Source: Marvania coccoides
Lineage: Eukaryota > Chlorophyta > Trebouxiophyceae > Chlorellales > Chlorellaceae
Reading direction: 5' to 3'
Length of the DNA stretch: 64,000 nucleotides
Assembly (NCBI GenBank): GCA_963854735.1
Contig: OY978097.1
Span: 2,604,001-2,668,000, forward strand
Shown here: in pieces, positions 1 to 64,000 of the stretch
Layout of the letters: every line of letters begins with the position of its first letter
Numbering within the stretch: position 1 is the first letter of the stretch
Program-made: the position numbers and the translations under genes
Notes under the pieces: generated by a model
What the model was told of the DNA's origin: nothing
Database searches by the model: none
What the model saw: the letters and a program-made list of their open reading frames with translations, nothing else

Positions 1-309
1 ATGGGCCGACTCACTGGCACAATTCTGTCGGGAGTGCTCTACACCTACGCTGGCAGCAACGATGTAGAAAGGTTTGGGGTGTGCCTGTTCGCGTCAGTGC
101 TCTTTGCTGCCATTTCCACGGTCGTAGACATTTGGTTGCACGAGGACGCGCCGGGGTCGGGCTGGCTGCGACCTTTCAACCGCTGCATGTGCACTGAGGC
201 GCCTGTGGCAGACGGAGAAGAGGTGAAGAGAGTGAAGGGAGAGGCTGAAGAAGAGGAAATCGGCGGGGCAGTGGCTGCGGCGATGGTAGTCTCCCCTTCA
301 ATGGAATAG
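1..309 (+). CDS. MFS-type membrane transporter, C-terminal end (partial)
   Basis: The frame is open from the first base and stops at 307-309, so only the last ~102 codons are present and the start lies off the window. The first residues (GRLTGTILSGVLY) resemble the glycine-rich start of a late transmembrane helix of major facilitator carriers, close to the ArsJ/YCXA-like group. A second hydrophobic helix (CLFASVLFAAISTVVDIWL) follows, then a charged tail rich in Glu/Lys that would be cytosolic. Substrate cannot be told from this fragment. An AATAAA-like signal (caataaa) lies near 351-357. The MFS call is a family-level inference from two helices. Confidence 0.5.
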   Translation: MGRLTGTILSGVLYTYAGSNDVERFGVCLFASVLFAAISTVVDIWLHEDAPGSGWLRPFNRCMCTEAPVADGEEVKRVKGEAEEEEIGGAVAAAMVVSPSME

Positions 310-1423
310 TGCAAGTCACTACGTCTTACGAAAATTTCTGTCAGTTTGTCAATAAAATTCGGCATGGTTACATATTTTTATTTTTTGTTTGCATGCAATA
401 TGGAAACCACGCATAACATGTAAATGCAAACTCATCTATTCCCTCCCCTGAAGCAAAGCATCAATTATTGCACCAGCTTTTTTCTCGTACTACTCTTTTA
501 TGCATTCATTTCAGCTGCTGTAACATGCAAAACAACAAGGAAGAAACGAAGAGGCACTCTGATTAGAGCCCAGCCGCCGCAGCAAGAGGACTTTGTAAAT
601 CTCTTTTTGAATCTTTTTTTGAAAATCAGTTAGAATCAAGGACACGCAAAGGGCAAAGAGAAACGTGAAACTAAGAAAGCACAGTCAAATGCAACACCCA
701 GCACAGTGAGAAGTAAAAATAAAGCAAAGCAGGTCATGCATGCAAATTCCCTGTCATTAGTCAGCTGCCTACAACGAAAATTTGTCGGAAGGCGCACAAA
801 AATGCAAGCAAGAAACATAAAAGCAAGACGCACAAGCAAAGCGCAATCAAGCAGCGCACGAAAAAGAAGCATGAAGAGAATTTAAAACCATGTTGAAGGT
901 TTTTCCGCCTACCAGTGATAGAAAAGCGGCAGAGGAAAGAATTTATTATTTAGTAAGGAAGGCTGGCGCGCACGCACGCCAAAAGAAAGGACCTACATGC
1001 AGTGGAGCGGGTTCCGCCTGCAGGATACCATGCTGCCCGCTCAAACAGTCCAAGTGCAAAGACAGAACAAAAAAGAAAGACGCACACACATGATCATGGA
1101 AGAAAGACAGGAAAACAAACAAACAGAAAAGCAGGGAAAGCAAAGGAAGGCAAGGCAAGGCAAGGAAACAAAGGCACGAGGAATGCAGATAAGAAAATAA
1201 TGGGGAACAGTGGAAATGCATTGCCAGAGGAGTGAAACGTAGCGGCAGAACCTTTTTAATGTTCCCTCTCTCAAATTCAAGTCAAGGCACACAGCATGCA
1301 CGACAAAAGCGCAAACCCCTCGTCATGCAAGCAAGCAATGCACAAGCACACACACACACAAGAACACTGCACTCTTCTTACACTTTGATTCCCTTCTCTG
1401 CGCTGCTGCCTCTCACTCGCCCT
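310..1423. other. Convergent 3' intergenic stretch
   Basis: This lies between the 3' end of the transporter and the 3' end of the KH gene. The first part is AT-rich and the part from about 640 to 1200 is strongly purine-rich on the + strand. The short open frames have no recognisable protein character. I see no RNA gene or repeat family. Confidence 0.6.
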
Positions 1424-3386
1424 CTAAAAGTTGGGGGGCTTCTCCCAGGTGGTCGCCCCCGTCTGGGTGTTGTAGTAGTAGGCCCGGCCTTGGTCATCGT
1501 GGTACTCCTGGTACACACCGCCACCGCCCGCCGGCGCGGGAGAGCCAGCCGGCGCCTGCTGCACCATGCCCCCCCCGCCACCACCCCCAGGCTGCATTCC
1601 CACTCCCATCTCTCCGCCGCCGACTCCAGGGCCGGGGTAGCCGCCCCCCATGCCGCCAAACTGGGGGCCGCCGGGGGCGCCGCCGCCGTAAGCGGCAGCA
1701 GCAGCGTACGGGTCGCCGCCGCCAGGGTAGCCCCCGTAGCCGCCGCCAGGATAGCCACCATACCCACCCGGGGCGACGTAGCCGCCGCCGCCTCCCCCGT
1801 AGCCGTAACCCCCAGGGTAACCGCCGCCGCCGCCGCCGCCAGGATAACCCCCGTAAGCGGGAGGCATGCCGTAGCCGCCGCCGCCGCCAAACCCGCCGCC
1901 CATGGGGCCCCCGCCGGGGCCACCTGGGCCGCCGGGCCCGGTGCCGAAGGGGTCCCCTCCGTTCATGATGTCAGCGATGAAGTTTTTCGCTTGGTCAACC
2001 GCCGAGGTTTGGCCTGCCAGGGTGATGCGGCAGGGGTCTCCGGTCTGGTCGATCTGCACCGTGGCGCCCGACACCTTCTGGATCTGCTTGATGGTCTCCC
2101 CGCCGCGGCCGATGATGCGGCCGATGATCATTTTGGGCGCGTTCATGGTCTCGCTCTTTCCGATGCCGTGAGCCTGGCACACGCGCTGGATGATGGCCTG
2201 CGCGGATCCAGGTTCGCCGTTGATGAGCTCGTTCACCATCAGCCTCGCGCGCTCGATCGCCTCGGGCTTGCCGCTGATCACAATCTGTCGGGGCTGATCA
2301 GCCGGGAAATCCTGGTTCACGGTGACATGCGCCTCGCTGGCGGACTGCAGCGCGCGGATGGTCTCTCCCCCGCGCCCGATGATACGCCCCACGACCGTGG
2401 GGGGGCACTCCAGGATGGTGGAGGACTCGTCAGGACCGGGGGCAGTGGGCCCGCCGCCTTCCAGCGCTAAAACGGCCTCTTTGGCGCGCGCGACGTGGTC
2501 GGCGGTGTAGCCGGTGATGGTGACGCGCTTGTTGGGGCCGTCTCCGGCCTGGTCCACCTGAATTCTGGTGTCGGTGGAGACTTGAAGATTGCGGATGGTC
2601 TCCCCGCCCTTGCCGATGATCTTGCCCACCATGGTGCCCGGCACCTCGAAGCTCTCGGTCACCATCTGCAGGAAGGTGGTGGAAGAAAAGGGTGTGAGAA
2701 AGGGAGGGCACCGAGGGGGGAGCTTCCCACGTGAGCGGGATTATAATTTTGGGGAGGTGCGACTGGGGAAAATTGAGGGGCGTACCTCGCCACCGGCAGG
2801 GTCGTCGCCACCGACACCGCCCTCTGCTGCGTTTACGCCGTTGAACATCATACTCGATGCGCGTTTTTTCTCTGGGCCATCTTGTCCATCGTTGTCCTCG
2901 CGGGGCCGCTTGTTGACGCCTGATTCACCCCCACCAAGCGCCTGTGAGAATAAAAATGTATAAATAAGGACCGAGGGAGTGAGATGCAGGCTTTTGAGCA
3001 CCCCAAAACACCCAGAGGGGGCACCGAAGCAGAAGAAGAATTTTCCAGCCCGGAAAGGGAAAAGGAGGAGAGGACCCAATTCATAATTGGTGGGAATGAT
3101 CGCATCGCACCTGGGCATGCTCGGCCCCAGAACTCACGGGGTACGCCTGGCCCTGGTGCTGCGCCATCAACCTTTGAGCCACGGCTTGAGCTTGTGCGGC
3201 TGCCGCTGCCGCTGCGGCGACAGGGTCGATAACTTCATTCTCCGCAGCGCGCTCCTCCTCCTCAACAGCAGCATTGCCTTCACCAGCGGCGGGCGCATCC
3301 TCAGCGGGCACTTGCACATCTTCGTCTGCTTCAGGCTGCTCCTCGACAGCATCGGCCGGGGGCACGTCCTCAAAGTTGTCAGCCAT
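1424..3386 (-). CDS. Triple KH-domain RNA-binding protein with C-terminal WW domain
   Basis: Three exons on the minus strand: 3386-3138, 2941-2786, 2665-1424, with GT-AG introns and phase 0 joins, giving 548 residues. The N-terminal ~83 residues are acidic and Ala-rich. Three KH domains follow, each with the GXXG loop: GKIIGKGGETIRNLQ, GRIIGRGGETIRALQ and GRIIGRGGETIKQIQ. A Gly/Pro/Tyr-rich low-complexity region comes next. The last ~30 residues are a WW module (YYYNTQTGATTWEKPPNF) in which the first Trp of the family is not obvious. The arrangement resembles far-upstream-element-binding proteins: single-stranded nucleic acid binding, probably in splicing or mRNA control, with the WW part binding proline-rich partners. 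The identity of the bound RNAs is unknown. Confidence 0.85.
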
Positions 3387-4902
3387 AATGTCGCAATGTA
3401 GCAAAAAATACAATTGAAAAAAAATGTGGATGAAAGAAGAAAAACAATCAAATATTCTGCTGAAAATCATGGGCAGAGCTGTCTCGAGAAGCGGTGGAGG
3501 GAGTCTAGCTGAACGCAAAGAAACTGAATTGCGCTCAGAGGTCTCGTGTCTTCGCCTGTCCAGTGCGCACCCTCATGCCCGTGCTGATACGACATTGCCG
3601 CTCCCCCGCCTCCGCTCCTGGTGGAAATGGGTGCTGGTCGGTCATAGAGACACGATGAACTGTGGGCGAGGTTCAATACTTTTTATGAAATTACACTGCG
3701 ATGCTATAAACAAAGAAAACCATTCCCATGCAAGCTGCGTATTGATTTTACCAGTGAACCTCTCGTATTGCTGCTGATCAGCCCTTTCCTCCCTGCTAAC
3801 TTGCATTGAGCTCGACGATGTTTCCAGTGTATCCTTTGGCACCTGATATAAGCGAAAGAGGAAGGAGAAAATAAAATGAGTTGCTGAGGCGTAGAAACGT
3901 GGTCAGCTTAAGAGATAACGTCACCGAATTGAACAATACCACGCTGTTTTGCACTGCATGCAATAAATGAAATAGCTGCACAAAGTATTCAAGACTTTTG
4001 CAAGAAAAGAGAAATAAAAGTCGCGCATTACTCACCCCCTGAGCACAATTTGAAGCCGCTGCCGGTTTTTGGCATTGAGCGCGGGCATGATGCTTGACCA
4101 CAGCGTCCCTTTCCCATTTTTCAGACCTAGACTTTGCCGTCAGTTTCATTCCCAGTTCATCCGCATCGCTGTCCGCCAGAATATAGTTGGCTTGAGGGTG
4201 AAGCTGCTTGGCAAGAGCGAGACGCTCCTGCACTATTTCATTGCGAGTAAAAATGATATTTTACGCACGAATAACGGCAGCCAGGGTTTGAATTCAGCTG
4301 CCGCAGCCGCAGCCTTGTCAACCACCTGCTCAGCAACCAGGCTGCTGCAGTTCATTGACTGTCCAACCGCCCCGAACTCCCACAAGCACGGCAGCCCTTC
4401 TCCTAGATTTTCTACGACGATCGCACCGTATTGGTCGCCATGTAGAAGCAAGAAGAAGGAGAGGCCGCTCATCAGCAAAAGATGGACCTCCACGAACGCC
4501 AAAGACTATTTGGCTATTCGAAATAGCTACCAAATCGCTCTCAACGGGTAGGTGCACAGATCCCAAGCCCCGCCCGGCGAAGGGTTTTTTAAAATTTAAG
4601 GGGGCAGCACGGGTCGGAGGGCCTTGGCAATTTGTGGAACACCTGCGAAGAAGTGTGCAGTTTGCAAACAAAAAATTTCAATTGAAATTTAATATAAAAA
4701 ATATAGGTTTTAAGAAGTCCTCCTTTCTCGTACGTGCCAGCGTCGACCAAGAGGCCCACATCACATTCAGAACAACAATACTGGCGCTCTACGACACCAA
4801 AATATCGTCCAAATTTAACCGACTTGTCGAAATAAATTAATTGAACGAATTAAATAACTCCTCTACTATTCCAACCAATTCAACAGCGCTTCGCACCGCA
4901 TC
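3387..4902. promoter_or_regulatory. Divergent 1.5 kb spacer between KH and F-box genes
   Basis: Both neighbours transcribe away from this region, so it should hold both promoters. It is AT-richer than the coding DNA. On the minus strand two modest open stretches exist (4502-4233, which begins with a signal-like hydrophobic run, and 4233-4035, containing HPQANYILADSDADELGMKL). I could not join them by plausible splicing, so no gene is called. A strongly AT-rich block lies at 4660-4860. Confidence 0.4.
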
Positions 4903-6826
4903 ATGAGCCTGACTTCCTTGCCCAACCATCTCAAGCTGGCCATTTTCGACCTCCTGGTGAACCCCGATGACCTCCAACACCTCCGCTTGGTGTGCAAGGA
5001 CGTTGCTGCCGCAGCCACACAGGCCATCCGCAAGCTGCGCCCCACCCGCTGCCCCTCTTTCCTCTCCGAGCTCTTCCCCACCCTGCGCTCTCTCGACTGC
5101 ACCCGTGTCCCTGAGGGGATGTGGAGTGAGGCAGCCGCCATCGGCGCTTTCTCTCAAAGCCTAACATCCTTAAAATTGGGCCCCTCCAACCGCCTGACCA
5201 CCCGCGGCGCTGGGGCCATTGCGGAGCTGCGTTCCTTGGAGTCGCTTGAGTTGTTGGAGGGCGCTGCGATCTGCGACCATGGCGTGCAGCAGTGGTCGGC
5301 TCTCACGCAGCTCACGCTCCTGTCGGTGCGGGCATGCGGGCAAGTCACGGATGAAGGGCTCACCGTCATGCTGAGGCCGTTGACAAAGCTGCGCGAAATT
5401 GACCTGGGAGCGTGAGTTGACTTAAATGTAGTTCAAGCGATATTCAAGTGTAATTAGTTTGTGCCATCATTTTATCATCATTTTCGGTGATTCTGGGGCT
5501 TTTCCAGGTGTCATAAGTTGGGAGACGGCACTTTGAGCGTCCTGGGCACGCTCCCAGAGCTGCGCAAGTGTGATTTGGCCTCCTGTTGCGGGTTCACATC
5601 CGCCGGCATAGAAGCTCTCGCCGAAGCTCTTTTGCGCACGCTGCTGCTTCCAGCGTGCTGGCAGGTGGACGACGGCATGCTGGCCACGATTGTCGAGAAA
5701 TTCCCCAGATTGGAGACTTTTTCGCTGTTTGAGGCTGGTGAAAGCGTCAGCGATCTCGGCATGTTGCGCCTTCGGGGGCTTTCTCGGCTCACCGCGCTGG
5801 ACTTGGGGTACAGCTGCTGGGTGCACACTCCTGCGGGACTGGAGGAGTTGGTGGGAGCGTTGCCGGCCGCCAGCCTGCGCATGCTATCACTGGGGGGCGC
5901 TGAAGGCGTGCGGGACAGCGCCATAGCGGCGGTGGCCAGAACGCTGACCTTGCTGACGTTTCTTGACATCAGCGAGTGCCAGCGGGCGAGTGCAGACGGT
6001 GTGAAGCACCTGAAGATGCTGACGCACCTGGTGGAGCTCAATGTGGGGTGGAATCTGAGGCTGCCCGACGCTGCGCTGCAGGCGCTGCCGCCCTCACTCG
6101 TCAAGCTGGTGGGGAATAATATGATAGCAGCATCGCGAATTTGTATATTTCGCTTTTGGATCCTTTTTGGGCCAGTAACACCGAAAAATTCAAGTAAAAA
6201 TGTGCATCTAATGTATGCATTTTCCCGTGCAGGAAATATCATACTGCTCGGAGCTGTCCCTGGAGGGGCTGACTGCCGACGCCTTGCCCCACTTGCTGGT
6301 GCTGCACGCGCGCCGCTGCTCCCAGCTGTCTGACGCGGGGCTGGCAGCGCTGGTGGCCGCCGCCCCCTGCCTCCGCCACCTTGACATATCTTCCTGCTCG
6401 ACAGTCACGCCAGAGGGGCTGCGCAGCCTCTCTTGCAGCGCCCTGCGTGCGCTGACCATCGTCGGCTGTCCTCGCGCTGCCACGCAGCACGGCATGGCCT
6501 GCTTGGCAGCAGCCCCGGCTCTGGAGGCTATTGATGCGTCCAACAACGCTCGATTTGACGACGGCTGCGTTGCGGCGCTCAGCAGAGCCAAGACGCTGCG
6601 TCGGCTGTCCCTGGGCGGCTGCCCGCGCGTGTCTGACCGTGGTGTGGCGCAGCTGGCCAGCGTATTGACGTTGGAGAGTCTGGTGGTCGATTGCCGCAAC
6701 GTCAATGCGGAAGCGCTGCTGCAGTTGCAGACGAAGTTGCCGAGATTGACGAAGTTGCGGCGGGTGGCGGCGGCGGGTGAACGCACCTCGCGGCCTGGGT
6801 TTCTCACGCACGGATTTTTGTACTAA
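4903..6826 (+). CDS. F-box / leucine-rich repeat protein
   Basis: Exons 4903-5411, 5508-6108 and 6233-6826 join in frame (phases 2 and 0) to give 567 residues. The start at 4903 is immediately followed by an F-box (SLTSLPNHLKLAIFDLLVNP, residues ~2-45 with LRLVCKD). The rest is a chain of cysteine-containing leucine-rich repeats of the AMN1/FBXL type, with recurring L-x-L-x-x-C-x-x-(V/L)-(S/T)-D-x-G units such as LGGCPRVSDRGVAQL. The splice at 5411/5508 restores a repeat (LGACHKLGDGTL), which supports it. Proteins of this kind act as substrate receptors of SCF ubiquitin ligases: the F-box binds Skp1 and the repeats bind the target. The target is unknown here. Confidence 0.85.
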
Positions 6827-7487
6827 AAAAAACACAGAAAGAAAACGAATTAGGTGACTGAAGCCTCACAACCAAGAAATTTTCTCCCCCAATATCTAAA
6901 TTTTGTGACTTTTGAGTCGCTTTATCTTCTTGTACATATCGTGTTGTCAAGCATCCTGCCTTTGTTCACTTGTTTCTCTCCCAAACATTCCCAAACTTCT
7001 TCTTTCTTTTTGTTCGTTTCATTCTTCAATTTGTACGTGACTCAGGGTTTCAAGGTTCCCAAGGTTCAGCTTGATTAGCTTTCTTTAGGCGCTTTTCAAT
7101 ATTTCACAATGAATTCCTTCATTGAATCCGCCTTTTTTGTATCATAGCTATCAGCTCTGTTGTTGTTGTTTTGCCTCCATTCCCTTTTCATGTAAAGCTC
7201 CTGTATTTTTCTCCTCCTGAAATATTTTTTTCTTGATTACGCACCATAACCCGGGTACTCTTTTATCTTGCAGCTTACCTGAGTCAGAGAGCCACGAAGA
7301 GCTAAAAAGCAGCTAGGAGATTTAAAAAAAACAGTTGAACATTACTCCTGAACCTGTGGGGAAGTAAGAACTCTCCATGCAGCAAATTTCGAGTACAGTC
7401 CCCGCCACAAGTAATGATGATTCAATTATGTTAACATTTGCACATTTTTTTTGCCACCATTATATATTATCAACTTATAAATCACAT
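6827..7487. other. Convergent 3' spacer
   Basis: This region lies between the 3' ends of the F-box and Nop14 genes. It is T-rich and AT-rich. I see no open frame of coding character, no RNA gene and no repeat. Confidence 0.6.
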
Positions 7488-10400
7488 CTACTTATTTTTC
7501 TTATTTTTCTTCCACATCCCGCCTTGCCCACCGCTCTTGAAGTCCGCTTGCTGCTGCTGCAGGAATGTCATCGCCCGCCGCGCGCTGGCATCCAGCTGCT
7601 CGTGCAGCGCCGCCTTCTCCTTGTCGCGCACTCCGGCCATGAATGCGCCGTCGCGCCGCAGCTCCCGCACCGCACCGCGCTCTTCCTTGCGCAACTCCCG
7701 CTTTAGGCGGCGCCGCTCTGCCCGCTCCCGGTCAGGATCATAATCCTTTCCAGTGGCGTACTGCTCCTCATACCTCGGATTGTATTGCCGCACCTCCGGC
7801 GCTGCTACCAGCGCCGCGGAGGCCAGCGGCTGCCGCCGGGCGCGCACCTCCGCCACCGCAGCATCAATCTCCGCTAAAACCTCGCCAGCCAGGGCTGCCA
7901 CGGCAGGGGCAACGGTCTTAGACAAAGCAACCGCATCATTCACACCGTTGGCGCTGCTGCCCTTGTCTTCCCTTCTCTTTTTCTTATCTGCGGTGCCGTT
8001 GGCCATTTTTCTCTGTTGAGCGGTCGCAACTGCCCCAGCGCGGGCCACCGCACGCAGCGCACGCTGCGCCGGAGCCATCACCTCCGGCATGGCGTCCACA
8101 TCTGCCAGCGTCTTCGCCACGGTGCCCACCAACCGCACCGCAGCGGCAGCCGCCGACGTTTTGAATTCTAGCGACACCAGGTACCCCTCCGCCTCCTCGC
8201 TGTCGTCAAACACCCGCTGCACGCTAAGCTCCACAATATCGTCCTGGTTGCTTGCCCCGGCAGCCGCATCTTTGGCGCTCACAGCCAGCCACCGAGGGGT
8301 AGAGTTGGAGGCACCACCGCTGCCGTGTTCTTTGCTCCCGCTGCTTATAGCGGACTGCAGCAGCTCCACCGCGAAATGCAGCGCCTCGGGGCAATGTCTC
8401 CCGGCAGCGGCGTGCATCTGCACCCCCAGCGCGGCCAGGAACAGCCCGGTAGCGACGTCGCGGGGCCGGGCCAGCGGACACATTGACAGCGCATGACAAG
8501 CGAAGGTGCTGGCCGGGGTCAGCACCGGGTGGCGCTTGTCAGACACCGGATACACCGCAGCAAGGAGCTTGAGCAGCAGCAGCGTCTTGGGGGCCGGCCA
8601 GGCGTCCGCCCGCAGCACAGGGTCTCTCAGCTTCTGCGCCATCGCCTTGTGGGCGCTCTGCAGGCGCGCGCGGGCCAGGGTGGCGGCGTAGAACGGAACC
8701 AAGGGGGTGAGCTCCAGGACGTGCGGCAGCAGCGCGTCCAGGTGCACCATTTGGGGCGGGGAAGCCCCAGCCAAGAGAACGTAGTGCTGCACGATGCAAC
8801 CATACAAAACCTGCATCTTTTTGCGGCCTTCGGTGGCCAAGGCAGCGGCGTTGAAGCCCCGCATCCGCCGCAGCAGCTCCCCCAGGTCCTCGGCCGACAA
8901 TCCCCCCACCTGGGCTGCAAATTCAGAGTAGGACGCCGGCAGAGCGGGGGTGAAGGTCAAAGAGCCGTTGGCCGCTTCAGAGGGGGGTAGAGCGGAGCTC
9001 GGGTGCTTCAGCTTCGTAGCAGCTTTAGAAGTGGCAGCAGGAGGCTCCTCTTCCTCATCAGAAGAGCCCTCTTCTTCCCCTTCATCCACCTCGCTCTCAC
9101 TGTCACCTCCGCTCCCTTCTTCTTGGTCGCCCTCGCTCCCTCCTTCCTCCTCCGAGCCGCTCTCTGAGCCCTCCTCGTCTTCTTCTTCCTCCTCGCTGCC
9201 GCTCTCTTCCCCTTCCACCTCCACGCCGTGCTTTGCCGCCAGCTTTGCCGCAATGTCTCGGAAGGCCGATTGCAGCGGGTGAGCCCCCGCCGCACGCTCC
9301 ATCCGCCGCCGCTGCAGCGCCGTGAGACCCTCCCCATCGTCCTCCTCGCTGTTATCCTCCTCAGAAGTACCCTCCTCACCCTCTGAATCCTCATCATCAT
9401 CAGATGACCCCCGCTTGCCACGCTTTGCACGCTCCGCATCGCGCTTGGCGCGCTTGGCGCGCCGCGCGGCGTACCCCCCAGCGGGCAGATCCTCTTCCCC
9501 GTCGCTCCCGCCGTCAAAATCGTCCTCCAGATCGTCGCCACCGCCGCGTTCCTCATCGCCCCGCTGCCGCTTCACCCGCGCCCGCTCCAGCTCCTCCAGC
9601 CGCGCGCGCTCCAGGTCCTCCAGCTCCTCCGCCGTCAGGGTGCGCTCCCCGGCGTGCGCTTTGGCTTCAAACACCAGCTCCCGGGTCAACACATCGAACT
9701 TTCTATCGGGGTCATCGGCCGCCAACTTGGGCACCTCCTGCTTGGTGCCCTTGGGGAGAATGAGCCCCGCCAGCGCGCCAGCCCCCGTCAGCTGCTTCCA
9801 CTGCTCGTCCAGCGCCTCTGTGGCCGCGTCGTCCTCCTCCCGCTGCTTCGTTTTCATGGCTTTGTACATTTTGCTCTTTGCCATCACCTCCTCCATGACC
9901 TCTTTCTTCGTTTTGTGGGCGCCTGGGGCTCCTTCCCCGTCGTCTCCCTCCTCCCTGCCCCCCGCAGGCCTGGTAGAGGGTACGAACCCACCGCCAAAGT
10001 GCATGTCTGTCATGGCGACGTCTCCGAAGCGGTCATCGTCGTCTGAGGACCATCCGCGCCCTCCCAGCTCGTCTCCGTCGGCCAGAGACTTGCCCATGTG
10101 CGTCAGCAACGCGGGCTCGCCGCTCCCGCGGTCTTCGCCGTCCTCTGCCAGCGCAAACTTGCTGCCAGCCAGCTCCCGGAGGCGCTGCTTCTGGAAGCGC
10201 AGCAGAGCGCGCTCGTCGGGGGTAAGGGAGTCGTCGTCCTCGCCGAAGCGGCGGTCGACAAAAGTGTTGGACTTGCGCAGCTGGCGGTACTCGACCAGCA
10301 AGGTTTCCTTGCGCTGCGGGTGTCCAATAAAAGAGACAGCAGGGAGCGGCGAGATAGTGGGAGTGAGAAATTTGCAATAGGAGGCGGTGGGTGCCGTTGT

Positions 10401-10588
10401 CTCTAGGGGACCCTTACCTTTTCAGTGGCCGCGCTGCGGAGCTTGCCGACGTTGCGGACCTCGCTTTTGGACTTCCTGCCCAGGACATCGAATCTCCTCT
10501 TGTTGCCTAGCAGCTCAAACTTGTTGGGTCCAGCCTCACGACGGGGCGTTGGGCGACGCACGCCTTTTGTCTTGCCCTTTTTCACCAT
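7488..10588 (-). CDS. NOP14: Nop14, small-subunit processome (U3 snoRNP) protein
   Basis: Two exons, 10588-10418 and 10313-7488, join in phase 0 and encode 998 residues. The N-terminus (MVKKGKTKGVRR...NKFELLGNKRRFDVLGRK) and the following block with RKSNTFVDRRFGEDD are the signature start of Nop14. A long acidic Glu/Ser/Asp-rich middle follows, then a helical C-terminal half ending in a Lys-rich tail with the RYEEQYATGKDYDPDRERAE segment typical of the family. Nop14 acts in the nucleolus in 18S rRNA maturation and 40S assembly as part of the SSU processome. Length and domain order fit the family (about 850-1,000 residues). It shares a divergent ~620-base upstream region with the RB-related gene. 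Confidence 0.92.
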
Positions 10589-11205
10589 GCAGCCGCCTCT
10601 TTAAGCGACAAATTAAAAAATAATAAAGTATTAAAATTTTATATGCATCTGTTATAATTCATGTGCCAATGAGGCCTTTCGTGGTGTACAGATGATTTCT
10701 AGAGAATTATTATTAAAAATTTTAATGGATTTTTGCTGTATGTATTCATAAAATTCTGCGCATTGCATTCCCGACCGAGGCGCTGCTCATTTATTTTTAC
10801 CGCATTGCGATGATTACTTGCGATTCTTGGGCTATTGAGAGCAGATTCGATATTTATAACATCGGCAACATGCATAGAAACGCCCCGGTGGGCCTCGGCC
10901 TGCCATTTTGAAGCGATCAATCGAAAGACCCACCTTCTCTCTCTTGGCGTAAGTGGCCGGCAAGCTTGCTATCGTGTCGATTGCATCGTTTCCAGGTGAA
11001 AACGATTGTGCTTGTGCCCGGTGCCTTCTCCTTTTTCCCCACGGCCGGTCGGGCAGGTCTTTTTCCACTTCTCATTTTGGAGGGAGAATGTTTTTAAGCT
11101 GACCTGTGCCTTCCCTCGCATCACCCCTCGTATATCATGTCTAAATAATGCGATCCGCGTCGTTTCATGCAGCCAGAGCCCCAATTTGGGAAACTGAGGA
11201 CATAG
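10589..11205. promoter_or_regulatory. Divergent promoter region, NOP14 / RB-related
   Basis: This is 617 bases between two divergent starts. It is AT-rich near the NOP14 start and more mixed toward the RB-related start. Short frames around 11000-11200 lack protein-like composition, but an additional 5' exon of the RB-related gene cannot be excluded. No consensus E2F site (TTTSSCGC) stood out on reading. Confidence 0.4.
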
Positions 11206-13872
11206 ATGTCTTCTGGCCCAACCGCAGCACCAGAGCTGGAGGCAGAGGCAGAAGATGGGACCCAAACGAGCTTTGGACAGGATGCGATGCTGAAAACCAA
11301 GGCAGAGGTAAGCCAAGCCCCAGTTGTACCACCTGTGACAATGTGATCTTGGGAGTAGCAGCGCGCTCTCCCTATCAGTCGGATATATAAACATAACTGT
11401 TAGGCTAAAACACCGTCTTGCTATGATTCTTACCCCCCCTCGCAGGAGATCTTTGGCCACTTTTACGACCTCAAGGACGCCTGGGCCACCCCTCGGTCGG
11501 TTGCTAGCTTCGCTTGGGACCTGTTCCAGGCCGCCTCGCCGGCGTTGCTCCCCCAAAACAGCAGTCCCGCTCTGCCATACTCCCTGCTCGTGTCTTGCAT
11601 CCACGTAATTCTCTCCAGCACCCCCGCCTCTGCCCGTTGCCTCCGCCGCTCCTTCTCAGACCCTGGCATGTTTCCCTTCCGCGCGGCGTCTGGCGCCGCA
11701 GATACCCTCGCATGCATCATCGGCATCGGTGGGGTGCCGCCTGCGGCCCAAGCAGAGGTGGTTCGGGCGCTGAGCAAGCTCATTCAAGCGCTAGACGCAT
11801 TTTTGGCGGAGCTGGTGGCCCCGGTGGGGCTGCATCCGGCCAGCGTTGACGAAGTTTTCGAGTGGGTTCCAGAGCAGGAGCGTCCCAACCCGCAATGCAG
11901 GCTTTTTCCAGGATTGGTGCAGTCGGACGGCAGCATCCACAGCGCGGCAGTGGCTGCTCTGTTGGCGTACAGGCAAGAAAAAGCGTTAGCAATGGCGGCA
12001 GCGGCAATAGCAGCAGCAATAGCAGGAGAGGCGGCGACGGCGAGAGAAGCAGCAGAGGCGGCGGCAGCGAGAGAAGCAGCAGAAACAACACCGCCGCCTC
12101 CGCAGCAGCAGCAGCGGCAGCAGCAACACCGGCTTCCGCCGCTCCCGCCGTTGCTGCAACGGCAGGCGTCACCTCTCATTGTTTCCACCTCGCCTTCTGC
12201 AGCATTTCGGACGGCGCCTGTAGCTCCAGCGAGTGTCGAGCGGCTACGTGCCGTAACGCCACAAGCAGCAAGAGGAGGCACCCCATCGACGAGCTACTCC
12301 CTCGGCTGGAGCATGTCGCCTGTCGATGCCCAGGAGACGGCTGGCTGGCTGCATGGCCTCACTGTTGAAGCTGGCGCAAACGCTGGCGCGGCAGCAAGTG
12401 CACTGCGAGGGGGCATCGTCTCCTCTGCAGCTGCCGACAGGGTGGACGAGCTGCTGGCGTCCTTGATGGACGCTGCATGGCCCAAAAACGCTGCAGCAGG
12501 GCCAGCGCACGCGCCCATGCAAACCGTCATCCCTGCCCTGTTTTATCGTTGTTACGCAGCGTTGCTAGCAACTGAGCGGGACGGTGGCGCGTCTGTCGCA
12601 GCCTGTGACGCTCTCGCAGCGTCCCAGCCGTTTTTCCGCGGGATTTTGGCGCTCAGTGTGGAGTGCGTTGCCGCCAGTGCCCTTGCAGCCGCAGCATGCT
12701 CCGCAGGCTTCCCCGCCTCTTTGGCGCGCCTCCGCCTCTGCGCCTTTGACCTCTCCAAGCTCATCGCCCCCTTTGTGCGGGCGGGAGCGGCGGTGGGGAT
12801 GCCCCGCGGCATAAAACGCCACTTTGTGCGCGTTGAGGAGGTCATCCTGGAGAGCCTGGCATGGCAAGACGGCAGCTCCCTGTACAGTGTGCTGCGCACC
12901 GCAACAGGGGCAGCGGCGGCGCCGTTGCCGCCGCCGCTCTGCATCAGCCGGGCGGCCCTGCAGCCCGGTGATGCCAGCCTCCTGCTGTCTGCGTTTGTGC
13001 GCAAGTGGCTCAAGGTGGTGGCCCTGCGGCTCACCCGGCTGGTGAAACGGCTGGACCTGGTGAACTGCGCCGCCTCCCCCTCTGCCATTCTTCACCAAGC
13101 GTTCACGGCTGCAAGATGCATCATTCTAGATGAAACCTGGCTGCTGTACGGCCGCCACATGGACCAGATCGTGCTGTGCACGTTGTACGGCGTGTGCAAG
13201 CTCAACCAGGCCGCCGAAGCCTCCTTCCGCAGCATCCTTGCGGCCTACAAGCTCGAGGTGCCGGCAGGTGGAGAAGACCGCATGCGCAGGGTCAGCATGG
13301 CCGGCCCACCTGCCGCTCTCACCGTCCCCACCGCAGCGGTAGCGCCGCCGCTACCCCCCAGCGGCATCGTCGACTTTTACAACGCGGTATTCCTGCCGGC
13401 AGTGGAGGCGGTGATGCGGGGAGTCGCCTCTGGTAGCATTCCGCTGGCCCCCATCCCTGCTGTGCCCATTGAGGGCGGCAGCGGCGTGTCTGGCGCCGCT
13501 GCCACGCCCGAGATCTCACCCTGGGTGCAGCGGCAGGCGGCGCTGCAGCCGGTGACCTCGGCCGACGCACTGCCAGCGCCAGCGTTTCCCCATGCTTTGA
13601 AGCTCTCCCCTGGAAACTGGCGGCTCAGCCCGCGGGGCATGCACCTCATGACCCCGCCTGCGCTCGATTCTGACGACATCGAGGCAGCGGTGACAGGGGC
13701 AGCGGCGGCGCGGGGCCAAAAACGCGGCGCCGCTGCTGCCGCTGCCGCCGCGGCAGAGGAGCACGACAAGAAGCGGCTGGCTGAAGGCCCGCGCTTTGCC
13801 TCTCCGGTGGAAGCCCTGCTGTCTGCCGCAGAAGCTGCTGCTGCTGCTGAGGAAGATGCCAGAGACCTTTGA
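11206..13872 (+). CDS. RBR: Retinoblastoma-related protein (RBR/MAT3 type)
   Basis: Two exons, 11206-11307 and 11446-13872, join in phase 0 and give 842 residues. A short N-terminal cyclin-like segment (about 35-110) is followed by a low-complexity Ala/Gln/Pro region. Pocket domain A covers roughly residues 290-470. Pocket domain B runs to ~700 and carries the conserved block around residue 605 (HMDQIVLCTLYGVCK), then IVDFYNAVFLPAV. The C-terminal tail has several SP/TP sites (for example SPGNWRLSPR and MTPPA) expected for CDK phosphorylation. Proteins of this family repress E2F-DP targets and gate the G1/S or size checkpoint in green algae. The start is the first in-frame ATG before a good donor; earlier exons are possible. 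GC-rich trinucleotide repeats encode the Ala runs. Confidence 0.88.
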
Positions 13873-14829
13873 GCGCCCACCGACTTCTAATCGACTTGAT
13901 TAACGCATCCTATAACCAATTCTCTCCTCTCATAAATAAAACTTGCCATAACACGCACTGCGGGTAGCACAAGTAGTACCGGTGATTTTTTTACTGACTT
14001 TTTTTGTATTATTTTATTACCTTTCTTCTTCTTCTTCTTCTTCTTCCTCTTCCTCTTCCTCTTCTTCAAAAAGAAGCCTTTTGAACCGCCTACTCTTTCA
14101 TTTGCTTGCTTGCTCCCAATCTCCGAACACAAAGAAAAGTGTTGGACCCTGGTTGCCTGATTTTGTTTCTTTACCCTCTGATAACTGGCTGTATGGTGAT
14201 CCTCTGATGAAATCTTGTTGAGGCCACTCTTCTTGTGCCTGCCTGATTTTTCGTTTCTCTGCTCAAAACAACCCATCTGGGATTTGTTTGAGAACGGCTT
14301 TATTAATTTTCTGCGGGTATTTCTCTCTCTTTCTTCTTTTTTCTTCGTATCCGCTTCTGAATCGCCGCGTCTTGCGGTGGGGTTGTTGCCACCCTTATTC
14401 CTCTCCTGTCGGGCTTCTTGCTAGCAGCTTGTGATCTGGGAAAATAAATCTATTCATATTTCCAACAATGAACACACGTGCTTGAATTATTGAATCGAAT
14501 ATACTAATAATCACTGGATTTGCATTAAAATGTAACCAATATTGACCTGTTCATCCTTCAAAATGAATACTTTATTCCACACAGATCGTTCTGCGCATTG
14601 AAGAACGTCAGGCAGTGCCGATGGCAGCAGTGGCCACCAAGAGCCAGATGCTCTGAAGATACTTCGAGCCAGTGCTTCTCTTTATTTGGCACATGGTCCG
14701 GCCGAGGATCCGCCGGAACAGCTCCGAAAAAGTTCAAAATTGTACAAGAAGAATATTTTTCGGTTCAAGCCGAATTTAAAGCATTATTAATTAAATATTA
14801 TTTCTCCGCGTAGTGGGCACCGGTCAGCG
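13873..14829. other. Spacer with a TTC/TCC microsatellite
   Basis: This is the 3' flank of the RB-related gene and 5' flank of the phosphatidylserine synthase gene. A pyrimidine microsatellite of TTC and TCC units occupies about 14023-14067. AATAAA-type signals occur just after the RB stop (13937-13943). The rest is AT-rich, and I see no gene. Confidence 0.6.
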
Positions 14830-16650
14830 ATGCCCCCGCGATCAACACGGCCGGGCTCCGGCAAAACAACAACAGCAACAACATCTGCTGAAGATTACGA
14901 CCCGGCAACGCGGTTTCTTTACGTGCCACACACCGTAACATTTCTATTCTTAGGTGTGCCCCTCAAATTTCCACCGGTTTGATCCCCGAAACTGATTTCT
15001 CCCCTTGGCTTCCTCACCACTCCTGCCTTCACCGCTTCTGCAGGCTTCCTTGCCTTGGCGTACTTCAGCCACCCTCTGACCCCCGCGCGCCGGCCAGATG
15101 ACCCCGTCGCAGCATCAGCCGCAGCGTATTCCAACTCAAAGGCGGGCATTTGGGCGTTGATTGTGGTGTTTTTGGGGTACTCGGTGGTGCAGGGGCCCTC
15201 CACCTGCATGGTGCGCCCCCACCCCGCGTTGTGGCGCCTGGTGCACGGCGTCATGGTGTGCTACCTGCTTTTTTGGGTGTACATGCTGTTTCAAACCGTC
15301 GACGATGCCAGGCAGTTTCTCAGAGTAAGGCCCCTGCCGTTGCCAAGAGAAAATCCACGCCTTTGTTAATTTTAAAGCTGATTGTCTCATTTTTAATTCA
15401 GACACGCATCAAATTATTGCATGATTACCTTTGTCTTCGAAAACTAATATGTTTGTCATTCATCCCTTCCCTTTCTACCTTGCAGCACATGTTTCCAGAG
15501 TTGGGCGTAGACCTGGGGGAGCGGCGCTACGGCGACGACTGCGCTCTGCTGCTGCCGGGCGGGCGCGTCAACTGGCCGGTCATCAAAGACACCGTGTTTG
15601 ACGAGTTTGTGGTGGCGCACACGCTGGGGTGGTGGGGCAAAGCGCTGATCATCCGTGACAGAACCATGCTGTGGGCCATCAGGTGAGAATTCTGATGATT
15701 GTTTGAGAAATTCTGCTGAAATTTCGAATTTAATTGGTTTATATCAAAAATAAAGCACTCCAGACATTTTTCCAGCTCCAACAAACTCGAATTACCGCCT
15801 AATTTCTCGCTCCTCACTTTTGACACCGAATTTCTTTCTTTCTTCCAGCATCCTGTTTGAGCTCATGGAGCTCACCTTTCAGCACCTGCTCCCCAACTTC
15901 AACGAGTGCTGGTGGGACTCGTGGATCCTGGACGTGGCCATCTGCAACGCCATAGGCATCGCCACCGGATTGTGGACCGTTAAATACTTCAGAAGCAAGC
16001 AGTACAACTGGGCAGGCATCAGCCAGCAGCGCGGCATCGTGGCGAAAGTCAGCCGGGGGTTGCAGCAGTTCACGCCCCACTCCTGGGACGATCGCAGCTG
16101 GCAGGCGATTTCTTCGCCAAAGCGCCTGGTGCAGTGCTTTTTCCCGGTGATTGTGATACTGCTGTTCGAAGTCAACCACTTCTTTTTAAAGTACGAGCTG
16201 TGGGTGCCGCCCACCAACCCCCTCAACACCATCAGGCTGTCCTTCCTCTTCCTCTTGGCACTGCCGGGCATCAAGGTCGGTTTTACTATTGTTCTTCCCC
16301 ATTGACAACGCCTCGAAATTTGAGGCATTTTCTTTCCTTTTCACTTTCTTTATTACGTACAGGAGTACTATGAGTTCATCGAGTCCGACGAGACCGATAT
16401 TTTCCGAAAGCTGGGCACCTTTGCGTGGCTGGGCGTTGCGATTGCGTTTGTGGAGACCCTGGCTGCCATCAAGTTTGGGCATGGGATGTTCCCGCAGCGC
16501 TGGCCCACTAAGGTGTTAGTTGCGTGGGGTCTGGCGGCTGCGGTGTTTGCTGCAGTGTTTGGAGCGTGGTGCGTGCGATTGTACTTCGGAGACTCGAAGA
16601 AGAGGAGGAGCCGCCGCAGCAATAGCAACGGTAGGAAGAAGGCGGCGTGA
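14830..16650 (+). CDS. PSS1: Phosphatidylserine synthase, base-exchange type
   Basis: Five exons (14830-14953, 15044-15324, 15486-15682, 15849-16275, 16363-16650) join in frame to 438 residues. Family blocks are clear: PHPALWRLVHGVMVCYLL, DEFVVAHTLGWWGKALIIRD and the near-invariant ELTFQHLLPNFNECWWDSW. Eight or more hydrophobic segments mark a multi-pass ER membrane protein, and the C-terminus is a basic KKRRSRRS tail. The enzyme swaps the head group of phosphatidylethanolamine or choline for L-serine, as in animal PSS1/2 and plant PSS1, rather than using CDP-diacylglycerol. The first exon is short and its ATG is the only good candidate before the donor at 14954. Confidence 0.9.
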
Positions 16651-17079
16651 AAAAGGGGAGGAAGGAAGGCGTGATTTGTTGTGTGCGTGACCAGTTTTTT
16701 TTTGTGACCCCCTATTTTTTGCTATATTGAAATATTTTTTTTATATAAAGGCAGCCTTCAGATTGGCTCACAGTCCTGATGGCAGAATGTAGCTATTCAA
16801 GAGTTTGAGTAGTTGGATGGCCAGCTGACTTCATTTTTTAATTCCAAGTCAGCTGGGCCCCTCGAATATTGCATATTTTAATTTAAAAAAATATCAGATT
16901 GTAGTCATCCGCACTATTCACGTTGTAGCTGCAAAACAAATAAAAACCAAGAATAAATTTATTGATCGTAACCAACATAGAAACTGTGCGTTCGTTTTAA
17001 ACTGATGCATACATGGTTGAATTAAGATCAATAAATATACCCAACTCGTGAAAATGCTGTAGGGCTGCATACATTTTGA
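16651..17079. other. AT-rich spacer
   Basis: This 429-base stretch lies between two + strand genes. It holds runs of T and AT-rich sequence and an imperfect palindromic segment around 16812-16855 (agctgact...agtcagctg). I see no gene. Confidence 0.5.
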
Positions 17080-18737
17080 ATGCAGCCACTCGCCCGACTT
17101 CACCCACCGCCGACTCCTTCTCCGCTCCCTCACGTGGCTTCTACAGCCCTCAATCCCGTACCACTTGGAACATCACTCTCTGGCCGCAAGCGCATCGTTG
17201 CTGTCAGCGATCTTCATACCGATTATGCCGCAAATTACGCTTGGTGCAAGGCAATCAGCAATAAGGAATATAGGTTAGCTTGCCGCTGTTGAGTCTCGGC
17301 CTTCCGATACAACGCCCTTCCAATTTTCAACTTTCTGAACTTTCTATTTATTTCTTCACCCTTCCCCAGACGAGATATTCTCATCGTTGCCGGCGACGTC
17401 TGCGATGGCCTGGAGCTGCTGGAGGACACCCTGGGGGTGCTCTCCCGCCGCTTCGGCAAAGTATTTTACTGCGTTGGGAACCATGAGCTGTGGGTGAGGA
17501 GCGCCGACCGGGCGAAAGATTCGTTGGAGAAATTCGGCGCTGTGATGGAAATTTGCGGCCGCCTGGGGGTCGGCACCGCCCCAGAGCGACTCAACAACGC
17601 GCTGTGGGTGGCTCCGATGCACAGCTGGCACCACAAGGTGTGAAAATAATTGCTAGTTTAGAAGGAGGAAGTTCTACGAGTTCTATTTTGAACTTGCGTT
17701 TTTTTCTTCTTCTTTTCTTTTTTGAAGGAATTTGATCAAGAGCAAGACATCCCTGGGGTGCCAGCAGCATCTGCATGGACAATCGCAGACTATGCTGCGT
17801 GTCGCTGGCCGGCAGACATCGCTGGCGGTGAGGAGCGAGGCGGAGAAGGGCTGGCCTGGTGGTTTGATGCCCTGAACGACGGTGCAGCACACGAACAGAT
17901 GCTAAAAACACGTGCGGAGACCGATGTGGTATCGTTTTCTCACTTTCTACCGCACCATAGCCTCCTCCCTGAGAAGCGCTTTCTATTTTATCCAAATTTG
18001 GTAAAAGCGTCGGGCAGCTTGCCCCTGGGAGAGAGACTCGCGGCGTTGAAGCCAGATATCCACGTGTTTGGGCACTCTCACTTTGCTTGGGACGCCACGT
18101 TGGAAGGCAAGTTCGGCATGGTTATGGTAAATACGAGTTTCTTTGCTGCTCTTTTAACTCTTTTTTTTTACGCCGCTCTGCAGGCACGAGATTCATCCAG
18201 GCTCCCTTGGCCTCCCCTGCCGAGAGAGAGCGCCGCCTGAGGACCCTCTGCTTCGATGCTGTGGTCGTAGCTAGCAACCCAGTTGCCGCGTGCTGGCTGC
18301 CGTTGGAAATTTATCGCTCCAACGACGCTGCCCCCTGCCAAGATGAGGCTTCGGCAGAGTCTGCATTGACAGCAGATGAAGCGCCATGCAGTATGAGTGA
18401 GGAAAAAAGCACCTGCCTGGCCCTTAACGACCCTTCATTGCCGCCAGGAGACCGAAATCTCACAGAGGCAGCAGCAGCCACCCACGGCATAAGGAAGGGA
18501 GTGCAGACCCTGGAAGATGAACCGCCGCGGTACAAATGTGCTGCACTGGCCCAGGGACAGGCCGAGAAGAGCTGGCAGGCGCTGCGGCACGGCGAAATGC
18601 CGCCCCCATTGGGTGCCCACTGGAGCGATTATTACGCCGAAAACGGACGGACGCCAGACGTCACGACGCTGGCGCCGTGGGTAGCGAAGCTGTACCACCG
18701 CCGGCAGAAAGAAAGCACACCTACTGCTAAAACTTGA
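17080..18737 (+). CDS. Calcineurin-like metallophosphoesterase
   Basis: Four exons: 17080-17273, 17370-17637, 17728-18136, 18184-18737, giving 474 residues. The metal-binding motifs are in order: VSDLHTD (D-x-H), GDVCD, GNHE, SHFLPH and FGHSH. The C-terminal continuation RFIQAPLASPAERERR fits the family block after the last motif. The third intron is the least certain: the good donor GTAAAT at 18127 breaks the frame, while a donor at 18137 (GTTTCT) keeps it. A Ser/Glu-rich stretch of ~150 residues extends the C-terminus. It is a predicted hydrolase of phosphomono- or diesters with an unknown substrate. Confidence 0.78.
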
Positions 18738-18879
18738 AGCGTTTATATCATGTTTTTACATAATGCCCACAAGAGCAAAAATTATAAAAAAATTGTAGGA
18801 GGTTAAAATCCTTTAGTTTTTGTTGCATTATCTCTATTTCAACATTTCCTTTTTTTTTTTAATAGTGGTAACAAATAAA

Positions 18880-19786
18880 TCAGAGCGCTTGCACCTCAGC
18901 GGGCTTCTTGCTGATGTTGGCGGTGATATCGATGGGCCGCTGCGCCTCGTGGGGATGGGCGGTGCCCTTGAAAACCTTGAGGTGGGTGTAGAGCGCGTTG
19001 CCGAGGCGTCCCTTGGGCAGCATCCCCTTGACGGCCTTCTCCACAATGCGCTCGGGGATGCGCACACGCAGGTCCCTCAGAGTCTCCAGCCGCCATCCTC
19101 CGGGCCTTCCAATGGTGTGCCTGAAGTAGGTCTTGTCGGTCTCCTTGCGGCCGGTGACCGCGACCTTGTCCGCGTTGATGATGATCACGAAAGATCCCAT
19201 GTCCACCGAGGGGGTGTACCCGGCGCTGTTCTTGCCTCGGATGGTGTTGGCAGCCAGAGTGGCCAACCGTCCCAGCGTCTGTCCCTCCGCATCGATCACA
19301 TACCACCGCTTGTGCACTGCCGCTGCGTCCGAGCCGGTGGGGTAGTAGGTGTCGTTCCACAGGTCAGGGCCCATGCTCTTTGGTGCCGCAACTGCAAGAA
19401 GGGGGGTACGGACGTGAGCAGGCGCGGGTACCACCGGCAATTGGGCTTGTCTGGGGCTGGCTTGTAAGCCCACATGTTCCATAAATGTTTGCAAAAAATT
19501 GCTGGGGGGCGCTCTGCGCGCTGCGCTGCCTGCACGGGTCGCTCGCATCCTCACCTGCGCACACAGTCGACGCCTCCCGCCGGGCCTCCGCCTTCTGCAC
19601 CTTGACAGCGGGGAGCCTCTGGCCCACGAAAAAGGATGCCTTGTTCTGCAAATACCATCAATGGGGGCGATTAAATTTTGGGGACGCGCACGCCTTAATT
19701 CCAAGCACCGGATACGCCTCGCTTACCACATTGCCGCGGCTGCACTGCGGCTGGGCCAGGCTGCCGGCCATGTTCAGAGACGCCAT
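18880..19786 (-). CDS. RPL13: Organellar (probably plastid) ribosomal protein uL13
   Basis: Exons 19786-19727, 19645-19555 and 19391-18880 join to 220 residues. The mature part has uL13 blocks: [41 protein letters not shown] and [11 protein letters not shown]. About 70 residues precede it, rich in Ala, Ser, Arg and Lys with few acids, as expected of an organelle targeting sequence; bacterial uL13 lacks this. The bacterial-type core makes it an organellar, not cytosolic, 50S protein; plastid is favoured over mitochondrion but not proven. It is divergent from the uS15 gene, 310 bases away. Confidence 0.9.
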
Positions 19787-20096
19787 TATTTTTTCCACAA
19801 TGCAGCCTCTCCGCAACGCTGTGCTATCTCTGCAAAAATGTGATACCGAACGCGGAAAAAGCAGGGAAATTGGTGGAAAAAACAACTTTGGCGGGTCGAG
19901 ATAGAGCGGCTGCGCGCTGCAAAAGACCTCAAACGCCTCAAAACCTGGCGCATTCCGCTCTCTGCACCGCTCAAATTCATTCACAAATCCCACTCTATAA
20001 CATCAAATAGCCAGCGGGCGCTTTGGCTGCCGAGCACCCACACCACATTTTTTGTTTGGCTTGCTTTAAAGTTTTAGACAGCCAAATTTTATCACA
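19787..20096. promoter_or_regulatory. Shared 310-base divergent promoter of uL13 and uS15
   Basis: The two organellar ribosomal protein genes are divergent with only 310 bases between their start codons, so both 5' UTRs and promoters must fit here. The sequence is of mixed composition. I recognise no specific factor site. Confidence 0.5.
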
Positions 20097-20724
20097 ATGG
20101 CGGGACTCCTTGGACTTCAGACACGTCCTGGTGCGTTTACACACGCATCGACACTGCGGAACGGGGGGATGGCTGCACTGCGGAACCGAGGGGGTGGCTG
20201 CTCTCTTTTCATGTTCACATTTCAGGCGTCCTCACTCGGCTTCATCCCAATTCAATGCAGGTTTCCTCCAAGGAACGACTATTGCTGTGCGGCAGACGGC
20301 GGCACGGCCTGCGGCGGCTCCTCTGGTCATCAGGCAAGGCCTTTTTTCCCTCATCTTTTTGTAGCTGAGCCTGGGCCCTTTTTCCCTCGTCTCAACGCCC
20401 AATCTAACTCGATGCCCCTTCAACCATCCCTGCAGCGCAAAGTACCGCGGCAAGGGCACCGACCTCAGCAAGGTCGACGCCTTCAAGAAGAGCGGCACCG
20501 ACAGCGGCTCCTCCGAGGTGCAGATCGCCCGCCTCTCCGCCCGTGTGCTGCAGCTCACCGCCCACCTGCAGAAGCACACCAAGGACTTCAGCACCCGCCG
20601 CGGCCTGATGGCCATCCTCTCCCAGCGCAAGCAGCTGATGCTGTACGTGCAGCGCACCGACAGGCCTGCCTACGAGCGCATCTGCTCGGAGCTCAACATC
20701 CGCCCGCTCAAGAACGAGTTGTAA
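20097..20724 (+). CDS. RPS15: Organellar (probably plastid) ribosomal protein uS15
   Basis: Exons 20097-20134, 20226-20333 and 20436-20724 encode 144 residues. The C-terminal ~90 residues are uS15: GTDSGSSEVQIARLSARV, the LTAHLQKHTKDFSTRRGL helix and the RKQLMLYVQRTD block. The first ~50 residues are Ala/Arg/Ser/Thr-rich without acids, consistent with a transit peptide. The second intron must start with GC (CAG|GCAAGG) because no nearby GT donor keeps the frame. In many plants rps15 is plastid-encoded; here it would be a nuclear copy. A mitochondrial destination is the alternative. Confidence 0.85.
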
Positions 20725-20941
20725 ATGCTGTACTGCTGATGCAATAGATTTATTCTACAAATTCATATACACAATGATAGGCCGACGCTACCGTTCCCCA
20801 CACAACAAAGAATATACTAAAATTTGACAACAGTGTTTTTCTTTTCAATGTAAACCATCATCTGGAATACAGTTGGCCTTCTTTAGTTGGCCTTCTTTGC
20901 GTAGTACATTTCATTCACAGTCAACTTAAATTTATACACCA

Positions 20942-21683
20942 TTACTGAGGAGACTTCAGGCAGGTGTCGTTGCGATCCACTGCTCGCCTCAGGGCTTCGT
21001 CTTCCGCCCGCATGCGCTCCAGCCAGTCCATTCCAGGGGTGGGGAGCAGCCCTGGGGCAGAGGGAAGCACGGGGTTGGGGCCGGCAGCCGCCACAGCAAT
21101 GGCGGATGCAACTGCAGCGTCCGTGGCCTCAATGGCTGCACGCACGCCCGCGTCATCAGCTGGGGCAGCAGCCTGTAGCAGGGAGAAAACAGGGAGTTTG
21201 TAATGAGCACAAACAAAGATTAAAATCGACATTATTTTGTAAAAAGGGGGCGGTTACATCCATGCAGCAGGCATAGGATAATTTGTAAAGGTTCTCCCAC
21301 CGAGTACGTCTCGAAAGTGTCGTGGGAGCCAAACGCGGCAGCGTCTTCGTACACCATCTCGTTCAAGTCCTGCATAGGTTCGCAAGAGAGTGAGGGGTGT
21401 TAAGTACGAAATAAAAAAAAACGGGGAAGAGCGAGGGAACCAAGCACCGTTGCCAACCCACCTTGTCTGCGGGGGTGTGCATTGCCAGAGCGGCATTAAA
21501 CTGTCGCTGCGTCTCCAGCAGCGCTTTCCGAGCCACCTCGTCCTGAGCCAGGAGCGGGTTGGGCATCATTTTTTTCCCACCCACAACAGTGACGCCGTTG
21601 CTGCCCCCCTCAGCACGCCTTCCTTGGAATGGAATCAAAACGGCGGGGGTGCCATCAGGGTTGGTGGCTGCCACAGCGGACAT
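20942..21683 (-). CDS. Small conserved-looking protein of unknown function
   Basis: Exons 21683-21462, 21369-21301 and 21172-20942 join in phase 0 to 173 residues. The N-terminal part contains a Gly-rich stretch then MPNPLLAQDEVARKALLETQ, predicted helical. The middle exon is acidic (DLNEMVYEDAAAFGSHDTF). The C-terminal part is Ala-rich and ends with a charged helix (MDWLERMRAEDEALRRAVD). There is no signal peptide or membrane segment. I do not recognise the family. Three clean phase 0 introns with GC-rich exons argue that it is real. Confidence 0.6.
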
Positions 21684-22247
21684 TGTGTAGTCTCAAAAGA
21701 AGAAGAAATATATATATACGTTTTTTTTGTTTTTTTTGTAAGGCCGACGCGTTAGCTGGAACACAGTCTTGCGGGCACTGGTTTATGCAGAATAATCCGG
21801 TGGTCGATCAATATGCGTGGCCAGGGTAGGTGCTTCGTTTTTTTTTTTTTTTTTTTTTTTTTTGAATCTACGACAAACAAAAAATAAAATAAAAATCTAT
21901 GTCAAACACTGAGCTGTGGGTTCTCGCAGCACTGGAGCTGTGGCAATTATGTGCTGTATCCCTTATTATTTCTTACAAACAAACCCATCTACCGGCAAAA
22001 AAGCACACCGCCCTGAACTCGCTTCTTTCTTTGGGGACAAAATCCAAAAGATTAAGGCAATCGATCTTATAATTTCTGGCTGCTGCATGGCCTGGTTGCC
22101 TTTTTTCTCTATCGAGAGGAGTTAGGGAAAAAAAGCCGCCCCCTGCTGCATGTCAGAGAGCCAGCAGCGTGTGATTTTGGACTTATCCTCGTCTCGAAAA
22201 TTGACGACAGAGGGAAGCTTGGGAGCCGATTTACGTAGGCAGTGCAA
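21684..22247. promoter_or_regulatory. Divergent spacer with a 26-base T tract
   Basis: This lies between two divergent genes. It contains a homopolymer of 26 T at 21838-21863 and otherwise AT-rich DNA. The region probably holds both promoters. I see no gene. Confidence 0.45.
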
Positions 22248-23503
22248 ATGGGCGAAGCCCAGGTAAATCAGAAGACCCAAAAACATCGTCCAAGGCTCCC
22301 GAAACGGGCTCCCGCTTGCCCAGTTTGACTGGACACACTTTTTTGGATTATCATTGTGCATCTTTGTTGTGCTGCAGGCCCAGCCTGAGAGGCTCAAGGG
22401 AAACGTCAAATGGTTTAACAGCACCAAAGGTAGGGGAAATTTGGGGGTCACAAAGGAATTTCGGTCTTTTTTTACTCGTTTTAATCTCAACAATCTGTCC
22501 ATCTCCCCAGGTTTCGGCTTCATCACAGTAGAGGGCACTGAGGACGAAGTGTTTGTCCACCAGGTGAGAAAATTATGCGGCGTACACCCGCAAATTGCAC
22601 CCCCAGCACAACCACCCAACTCCCAATTTGTGCAAAAATCTTTAAATTTTATTTCTTTATTTGCAGAGCAACATCGACACCACCGGCTTCCGCAGCCTAC
22701 AAGAACACGAGCCGGTCGAATTTGACCTGGTGATCAGCGAAGATGGCAAACGGAAGGCGTTTCACGTCACCGGGCCAGAGGGAGCCCCGCCGCTGGTGAG
22801 TTTTTCAGGGCATTAAAAAAAACAAAAAAACGGAAACTTGTACTAAACAGCCATACCTACCTTGCAGGGGAGCACGGAGGCGTCCCGAGCAGCTGCGGGG
22901 CTAGCAAGCGGCAGCAACCCGGGCGGCGGAGGAGGAGGCAATAGCGGCGGCGGCAATCCACGGCAGTTTGAGCACGGCTTTCCGCCAGGAACACCGCCCT
23001 ACGCGCAAGGCTTTCCGCCGCAGCAGTCCCCAGGCGGCAGTGGCCGTGGGGGAGGCTCAATGCCACCCCCGCACCAAGGCTACTTCATGCCGCCGCCGCC
23101 AGACGCAGCCTACATGCCCGGGTACTACCCCATGGGCGCCGCGCCGCCCTACCCCGGCTACCAGGTGTTTGGTCCGCGGGGAAGGGGGCAATTTTTCCCC
23201 GGGGGGCGGAACTGGGCGGGGGCCAGACCGCCCCCTCCAGGGCAGCCCGGCTTCAGCAGCGGTCTTCAGGTGGTGGTGCACAACCTGCCATGGGACTGCA
23301 CATGGCAGCAGCTGCGGGACGCGTTCCAAGCGTGCGGCGAGATTGAACGGGCGGACGTCGTGTTTGACTCTCGCGGCCGGTCTCGAGGCTTCGGCATCGT
23401 GCGGTTTCCCAATCGGGAGGTGGCGGAGGCGGCCGTGGCGCAGATGAACAATTCCACCATAGGGGGACGCGTAGTGTCGGTGCGGCTGGACCGTTTTGCA
23501 TAA
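22248..23503 (+). CDS. Cold-shock domain + RRM RNA-binding protein, NAB1-like
   Basis: Five exons (22248-22262, 22378-22429, 22511-22563, 22667-22795, 22868-23503) join to 294 residues; the first exon has only five codons. The N-terminal cold-shock domain (about 8-80) has LKGNVKWFN, KGFGFITV and EVFVHQSNI. A Gly/Pro-rich linker of ~110 residues follows, then one RRM at the C-terminus with RNP2 (LQVVVHNLP) and RNP1 (SRGFGIVRF). This order is that of Chlamydomonas NAB1, a cytosolic repressor of light-harvesting protein mRNA translation whose RRM cysteines sense redox state. Two Cys (in WDC and QAC) lie in this RRM too. The longer linker is a difference, so function is an inference. Confidence 0.85.
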
Positions 23504-24361
23504 TTAGCACAGCGTCATTAGTAATAGAAGTACTGGCAATAATAGCAACAATGGAAAAAAGTGTGGGAGAGTTCTTTCGCTTTTCCTTCGCCCCTGCTGC
23601 GCTGTTTCCCTCTTTTTCGCTCCATTTTCCCCCCTCGGTATGCCCCCCTTTCATACAGTTACTTTTTTTCCTTCTCTTGTTTCTTCTCTCTTTTTCGCAC
23701 TACTGCTGGGCTCTGATGTTGAGCTTTGCCCGCTCTCTCTGGCCATGCCCAGCAGCAAAACCAAAAAAAACACGTACAAAAATAAGAAAGGTACTAAATT
23801 GCCATTCTTCGATGTCTCAGCTCTCTTAGATTCTTTTGGAGCAGCCAGCTAGGACAGCAGCTCCTTCATGTGGGGGACCACCAGGAATTAATCACATACA
23901 AAACTCCTGTTTCCTTTTAGGCATTGCCAAAGAGGAGGTGCGGAGCACCAATTGTGCATTGATTTTATATGCGGAGTCATTCTTGGCGGGTTTTTTCCTA
24001 TACTTTGTCGCTCTGTTTTTCTTTTCTGCCAAGGGCGTACATACAGTCACTAGTTTCCTAGCTTCTGCCCCATTCTCCCCACATCCCTGCCTTTCTAGAA
24101 GTAGCGGGGAGTTGACGCCCTGACGGCGCCCACCCCGCCCCCCCCCCCCCCCCCCCCGGTGGTCAAATAGACATTTACGAGACCGAACTTGGCTTGTAAA
24201 ATATGCCACCTTAGCACCAAAAATAAAATAAAAAATCAACAAGGAAAGAAAAGATTCATTTGTACGGTGCTCCCCCTGGTCTCTTCATAAACAGCTCAAT
24301 TATCCTCGGGGTAGTACTGGGCAGGGCCACACGGGGGGGAATAAGCATACCGCCATCAGCA
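23504..24361. other. Convergent spacer with a 20-base C tract
   Basis: This lies between the 3' ends of the NAB1-like and fibrillin genes. A run of 20 C occupies 24138-24157 and pyrimidine-rich DNA fills much of the rest. A short frame at 23745 (MPSSKTKKNTYKNKK) could be spliced to 23926 on the + strand, but nothing else supports it. Confidence 0.5.
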
Positions 24362-25792
24362 TCAGTCTTTCAAAAAGATGCGGAGCTCGCCCCTGTCGCC
24401 GCGAGTGATGCGCATGCGCTCATCGAGAAAGACGACGTCGAACCGCGCAGCCCGGGCCTCCGGCTGCATTTGCAGGAAAGACGGCAGCTCCGGGGTTTCA
24501 CCTTGCGGCAGCGCGTCCAGCCACCCTCCCACCCCTCCGGAGGTTTTGGCGACAGTGCAATCGTACACTATGCGCACAGTGGCCGCCCCTTCGATGCTGA
24601 AGGTGTGCTTCAGGCGGGCTGTCACCGTGGGTGCCTCAGCGTCGATGAAGGGCAGGGAAGCCAGCGAGAACTTGGCCGACAGGCTGACGACGTTGTCTAG
24701 CTCTCCCGCTGCCACAAAAATATCCTGAACGCAAGCGACACGCGCACAAAAGGGAAGAAAAGACAATGAAAAGTCATTTAGAGTTACTTGCAACGGAAAA
24801 AGGAAAGAATCTGGCGAGTACGCGCTAATTGCTACCTGATAAATGGATCCTAGAGTGAGCGGGACCAGGGCAGACGGCGGACCAGGCCTCGATCCCCCCA
24901 GATTGCCACCAGCGAAGCCGCTGGAGTACAACAGACGCCAGCGACCGTCCAACAGGTCCATCCCGCTCCTGCCAGAAGGTCCTGGCTGCAGCGTGAGCAC
25001 CACCGCCCCCCCTGCAGCCTCCAGTTGCAGCGCCAAGTTTTCTACCCTATCGGCGTCCCTGGGCGTGGCTGCCACGCCGCGGTCTAGCGAAGCTAGCAGC
25101 CCCAGCATCGCGTTTTCGAGGCGCAAGATCTCGGCCACCTTGTTAATGTCTCCCTGCGGCTGCTGCTGCTGCTGCAACTGTTGGCTCAGAGCTCCATCGG
25201 CAGCAGCCGTTTCAGGAGCGGGAGAAGAGGTTGTCGAGGCCATGGGAGCCTCCGGGGTGGTTTCTACTTCTTCAGATGCCGGATCTAGTTCGTGCCGAGG
25301 CTCCTCTGGGGTTTCTTCTGCAGCAAACAGAGGAAAAAGGCACTTCAGAATCCCGGTTTCGGAGGTGGCAGTGTGAAGGGGGGAAATCGACCTCGGTTGG
25401 CGGCCTCCTCAGCAGCCCCGCTCCCCTGCTGTGGCGTGGCAGCAGCACTGAATCGGGCATAAAATTTGATCACGATGTCTTCGTCTGAAGGCTGGTTTTC
25501 GCTGCCTGCACCTGTAGGTGACGGGGCGGAGGATTGGCACTAGCCAAACACAACAAGGCGCAGCCAAGGGTATCTTGGGCGACATGTGACAGCCAGCACA
25601 TTGCTCTTGGGGGGGTGGAGGGGAGCGGGGAGGGAGAGCTGCAGCATTTTGTAAAAGCAAATGGACCACATAATTACCTTCAGCAGCGCGAAGTCTGCGA
25701 CTCAAGCGGCGCGCTTGAGGATGGGCATGTCGTTGTGATGGGGCAGCGCGGCTAAAGAGCCGACCAGCTCCAGAGCTGCGAACTGCAATCAT
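24362..25792 (-). CDS. Plastid fibrillin (PAP/plastid-lipid-associated protein)
   Basis: Exons 25792-25678, 25511-25392, 25317-24836 and 24724-24362 join (phases 1, 1, 0) to 359 residues. The N-terminus is Arg/Ala/Ser-rich with no acids in the first 35 residues, as in a chloroplast transit peptide. The PAP domain begins at about 165 with LGLLASLDRGVAAT, continues with DLLDGRWRLLYSSGF and ends with the family signature DERMRITRGDRGELRIF. Fibrillins bind lipids at plastoglobules and thylakoids and help in photoprotection. The acidic, Pro/Ala-rich stretch between transit peptide and domain is unusually long. It is divergent from the callose synthase gene. Confidence 0.88.
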
Positions 25793-26222
25793 TCCACGAG
25801 ATCACTTTTGCCGTTTGATAGTTCGGGGGTGGTTTGCACAGAAATGTCGCGTTGGGTATGCAGAAAAAAAGTAAATATGAACTTTCAAAAGCCAACTCAC
25901 ACCTTCGTATTTGACAGCTCTCTTGACTCGGTTATCCGCGTGCCACTCCAACAACCCGATTTATTGGCGATCGCTCAAACCGAGGGCCTGAAAATTGTTT
26001 ATTTCGCATTATGCACTTGTTATTTATAGTATCATAACGCAGATTAACGTCGACTCGCATTCCGAGCCCTTTTATAGCCCCAAACCTCTTTCATTTACCT
26101 TCCGTTGTTGCCGCGTCGCTGTCTCGCACTGCAACCTGCCTTGCATTGTGTGCATCGATGAAGATTTAAACATCGCCGAACCAGCGCTGCGTGTTGCTGC
26201 TGCTTCCATTCCCTGAACAACA
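25793..26222. promoter_or_regulatory. Divergent promoter region, fibrillin / callose synthase
   Basis: This is 430 bases between two divergent start codons. It is AT-rich in the middle. No known motif was recognised. Confidence 0.4.
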
Positions 26223-29200
26223 ATGAATCCGAGCGCACCCCAAAAGGTGTTGTTCGGCGCCAGCATCAACGATGCCGGCTGGGCAGCTGCCATCCACTCG
26301 GTAAGGCCCAACTGTGTTTGCGACCGACAGCGGTACCTGGCAAAGATTTGATCTTTATTAACACTCCTTCCCCATCTCCTCCTCCCTTTCTCTGCCGCAG
26401 GTGGTGCTCCGCATCGGGCGGCACCTGGGCTTCCAGGCCTTCAACCTGGACAGCCGCACCGAGGTAAGCCCCGCAGCCGCCCGTTTCCCCCTCAAAACAC
26501 CACCCCACCCTTTACCTCACCCAAACGCGCTGACTTGGCTTGCCTCTCACTTTTCGCCCCTCCCCCTGCCTTTTGCAGAACACCGCCACCCCCTCCTGGA
26601 CCCCCGCCACCATCTTCCTTGTCACCGACCACCTCCACCACATCCTTGTGAAGAACTACATGCGGCGGGACAAAGCGCCGGGGACCGACGATGACAAGTT
26701 CGAGCGATCCATCTACCGCCTGCACGCCGGCATCTTCCAGGCCTACGTCGACTGGTGCCGCCACGTCGACCTCCTCCCGCGCCTGCCCAAGCTGGAGTAC
26801 GCCGCTGTGTGCGAAGCCCGGGGTCATGTCCTGGAGTGGGAGTACCTGCTGGAGGAGCTGTCGCTGTACTTCCTCATCTACTCCGAGGCCGCCAACATGC
26901 GTCACATGCCCGAGGCGCTGTGGTTCGTGTTCTGGATCGTGCGCAACTCGGAGAACCGCATCACTCAGGTCACGGGGTTCCCTGCCGACTACGCGCGCTC
27001 CGCCAACATCGCCGCGCACTCCGACGCGCACAAGGCCATCGTGCGCAAGCAGATGCACCTGCGCAACCGGTACTGGCGCGAGATCGACCGCCTGCGCGCG
27101 GAGCTCAACGTCAGAGCCGATGGCGACTATAAGGCCGACGCCGACCTGGTGGAGATCAAACGCGCGGCCGCGGTGAAGTGCGCGGCCCTGCTGGGGTCGG
27201 GGGCGCGCCTGGAGATCGAGCTGCTGGTGGATATGGTGGCGTACGGCGACTCTGGCGCGTTTTTGGACCGCGTGGTGGAGCCGGTGTTCAACTACCTGGC
27301 AGTGCAGGTGGACGAGCTGGGCACCAAGGCGCGGGACATCCAGTGGCGCATCGCCTACGACGACTGTAACGAGAGCCTGGCGTCCAAGGACAACGTGCAC
27401 CGCGTACTCAAGGTGCTGGGCATCAAGTTCAACCGCCGCAAGCGCCTAATTGAGATGGATCGCGACCCCTACGAGACGCTGCTGGCGGTGGGGGAGCAGC
27501 GCGTGGCGGTGGTGTCCGAGGGGGGCAACGGCGTGCAGGCGGTGGCGCCCGCAGCCACCCTGGGGTGGGGGTGGAAGGAGGCCCAAGACTGGTGGGCGAG
27601 GGTTGTATTTGGGAAGACCTTCGTGGAGCGACGGTCCTGGCTGAGCATGGGGCGCGCCTTCTACCGGGTGTGGCTGTTCCTGGTGCTGGAGTTCCAGGCG
27701 ATGTGCGTGTTCTTGTGGGGGTGGGACACCAAGTACCGGTGGTACTGGATTTCAACGCTGGTGGGCACCCACGCCTTCGCCAATCTGCTGTACCAGGTGG
27801 CGGGGGCGTGGACGCAGCGCTCCACCATGCGCGGGGTGCGCATGTTGGGGAGCCCATTCTGGCGGCACCACGCGCGGGGCGTGCTGGACTGGCTGGTCAT
27901 TTTGGGCGTGCTGGCGGTGTGCTTCGTGGCGCAGTGGACTGACTTCATCGAGGGGCTGTACCTGTGGTGGTACGCGGCTGGGGGGTACGCGGGGCTGGCT
28001 GTGGCCCACATGGTGCTCACCCAGAGGGACGGGTACTCGGTGTCGCTCACCCACACCATCGGGGGGTGGTTCAGGGCTTGCGGGCTCGTCCCCTTCGCCT
28101 GGATCTTCGAGTGGATCGGCGCGTCCTCGGCGCGCCACCCCGCGGAGCAGTTCGTAATGCCCTACCACCTCAAGGTGACAATTTTTATTTGTTTATTAGG
28201 ATATTGGCGCTGCATTTTTTGTTTCTCTCTCCTAGAGAAATTAGCTCGCCTGGGTTATTTCTGAGTATATTCTTCCCTTTATTTCTGCAGACTGGGTGGG
28301 GCACCTACTTCAGCAACATGCTGTTTTGGGTGCTGGTCCTTGCCGCCAAGATCGCCTTTGACTGGTTCGCGGTCATGCGCACCATGGACGCCAGCGTGCG
28401 CGCGCTTATGGGCGCCAACTGGCTGGGCACCGTCGGACAGGAGGAGCAGGAGCAGTTTGACGCCGACGGCAACCCGCTGCCGCCCGTTCTCGTTTCCACA
28501 CGCACCGGCTTCGATCTGGACATCATCCTGTGCATTGCGCGCGTGCTGCCCGGGTTCCTGGTGATGATGAACGACATGCAGGTGTTCTACTACATCATCG
28601 GCTCGGTGTTCGGCCTGCTCAAGGGCCTGCTGCAGCTCAATCTCGGCAACATCACAACCTTCCAGGAGCTGGTGCTCACCTTCCACAAGGCGCCCGTGTA
28701 CTGGTGGAAGCGGTGCATGTCGAAGCGGGGCGTGGACAACATCGCACGCCAGGTGCAGCGCGCCATTTCCCCAGAGGTGGGCGGCCCGAAGAGCGGCGGA
28801 GGGTTTGAGACCGTCGCCGACGCTGCCCGCCGCCGCCTGGACGAGACCGAGGCCGCGCTGCTGTCGGAGCAGATCATCGACGCCACGTCCATGCTGAAGG
28901 CGCGCATGGTGCGCGCCGACTCCACCTCCCAGCGCCTGCACCTGGAGGACAAGGCGCTGCCGGTGTGGCTGGCGTTCTCCGATGTGTGGAACGGCATTGT
29001 GGAGGAGCTGCGCGGCATGGACCTGGTCTCCAACTCCGAGTCCAACAACCTCAAGTTTGTCTACATCACTCTGGATGAGACCACCGCCGTGGTGTCGGGC
29101 ATGCGCCCCATCATGCTGCCCGTCTTCTTCTATGGTGGGCAGGTCACCCGCGCGCTGGAGGCCCCGGGGTCCGACCCCACCCAGACTGTGGTGCTGTCTG

Positions 29201-32200
29201 AGATCCGCGGCCTGTTGGTGTACATTTTGATGCAGACCGGCATCGTCACGCCCGAGCAGGGCGCCGTGATGGCCGCCTTCCAACCTGTGATGAAGGCCAC
29301 CTCGCTGGAGCACCGCAGCAAGCGGTCCGCGGGCGTGGGGCAGGTGACCAAGATGCTGGGCACGCTGAAATCTGTGATGTCGACGTGCCCCGACCAGGCA
29401 GCTGTTTCCAACCGCAATGATGCCATCTCCTCGCTGCGCGACGTCCTGCTGGGGCTGGCCGACACCATGCAGCTGGAGGTGGACTCCGTGCTGTCCACGC
29501 ACACCAAGGCGGCGAGGGACGCCCAGGAAAAGAGCTCCTCGCGCGTGCAGCACACGTTTGCCAAGAACATGGGCACCGTGCTCAAGGAGCTGCGCGCCAC
29601 GCGGCTGGACTCGTGGCAGTGGCGCGAGTTCTGGGGCGAGAACGGCGGCTTGGAGGCGCTGTACGCTGAGTCCCCTGTCACCACCGCCCGCTCCAATGTT
29701 GACAAAGTTGTGGACCACCTGCACAAGATGCTGAACACCTCCGCCAAGGGCGCACAGCCGCGCGGCGAGGAGGCGCAGCGCATCCTGTCGTTCTACATGG
29801 CCTCCCTGAAGAACCCCACCTTGGAGACGCCTCCTGCTGTGGACGACATGCTGTCGTGGAACGTGCTGACGCCGCACTACGAGGAGGACGTGCTGTACGC
29901 GCTGAACGCGCGCCGTGTGGCCGCGCACTTCGGGCTGCCTGCGTCCAGCGCCAAGGGCGTGAGCGACCTGATGAGCGAGAACGAGGACGGCGTGACGGTA
30001 ATGGCCTTCCTGCGGTCTACCTACCCCATGGACTGGGAGAATCTGCTGGAGAGGCTGGGCCCCGCGCTGAAGAAGGCCAACATCGACGGCCGGCTGGTCA
30101 ACGAGGCTGATTTTGACGATGGTGGGCCGTTGGCCTCGGAGCGCATGCACCTGCTGGCGTGGGCGTCCTACAGGGGGCAGCTGCTGGCGCGCACTGTGCG
30201 CGGTAAGAACATGAAAATTATTCCCACTGTTCTTGAACTTTATTAAGCTTTTTATTGTTTTTTTCTCCCTCCTTCGATGACTGCCGTCTCCATCTACTCA
30301 CTGTACCTTGCATTTCCCCCCTCTATTTTTGAACTACTCGCCAGGCATGATGGCGTACGAGACCGGGCTGCGCTTGCTGGCCCGCATCGAGAACCCGAAC
30401 CCCGGGGTGTCCTCTCTGCGCTACAACTCCGCCATCGACGATCTTGTGCGCTCAAAGTTCTCCTACGTGGTGGCCTCGCAGAACTACGGCGCGCTGCGCA
30501 AGGCCAACCACGCCAAGGGGCGCTGGCTGGCGCGCGGCGTGGAGTACCTGCTGCACCAGAACCTGGGGCTGCGCGTGGCGTTCTTGGACTCGGTGATTGG
30601 GTCTCGGGGGAAGAAGGTGCAGCACTCGGTGCTGATTCGCGCGCGCGGGGGCACCTCTGTGGATGACTCCATGTGCACGGAGGAGCTGTACCGCATTCGG
30701 CTGCCGGTGAACCACCTCCCTGGGGGCGGCCACGGCGTGATCCTGGGCGAGGGCAAACCCGAGAACCAGAACGCCTCCATCATATTCTGCTTCGGCGAGG
30801 TGGTGCAGGCCATCGACATGAACCAGGACAACTACCTGTGCGAGGCGCTGAAGATGCGGAACCTGATCAACGAGTTCAACGCCCCGCAGTACACGGAGGC
30901 CGCGCTGAGGGAGGCCACCTCCGCGGTGGCCAAGCGCAAGGCGGGGCGCGACGCGGTGGCCATCCCCGTGTCGGAAGCGACGCTGGCGACCGCGGGAGCG
31001 GCTGGCGCCCCCGCCCCCTTCCGCTCCCCCAACGGCGTGTTTGCATACGAGCGCCCCTTCCCCGATATGCGCAACATGCCGGTGGTGCTGGTGGGCTTCC
31101 GTGAATGGGTGTTCTCCCAGGACTCTGGCGCCCTGGCGTCGTTCGCCGCCGCCACCGAGTTCACCTTTGGCTCCATGGTCCAGCGCATCATGACCTGGCC
31201 TGGCGCCGTGCGGTTCCACTACGGGCACCCCGACCTGTGGAACAAGCTGTTCATCATGACCAGGGGCGGCGTCTCCAAGGCCACCCGCGCCTTCCACATC
31301 TCCGAGGACGTGTTCGCCGGCTACAACCACGTGGTGCGCGGCGGCCGCATAAAGTTCAAGGAGTACATCGCCTGTGGCAAGGGCCGTGACATGGGCTTCG
31401 ACTCCATCAACTCCTTCGAGTCCAAGGTCTCTGGCGGCAACGGCGAGCAGGTGATGTCGCGGGACGTGTACCGCCTGGGCACCCACTTCGACTTTTTCCG
31501 GCTGCTGTCGTTCTACCACTCGGGCCCCGGGTTCTTCATCAACTCCTACCTGGTGCTGCTGTCAGTGTACGCGTTCCTGTGGATGCTGACGATGCTGGCG
31601 CTCACCAACTCGGAGACGCTGCAGGACCCCGACGACCCGCTGGCCACCATCAACACCGTCACGGGGCAGGCCACCTCCGTGGCAGTGCAGCAGGTGGTGC
31701 AGATCGGCATGTTCTCCATCATCACCTACTTTGTCGAGCTCATTCTCGAATACGGCCTCGTCAAGGCGCTGGCCACGCTGCTGATGCAGCTGCTGCAGGG
31801 CTCCCTGGCGTTCTACATCTTCCGCTCCCGCACCACCGCCTTCTTCTTCCTCACCGACGTGCAGTACGGCGGCGCCAAGTACATCCCCACGGGGCGCGGC
31901 TACCAGCTCAAGCACAACTCCTTCGTCAAGGTGTACGCCAACTACGCCCGCTCCCACCTATACTACGCCGCCGAGCTGCTCATGTTACTCATTCTGCTGG
32001 CGCTGCTGGGCGCTTCCCAGTACATCAGCACCACGTGGTCCACCTGGATGGTGACCGTGTCCATCCTGTGGGCGCCCTTCTGGTTCAACCCAGGCTCCTT
32101 CCTGCTGGAAAAGACAAAGTGAGAGATTTTATCAGTGAAAGAGAATTTCGGTCAAAATTATCTCTCCAACTCATGCTCCCCCTTTCTTCCTTTCATTCTT

Positions 32201-33044
32201 TCTTTCTTTCTTTCTTCAAATCTCCAGGGACGACTTCGAAGCTTGGATGCTGTGGATGAACGACGTGGTGGACCCCGAGACCAAGACCACCTGGGACTCT
32301 TTCAACAAGGCCCAGCTCGAGAAGGCCCGCAACGACCGAGGCACCCAGACCAACCCGCTGGCTACCACGCTGCGAGGCATCCTGGGGGCGCTGCCGACCG
32401 CCGTGCTCACCCTGGGCGCCGTCACCAACATGGAGGACACCGCCTGGAACAAGTGGGCGGTGTTTGGCGTGGTGACGGGGGCGTTTTGGGGGCTGCTGAT
32501 TATGATGGTGCTGACCTACCGCTGGCTGCTGATAGGGCGGCACTACCGCATCTGGCGGCTGGTGCGCACCTTTGCGGTGGTGTGCATGGTGGCCTTCCTC
32601 GTGTGCGCCATCATTTTCATCCCCAGCGCCGGCGGCAGCGGCGTGGGCCTCCGCAACATGGTGCTCATCATCTTCGCCAACTTCTCCTTCGCCGCGGTCA
32701 TCACCCAGACGCTGCTCTTCGTGGCCCCCCGCGTGCTGCCCATCCGCGAGGTGGTCGACACCGCCTACCGAGTGCTGGACTACATCCTCGGCTACTTCCT
32801 GTTCTTCTTCCTCTTCCTGTTCTCCATCCTCCAGGTCTTCCACGCCATCCAGGGTGCGCTTCTGTACAACATCAAGTTCTCGCGCAAGCTGGAGGAGGCG
32901 CGCATGCTGGGTAGCAACAACTACATCACCAGCTACGTGGACAGAGCCACCGAGAGAATCAACAACAGCCTCAAGACTGAGCTGGACAAGAGGGCCACGG
33001 CATCCACAGCGGTGCCTGGATCCTCGGGGCTGAAGGAGGCTTAA
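26223..33044 (+). CDS. 1,3-beta-glucan (callose) synthase, GT48
   Basis: Six exons (26223-26300, 26401-26463, 26579-28174, 28291-30202, 30345-32118, 32228-33044) encode 2,079 residues. An N-terminal FKS1 domain 1 holds EALWFVFWIVRNSEN. A first membrane cluster lies near residues 370-560. The large cytosolic GT48 region includes GEGKPENQNASIIFCF, IDMNQDNYLCEALKMRNL, FHISEDVFAGYNHVVRGG and GNGEQVMSRDVYRLG. A C-terminal cluster of about eight helices ends the protein. The enzyme polymerises UDP-glucose into beta-1,3-glucan across the plasma membrane for wall or septum. The N-terminus is short, with no Vta1-like region as in land-plant callose synthases. The two-base-phase joins all restore conserved blocks. 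Confidence 0.93.
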
Positions 33045-33705
33045 GTACTGATGGCTGATTTTCTTCTCTTCCCCTTTCCCCCTCACCTTTGCCTTTGTTT
33101 TGTTTCGTTTTTTTTTAATCCTCCAAAATCACACTGCATTACGCCGCTGGGCTATTAAAGTACTTTTGCATGAAATGACAGCAATGTGAGACGAGACTGC
33201 GATGATCCCTTGCGTGGTTCTTATATTTATGCTCCTTAGTACAGTTTATTAAATAAAGATATTTTCTCCCGTCGCGACTGATAGCACATTTGAAATTTGT
33301 CCCACTTTTCCCTGATTCAACGCCGTGTAAGAGCTGCTATTAAGTAGTGCTGCAACAAAGATTTCGTAGCAAGAGAAGGGCCTAAACGGGACCATGTCCT
33401 TGGCACTTCTTCTGAAAATTTGGGAGCAGAAGTGAACAAAGTCACCCCGAATAAATCTTCAGATTTAGCCACACACCCCAAAATTGAATCGTCAGTTCCC
33501 TTCCCTTCCACCGCTCATTCAATCAGTCAAACGTTGTAAATTTACCCGCAACGAAAGGGGAAAAAATAAACAGCAAAAGGACAAGTTATAAATTAAACTC
33601 AAAAGAAGAAAAAAAGGTCAAAGAGAGTTGTTGTAAAAGAAAAGAACCGTTCGGTCAGCATGTTTCATATTTTCCTCCCTCCCGCCGGCTGACAGCAACC
33701 AATCA
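33045..33705. other. Convergent AT-rich spacer
   Basis: This is the shared 3' flank of the callose synthase and sphingolipid synthase genes. AATAAA-type signals occur near 33251-33257. I see no gene, RNA or repeat. Confidence 0.6.
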
Positions 33706-35374
33706 TCACATGACGGCGCACTCCTGAGCGCCACCCGGCGGCGGCGGCGGCGGCTGCTGTTGCGAGTCTCCCAGCCTCCTGGACAGCATCACACTTGGTG
33801 AAGACTGCCCCGGCAGCAGCACTGTGCTCTCTCCGCCCTCCAAATCGCGCAGCTCCAGCTCCATCGGGGTGCCCCCCCCGCCGCCGTTCTGCACCAGATT
33901 GGCGGAGCTCTGCCGCCGCTGCGGCCACACCCCGGTGGCTGGCCCTATTCTCGACGCTCCAAACGCCCCGTCTGTCGACTCCCCCATCATCCCCATGCCC
34001 ATCATTCCAGGGGGCGGAGAGGCCGGCTCTTTAGGCGGCAACGGCGGCTTGCCGTTGCTCATCCGCATGTCCCCCGTGCTGCGGCTGCTTTGCCTGCTGT
34101 GCGCTCCAGGGCCCATCACGACCGGCAGCAGTGGCTTCCCGTCTGCCCCCTTGCTGCCGTCCAGCGCCGCAGCCTCCAGCGCAGCGGGGTCCGTGCCCTC
34201 GTCGCCCACCAAGGGGCGGTGCGGCCAATAGTCCTGCACCGGCCGCTTTGTGGTCCACCGGCGATGCATGGCATAAAACACCAGCGGTACTGTATACCAC
34301 GCCACTACCACGTCCACTGAGTAATGCTTACGTGATGCCACGATGCACAGCCCCATGGCCGCCACGCCGATCCAGGCGATCACCTTGAGCAGCAGCGTCT
34401 CACCGTACTCGGTAAAAGTGAGCACGCCCACCAAAACAAAGGTGGTGTGGGAGGAGAAGATGAGGTCGCCGCAGCCGTGGGTGGCCTGCCGGCCGACGTC
34501 CACGACGATATGACCCCAGAAGGAGTCTGGCATGGCGCGCACGGCAGTGGGTTCCCCTGCCCGGCAGTGGTAGTTGGGGGCCGGCAGCTGGGTGACGGTG
34601 AAAGAGATGATGCGCAGAATCTGACAGGCTGCATGGTGTAGGAATGCGCAGATAGAAGAGAGCGAGAAAAACGCATTAATTCGGGGTTTTTGGGGGTGCA
34701 GGAAATTGTTTATGTAGACGAGAGAGTGCTTACTCGTGAGCACCATCAGGATGCGGGCGTAGATGACGGCGGTGTAGAAGCGCTTGCGGGCGGTGACAAA
34801 GGGCGAGAAGGACCAGAAGATGAAGGGGATGAAGAGGCACCAGAAGATTGATTCGCTCACCCAAGCGTTCTGAAGGCCAAGCTCCTATAAACAATCAATC
34901 AATAAACAGAATGAGGGATATACATACCATGGGAGGAATTATTTATAGCGAGAGGTACTGGTTGAAACACGAGTGGAGAGGCGGGTAAAAAATAAACTTG
35001 CCGGCAGGTACTTGAAGCCGATGTCTCCCAGGGGCTCCTCCGTGGGCTCGTGCATGCGGTGCGCCAGCTGCGTCGCCATGCCGTGCACGTACTGAAAGAG
35101 GGCGCCGAACAGCACCTGCTTCCATCGCGCTCGCAGCAGCGGCAACTGGGCGGGGAGAGGAGGACAAAGAGGGAAGGCATCAGGTGAGGGTGATCAAAAT
35201 GGGGCGCGCTCTGTTCAGCCCAATTGACCCTGCTCCTCTATGCTGTTCTCCCAAAGAGAACTTCAACTGAGATAATAAAAAAGTTCGTTCACCAACCTCG
35301 ATTCTAAACTCGAGTTTTATTCTCCGGTATACATCGCGAACGTAGTCGGCGACGCCCGCCGTATCAACTTCCAT
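33706..35374 (-). CDS. Inositolphosphorylceramide synthase (PAP2/sphingomyelin-synthase-like)
   Basis: Exons 35374-35297, 35145-35002, 34884-34734 and 34628-33706 encode 431 residues. Family blocks are FQYVHGMATQLAHRMHEP, LPELGLQNAW, TQLPAPNYHC and the catalytic motifs CGDLIFSSHT and ASRKHYSVDVVVAWYT. The inferred triad is H185, H225 and D229. Six membrane helices are expected, in the Golgi. Plant and fungal enzymes move phosphoinositol from phosphatidylinositol to ceramide. The join LP|ELG requires a GC donor (CCG|GCAAGT) at 35001, since a GT donor breaks the frame. The C-terminal ~180 residues are a hydrophilic Pro/Ser/Gly tail longer than in the Arabidopsis protein. Head-group choice (inositol or choline) is inferred. 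Confidence 0.85.
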
Positions 35375-36179
35375 TTTAATCCGCTTTGCCTTCAATTTTC
35401 TAAGGAATTTATGCATTCATTTGCTTCGAGAAAGTTTGAGTGAAATTGCAAATCTCTATATGTGTTTAGGCTGGAGGCTCTCCTCGCGTCCGAGGGCCTC
35501 GCTGAGCATGTAGCGAAGGCAATGTGCTTGAATAAATGGGATACCAATTCGATTTTCTCCCCATGTTTCAACCTTCTCAGCAGGCTCAGCAGCAGCAACA
35601 CAGTCTTTCTATCTGAGCTGCATGGGCCATGTCTTTGTCTGAGCTAAGCAGCATTGCTCCCTTTGAGACAGGGGGGCAATGTTCAGTTGTGTGGCTTTAG
35701 CCGCGAGCTTTAACCAAAAAACAATAATATCCACCTCTGCCTGCCCCTGCTTGCACAATGAGCGCTTACCGAGCAAGGGCCTGGCTCCATTCATTACAAG
35801 CGAAGCCTTGTCCATCCCCATTTCATCGCCTTTTCCTTTCCCTCAAAATGACACAGCAGCTGAATAGTTCTATTTCGTATTACTGACTTATGGCAAGAAT
35901 TACTTAAAACACACACACGATTGTTTTTGGTAAAAACATTTCTTTTTAGTACGATGATAAAGGTTGTTTGAAATTGCTGGAAAAGGGGACGGTGCACCAA
36001 GCACAGTCAGTTTAACACCGAAATTTGTACACTAAAGCGCCAAGGGGAAGCACGCGCTCGAAAGGAATTGTGCGAGGTGCACAGATGTCGCTGAATTCTA
36101 AAAGAGGGGGTGGTGTGGGGGGTACACCTAGGTCTCAAAAGCCGTAGTTCAAAAAGAAAGGGGGGCGGGTGTGGGCTGC
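35375..36179. other. Spacer between two minus-strand genes
   Basis: This holds the promoter side of the sphingolipid synthase gene and the 3' flank of the V-ATPase subunit c gene. It is AT-rich with short frames of no coding character. I see no RNA gene. Confidence 0.5.
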
Positions 36180-37107
36180 TTACATAGGCATGGCAGTGCC
36201 AGCCTTGGACGCCAGGATGATGCCAACTGCGCAATTGGAAAACGCATTGATGAGTAAATATGAATATGCTGGAGAATTCGGTGGGACGGCAGTCTAAAAA
36301 AATAAAAAATAAAAACCCACCAATCAGGCCGTAAAGTCCCAGAGCCTCGGCGAAAATGAGGATGAGGATCATTCCGACGAAGAGCTTGGGCTGCTGCGCG
36401 TTGGCCCTCACCCCAGCATCACCGACGATGCCAATGGCCATGCCGGCACCAAGAGCGGCCAGGCCGCAAGCAAGGCCGGCAGCCAGGTGGGCGTAGCCGT
36501 CGAAGAAGTAGTACGCCTTGTCAGCGGTCTGATTGACTGCAAAGAAGGAAGGGGGAAGAGGAAAAGTGAGAGTGTGACCCGGTGAGCGGTGGCATTTTTC
36601 GGTGAAAAAAGCAGTCTGGGGGTTGATTGATGGCCAACTCACTTCCTGTACTGATGATAACCGCGATAATCAGGCCATAAATGCCCAGGATACCAGCCAT
36701 GACCACGGGAACGATGGACTTCATCACCAGCTCAGGACGCATCACACCCATCGCGGCGATGCCGACGCCGCTCTTTGCCGTGCCATATGCAGATCCAAAG
36801 CCTGAAAAAATTTGGCGAGAAGGGGGAGGGTGAGGGGCAGGGGACACATAACTTGAGAGCTGGGATCAGGGCATCTCGGGCTAGCGGGCTCCGCGTTTAT
36901 TGGGGCCACCTCCGGAGCATCCAATTGGTTTAAGGGTGCACTCACAAGCAAAGATCAATGCGGAGGCCGCCCCCATGTAGCCGAAGAAGGGTGCTACCTG
37001 CGACAACATATTTCTTAGAGACCTCGAAAATATTTAGGTGGGAATGCAGGGTTGGCGCGTATTGTGAACCGTCTTACCTGGTCTCCATTCCAGGTGGCTT
37101 CAGACAT
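36180..37107 (-). CDS. VMA3: V-type ATPase proteolipid subunit c
   Basis: Five exons (37107-37078, 36997-36946, 36801-36643, 36536-36321, 36226-36180) join to 167 residues, the usual length. Four transmembrane helices are seen, with [15 protein letters not shown] in helix I-II and the mirrored [17 protein letters not shown] in helix III. The proton-carrying glutamate is E144 in [16 protein letters not shown]. The C-terminus is [15 protein letters not shown]. It forms the rotating c-ring of the vacuolar H+-ATPase. It is divergent from the proline dehydrogenase gene. Confidence 0.94.
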
Positions 37108-37542
37108 CTTGATTATGCGCGAGAAGAACGAACCCTGAAAAAATAAATGTATACACCCCCTTTGCTGCGGAGATAAAAACACGGAGTTGCGTGTCTGCCG
37201 TGTTTATCGACCCTAAATTTAATATGGAAATACGCGCAGTGATCATTTTTTTTGAGGAGGGTTGTCCGGACGAAAGAAAGTTTTGAAGACAAAAAAGGCA
37301 CCAGAAAAGGTCGCTCTTACAACAATAAGCGCGAATAGTGGCAGTTTTTTAAGCGTGTCTGTTAAGGCCAGTGCCACGCGTTTCTGTGGGGCAGCAGAGC
37401 ACCTTTAAGACCGCAGCTGCTCTTCACCTTTCAATCTTTCATTTTTTTGAACCATATTTTCTGTTTAGTTCAGTGAGGCAGACTGTCGGACCGCCTGCTC
37501 TGTCGTTTCAAAATATCGTGACTGGCGTGTCCTGCAATTGAG
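37108..37542. promoter_or_regulatory. Divergent promoter region, V-ATPase c / proline dehydrogenase
   Basis: This is 435 bases between two divergent start codons. It is AT-rich with a CA/CG-mixed centre. No motif was recognised. Confidence 0.4.
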
Positions 37543-39805
37543 ATGCAACGGGGCGTTGCCAGGGGGATCAGTCAGACCACGCTCCTCCGAGGCGTTGCCG
37601 CTGCCGATAACTGGTTCCACCTCGCGCGAAGGGTGTGTATTTTTCATTTTGTTCGAACAAAATATTGGGGGAGAATCTAAATGTATTCGGCTTCGATCGC
37701 AGGAGCTTGGCGCTGTGCCGCAGCCTGCATTCTCAAACCACGTTCCGCCGCCGGTCTCTCCCACCCCACCCCACCCCCCAACACTTGCGCTAGACTTTGA
37801 CAACACCCGAGAGGCCTTCAAGGTGGGGCATTCTATTCAACTAAGGATGCTATCCATAGACGAGCTGCCTGAAATTGGCTGTGCCGCTTCCACCGCTCAA
37901 TTCTAATTTCAGTTCCCTATTTTTGCAGACAAAGACCACTTGGGAGATCGCGCGCTCCATCCTGGTGTTTCGCGCGTGCAGGTGATCACAATTGGTGTTT
38001 TGTTTCCATTGCACTTGCTTTTACGAATTGCTGCCGCTTTTTTCTCAATCCAAAATCGATTTCAGGTCGCAATGGCTGGTCAACAACGCTGACAAGCTCT
38101 TGGCCAGCAGCAAGGCCGTGTTTGGGTCGGCCCTGGTCAACTTCGTACTAAAACACACGTTTTACAAGCAGTTTGTGGCAGGTAAATAACAAATTATTAA
38201 TGCCGTGCGTAAAACGCCAAAACGCAAGGCCGTTTCTTCCTTATAATCATCGTTTCAACTCGCGCAGGCGAGGATGCTACCAAGATCCAGCCCACCCTGA
38301 ACATGCTGCGCAGCTCTGGGGTTGGTGCTGTACTGGATTATGCGGCAGAAGACGACGTCGGGGCAGAGGAAGGCCCCGCCAGCCGGCAGCCGCCAGCAGA
38401 CACAGTCGTGGGCCGCATCTACACCTACGAAGACGAGGCCGTCTGCGACCGCCGCATGGAGAGCTTTTTGAAGGCTATTGACGCCGCTCGCTCCCCTGAT
38501 TGCCGAGGCTTTGCAGCCATAAAAATCACCGGGCTGGGCATGCCCAGGCTGCTGGAGCGGGTGAGCACTGCGCTGGTTGCGGTGCGGGACCTTTTTGGGC
38601 AGCTGGATGAGAATGGAGACGGCTTCCTTGAGCCTGAGGAATTCTCAAGGGTGTTTGGTCGGCTGTTTAACGACTCGGACGAAATCAGGATGAAGGAGGT
38701 GTTTGACTACCTGGACACCGATCGCGACGGCAGAGTGGATTACGTGAGTAGTAAAAAAATGAACGGTTTTAATAATAGAAAAAAGACAGAAGAAATGACA
38801 GAGTTGTTTTGCTTCGATGAAATGTTTCGACGTCTGGTATCATCTCCTGTTCAGGTGGCGTTCTGCAAGGGGATGACGCTGGAGCAGGGCGCCGAGGTGG
38901 CGCGGCGGTGCAGGGAGCAGGGCCCCTTTTCGCGCGCTGTGCTGACCAAAGAAGAGCTCACGCTCCTCGACAACATGGTGGCCCGCGTGGACACCCTCGC
39001 GGTGGCGGCAGCGCAGGCCGGCGTGCGGCTGATGGTTGACGCCGAGCACTCGTACTTCCAGCCCGCCATCGACTCGGTGGTGGCGCGCTTACAGCAGCGC
39101 CATAACGGGGACGTCCCCCGCATCTACAACACCTACCAGTGCTACCTGAAAGACGTCCACAGGCGCTTGGATGAGGATATGCTGCGCGCCGAAAGCGAGG
39201 CGAGTTTTTCTTTCTTTTTCTCCTCCAGGAGACTTCCCTTAAACTTCCACCCAAGTTCAAAAAAAAAAATAAAAAAAAATAAACCGCTTTTCAGCATTGA
39301 TTTCCAACCACAGGGCTATAAGTTTGGCGCCAAGCTGGTGCGCGGCGCGTACATGATTCTGGAGCGCGAGCGTGCCGCCAAACGCGGCTACCCGTCCCCC
39401 ATTTGGGACGCCAAGGAGGACACCGACGCAGCCTATGACCACGCAGTGGCCACGCTGCTGCCCAAAGTGAAAACCGACGGGTATGAAGTGATGGTGGCCA
39501 GCCACAACCGGGCCTCCATAGAGAAAACGGTGGCAGGGATGGCTGCATGGGGGCTGCCCCCTCCCTCTGGCGTTTCTTTTGGGCAGCTTCTGGGCATGCA
39601 GGACCCACTGACGTTCACTCTGGGCGCCCATGGCTACGCTGCGTTTAAATACACCCCCTTTGGCAAGATCGACGAGGTGATTCCGTATCTGCTGCGGCGG
39701 GCGCAGGAGAACAGCGATTTCTTGGGGGGCGTGGCGGCGGAGACTGCAGCGCTGCGGAACGAGCTGTGGAGGAGGGTGACGGGGCGAGGGGGGGTGAAAA
39801 AGTAA
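37543..39805 (+). CDS. PRODH: Proline dehydrogenase with internal EF-hand segment
   Basis: Seven exons (37543-37632, 37703-37822, 37929-37981, 38066-38181, 38268-38743, 38855-39199, 39314-39805) encode 563 residues. The first exon is a basic presequence suited to mitochondrial import. Catalytic barrel blocks are LMVDAEHSYFQPAID, YNTYQCYLKD, FGAKLVRGAYM, VMVASHNRASI, FGQLLGMQDPLTF and KYTPFGKIDEVIPYLLRRAQEN. Inserted before the DAEHS strand is a calmodulin-like pair: loop 1 DENGDGFLEPEE is canonical; loop 2 DTDRDGRVDYVA lacks the acidic residue at position 12 and is split by an intron. The enzyme oxidises proline to pyrroline-5-carboxylate using FAD in the mitochondrial matrix; calcium control is an inference. 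The sixth intron needs a GC donor (GAG|GCGAGT). Confidence 0.88.
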
Positions 39806-40191
39806 CTTCTTGGGCACGCAAGGAAACTGAAATGTGCACGAGCATGAGAATCTTGATATGTATGAATAAATGAACAAACATTTGTTTTTTTTCTTCCCCG
39901 GCCCGCCAAGCAATTGCTGGCGTTTGCTACGAGGGCTGTGAATATGCAGTGCATGTAGTTCAAATCAATTACAACTTTTTTATTGAAAGACTTTTTATAG
40001 CCATTGATAATGCGACACTAGCTCGTGACAGGCTACTTGTTTTCAAACTGGACACGAGGCATTTTGCCGAAATACGTGGTTTTCGTTTTTCAAAAAAGCA
40101 TTTAAAATTATATGTTTCCAAGCAACGTGCGCAACAGCCAAGAAGAGACTCGGTGGTTGGCTTCCTGAAAAAAATCGCAACTCCGAAACCG
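39806..40191. other. Spacer downstream of proline dehydrogenase
   Basis: This 386-base stretch is AT-rich, with an AATAAA signal at 39865-39870. The frame of the next gene is open back to 39949, so its start could lie upstream of 40192. The composition there is unlike the coding exons. Confidence 0.45.
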
Positions 40192-40841
40192 ATGGCGCTC
40201 CGCAATCGTGCCCCCCAGGCGTTTCACCAGCTGAACTCCCTTTTCGGGGTGTCGTGCTACTCCACGAAACTGGGCAACAGCATGTCTGACGGCTTTTACG
40301 ACAGAGAAGGGGCTCCCGCTGTCGGCGAGCAGAGGCCGCACTCCAAAGACTCCCGCGTCGTTGAGGCGCGCACCAGGCAGTCCTCCATCATCATGCCGGG
40401 TGACGAGACGCTTCACAACTCGCTAAGCGACGGTTTCTACGCTTCTTCCCAGCGCCGCCGCATTATGCCCTCCTCCGCCCTCTCCTCCGTTTCGGATCCC
40501 ATCAGCTTCTGGAGCGGAACGTCGTTCTCGGAAGGCTACTACGAGGCCCCCGCTGCGCTGCGCGCAGGGCTCCGAAATCGCAGCAGCAAGGTGAGCGAGA
40601 GAAAATAAAAAAATGATGTTGTTTTTTCATATGCCCGATAATGTTGTGAAAGTGTATTGGATTCATACCTCATTAATCGTTATTCGTCTTATATATTACC
40701 ACGTAGACTTTCTTCAGCGCTGGACCCCGCAGCCTGCCCCTCATGCACCGCATCAGCGCCCAGACCAACACCCGACCCCCTCCGTCCATCGAAGAGGAAG
40801 GGAAGCCGCTGCACAACTCAATGTCGCACTCGGGGTATTGA
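40192..40841 (+). CDS. Unknown protein with repeated NS(M/L)SDGFY motif
   Basis: Exons 40192-40590 and 40707-40841 join in phase 0 to 177 residues. I do not recognise the family. A short motif recurs: GNSMSDGFYDRE, HNSLSDGFYASS, GTSFSEGYYEAP and the C-terminal HNSMSHSGY. Units are spaced by 30-60 residues rich in Arg, Ser and Pro. There are no membrane helices. The first 30 residues lack acids and could be a targeting sequence. The second exon ending precisely in the same motif supports the splice. Evenly spaced short repeats in a disordered protein suggest multivalent binding to one partner, but this is only a guess. Confidence 0.65.
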
Positions 40842-41052
40842 ACGCACATATAAGCTCATATTCCCAGCTCAGAGAAATGAATGCTTCCCTGGGATCAAAA
40901 TTTACTGTACTTAATGTTTACCGCAGTCTTCCCCCTCCTTAATTCTTTTTTTGATGTCCGTTAGCTGCTTTAATTTAGCCTGTGTAATAACTACTGCATG
41001 TAATATCTGCTGCTGTTTCTTTACACAGTTTACTTCTTCAAAAATGTATTGA

Positions 41053-42058
41053 TTATTTGCCCACCCATAGCGGCAGCGGTGGGTGCATCGTCTGCCGAGC
41101 CACCATGCCGCAAGTTGCCAGCAGCAGCCGCGCCTGCATGAGCTGGTGGTGCACCACCACTGCATACACTGCAGCGTCCGTGGCCCTCAGCGCTGCAAGC
41201 TCTGCTTCGGCGGCAGCGGCGGCAGCTTGCTGGGGCGCGTTGCCCTTCACGGCGTCGGAATCATGATCAGCGGCTGCAGGTCCCATTCCTCCGGCTGCGA
41301 GTGCCACTGCCGCGTCAGGCGCAGGGCTGGTGGCGGCATTGGCGTCGCAAATGCGGCTACATAGGCGCTCGGCGGCGGCAGCAACGCAACAAACGCGCTC
41401 GTCGCCGGCAGCGGAGTTGGCGGCGCTCAGGGCGGGGAGGGGGCCGGCGCTCGGGGCGGGGACGACTGCTTCCTCCAACTCCCCTGACAGGGAGTGAGGC
41501 TGCAGGGGCGATTCCAAAGAGAGCTCTTCTGCGGAGGAGGTGGTTTTGCGGCGGCGGGCGTTGTGCTTCTGCAGCTTCATTCTGCAGCTGCGTTTTTCAG
41601 CGTCGAAGTTACGCAAAGGGTGGGACAGGCCGCATCGCTGGCAGAAGCGCACGAGCTGGCCCAGGCGGCTGAACTGAGGTGCGGTCTTGTGGGCGCCGCA
41701 GATGTGGTTGCGGCGATTGTAGAAGGGAAGCTTCTTGAGGTCCGCGGCGCAGTCGTCCGCCTGGCACGCGTTCTTGGAGAAAAGGCGGGGGCGAGGGCCC
41801 CGCACGCTCTTGGAGGAGCTGTAGGAAGGCTGCACCAGCACATAAATGTGGATGAATGTCAGGAATAGGGAGGCTGCCGGCACAAATGATTGCGAAGAAG
41901 ATGGGGAGAACAAACATGGATACATGTGCAGGCATGTGAGGGGGGAAAGAGCGAGGGAATAGGGGGTTTGAGAAGGCTGCACCTAATACAAAATGATGTG
42001 GTGCATTAAAAGAACAACTGCTGCGAAGATATAGGCTCACCGAGTGTTCAGAAGACAT
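41053..42058 (-). CDS. SBP-box transcription factor (SPL family)
   Basis: Exons 42058-42041 and 41829-41053 encode 264 residues. The SBP domain covers residues ~29-104. Its first zinc site is CQADDC with NHICGAH, the second is CQRCGLSH with RSC, and a bipartite nuclear signal (KRSCRMKLQKHNARRRK) overlaps the second finger. The remaining C-terminal 160 residues are Ala/Glu/Pro-rich and low in complexity. SBP factors occur only in the green lineage and bind GTAC cores; the algal CRR1 member controls copper and hypoxia responses. No ankyrin repeats are present, so this is not CRR1 itself. The target genes are unknown. Confidence 0.9.
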
Positions 42059-42312
42059 GTTGTTCTAATTGAGTGTTTGAAATATTATCGCAATCAATCC
42101 AAATAACAGCGTTAGATAGACGCCAAGAAATCAATATTCAACATATATAACAGAGAACAAGCGGCGTAGGCAGAGCGTGTGCTGGCAAATCGGGGGACAT
42201 TTTTTTTTTCTTACTCCGAGCTCGTTGTACGGTACAAACGCTGGGCGAACTGCCAAATTTTTTATCCAGCAATACTTCGATATTTAAGACAATTATAAAT
42301 CCATACGTCAAA

Positions 42313-43401
42313 ATGAAGCTCAAAGCGCTGGGCAGTTGGCGCGGTACGCAGGCAAGTTGACTATTTTTGCTCTCAATTTGGGATTAACTTCCAATAATGC
42401 TGAAATCCTCCTCATTTCATTGTAGACTGGAGCGCCAGCAGTTCGCCAGCCACTCCATACCACCCATCGGCGGCATCCCACAGCAGTACGAGCGCACCCA
42501 GAGATTGAGCTGATCATTACAGACGTCGACGGCACTCTCCTCGACTCGCAAAATCAACTGAGCACCAAAAACGAGGCCGCCATCGCCGCCGCCGCTGCCG
42601 CAGGCGTGCCCCTGATGGTGGCTACAGGCAAAGCCATCGGGCCTTGGGCGGAACGAGTGCTGCCACGCCTCTCTTCACAAATGCCTCAAGTTTATCTGCA
42701 AGGGCTGCTAGTTAGGTCCTACGAAGAGGGCATCATTCTGCAACGCACGCTGGAGGATGAAATCCTCAGGGAGACGGTGGATTTCGCTGCCCGCCATGCG
42801 CTACAGTTGACGGCTTACTGTGCCGACAGAATTGTGTGCGAGTCCACTGATGAACACTCAGACAGACTCGTGTTCTACGAAGAACCCACGCCTGAAGGCA
42901 TCGGTACGAGAAGCACCACATTTTTAATGCCCTGTATATTTTTCTTTAGATTTAATTAGATTTTATTGTCCTTCCGTAATTGCAGGTCCGCTCCACCCTC
43001 ACATTGGCATCCTTCCCATCCAAAAAGTGATTTTCATGGCTCCAGAGCAGCGCATCGCACAGATCCGTCCAGCGGCGGTGGAGGTGTTTGGCGGGCGGGC
43101 TTCTCTCACCTCGGCGCTGCCCGGGATGCTGGAAGTTTTACCGAAGGGGGCTTCTAAAGGCGTGGGAGTGGCGTGGATCCTAGAGCGGCTGGGGATCAAC
43201 CCAGCGCGGTGCCTGGCTCTGGGAGACGGCCAAAACGACGTTGAATTTTTGCAGCTGTGTGGCTTGGGGGTGGCGGTGGGGAACGCTGGAGCGGCCGCCC
43301 GCGAGGCAGCTGATGTGGTGTTGGCGCGCAGCAACGACGAAGATGCAGTGGCGTACGCAATAGAAGAGTACGTGCTGCGGCCACGAGGGCTCTCGCTTTA
43401 G
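42313..43401 (+). CDS. Cof-type HAD-superfamily phosphatase
   Basis: Exons 42313-42351, 42426-42903 and 42986-43401 encode 310 residues. HAD motifs are in order: motif I ELIITDVDGTLLDS, motif II LMVATGK, the conserved lysine in LPKGASKGVGVAWIL, and motif IV LGDGQNDVEFL. A C2-type cap lies between motifs II and III, as in bacterial Cof/YbiV sugar phosphatases and plant homologues. The first intron begins CAG|GCAAGT, a GC donor; the GT alternative at 42345 gives the wrong frame and meets a stop. The N-terminal ~35 residues lack acids and may be a targeting sequence. The substrate is unknown, probably a small phosphorylated sugar or nucleotide. Confidence 0.85.
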
Positions 43402-44815
43402 CTCTCTTACTTATTTTTTCATTTGCTGCTATTCATTTTAATTATTTCTTATTTCTCTTGAACTGTGTGTGATTTTATCGTATTGTGCGTACAACACGTT
43501 TACACGGTAATGACTACAAATAGTAGCCGGGGAAAAAAGATGGGAAAAAAGAAAAAAGGAAGTAAAAAACACAACAGAAAATCACTCATGAACTGCATTT
43601 TAACAGATTGTCATGAATGGATGCTTTGTGTGGCTGCTACTTCACTTTCGCACATTTCAGTCTTGACGTGGCGCGCCCTTGGTGTTGCTGGCGCCCAGAA
43701 AAAGGCAAGGAAGCCTACCTCGAAAAGTCAGGAAGCGGTGGAGTTGGCTCCGCAAGAACAAAACAGGGAACACTGCGGTAGAACCGGCCTCCCTCCCTCG
43801 CCCCCCTCCTTGCATTGGAAGGGGAAGAAAGAAAGGGAGAAAGGAAAGAACAAGACAAAAGACCGGCACAGAACGACGGACACATTTCAGACGCAATCAA
43901 TTTTAATGATTCGTTGAACGGACGTATGCAAGATAACACAGCCGCAGCTGCAAGGCAACCTCCTCACCACTTGCCTGCCACAGCGCAAACAACCTTTTTC
44001 AGAAAAAGAAAAGCTGTGCTGTTCAGGCAAGGACCAGAAAAGTTGGGGCTGGCAGCATTGAAATAATTTGCCAGCCCCAAAAGCGCAGAGTTGATATCAA
44101 ACCAACGCGCTGGACAGGCACTCCCTCAAGCGCTCTGCCACCGCGCGCCAGCCTCTGCGCATCGCGATTGTCGGGAACGACGCGCAACAAAAAACGGCAA
44201 AATTCCTTCGTGGGCGCGTCGACAACCATTCGACGGCTGAATGCTCAAAACTTTGAGAGCCAAAAAACATCCTTCTGCCTCTCTGAAAGTCTGAAAGAGG
44301 CAGGAAAAAAACTCAAGGCATCGATCGAAAAGGAGACTCTGGTGCCGCCTGACCAGTTGGAAGAAAAGCTAGGAAAAACAAAGGGTAGATAGAGAAGTAC
44401 TACGAACTGAGAAAGATACAAGAGTGCATGAAATGCCGCAGCTTTAATTTGCCGCAGCTCGGGAATGAGAGGCGCCCCACCGCCCCTGGGACGCACAATC
44501 GGCGCAGACAGAAAATAAGGTACGGCTCGCTAAAAAGGAAGAAAAGAAAAAACATTGCATTAAAGAACATCAGGTAGAAGGGAAAAAAGTACTGAAGAAA
44601 GGGGCGCCCCCAAAAACTGCATTTAAAAGAAGATATCTGCAAATAATATTTTTCACGAGTGCGTTTGTCAAATGCGTTTTTTTGGGCGCTGCCACGCCCT
44701 CCTCCCCTTCAAAAATATCGAGGGGGTCTCAGCTGCTGCGGTTGGCGTGAGCACTCGCGCTGCCTTGCCCTCCCCCTCGATTCCACCACCACTCATTTCC
44801 ACCATCGAAATGAAT
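43402..44815. other. Convergent 1.4 kb spacer with a hairpin
   Basis: This is the 3' flank of the HAD gene and of the AdoMetDC-ODC gene. It is purine-rich on the + strand. A perfect inverted repeat lies at 44043-44080. A minus-strand frame of 57 codons (44270-44097, ending WRAVAERLRECLSSALV) has some protein character and an acceptor-like tract upstream, but no partner exon was found, so I do not call it a gene. Confidence 0.45.
44043..44080. repeat. Perfect 12-base-pair inverted repeat
   Basis: The arms ttggggctggca (44043-44054) and tgccagccccaa (44069-44080) are perfectly complementary around a 14-base AT-rich loop. It lies between two convergent genes. It could be a transcript 3' structure or part of a small RNA. 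It is not a bacterial terminator because the context is eukaryotic. Confidence 0.6.
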
Positions 44816-47469
44816 TCAAGGCGCGGTGGAGCAGACGTAGAAGGTGGGCACGTCCACGGCGTTGACGCCGTTAAACTTGGACGCGCCGCAGATGGTGTAG
44901 GCACCCATGCGCGGGAACAGCAGCCAGTCGCCGACCTGCAGCTCCGGCAGCGGGTAGTCCCGCACAACCGTGTCCAGACCGTCGCAGGTGGGTCCAAACA
45001 CGGTGGACGGCACCACGTCGATGGCGGCGCGGGTGGGATCACCCAGGGGGCGCGGGAACACCGCAGCGTGGTCGTACAGCAGGCAGTTCATGGAGCCGTA
45101 CAGCCCGTCGGTGACCCAGTAGTCAAAGGTGGCGGGGGCGCCAGGCTCAGCGCTGCGGCTGCGGCGGCCGTACACCAGGCACGCCAGAGTGGCCACAGAC
45201 TCGGCAAAGTAGCGACCGGGCTCGGCGATCATGCGCACGCCGCACCCCTCGGGGAAGTGCACGGCCAGGGAGGAGTTGAGAGCCGCCGGGACGCCGCCCA
45301 GGTCCACCTTGCCGTCGGCGGAGAACCGCCCCCCGCAGAAGCCGCCCCCGATGTCCAGAATGGTCATCTCGAAGCCGTACGCAGCGCCCAGGTCAAAAGC
45401 CCGACGAGAGAGCTCCACGGCGTAAGAGAACGCAGCGGGGTTGGTGGCACCGGAGCCCACGTGGAAAGAGATGCCATCCACGGGCACGCCGTGGCGGCGC
45501 GCGGCCGCCAGCAGCGCCTCCCACTCCCACTCCTCGGCGCCGAACTTGTTGCCCAGGGGGCAGCGGGCGGTGGGGTCGTCGGCGCGGATGCGCAGCAGCA
45601 CGCGGCTGCCTGGGGACCAGCGGCGCAGCTTGAGCAGCTCGGCCTCGGTGTCAAAGGTGGAGTGCGTGACGCCCTTGGCGGCGGCAAAGCGGATGTCGGC
45701 GGGGCGCTTGCAGGGGTTGGCAAATATGATGCGATCTGGGGAGACCCCCATGGCGGTCACCTGCTCCACCTCCGCGGCAGATGCGCAGTCGAAGCCCGCG
45801 CCGAGCGCCGCCAGCACGCCCAGCAGCGCGGGGTCGCTGTTGCACTTCACCGCGTAGTGCGCGTGTACGCGGGGCAGCGCCTCCTTCCAGGCGTGCCACA
45901 GCCGACGCACCGCGCCCAGGTCCAGCACGTACAGGTTGTCCTCCAGTGAGTGCGCGTCGATAAGGGCCCTGGTGTGGGCATCGATGGCGATGGCGTCGCC
46001 GTGGGACAGCGGCACCGCCGCGTGCTGGGCCACAACCTGCTCGAAAGTGAGCGGGAGGGGGGTGTCCAGCGGGCGGTCGCCCGCCGACCCCAGGCTGCAG
46101 TCGCTGGAGTTGTCGGAGCCCGCCAGCAGGTCGATGTCGCTGGGGACAGAAGACGGGGCGGTGAGCGTCTTGAACGACGGCATGTGCTTCAGCACGCCGC
46201 GCGGGGAGCCAGCGGAGTACTCGGACGACTCGGAGGAGGAGCCGCAGCCCGCCTCAGCCATGCGTACGCTCTTCACCCGGCCCACTGACGGCGCCATCTT
46301 GGCCGCCCTCTCCAGAGTGAAGTAGGCCACGTAACCGCCGCACTTGACCTCCTGGTAGGAGCTGGAGTGGAAGTCGTATCCCGCGGGCGCCAGGAAGGAG
46401 TCTCCCCACCCCGGGGACGCAGCTCCGGGGGTGATGGCGTCGGCCGACAGCGCCACCGCCACCGAGGAGGGTGCCAGCGCTGCCACGCAGCGCGCGACGA
46501 GCTCCGCGGGGGAGGTGACGGTGGGGTCGTACCCGCACAGCTCGAAGGATGCGTAGGAGAAGCCGTCCTCGGGCGTGATGTGCACGGTGGAATATTCACC
46601 GCCTGCCATGCCGTTCATGGAGTAGCCGCACGGCTCAAAGACGTAGTCGTCGATGGCGTGGGCGGGGACCAGGCTGGAGATGCCCGCGGAGGCGGTGACA
46701 GCCTGGGAGGAGACGAAGCCGGCGTCACGGAAGAACTGGGCCGCCTTGTCGGGGTGCAGCCCAGTCATGCAGACCTCCAGGGTGTGGCGAGAAGCGCGGA
46801 TGGGGCAGGGGGTGTCCTCGTCCATCTCGGAGGCGGAGCGCGCGCCGGCGGGGCGGGCGCCAGCCACGTAGACGTGCCACTGCAGTCCCGCAAGGGCGTC
46901 ACCGAGGACGTAGGCAGAGGAAGACCCCAGGCCGGCGAACAGATCGTGCAGGGTCTTGCACTCGTGTTCAAATCTGAAGTGCGGAGAACAAACGAAGAAT
47001 TGGGGTGAAAAACCCGTCAAAAATGGATAGAAAATCGAAAAATAAATTTGGGCGTTAGATAATTTTCTCACCCGTGGTGCGGCTCCGGCTGCTGCTCGGG
47101 GAAGAGGAAGGAGGCGCGGGTGTATTTGACCCTGGAGGGCACCATGTTGATGCCCGCGGCTAGCTCCACCACGCGCGGCACTGCGTCCAGCAGGCGGGTG
47201 GTCCCGCAGGTCTTCAGCACCATGCGGTTGGGGTACACAAACAGCGATGACTCGGACAGCACGTAGGCGTCGAACTCATCGTTGGAGCGGGCCGACACCA
47301 CCTGGCAGGCCGCGAGGTCCAGCATGCCGTCCAGCTGGGCGCGGGTCAGGGCACGCAGGCCGGCGGCCGGGGGCGGCGGCGCGCCGGAGGAGGGCTCGAA
47401 GCTCACCGAGATGCGCTTCTCGCTGCCCTCGAAGACGGGGGCTGGGAAGATTTCGGTCGGGGGCGACAT
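44816..47469 (-). CDS. Bifunctional S-adenosylmethionine decarboxylase-ornithine decarboxylase
   Basis: Exons 47469-47072 and 46973-44816 form one frame of 851 residues. Residues 1-~370 are eukaryotic AdoMetDC: FEGSEKRISVSF, the processing site LSESS (cleavage before S74, which becomes the pyruvoyl group), the proton donor C88 in KTCGTT, and S251/H264 in YSMNGM...HITPE needed for processing. A Ser/Asp-rich linker (~370-437) follows. Residues ~438-851 are a complete fold III ornithine decarboxylase: PLP lysine K509 in HYAVKCN, HVGSG, DIGGGF, EPGRYF and the catalytic Cys C796 in GPTCDGLD. The products, decarboxylated AdoMet and putrescine, are the two inputs of spermidine synthase. Order matches the Plasmodium fusion. 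No C-terminal PEST tail is present. After self-cleavage the ODC half stays on the large chain. Confidence 0.93.
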
Positions 47470-47588
47470 TGAATAGACTTGTGTTGGTTTTGTGGGGGGG
47501 ATAACTAAGGAGGGAAAGACTGAAGATTTGAAGAGGTGGGGGACCTCTTTTTAGAGAAGAAGAGTCAAAGACGCGGTGCACGGACCCG

Positions 47589-48042
47589 TTATTTGGGCTT
47601 CTTCACGCACTGCAGCGACGAAGGGGGAAAAAATGGGGGTGGGAGGGGGTGAGAGGGCGGGCTCATTTTGGAGGTTGAAAATTTTCGCCCCAGGCGGCGG
47701 CGACAGTTTTCGAGGCAAAGAGGCGTGGCGTGCCCCGTCAGGCCAGTCTTCGGCGAAAACGCGGCCAAAAACTCACGTCGGTGAAGCCTGCGCTATAGGG
47801 CTCTGCAATAAGAAAAGGAAAGGGACAGTCTTGTGAGATCCGGCGCGCATCAACTCAAAGACTGACCACCACAGAAGCGGCGGCGGAGGGCGGTCAACCG
47901 CGCAATGGCTCCCTACGATCTCACCTGCTCCCCAGGGCCGGATCTCGGCAACAATGGGCGGGAAAGGGGGCTCAAACGCGCCGCTACTGTGACTGTTCGC
48001 CTTATTCACACTATTGAGTCGACTCGCTGGCTCGGATTGCAT
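47589..48042 (-). CDS. Conserved upstream ORF of the AdoMetDC transcript (three exons)
   Basis: This 54-codon ORF lies on the same strand as the AdoMetDC-ODC gene and ends 119 bases before its ATG. Exons are 48042-47925, 47802-47777 and 47609-47589, with GT-AG introns and matching phases. The peptide contains FEPPFPPIVAEIRP and ends SAGFTDCVKKPK. These line up with the land-plant AdoMetDC upstream ORF, whose peptide has a YEAPLGYSIEDVRP-like middle and ends SAAYSNCVRKPS. In plants this peptide stalls ribosomes when polyamines are high and shuts down translation of the main ORF. The frame is also open to an earlier ATG at 48105. No ATG occurs between this ORF and the main start. It is too short and too split to be found by simple ORF searches. 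Confidence 0.85.
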
Positions 48043-48673
48043 GGCGCTGGGAACGAGAAACTTGAGGGGAAGCCAGCTTGCTTGCTGTAAAGGATACGGG
48101 GCCAATGAAGGCTTGATTTAACACAAAATGTGTGGACAATGAGAACGCGGGGGGGCACGCTACAGAGCGTGTGACAGCGGTGAAGGCAGGAGACTGGGAA
48201 ACGAGCGTGATAATCAAGGGAAATTCGTTGTGATTGAAAGTGATTCAGTGGCCGGCGACTGTGTTGTTTTCTTCCTTTCTTCCCCCTTTTTGAAAATCAA
48301 TGTTTGCGATTTTTTGGGTATAATTGCCGTATGGCGTTGCTGGTCAAATAAGAACAAAATTTACTGAGGGCGGGTGGAAACCACTCGATGGAACTGAAAT
48401 CAACACGAAGAATTATATTGTTTCCCGGAGACCCATTATTTTACTATGCAATGCAATTTTGAACACGTCAAAATAAATGAATGAATAATTGATGGCTCAG
48501 CGTGCTTGATCTGAAAACTTAATGCCATATTGCATCTTTGATTAGTTTTTTCCCAAAACAAGAAGCGCCAGCTTTTGTTCTTTGCGCCCCATGAAGCTTG
48601 CAGCGACAAATAGAAGCGTTTCGCCGTAGCTCCCGTGCACTGCTCTTGTCAGCAGGCAACATTACTACGGGAC
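48043..48673. promoter_or_regulatory. Divergent promoter region, AdoMetDC-ODC / CX9C protein
   Basis: This holds the promoter and 5' leader start of the AdoMetDC-ODC transcript (minus) and the promoter of the CX9C gene (plus). The part from 48230 to 48560 is AT-rich. No motif was recognised. Confidence 0.4.
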
Positions 48674-49105
48674 ATGCCGTCCGCTCCTCCACGGAGTCCT
48701 TGCGACCGCCTCCTGGCCGCTCTGAAGGACTGCACTCGCAAGCACCCCGCCCAGCCTGAGGTCTGTGCCCATTTGCACCGCGCTGCGGGGTGGTGTTTCA
48801 TCAAGAAAGCATGCCCAGTTGAAGGTTGGTTGCTAGATCATTAGAATCATTAGAAAAATACATAGAAAGAAAAGATTGAGAGAGATTTGATGGCCCCTTA
48901 CGTATAGTTTTCTCTGCCGTCTCTCACAGTTGAGGATTTGGAGGGGTGCGTGGGCACAGGGCGATCCCACCGTCAGTTCCAAGGCCCTCCGGCTTCGGTG
49001 CCGAAAAAGTGTCGGCAGCATGCCACCAGGCTCGAGGTCTGCCTGGTGCACCACGAGGTCGAAGATTCGCCAGCTAACGATAACGCAGGCAAAGGGGGGG
49101 TTTGA
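48674..49105 (+). CDS. Four-CX9C (double CHCH) mitochondrial intermembrane-space protein
   Basis: Exons 48674-48824 and 48930-49105 join in phase 1 to 108 residues. Four cysteine pairs have exactly nine residues between them: CDRLLAALKDC, CAHLHRAAGWC, CPVEVEDLEGC (created by the splice) and CRQHATRLEVC. Twin CX9C helices are oxidised by the Mia40 relay and held in the mitochondrial intermembrane space. A double set in ~106 residues is the layout of complex I subunit NDUFA8 (PGIV). However, the gap between the second and third pairs is shorter here (five residues), so another CHCH family is possible. There is no presequence, as usual for this class. Confidence 0.72.
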
Positions 49106-50413
49106 GAACGACGTGAAACAGCTCATTTTTTCTCTTTCTTTCTACATGTCTCTGTGAGTACACCAGGGTTATCCCTTTTAGCCAGGGGTTGAGTGACCGC
49201 TGTAGATGGGAGGGGTGCTGGGCGGGCCAGCATTGCCCAAGCGCGAACCCCGAACCGGACGGGCCGTTTGCCGTCCAGAGAGACCTGCTTTGCCCCCCCC
49301 CCCCCCCCCCTCTTTTTTTAATTCATGCCGGTCGCGCCGTTGGGGGGCTCAGGAAGGCAGGGGCCAGAGTCTTACATTGTGGGCGACGGCTTGGTATCGG
49401 CGTAATGCTGTATTCGTACGCCCCCAGTACCTGAGGTTGATCCCACGGATGGAAGGGGGTACCCCGCCTTACTGTTTCGGGGTGAGTGGCACGTCGACTT
49501 GCGGATATCTTAAAGGGCACCCTCGGCAGTTGACGTTACAACCATATGTAATACCTTGAAACCTTGAACCCTCGTTGCCCAGTTTGTAGTATGTACATAC
49601 GCTTTTCTTTCTCATTCACCAGTTTTTTCCCAGCGAAACCGCCCTTTTCGGTGCCTGCTTTATTTATTACTTGAACTCAAATCTTTGGAGCAACTGTTTA
49701 CATGATGCATTCTTCAAGAACTTAGTCTGCCCCTTCTGAACAGCAACAGCTGCGGAGAAACAAATGATGACACGGCCTTCTCTGTGTACCAAATGAAATA
49801 TGTTGTTTGCTAGAATACATATCACTTTTAGAAAATTATGTCACGCGTGCATTTAAATAAAGAATCGATGATGAGCAGATTATGAAGAGTGTTTTTGAGT
49901 TTGCCCAACGCCAAGGCAGCTGAGCAGCATGCAAGCCCCCTTCCGCGCTTACACATGAGATGAGAGTTCCATTGACCCACCGGTAATTACCCGCCAGGCT
50001 CTCTCGCCTGCTCTCCTCGGCAGCAGCGACTGAAGCGGCAGTGATACGGGGCAGCACTAGGCAGACCTTCTGCTCTCATGCAGCTCCCCTGCTTGCACAA
50101 TGCGACGCATGGTGCGGCAGCAACAATGCGGTTGATCAGCACTGCACATTCTCCATAATCCGGCTTTGTTTGAAGGGGCTGCCTGCACCTGTTCATGCAA
50201 ATTTTCAGTGAAGAATGATTGAAAGCAGGGCTTTTGCCTGCTTTCGGTGCCAGACCGCACGATACCGCCACAGTTTTTAATATTCAGTGAATTGTTTTTG
50301 GAGGCCCCCTTGCCCGCCATCATCTGGGGGAGTTCCTTCGCACAAAAAAATGCTCATTTATATCGTCAATAGTTTCAATTGATTTCGTAGGGTGTCGCAG
50401 TTGATTGAGAAAC
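49106..50413. other. 1.3 kb spacer with an 18-base C tract
   Basis: This lies between two + strand genes. A run of 18 C lies at 49293-49310 followed by T7. Minus-strand frames at 49836-50323 have mixed composition and no recognisable family; a small divergent gene there cannot be excluded. I see no tRNA or repeat family. Confidence 0.45.
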
Positions 50414-50851
50414 ATGCAATTTTCACGTAAATCGTTCTCCAACTTGGCAGCTCTCGAGCGCGGCGACTTCGGGGCCTCAGCTTCGGATATCGATCTTCAT
50501 GGCGGAGGGCCGCTGTTCCACCCCGACATTGCACCAGGATTGGGCTCTCAGGCGTCACTAGACGGCGACTTGAGCAGGCGGACACAGCGGTGAGGGACCT
50601 GTGACCCACTCTTGGCTGCTGCTCCTAGATCACCAAACATGACGGCCCTCCTCCCTCTACTTTGAACTGTGCAGGCTGATTTTCGTGTCCAACCACCTGC
50701 CGCTCGTCGTCAAGCGCGACGAGGTGCAGGGCTGGATTTTCGAGTGGGATGAGGACGCGTTGATCGCCCAGGCCAGGGAGGGCCTCCCTGACGACATGGA
50801 CGCAGTCTACGTGGGGTGCCTACCAGTGGATGTGGAGACCGCGGAGCAGGA

Positions 50852-50895
<44 letters not shown>

Positions 50896-53529
50896 TGGTG
50901 GCAGGGAACAAAAACATGGAGAGCTTGAAGAAATGGCGTTAGCTCAATAGTAAAAAAAAAAAAAAAAAAAAAAAACGTCCCTCTCAAAAAATTGCTTCTT
51001 CTGTGTTTCTACCTTGCAGGAAGTGGCGCAGCAGCTGCAGGCGCAGTTCAAGTGCTACCCCGTGTTCCTCGGCGCCGAACTCAAGAATAATTATTACAGA
51101 AGTATGAAAAAATACACCTTGACAACAAATTCTCTCGCTTGGCTTGCATTCTGACCCCCACTGCCCTCCCCCAATCCCCCCAACACTCGCAGAATTTTGC
51201 AAGCAGCAGCTTTGGCCCATGATGCACTACCTCATCCCGCTCAACCCCAATTCCACGGGGCGGTTTGACCCCAAACTGTGGTCGGCCTATGTCCGCGCTA
51301 ACATGGCGTTCTGCTCCAAGCTGGTGGAGGTGCTGGGGCAGGAGGGCATCCACGACTTTGTGTGGATCCACGACTACCACCTCCTGGTGCTGCCCTCGCT
51401 GCTGCGCAAGCGGCTGAACCGAGTCAAGTGCGGCTTTTTCCTGCACTCCCCCTTCCCCTCCTCCGAGATCTTCCGCACCTTCCCCCGGCGCGAAGAGATC
51501 CTGCGGTCGCTGCTTAACGCCGACGTGGTGGGCTTCCACACGTTTGACTACGCGCGGCACTTCCTGTCCTGCTGCTCCCGCATGCTGGGGCTGGAGCACA
51601 AGACCTCCCGCGGCGCCATCATCGTCGAGTACTACGGCCGCGACGTGGGAATCAAAATCATGCCTACCGGGGTCAAACCAGACCGCCTGCTGGCAGCCTG
51701 CTCCTGGCCCGACACCTGCTGGCGCCGGGGGGAGCTGGCAGCGCAGTTTAAGGGCAAGACGGTGCTGATCGGCGTTGACGATATGGACGTGTTCAAGGGC
51801 ATCGAACTCAAGCTGGCGGCGTTCGAGCAGGTGTTGACGCACCACCCCGAATGGCAGGGGCGGCTGGTGCTCATCCAGGTGACGTCCGCAGCGAGGGCGC
51901 AAGGGCGGGACGTGGACGACCTGCACGCGTACGTGATTGCGCTGGTGGAGAGCATCAACACGCGGTTCCGCAGCCCCGGGTGAGTGCTCTGGGAGAAAAT
52001 TTGGAGAAAAATACCTTTTTGGGGGTCAAATTGTTCCTTTTGGGGGTTTAATTGGTCCGATTTTTCACTGTTCATCAACTTGATTTGATTTATTGTGTGG
52101 TTGCAGTTACGAGCCTGTGGTGTGGTTGGAGCGTCCCGTGCCGTTGTACGAGCGCATCGCGCTGTACTCCATCGCCGACGTTGCAGTGGTGACGGCCACC
52201 CGTGACGGCATGAATCTGATGCCCTACGAGTACGTGGTGTGCAGGCAGGGGCCCAACGTGGACGAGGATAAAGCGGCGGCAGAAGCAGCATTGAATAACG
52301 CCGGCAGCGGCGGGTTCAGCGACGTCAACAATGCAGCCTTGGGCAGTTTTGGTGGGGGCGCCGTTCCGCCGCCGCCCACCAAGCACGCCAGCATGCTGGT
52401 GGTCTCCGAGTTCGTGGGGTGCTCCCCCAGCCTGTCGGGCGCCATCCGGGTCAACCCGTGGAGCATTGAGGCCGTGAGGGACGCCATCTACGCTGCCATT
52501 CGTGCGCCACAGGCCGAGCGCCTCATCCGACACGAAAAGCACTGGAAATACGTGTCCACGCACACCGTCAAGTTCTGGGCCAAGTCCTTCGTGGCGGACC
52601 TGCAGCGGTTCACCAAGGGGCACGCCAAAATGCAGTGCTTTGACCTCGGTTTCGCGCTGGACACTTTCCGCATGATCGCGCTCACCTCCAACTTCCGCAA
52701 GCTCAAGACCGAGGCAGTGGTGGACGCGTACGTGGGAGCGGCTTCCCGGGTGCTGCTGCTGGACCACGACGGCACGCTGGTGCCGCAGAGTTCGATCTCG
52801 TCTCGCCCCGATGAAACCGTGCTTAAAGTGCTGGCCTCGCTCACCGCGGACCCCGCCAGCCAGGTCTACATCATCTCCGGCCGCGCCAAGAGCGAGCTGC
52901 AGGCCTGGTTTGAGGGCGTGGACAACCTGGGGCTGGCGGCAGAGCATGGTTTCTACATGCGGCCACCTGGCGCGGTGGAGTGGAGCCAGCAGGACCCTGA
53001 GGCGCGGTTCGGGTGGAAAGACATCGTGCTGCCCATTCTGCAGCTTTACACCGAGTCCACGGACGGCAGCAGCATCGAAGATAAGGAAAGTGCGCTGGTG
53101 TGGCACTATGGCGACGCTGACCCAGATTTTGGGTCTTGGCAGGCGAAGGAGCTGCTGGACCACCTGGAGGGGGTGCTGGCCAACGAGCCCGTGGAGGTGG
53201 TGCCCGGGCAGACCATCGTGGAGGTGAAGCCGCAGGGCGTGTCCAAGGGCAAAGCGGCGGAGAGAATTCTGGCAGAGGCGCCCGGCGCGGAGTTCGTGCT
53301 GTGCATGGGCAACGACCGCAGCGACGAGGAGATGTTCACAGCGCTGCCTGGGGAGGAGGAGGACGGCGCGTTTGCGTGCACTGTGGGGCAGAAACCGTCC
53401 AAGGCACCATTTTACGTGAATGACCCTGCTGATGTGGTGGCCACGCTGAGCAAGCTGGCGGAGGGGAAGGCGAAGAAGGAGGGGAGGGGGGAGAGCAAGC
53501 CGTCGGTGTCGTTTGCCGAGCCAGAGTGA
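50414..53529 (+). CDS. Class II trehalose-6-phosphate synthase/phosphatase
   Basis: Five exons (50414-50589, 50675-50852, 51020-51101, 51193-51979, 52107-53529) encode 881 residues. The GT20 domain has RLIFVSNHLPLVVKR, WIHDYHLLVLPS, GFFLHSPFPSSEIF and ATRDGMNLMPYEYVVCRQ. The UDP-glucose site reads GVDDMDVFKGI, the plant class II form in which the Arg of bacterial OtsA is replaced. The C-terminal HAD phosphatase domain has LLLDHDGTLVP, VYIISGR, VSKGKAAERIL and CMGNDRSDEEMF, so its catalytic residues are present. Class II proteins often lack synthase activity and act as regulators in trehalose-6-phosphate signalling. Intron 2 carries a (GA)n repeat and a 24-base A tract. Confidence 0.92.
50855..50892 (+). 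repeat. (GA)19 microsatellite in TPS intron 2
   Basis: A pure GA dinucleotide run starts right after the donor site of intron 2. The same intron has an A24 homopolymer at 50952-50975. Both are likely length-polymorphic or error-prone. Confidence 0.85.
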
Positions 53530-54180
53530 GGGCGTGGAGGAGAGGGGAGGGAGCGGGCGAGCGAGAGTGAAAGAATGAGGGAGAACAACACGGGGAAGGG
53601 AGATTTGCTTCGCAGGGAGTTGCTATGCTGCTTGGGGCCCCCAGGGCCTCGATTTTTCGATGACGCGAGGGTGGATGATACTCAGCGTAAAAATCCCCAG
53701 TGTGGGAGGGAGAATGTTTTCTTCTTAAAAATATATATAGAATGTATTGTAAGTTTGCAGTTGGACGAAGTATTTAAGCGGGGAGAAAGCATAACATGCG
53801 TGCAGCAGGCAGGAGAAGAAAATAAAGCCAGCTTGCCGCTATTTGCCCTCGGCAAAGAAAAGCAACAAGCGATTAGCTCGTTTGCAAGCACTGTGAAGGC
53901 ATTGCAAAAAATACGACGTCTATGAGAGCATGAGCAATTCTTTGGGGCATTTTTCACGACATAGAGCGCTGAAGGTTGCAAAAAGAAAAAAACGCTTACA
54001 AAACCAAGCATCTACGATGCATGTGCACTAAAAAAATAAAAAATGCTTGATTAATTCCCTAAAATGTTTCTATTTCTGGTTTCAGGTTTTCTGATTTTTA
54101 GAGTGGCATGCGTATTATTGTGCAAAATAAAAAGCTCCTGCGCTTTCTTTATTCCAAGGCCAAGGCCATCAAAACATGTT
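53530..54180. other. Convergent spacer
   Basis: This is the 3' flank of the TPS gene (purine-rich to about 53600) and of the secreted glycosidase-like gene. It is AT-rich after 53700. The open frame at 53575-53925 has no coding character. Confidence 0.55.
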
Positions 54181-56205
54181 TTACCGCTGCCTCGCCCACT
54201 CGTTGTACCCATTTATGGTGGCAATTACTTCGGGGTCGGCCCAGCTACCCTCAGAGGTCCTGTCTCCAGGATAAATGGCAAACACGTCCCAACTTCCGGT
54301 GCCCCAAACGTATGCAACCTTGATGCCGCGGGGGTCGTAGGTGCACCCGTCAGACTTGAAGTACTCCGCAACCTTGCTGTAGAAGTAGCGACGATAGTCT
54401 CGGACCTCGTTGGGGGCGTCGGGGTCGCACCCGTCAAAGGGGTCCCGGGAGCATGCGTAGGAGCCACCAATGCCAAAGAACGGCGTGTAGGCAGCTTCCT
54501 CGGCCGTTTGGGCAGGCTGGTTGCCGTCAGAGTTCACTCCACCGCCAATGCCAAACTCTCCGTAGACAATTTCAGTGCCGGCCGACGTGAACTCCTTCAA
54601 GCTCATGCCGTACACTGCCAGCTCCAGGTCCATGCGCTCCATCAGCCCCTCCATATCGCACAGATCAAATCTGCACTCCCAGGGGCAAATATTTCATAAT
54701 TATTCTAAATGAGAATCCAGTCAAAAGAATACACACACGCAGCGGAAGAGTAAAGCTCACGTTGGAGAGGGCATGGGGATGTAGGCTGACACGCTGAGGT
54801 AGTCAGCCTCCAGGTACGCTTCCTACAGGCTAACAGGAGGTGCATTGGTCAAATAGCTGCTGCTGAGTGGGTCCTCCTGAAAATTCGCAGTGCCCCACCT
54901 TAACTGCCGGGATGGATGGATATTTGGAGGGATCAAAGGTGGCAGACAGGTTTCCAATGAACTCGTAAGCGTCCACGATGCCCACGTACTCGCACCCGCA
55001 AGCTTTGTTGTTGTTCACGCCCAGGCCAACTTCCACTGGACCAGCGCGGCCGCCGGCTCCGCGGATGCCCTCAATGCGCCCCCGCACTCTAGAGACCAAG
55101 TCTTTCCATTCGGTAGGGAAGAACCACACAGTAGCGCCCATCTCCCCCTGCGTTGAAAAGAACTTGAAAACAGCTCAAGATTAAATACAAGAAAGTAATT
55201 GAAGTGCACCAGCTCAAACTTGGTCCAGCTTTTCCAGCGCTGTCAGCCGCCCAATCTCGGGAAGGATAGGTAGAACTGCCAAGTACCTGGGGCGTGAATT
55301 GGACCACGCTGCCCTCCGCAGCTGCGGCGCCCAGCAGGTCGGCGATGGGGTTGACGATGGCTTCTTCGTATGAGTACTTGCCATATTTTTGTACTGGATT
55401 GAAATCCAGCGTGTTGCGCCAGCCACCAGCAGATTTTCCGTCGTCTACCCGCGCGTTGACCGCCAGATTGAGCCCGCGAGAGGCAGCGTACTTCATGCAG
55501 CTGCCCAAATTGTCCTTGAAACTCTGTTTCGTTGTCCAGACAGAAGAGAGCCAATTAATACGCGATGGCTGCTTGTAATAGAAAGAAAACCACGATTGTT
55601 GCGTGTAAAAGAAAGAAACACAGCATCATACCTGCATCTCAGCGTCGGAGACTTCGTTGCACTGCCCATTTTGACGCACGTAGCACCAGTGGGAGACTTC
55701 GGTTGAGTTGAAGCGGCCGTAGCAGTAGTACGTTCCCAGGTCAGCGTTGGAGCAGCTGGAATCGAAGCCCTCAGGCCAGGGCTGGCGTGGACCAGCATCT
55801 ACCCAATACAGAGTTGGCACGAACTGCACGTAATTGATGTTGTACTGCTTTGCATTGTCGACCATTTCAAAACACCGAGACCGCCCGGAGCCCTGCTTTT
55901 CCCAGTCCCACGGTCCGCCCAGAAAAATCGAGGCTCCAAATTGAGCCGCATCTGCAACCGAAAGAAGGCACAAAATCTATGTTTGAGGGGTTTCTGTACA
56001 ATTTCTATATGAAAAAAATTTCTGTCAGCGTAGCGCTGACTTCAAAAAATTATGTTGGAACGCTTGCCGTTTCAGCGCTTTGCTGCGATATTTTTTATTG
56101 CTTATTTTTCTGCGCACCTTCCGCTTGGGAAGGCTGAGAGCGGGTTGCAATGAGCAGAAGAGCTCCCAAAACCATCAATGATTTTTTTTCCTGAGACAGA
56201 TTCAT
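54181..56205 (-). CDS. Secreted glycoside-hydrolase-like protein
   Basis: Six exons: 56205-56118, 55951-55632, 55523-55287, 55147-54899, 54822-54761, 54670-54181, giving 481 residues. Exon 1 encodes a signal peptide (hydrophobic core LMVLGALLLIA, then SQPSQA). The mature part resembles a TIM-barrel glycosidase: GASIFLGGPWDWEKQ, YNINYVQFVPTLYW, RGLNLAVNARVDD, ADYLSVSAYIP and GTEIVYGEFGIGGG, where GEFG is typical of the nucleophile strand of clan GH-A. Many Cys suggest an extracellular protein. The intron 54898-54823 is less AT-rich than others and was chosen because reading through meets a stop. The acid/base residue and the substrate are not identified. Confidence 0.7.
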
Positions 56206-56957
56206 GGCTGGCCCCCTCTTCACTGCTTGAGTATTAAACCATCGATTTGAAAAAACACATTGCCACGTATTAAATGCTTTATGAGGAGTAGCAGCTCATG
56301 CACTTTCTTTTCCGACGACAGTTGAGGAACTGCTGGTTTGTCGGCGATCCCTTGCAGAACGAGTTGAAAAATCGCGGATTTAAAAATCCACGGGCCTTAA
56401 TTACGCAGCGAAGAGAACAAGGCGAAATGCCAAGATATATTTTCAAATTCCCGCATCTTTCGATGCCGCACTTTCCGCAGCCCGTCAGGCAGTTACCCTT
56501 AAATTTATCCCAGTTTAACATATTATAATGTTGGGGCAGTTCAAGTTAACATGGTTCGCTAGATAGACACAAAAAAGGAAGCTGGTCCCTCAACTACTCA
56601 GCATTGGGAAGCCAATAGGCTCTCACCGGCTGCTTCACTGTCTTCATTTCAGAAGCGGGGTTCTTGAAATTTATGAATAAATTGTTGGCCATATCATATA
56701 TATATATATATGCAAGTGACGAGGCCTTCACGGCCTTCTCAAAAGCGGTTTTTTCAATTGCAATGAAGGAGGACCGTCAAAAAAATTCCACAGCCTGCCG
56801 CTTCCTGTGAAACGCAACGCCGTTCAGTTCAGCTGTTGAACTTGTTTTTTATTATCCCACCCTCGATTTTTGAATCTTTTCCCCTAACAGAAAATCACCG
56901 CCCAATGCCTTTTTCACTCCACCGCTGCAGCGCGCTGTCAAATCCAAATCTTTTGCA
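56206..56957. promoter_or_regulatory. Divergent AT-rich spacer
   Basis: This lies between two divergent genes. It contains the cysteine-rich frame described separately and a short (TA)n run at 56697-56711. Otherwise I see nothing. Confidence 0.45.
56279..56521 (-). other. Small cysteine-rich open frame
   Basis: An 80-codon frame with ten cysteines (C-x3-C-x2-C-x4-C-x10-C-x3-C-x14-C-x10-C-x5-C-x2-C) lies 74 bases upstream of the secreted protein gene on the same strand. There is no signal peptide at its own ATG, so if real it may be the last exon of something larger or an upstream exon. No family is recognised. Confidence 0.25.
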
Positions 56958-58076
56958 ATGATTCTGATTAAAAAGGAGCAGCAGCAAAGACCGGTTCGCA
57001 TCACCCATTTGTTCGCATGCTTGATTATTATTTTCACGTGCGGCTACGTTTTGTTCTCAACAGCGGCCTATCCGACCACCGTCCGAATTATATCTCAAAC
57101 GCTGACAATTTCGTCTGGAGGAAGCAGCACCACTGCGACCAAGCCGATTGCGTACGTCGCTCTGAGCGTGAACCTTGACTCAAAATTTTTGTTTTTTGCC
57201 CCGTTTGCTATTGCTGCGTGGCAGCGGTGTGGCATCGAGCCTGTTCTCTTCGTCACGGCCCCTCGTGCGCAGTTTTTGAAAAGTCCGCATGGAAAGTACG
57301 TGAACTCCATCTTGCGCTCGAACTTGTCGTTCACGCCGTACCTGATGAAAAACTTGTCGGAATTCAAAAACTTCAATTCGGCATTTCTTGCGACGGTGGG
57401 CAGGGTTGCCCTGGCAGCTACTCCCTCGGAATTTGATCCCAATGACATAATTTTGATGGGAGATATCGACGTTTTGCCTCTGAAATGCGAGTATTTTAGG
57501 TCCATTCCTCGAATAATCAAAACGACACCGGGGCTGAAATTTTACGCAGATGCGCTGGCCCAAGGGAAAAGGTTTGCAATGTGCTACATTGCGGCTCGTG
57601 CCGCTGATTGGGTTTCGTTGATGGGGACGGACAAATGCTCCAAGTCGGTGGCATGCTCCCTCCGCTCCGTTTTGAAGGAAAAAAATTTCCAAGACACTCG
57701 CATTCAACATGATAACATGGAATTTGACGAAATTTTTGTCGGGAAGAAAATACACGACCTGCCCTGTTTCCCTAATTGCACGATGCGAGGCGAAGAGGCT
57801 CGCGATTACGACGTTCAAATTCGAGGGCCATGGGGCGACGATTTATCTTGGGCTCTTGCTTTGAAAGATGACTGGGGCACCACGATGTATGGTTGGAGCA
57901 GAATGATCGAAGCACACGTCGGGCCAGGCCCTTTTTCGCTGTACGGCAGAGACAACTGGCCCCTCCTTTCCAGCATTCTCCTCCTTTATTTTGACGACAA
58001 GAAGCTGATGTCTTTATTTTATGAATATCAGAACATGTATTATTGGCTCGTGGAACAGCACCCTGATGAACGATGA
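56958..58076 (+). CDS. Intronless type II membrane protein, glycosyltransferase-like
   Basis: One uninterrupted frame of 372 codons. A short basic cytosolic tail is followed by one membrane helix (residues ~16-37, THLFACLIIIFTCGYVLF) and a lumenal domain, the layout of Golgi glycosyltransferases. NDIILMGDIDVLPL contains a D-x-D motif of the kind that binds metal and nucleotide sugar. Cys pairs and the C-terminal GPWGDDLSWALALKDDWG block look conserved. I cannot assign a GT family. The gene lacks introns while nearly every neighbour has them, and its codons are visibly richer in A/T at third positions. That could mean transfer, retroposition or low expression. Confidence 0.65.
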   Translation: MILIKKEQQQRPVRITHLFACLIIIFTCGYVLFSTAAYPTTVRIISQTLTISSGGSSTTATKPIAYVALSVNLDSKFLFFAPFAIAAWQRCGIEPVLFVTAPRAQFLKSPHGKYVNSILRSNLSFTPYLMKNLSEFKNFNSAFLATVGRVALAATPSEFDPNDIILMGDIDVLPLKCEYFRSIPRIIKTTPGLKFYADALAQGKRFAMCYIAARAADWVSLMGTDKCSKSVACSLRSVLKEKNFQDTRIQHDNMEFDEIFVGKKIHDLPCFPNCTMRGEEARDYDVQIRGPWGDDLSWALALKDDWGTTMYGWSRMIEAHVGPGPFSLYGRDNWPLLSSILLLYFDDKKLMSLFYEYQNMYYWLVEQHPDER

Positions 58077-58679
58077 CAGTTTATATAAATAATTACATTT
58101 CGGTACCCTTTCTTTTCATGTTTATTGCTTATGTAGTACTGCCTTTTTGTCCCCTCACGATGTTCTAATGGGCTATTCTTCATTAGCCTCATTTTGTTGA
58201 TAATAAACGACTTGTGTATATTTTGCCGCCCTTGTTTAAAAAAAAGCCGCCTTGCCAGGAAAGCATATTGTTTTTTCCCTCGCCTTTCAAACATTTTGTA
58301 TAATAAATCCAATTTCACCATTTCTGACTTGCCTACTGTGTAAATAATATCACATTTATAGCGGAATCATTCCGGGAATGAAATAAAATTCACCACAAAA
58401 TAAACAAAAGACTACACCTTGCTGCACAGCTTTTCCTCCCCCCTCTCTCTTCCCCTTTGCCTCCCCAACACTGCATCTCACAAGCAAAATTTCCTTTAAA
58501 GAGTTCGCTGCACCCGCCCAGCGCGCTGTTCTTTCTTCTCTCCTTCTTGAGGCGCACTCTTCGCCGATGCATGGCACTTTTTGCTCACATGTTGTGGGGG
58601 CGTAGTAAGGACATGGAAGGGCAAACGCCGCCATTGGCGCTCATTCCTACGCGAGAGTATTATATTTTGACAAGTTCCT
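58077..58679. other. Convergent spacer
   Basis: This is the shared 3' flank of the glycosyltransferase-like and ABA4-like genes. It is AT-rich, with several AATAAA-like signals (58203-58208 area on +). I see no gene. Confidence 0.55.
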
Positions 58680-59443
58680 CTATTGAGCGGCAGCTGTGGC
58701 GGTTGACGGCGATGGTTTATCTCCTCCGCCAGCCCTTCTCCACAGAACCAACGCTTTGGTGGCGCAGTGGCACAGCAGCCCCAGTGGCCCCACCATGAAG
58801 CACAGCACCGCAGAGTGGGCAACCGGGATGTCGTGCTCCAGGCTGTCGAGGTAGACCCACCTGTTTAAGAATAAAAATTGACAGTAAAACATCGTAAGTT
58901 TAATATACGTTGAGAATTAAGCATGTTTATGCATCATCGTATAGTTATTTTAAAGTAATCGTGTAGCTTTAGCTCATGCGCAGCTCACCTGGCTTGGAAC
59001 AGGTCCAGCGTGACCAGGTGGAGCCACGAAAGGACGGTGGCTCGCGGAGAATCAAAAGCGGCAGCAAACGCGGTAATGTTGGGCAGCAGACCTGGCGCGC
59101 TTAATGAATATCTAAATACGTCCCATATTTGCGGCAGCGGGTTCCACAGCGCAAGCAGGGCGGCGTAGAGGGTGCCGGCAAAAATGAAGGGCCAGCGAGA
59201 AGCCATCAGCTGCCGCGTGAACGGCTTTTTGGGGGCGCCGATGATCATGGCATAAAAGGGCATCACTCCGAGCGTCGCAATGTTGAACACCACATCAGCT
59301 GACAGCGCAGCAGAGCAGCAGAGCCGCCCTCCCTGTCGCCGGATGGGCCTGAGAGGGCCTGCTGGCTGTCGCAACGCAGCGGCTAAGCGTTTTTGAGGTT
59401 TTGTAGATAGCTGAGATGCTGTGGATAGGTTGATTGCCGCCAT
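58680..59443 (-). CDS. ABA4: ABA4-like protein (DUF4281), neoxanthin formation
   Basis: Exons 59443-58989 and 58860-58680 encode 211 residues. The first ~45 are Ser/Ala/Arg/Lys-rich with no acids, a chloroplast transit peptide. The mature part has four hydrophobic segments with family blocks ADVVFNIATLGVMPFYAMII, LHLVTLDLFQARWVYLDSLE and AVLCFMVGPLGLL, the middle one restored by the splice. In Arabidopsis ABA4 is needed to convert violaxanthin to neoxanthin in the chloroplast envelope/thylakoid. Length is close to the plant protein (about 220). Confidence 0.85.
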
Positions 59444-59878
59444 TTCGAGTCAGTTTTCAAATTTTATCCAGTATTGATCTCATTGTTTTTTCGAAAATGA
59501 CGATTGCTGCTTCGCTTCTGAAGAATGCTACAAAGGCACGACATAGAAATTGTGAAAAAATGAAATAAAAATGGCTGTACACCACACACAGAGGGAAAAA
59601 AGGGAGGGGAAAAAATCATTGTACAAGCTTTGAAACAAATGGCCTCACATAAACATAAAAACAACAGATGCTTGGGGCTCAGAAAAGAATAAATCCAGGA
59701 CAAATAGCTCAACCCAATTGAAAATCACAGGAGAAAGAAAATGAATGAAATTGCAATTAAAAATGGATGTTGATGAAAGACAAGGAGGGAAGGGGAACAG
59801 AATACTCAATCAAGAAGAATCAAAAGAATCAAACTTTGCATATTAAAGAAACAAATGTATAGAGAGAAAATAAAACAA
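59444..59878. other. AT-rich spacer between two minus-strand genes
   Basis: This holds the ABA4-like promoter and the 3' end of the next gene. It is A-rich on the + strand. I see no gene. Confidence 0.5.
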
Positions 59879-60975
59879 TCACTGGAATCCATCGCACAAA
59901 TATTTGACATACAACGCCACCAAGGCGCGCTCCTCTTGCGCCAACAACCACGTCACCCACACGCCCTGCGAGTACAGCACCGCATCGCCAGCGTCCTCAA
60001 AGAACGCGGCCAGCGAGGTCTCCAGAGCCGCCCGGTCAGCACCGCGCTGCCCGTTTGTGCGCTCCCCGCCCTTGCGGCACACCCGCATGACGTACAGCGA
60101 CAGCGGCTCCAGGGTGGGGGCCACTTGGCGCAGGGATTTTGCCACTTTGGGCAGGTCTTTCGGGCTCAGGTCCTGGGTCATCATATTACTGACGATCCTG
60201 CCCACCAAATCCCCTAGAGTTTCGACCCCAGGAGCAGCGTACGCGGAGTGGCGGATGGTGAGGTACGCCAGGCGCGCCTCGATGGGGAGCACCAGCGAGA
60301 GAATGAAGATCAGGCAGGGGCGCATGGTGAGGGAGGCGGAGGCAGCGACGGCGTCCCACAGGCGCCGGCCGGCGGCGGTCCACGCGCAGGGGTGGCTGAT
60401 GAGGCGCACGCTGTGCACAAGGCCGGAGATGTCGCCGTAGAGGACGGCGGGAGCAACGAAGCCGGAGCGGCACAGCGGGGAGATGAGAGAGGGGTGAATG
60501 GCCTTGGTGGGGACGCCGGACTCCGACAGGCGGGTCTCAATGTCCCAGGTGAGACCCCGCATTCGGGTGTGCAGGACCTTTGTGGCCTGGGAGAGGGCAA
60601 TGAGGGCGCGGGTGCCACGGTGGAGGCTGCCCCGAGCGAGGGAGTGCAGGATTTGCACCACATCCTGCAAGAGTAGGTCGCGAGTGAGGAGTGGTGCGTC
60701 GAAGAAGAGGGTTTTCGGCGTGCAATAGAGGGACACTGCCGGTCAAGGGCATTGCTGTTGGTGAATAGGTAAGGTGGGGCGAAACGGCGCTGCAACGCGG
60801 CGCATTTATGCCAGTATAAATGCAAATATTGCGGTGATTTTTTAATGGAGGAAGAGCGCACCTCACAGCCCTCAAATCCTTCAACGCACGATGCCAGTGC
60901 CCTCATATCCTTCAAAGAAAAGTTCCCCGAGCGCAGCATCTCCAGAATGGGGTCTGTTGACAAGATGTTCTGCAT
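59879..60975 (-). CDS. Unknown alpha-helical protein
   Basis: Exons 60975-60867 and 60735-59879 join in phase 1 to 321 residues; the donor GTGAGG at 60866 is the one that keeps the frame. I do not recognise the family. The sequence is dominated by amphipathic helices with repeated Leu/Ala and hydroxyl residues (LLQDVVQILHSLARGS, KDLPKVAKSLRQVAPTLEPL, LETSLAAFFEDAGDAVL). That is reminiscent of helical-repeat organelle RNA-binding proteins (FASTK/OPR-like), but no diagnostic motif or RAP domain is seen. There is no clear signal peptide or membrane helix. It is divergent from the L35 gene. Confidence 0.6.
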
Positions 60976-61309
60976 TGTTTTAATTTGGTGGCTACGGAGG
61001 TGGTGCGAGGCGCAGAAGTGGATGAGCGTCAATTCAAAAATTGTTGTAAGCTAGCCAGAGCCGTATTTTGGGATTCGTGCCGTCACAGGCCACAAAACTA
61101 TGAAACTGATATTGAAAGTGGGATTTATTGCAATTTGTTGATGCCTGATAGTGCCAATTGGCCACAAGCTCCGACCTCGAATTATTTTTGGCGGGAGAGA
61201 CTCTCTCAGAGGTGGAAAGATCGCCCGCCGCTGCAAAAATTATAACTGAGGGATTCAAAGCTCTATTGGCCCTCTTCAAAACACCTCTCATACACATAAA
61301 TCCAGCAGC
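60976..61309. promoter_or_regulatory. Divergent promoter region, unknown gene / ribosomal protein L35
   Basis: This is 334 bases between two divergent start codons. It must hold the L35 promoter. No motif was recognised. Confidence 0.4.
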
Positions 61310-62154
61310 ATGGGTGAGCATCGATTTTTTCCCGGCCGCCTTCTTTCGATTTTTATCGATTTGATGATTCCGGCGCTGTTTCTTTCAACCTGCGCTGCCA
61401 CACTTTTATTTTGATGCGATTCGGCGCTCTCATTTTATACTTGCATGGTCTTGGTCGAAAACTAATGCCTCGATGTTTTCAATTTTTATTTTATTTTTGC
61501 AGCCAAGGTCAGGGCGCACGAGTTGAGGCCTAAGAGCAAGGCTGAGCTGCTCAGCCAGGTGAGAAAATGCAAACCAGCGACGGGGCGAATGGAAAGGCGA
61601 TTTTTATCCGGCTGAATGATAGAAGATGCGGCTTGAGGCGCAGAGAAAGAGGGAGGGGGCGAACACTGAGAGAATGGGATATATAATTCACCCATCTTGT
61701 TTTTTGTCTTGTGCGTGCAGCTTAAGGAGCTCAAGACCGAGCTCGGCGGCCTGCGCGTGGCCAAGGTCACTGGCGGTGCCCCGAACAAGCTGTCTAAGAT
61801 GTGAGTCACTGGGCGCAGAGATAACGACATACATTTTTTGAAGGGACTGTTACTGCAGCAGCGGATGATCATCCAATTAAGTTCTAGTAATCATTATGCC
61901 TTTCTCTCTCTCGATGTTGCAGCAAGGTGGTGCGGAAGTCGATCGCCCGCGTGCTGACTGTGGTGAACCAGAACCAGCGTGCGGCCCTCAAGGAGGAGTA
62001 CGCCAAGAAGAAGTACGTGCCCATCGACCTGCGCTCCAAGAAGACCCGTGCCATTCGCCGCGAGCTCACCAAGCACCAGGCCAGCGCCAAGACCGTGAAG
62101 CAGCAGAAGAAGGAGGCGGCATTCCCCCGCAGGAAGTTCGCCGTCAAGGCCTGA
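61310..62154 (+). CDS. RPL35: Cytosolic 60S ribosomal protein L35 (uL29)
   Basis: Exons 61310-61313, 61503-61558, 61721-61800 and 61923-62154 encode 123 residues, the usual length. The first exon holds only ATG and one base, with the donor directly after it, an arrangement common in ribosomal protein genes. The protein has [56 protein letters not shown] and RELTKHQ. It sits near the exit tunnel of the cytosolic 60S subunit. The introns (122-189 bases) were read for C/D box snoRNAs without a convincing hit. Confidence 0.95.
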
Positions 62155-62364
62155 ACTTCTACTTCTTTTTAAAATAATAGCGCGTGTACTCTAAAATCTA
62201 AGAAAATGATGTAACAATGACTTATCCTTTGTGGAGAGGGTGCTGGAGAGTGCCAGGGAGATCTAGTTGGCGCGTGTTTGGAGGTGGCGATGGGAAGATT
62301 CCTTACAAGGACAAGAATTGGTAGAATAGCAGCAGCGAGAAACCACACAAATAGAAAAAATTAA

Positions 62365-62849
62365 TCACAGGCCAGCTTCTTCAGGGGTCTGTGTGACCAT
62401 GGCATCAACAGCATGCACAGTGTCTTGGAGCTCTTCCCAGATCGCCTGAACAAACACAGAAAGGGGCAAAAAGGGGCAATATATTAAAATCAAAATCACC
62501 CCGCTTTACTTCATCCCATAGCAATTCTCTTCTAGTTTCTTACCTTATACACCATCCGCTGCCTGTTGACCGCGCTCTTCCCCTCAAACTCTTTGCTGAC
62601 CACCACAATCTCGACGTGCCTGCCGTCGCCAGCAACGTCAGCAACCTCCACCGCCTGCGCTTGCAACGCCTCCTGGATCTTGGACTTCATGCCCTGGATG
62701 AGCTCGCTGGTGATGTTGCCGCCCTCTGCGCTCATCGCCCGCACCGAAAGGTGGGCAGAGCGGTGGGCAGGGAGAGGCCTTGCGGTGGAAAGAGACAATG
62801 CTGCGTGGCGCAGAGGCCGGAGGCCCTGGGAGAACAAACGCGCTGCCAT
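62365..62849 (-). CDS. BolA-domain protein, organellar
   Basis: Exons 62849-62544 and 62445-62365 join in phase 0 to 128 residues. The first ~38 residues are Arg/Ser/Ala-rich without acids, an organelle targeting sequence; a second Met (MSAEGG) marks a likely mature start. The BolA domain shows [36 protein letters not shown] (with the conserved His and the FxGKS/xxRQ block) and the terminal helix [16 protein letters not shown]. BolA proteins pair with CGFS glutaredoxins in iron-sulfur cluster handling. It resembles plant BOLA4 (plastid/mitochondria). Confidence 0.88.
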
Positions 62850-63266
62850 TGTGTCGAATGTATGCCTGATGAAGAGAGAATGAGAGGGTGAGAAAGATGT
62901 GTCTTGGTTTTTGAAGAGATGGAGTTGTGTGTGACACACCTCTCGTCCTTGATCTAATTGCAATTTGGTATTCTGGTGTTCAAAAAGATATATATAATAT
63001 ACAGCAATTGTAGAGTTTAATTTTTATTGATTCACCACATGGAGGAATTTTTTTAGCTGTGCATTGCTCGCTGGTGAACGGTCGTTTAAAAAAATAAAAA
63101 AAACGAAATAAGTGTGTTGATTCAATTGCATATATGACAGCAGCATGGGCTCGATGAACAATTTCATTTTTTTTCAATTTTCAAGACTTTAAGTTTTGCT
63201 AAACATGGGGACGAAAGCCTTTGATAAACAATTCGACATTTGAGAGAAACATTCGAGCACATCGCT
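62850..63266. promoter_or_regulatory. Divergent promoter region, BolA / CPSF160
   Basis: This is 417 AT-rich bases between divergent starts, with an A-rich segment at 63088-63110. No motif was recognised. Confidence 0.4.
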
Positions 63267-64000
63267 ATGCAGAACGCAGCGCTGCTGCTGCAGGTGAGCC
63301 AAATGTTTGCAATTGATCAAGCCGTTCTTTTGCTCGTTTTGCTTCCCAAGCTTACATATTTTTCCATATTATGCCACAGCTCCATTCCCCCACTGGCGTG
63401 ACCCACTCCGCGCCGGCGTTTCTCACCCGTCCAGCCACTCCCACCTCATCTTCTGCCGCCTCCGCCCCGCTTCCCGACTTGGTTGTGATCCGCAGCACGT
63501 GCTTGGAGGTCTATGCAGCCCGCCGCCTGACCACCGACTCCAAGAGTGACGTCAAACTCGAGCTGGTGGCCCAGCAGCGGCTGTTTGGCGTGGTGGAATC
63601 TTTGGCGGTGTTGAGGGGACGGGCAGGAGGCTCCGGCCACGATGCGCTGCTGCTGGCGTTCCGGGACGCCAAGCTGTCGGTGCTGGCGTGGGACGCGGCG
63701 TCAGGGGACCTTGTCCCTAGCAGTTTGCACTACTTTGAGGGCGATGAGTCGCTGAAATCTGGCCGGCAGACGTTCCCTCGGCCACCGCTGGTGGTTTCTG
63801 ATCCTCAGGGCCGCTGCGCCGCGGTTGTCATGCTGCGGCACCAGATGGCAGTGCTCCCCGCCACCCAGTCCGAAGCTGCAGCGTTAGGGGTCTTCGCAGA
63901 GGAGCTTCTGTACGGCGGTGCAGCGGCAGCAGGGAACGGCAGCGATGCTGCCGCTGCCGCCCCCAATTCGGCGACCGCGGCGGTGGGAAACTCGTACGTG
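63267..64000 (+). CDS. CPSF160: Cleavage and polyadenylation specificity factor 160 kDa subunit, N-terminal part
   Basis: Exon 1 (63267-63293) encodes nine residues and exon 2 runs from 63380 through the window end, so only the first 216 residues are seen. Family blocks are LVVIRSTCLEVYA, KLELVAQQRLFGVVESLAVL, DALLLAFRDAKLSVLAWD, LHYFEGDESLKSGR and PPLVVSDPQGRCAAVV. These belong to the first beta-propeller of CPSF160/Cft1, the scaffold of the complex that recognises the poly(A) signal and cleaves pre-mRNA in the nucleus. A Gly/Ala-rich insert starts at the end of the window. Confidence 0.9.

Follow-up and report, generated by a model that had tools for sequence, protein, structure and literature searches.

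Introduction

In animals, ornithine decarboxylase (ODC) and S-adenosylmethionine decarboxylase (AdoMetDC, or SAMDC) are governed by separate devices, the former by antizyme and the latter by an upstream open reading frame (uORF). Plant AdoMetDC genes are preceded by a small uORF (CPuORF homology group 3, HG3; Pfam PF08132), and a paper from 2014 reportedly found that polyamine-responsive ribosome arrest at the stop codon of the AdoMetDC1 uORF triggers nonsense-mediated decay in plants. According to the available excerpts of PMC5745906, introns in the Arabidopsis SAMDC genes lie in the uORFs only, and an overlapping tiny uORF is present in AtSAMDC1 and AtSAMDC2 but not in AtSAMDC3. Homologues of the leader peptide (group-3 uORFs) were reported from Ulva and Chlamydomonas (AJ841703) in 2007 (PMC2075485, in excerpt). 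A table in the available part of a 2018 review (PMC6356823) lists ODC and SAMDC of Chlamydomonas under different accessions, which would leave its leader in control of AdoMetDC alone. The same part of that review gives XP_003057072.1 of Micromonas pusilla as both ODC and SAMDC, gives SAMDC as absent in Chlorella variabilis, and contains no mention of an ODC fusion. A bifunctional ODC/AdoMetDC is described for Plasmodium in the excerpted text of PMC10216422. There, as in the predicted fusion considered below, both activities are carried by one polypeptide. We know of no plant-type leader for the Plasmodium bifunctional enzyme.

Here we describe a locus in 64,000 nt of contiguous DNA from the green alga Marvania coccoides (the window). 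We are fairly confident that it holds a chlorophyte member of the AdoMetDC leader uORF family, located in the predicted spliced 5' leader of a single fused AdoMetDC-ODC gene, with polyamine feedback ascribed to it from land plants and an arrangement that most likely goes back to the ancestor of green plants. The uORF resembles the plant HG3 uORF in its place before AdoMetDC, its length class and the presence of introns inside it, and has in common with it the core E.P....[IV]RP.G and the end SA...[ND]C.[KR]KP.stop. It differs in having a fusion downstream instead of AdoMetDC alone, no tiny uORF, a final Lys, and a score under the Pfam cut-off. The main ORF (mORF) contains one intron beside the two predicted in the uORF, whereas the Arabidopsis main ORF has none. 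The uORFs of Ulva and Chlamydomonas belong to this leader family too and likewise come from green algae. Fusions from the green lineage in databases, including that of Micromonas, have the same domain order and catalytic motifs as the window's, and among the protein models screened a leader was seen only in two merged ones, P0058 and P0115. No description of an AdoMetDC leader before a fused AdoMetDC-ODC was found among the papers listed in searches of open-licence literature. What appears to be new is the leader ahead of the fused enzyme; algal leaders as such were already known.

Results

A predicted split uORF precedes the mORF

The preliminary description had proposed a 54-codon ORF, split over three exons, in front of the enzyme gene, and its coordinates, frame and peptide are borne out. 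Table 1 shows that the three pieces join in frame on the minus strand to give 165 nt, encoding 54 aa followed by TAA; both introns have the donor GTGAG, with the acceptor TTGCAG for intron 1 and CTGCAG for intron 2. The full reading is MQSEPASRLNSVNKANSHSSGAFEPPFPPIVAEIRPWGAEPYSAGFTDCVKKPK-stop, and its C-terminal end is SAGFTDCVKKPK-stop. Splicing and translation of the uORF are predicted.

Table 1. Features of the uORF, the mORF and their surroundings (window coordinates).
Feature	Position	Strand	Remarks
HAD-type hydrolase (PF08282), at least 2 exons	42426-43401	+	downstream of, and convergent with, the fusion
mORF exon 2	44816..46973	-	remainder of AdoMetDC, then linker and ODC domain (from about 45946), stop
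mORF intron	46974..47071	-	98 nt, GTGAG..TTCAG
mORF exon 1	47072..47469	-	AdoMetDC start, LSESS motif
Spacer, uORF stop to mORF ATG	47470..47588	-	119 nt, no ATG
uORF end in exon 3	47589..47609	-	CVKKPK + TAA, putative arrest end, separate 21-nt coding piece
uORF intron 2 (predicted)	47610..47776	-	167 nt, GTGAGT..CTGCAG, phase 0
uORF exon 2	47777..47802	-	encodes ..EPYSAGFTD
uORF intron 1 (predicted)	47803..47924	-	122 nt, GTGAGA..TTGCAG; alternative 47801-47916, GTAGGG..GCAGAG
uORF exon 1	47925..48042	-	ATG at 48042; alternative exon end 47917
Intergenic region, divergent	48043..48673	.	should hold promoter and 5' end of leader (inferred)
Cx9C / Cmc1-like small protein, divergent neighbour	48674-49105	+	two exons as joined; PF08583 E=0.0004, 20.8 bits vs cut-off 22

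Upstream of the mORF start, only two ATGs follow that of the uORF, at 47850 and 47666. Both fall within predicted introns, and the second shares the frame of CVKKPK. From 48435 downwards the predicted spliced leader has a single ATG, where its base composition would predict 8.0; this count starts just below an upstream ATG and assumes the transcript start. An overlapping tiny uORF was not found, the minus strand from 48435 to 48043 being free of ATG. On the other side of the gene, the Cx9C-like ORF beginning at 48674 on the plus strand bounds the presumed shared promoter region.

Both introns of the preliminary description are in frame with canonical ends, and the site of intron 2 matches one in Closterium (see below), while the boundaries of intron 1 are less firm. 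Intron 1 may instead span 47916-47801, with a GTAGGG donor, to give a uORF of 56 aa. In that variant the number of residues between RP and SA equals the land-plant spacing, and the match to PF08132 (AdoMetDC_leader) rises to 22.5 bits (E=0.00011) from the 18.5 bits (E=0.0018) of the 54-aa form. By general splice consensus the CAG/GTGAGA donor and TTGCAG acceptor of the 54-aa form look stronger; donor hexamer enrichment over Markov expectation, computed from the window only, did not separate GTGAGA from GTAGGG. The arrest-type C-terminal end is common to both forms.

The uORF peptide is a homologue of the land-plant leader

A scan of the spliced peptide against 24,736 Pfam models gave AdoMetDC_leader as the sole family match, with both forms under the curated cut-off of 25 bits. 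We compared the locus with a hidden Markov model (HMM) of plant leaders, built from 96 distinct leaders that came from the 120 best-scoring proteins among 461 hits; those with names are from flowering plants. These proteins had been fetched with a profile holding the window peptide and one Arabidopsis peptide, neither of which was entered into the HMM directly. The search space was all spliced ORFs of 40-70 aa with 0-2 introns of the form GT[AG]..AG (GTA and GTG donors only), and it covered both strands for the controls, which were overlapping stretches of 600 nt taken every 150 nt from this window only. Within the 600 nt that precede the mORF, the two top scores among 278 spliced ORFs belonged to the 56-aa variant (20.3 bits) and the 54-aa ORF (17.3 bits). 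The best control reached 10.6 bits among 502,349 spliced ORFs (838 stretches, 798 of which gave a scored ORF), and the best of 400 dinucleotide shuffles of the leader reached 7.4 bits among 35,609 ORFs (332 shuffles gave a scored ORF).

The C-terminal pattern SA...[ND]C.[KR]KP is present in the window uORF directly before the stop. By a loose pattern, SAAYSNC or a close variant followed by x[RK] was found at the C-terminus of all 120 retrieved leaders (best 120 of 461 hits). The last residue of the window uORF is Lys, where 120/120 of the same best-scoring leaders have Ser after the Pro, and its middle has diverged, reading VAEIRP against IEDVRP in plant leaders. Taken together, the Pfam match, the null tests and an intron site common to the window and Closterium support homology of the uORF to the land-plant AdoMetDC leader, as had been proposed from an alignment of its end and middle.

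Other searches of this kind were negative. An unspliced 89-aa reading of the uORF had no Pfam match, an Rfam scan of the window at gathering thresholds had no match, and a protein search with the window uORF alone returned no candidate. A PF08132 profile search of the unspliced genome gave nothing at E up to 10, as is expected for a uORF of 54 aa that is split over exons, and the control was equally silent. Among the retrieved leader proteins, P0132, P0185, P0196 and P0205 extend past KPS with Trp, as if the gene caller had read through a TGA stop.

The mORF encodes the only AdoMetDC and the only ODC-like protein found in the genome

The mORF (ATG at 47469, stop at 44816) encodes 851 aa, with PF01536 followed by PF02784 and PF00278; its two exons match PF01536 with 1.8e-44 and 4.2e-43. 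The catalytic motifs LSESS, YAVKC, EPGR and GPTCD are all legible in the translation, and they occur in 117, 118, 118 and 119, respectively, of 120 listed relatives (759 found). For the C-terminal part the closest solved structures are ornithine decarboxylases, with 1f3t first and human 1d7k included, and for the N-terminal part the closest is the S-adenosylmethionine decarboxylase 1mhm; we take 1f3t to be trypanosomal and 1mhm to be from potato. By its sequence, the 851-aa protein is an AdoMetDC-ODC fusion with both domains in one reading frame.

The genome (22.5 Mb, 15 contigs) has a single AdoMetDC locus, that of the window. PF02784 occurs at three loci, namely the fusion, a diaminopimelate decarboxylase-like gene (lysA match of 398 bits, cut-off 298) and an arginine decarboxylase-like gene, whose match is partial and under the model cut-off. 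The fusion is thus the only ODC-like locus found, and the earlier placing of the leader before ODC as well as AdoMetDC holds. Since an arginine decarboxylase homologue is present, ODC need not be the sole route to putrescine. No match to ODC antizyme was obtained in a PF02100 profile search of the genome, and the control genomes were likewise all without a match; the replacement of antizyme-type control that the preliminary description suggested gains no support from this search. One spermidine-synthase-like locus was found; this gene and the diaminopimelate decarboxylase lie about 3 kb apart (G000:C2:1764211-1768740).

A streptophyte gene model appears to share the intron 2 site

We screened the 120 listed relatives (759 found) for a leader within the protein gene model, from the first residue of each model as far as 30 aa beyond the AdoMetDC start motif or, for the 30 models without that motif, over the first 150 aa; some models are incomplete. 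Two of the 120 contain one. P0115, from Closterium, reads as leader (PF08132, 45.0 bits), AdoMetDC and ODC, and P0058, a JGI model with the label Chlat, which we take to be Chlorokybus, scores 30.4 bits. At its junction P0115 runs ..FRSAAYSN and then SPLGLPCPAFEGFEKR, so that SPLGLPCP follows the leader, and P0107, the protein of another Closterium, begins MESPLSLPCPAFEGFEKR (MESPLSLPCP). P0115 therefore exits the leader just before the Cys position, which is the site of the phase-0 intron 2 of the window, and enters the enzyme at an apparent whole codon. Compared with the start of P0107, this junction fits a phase-0 donor at the residue of window intron 2. P0058 exits its leader after ..AAYAD, at or near the same site, and the residues that follow can be read as a poor leader end, which makes it weaker support than P0115. 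The intron 2 site thus appears to be common to the window and at least one streptophyte model.

Proposed mechanism and alternatives

By analogy with land plants, we infer polyamine-dependent arrest at the stop codon of the window uORF. At high polyamine levels, ribosomes that have made ...SAGFTDCVKKPK would stall at the uORF stop (47591-47589) and block those that follow from reaching the mORF. At low levels termination would be fast, and ribosomes would arrive at the mORF, 119 nt further on, by scanning or reinitiation. With AdoMetDC and ODC joined in one polypeptide, both committed steps on the way to spermidine would answer to a single feedback switch, and one leader peptide would control both fused enzymes. 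With the mORF intron 517 nt beyond the uORF stop, it can be speculated that stalling or termination on the uORF might trigger decay as well. Since the putative arrest end is on its own 21-nt piece behind intron 2, it would be lost if that intron were retained or a different acceptor used.

The splice sites were originally picked with the plant peptide in mind, and a chance resemblance produced by choosing them to fit has to be weighed. However, the score was reached by 0/838 control stretches and 0/400 shuffles given the same freedom, and the match lies directly before the genome's one AdoMetDC locus; we give this explanation almost no credence. A homologous relic, derived from a plant-type leader but no longer sensing polyamines in this alga, would accord with the weak score, the diverged middle, the Lys in place of Ser at the end and the missing tiny uORF. 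Against this, a very deep divergence has left the start, the stop, the splice-site consensus, the open frame and the C-terminal core unbroken, and we would not expect a neutral, split ORF of 54 codons to survive, so a relic seems unlikely.

It is also conceivable that alternative splicing joins the leader exons to the mORF, where they would encode the N-terminus of a longer enzyme isoform instead of, or in addition to, a regulatory uORF. The donors at 47776 and 47924 each have five in-frame acceptors between 47588 and 47381, a join of 47776 to 47544 would yield 924 aa, and P0115 and P0058 are merged models of just this kind; for angiosperm HG3 uORFs, uORF-mORF fusion ratios of 0.17-0.27 are given in the available text of PMC7106846. 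Yet only 2/120 listed relatives have the leader in their models (some of which are incomplete), the three nearest relatives begin MSPP as does the window mORF, and a plant-like CVKKPK-stop end would serve no purpose if the exons merely extended the N-terminus, all of which leaves such an isoform improbable. A regulatory uORF of the plant leader family is the reading that we prefer, and it would tie the classic plant translational switch to the enzyme fusion of green algae, liverworts, a lycophyte and ferns.

Distribution and age of the leader-fusion gene

Relatives of the fusion were sought by scoring 7,992 candidates, those sharing most words with it; 759 were found and 120 listed. AdoMetDC and ODC domains are both present in 119 of the 120, and P0029 comprises the ODC part only. 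Named bearers of the fusion are Nannochloris, Micractinium, Trebouxia, Coccomyxa, Auxenochlorella, Bryopsis, Tetraselmis and Cymbomonas, together with Klebsormidium, Closterium, Marchantia, Riccia, Selaginella, Adiantum and Ceratopteris. The fusion thus extends from green algae to liverworts, a lycophyte and ferns. With the leader also present in streptophyte models, this alga is not alone in having the arrangement.

A tree was made from 25 rows, the window and 24 of the 120 listed relatives picked where a name or label allowed placement; it left out other named rows (e.g. Prototheca, Riccia fluitans and further Trebouxia) and is unrooted, without an outgroup. Three streptophyte rows were placed by their labels Chlat, Mesen and SM as we understand them. 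The tree splits 14 chlorophytes from 11 streptophytes with branch support of 100/99, and the window adjoins Nannochloris desiccata (80% identity over 831 columns). Such a split is what vertical descent from a green-plant ancestor would give. Together with the spread of the fusion, it suggests that the leader and fused enzyme were probably ancestral in green plants. The position of intron 2, too, appears to go back to that common ancestor.

In that ancestral gene, one ribosome-arrest switch would have set both committed steps, and the fused ODC would later have been lost or split off in seed plants. The odds seem to us evenly balanced that seed plants kept the leader and the AdoMetDC half of such a gene, the plant AdoMetDC uORF being the remnant of a whole-pathway switch that made antizyme dispensable. 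If true, the plant AdoMetDC uORF, which has been studied in such detail, at one time governed the spermidine pathway as a whole. The leader ahead of the fusion also opens the origin of the switch to direct tests in small algae.

No leader DNA of a chlorophyte relative was retrieved. At the DNA level, no loci related to the Nannochloris protein P0001 were found in the viral or genome contigs searched, and a search with a 17-row fusion alignment gave no viral-contig locus. The same alignment retrieved five bacterial loci (L009-L013) from the genome contigs, each matching one enzyme half only.
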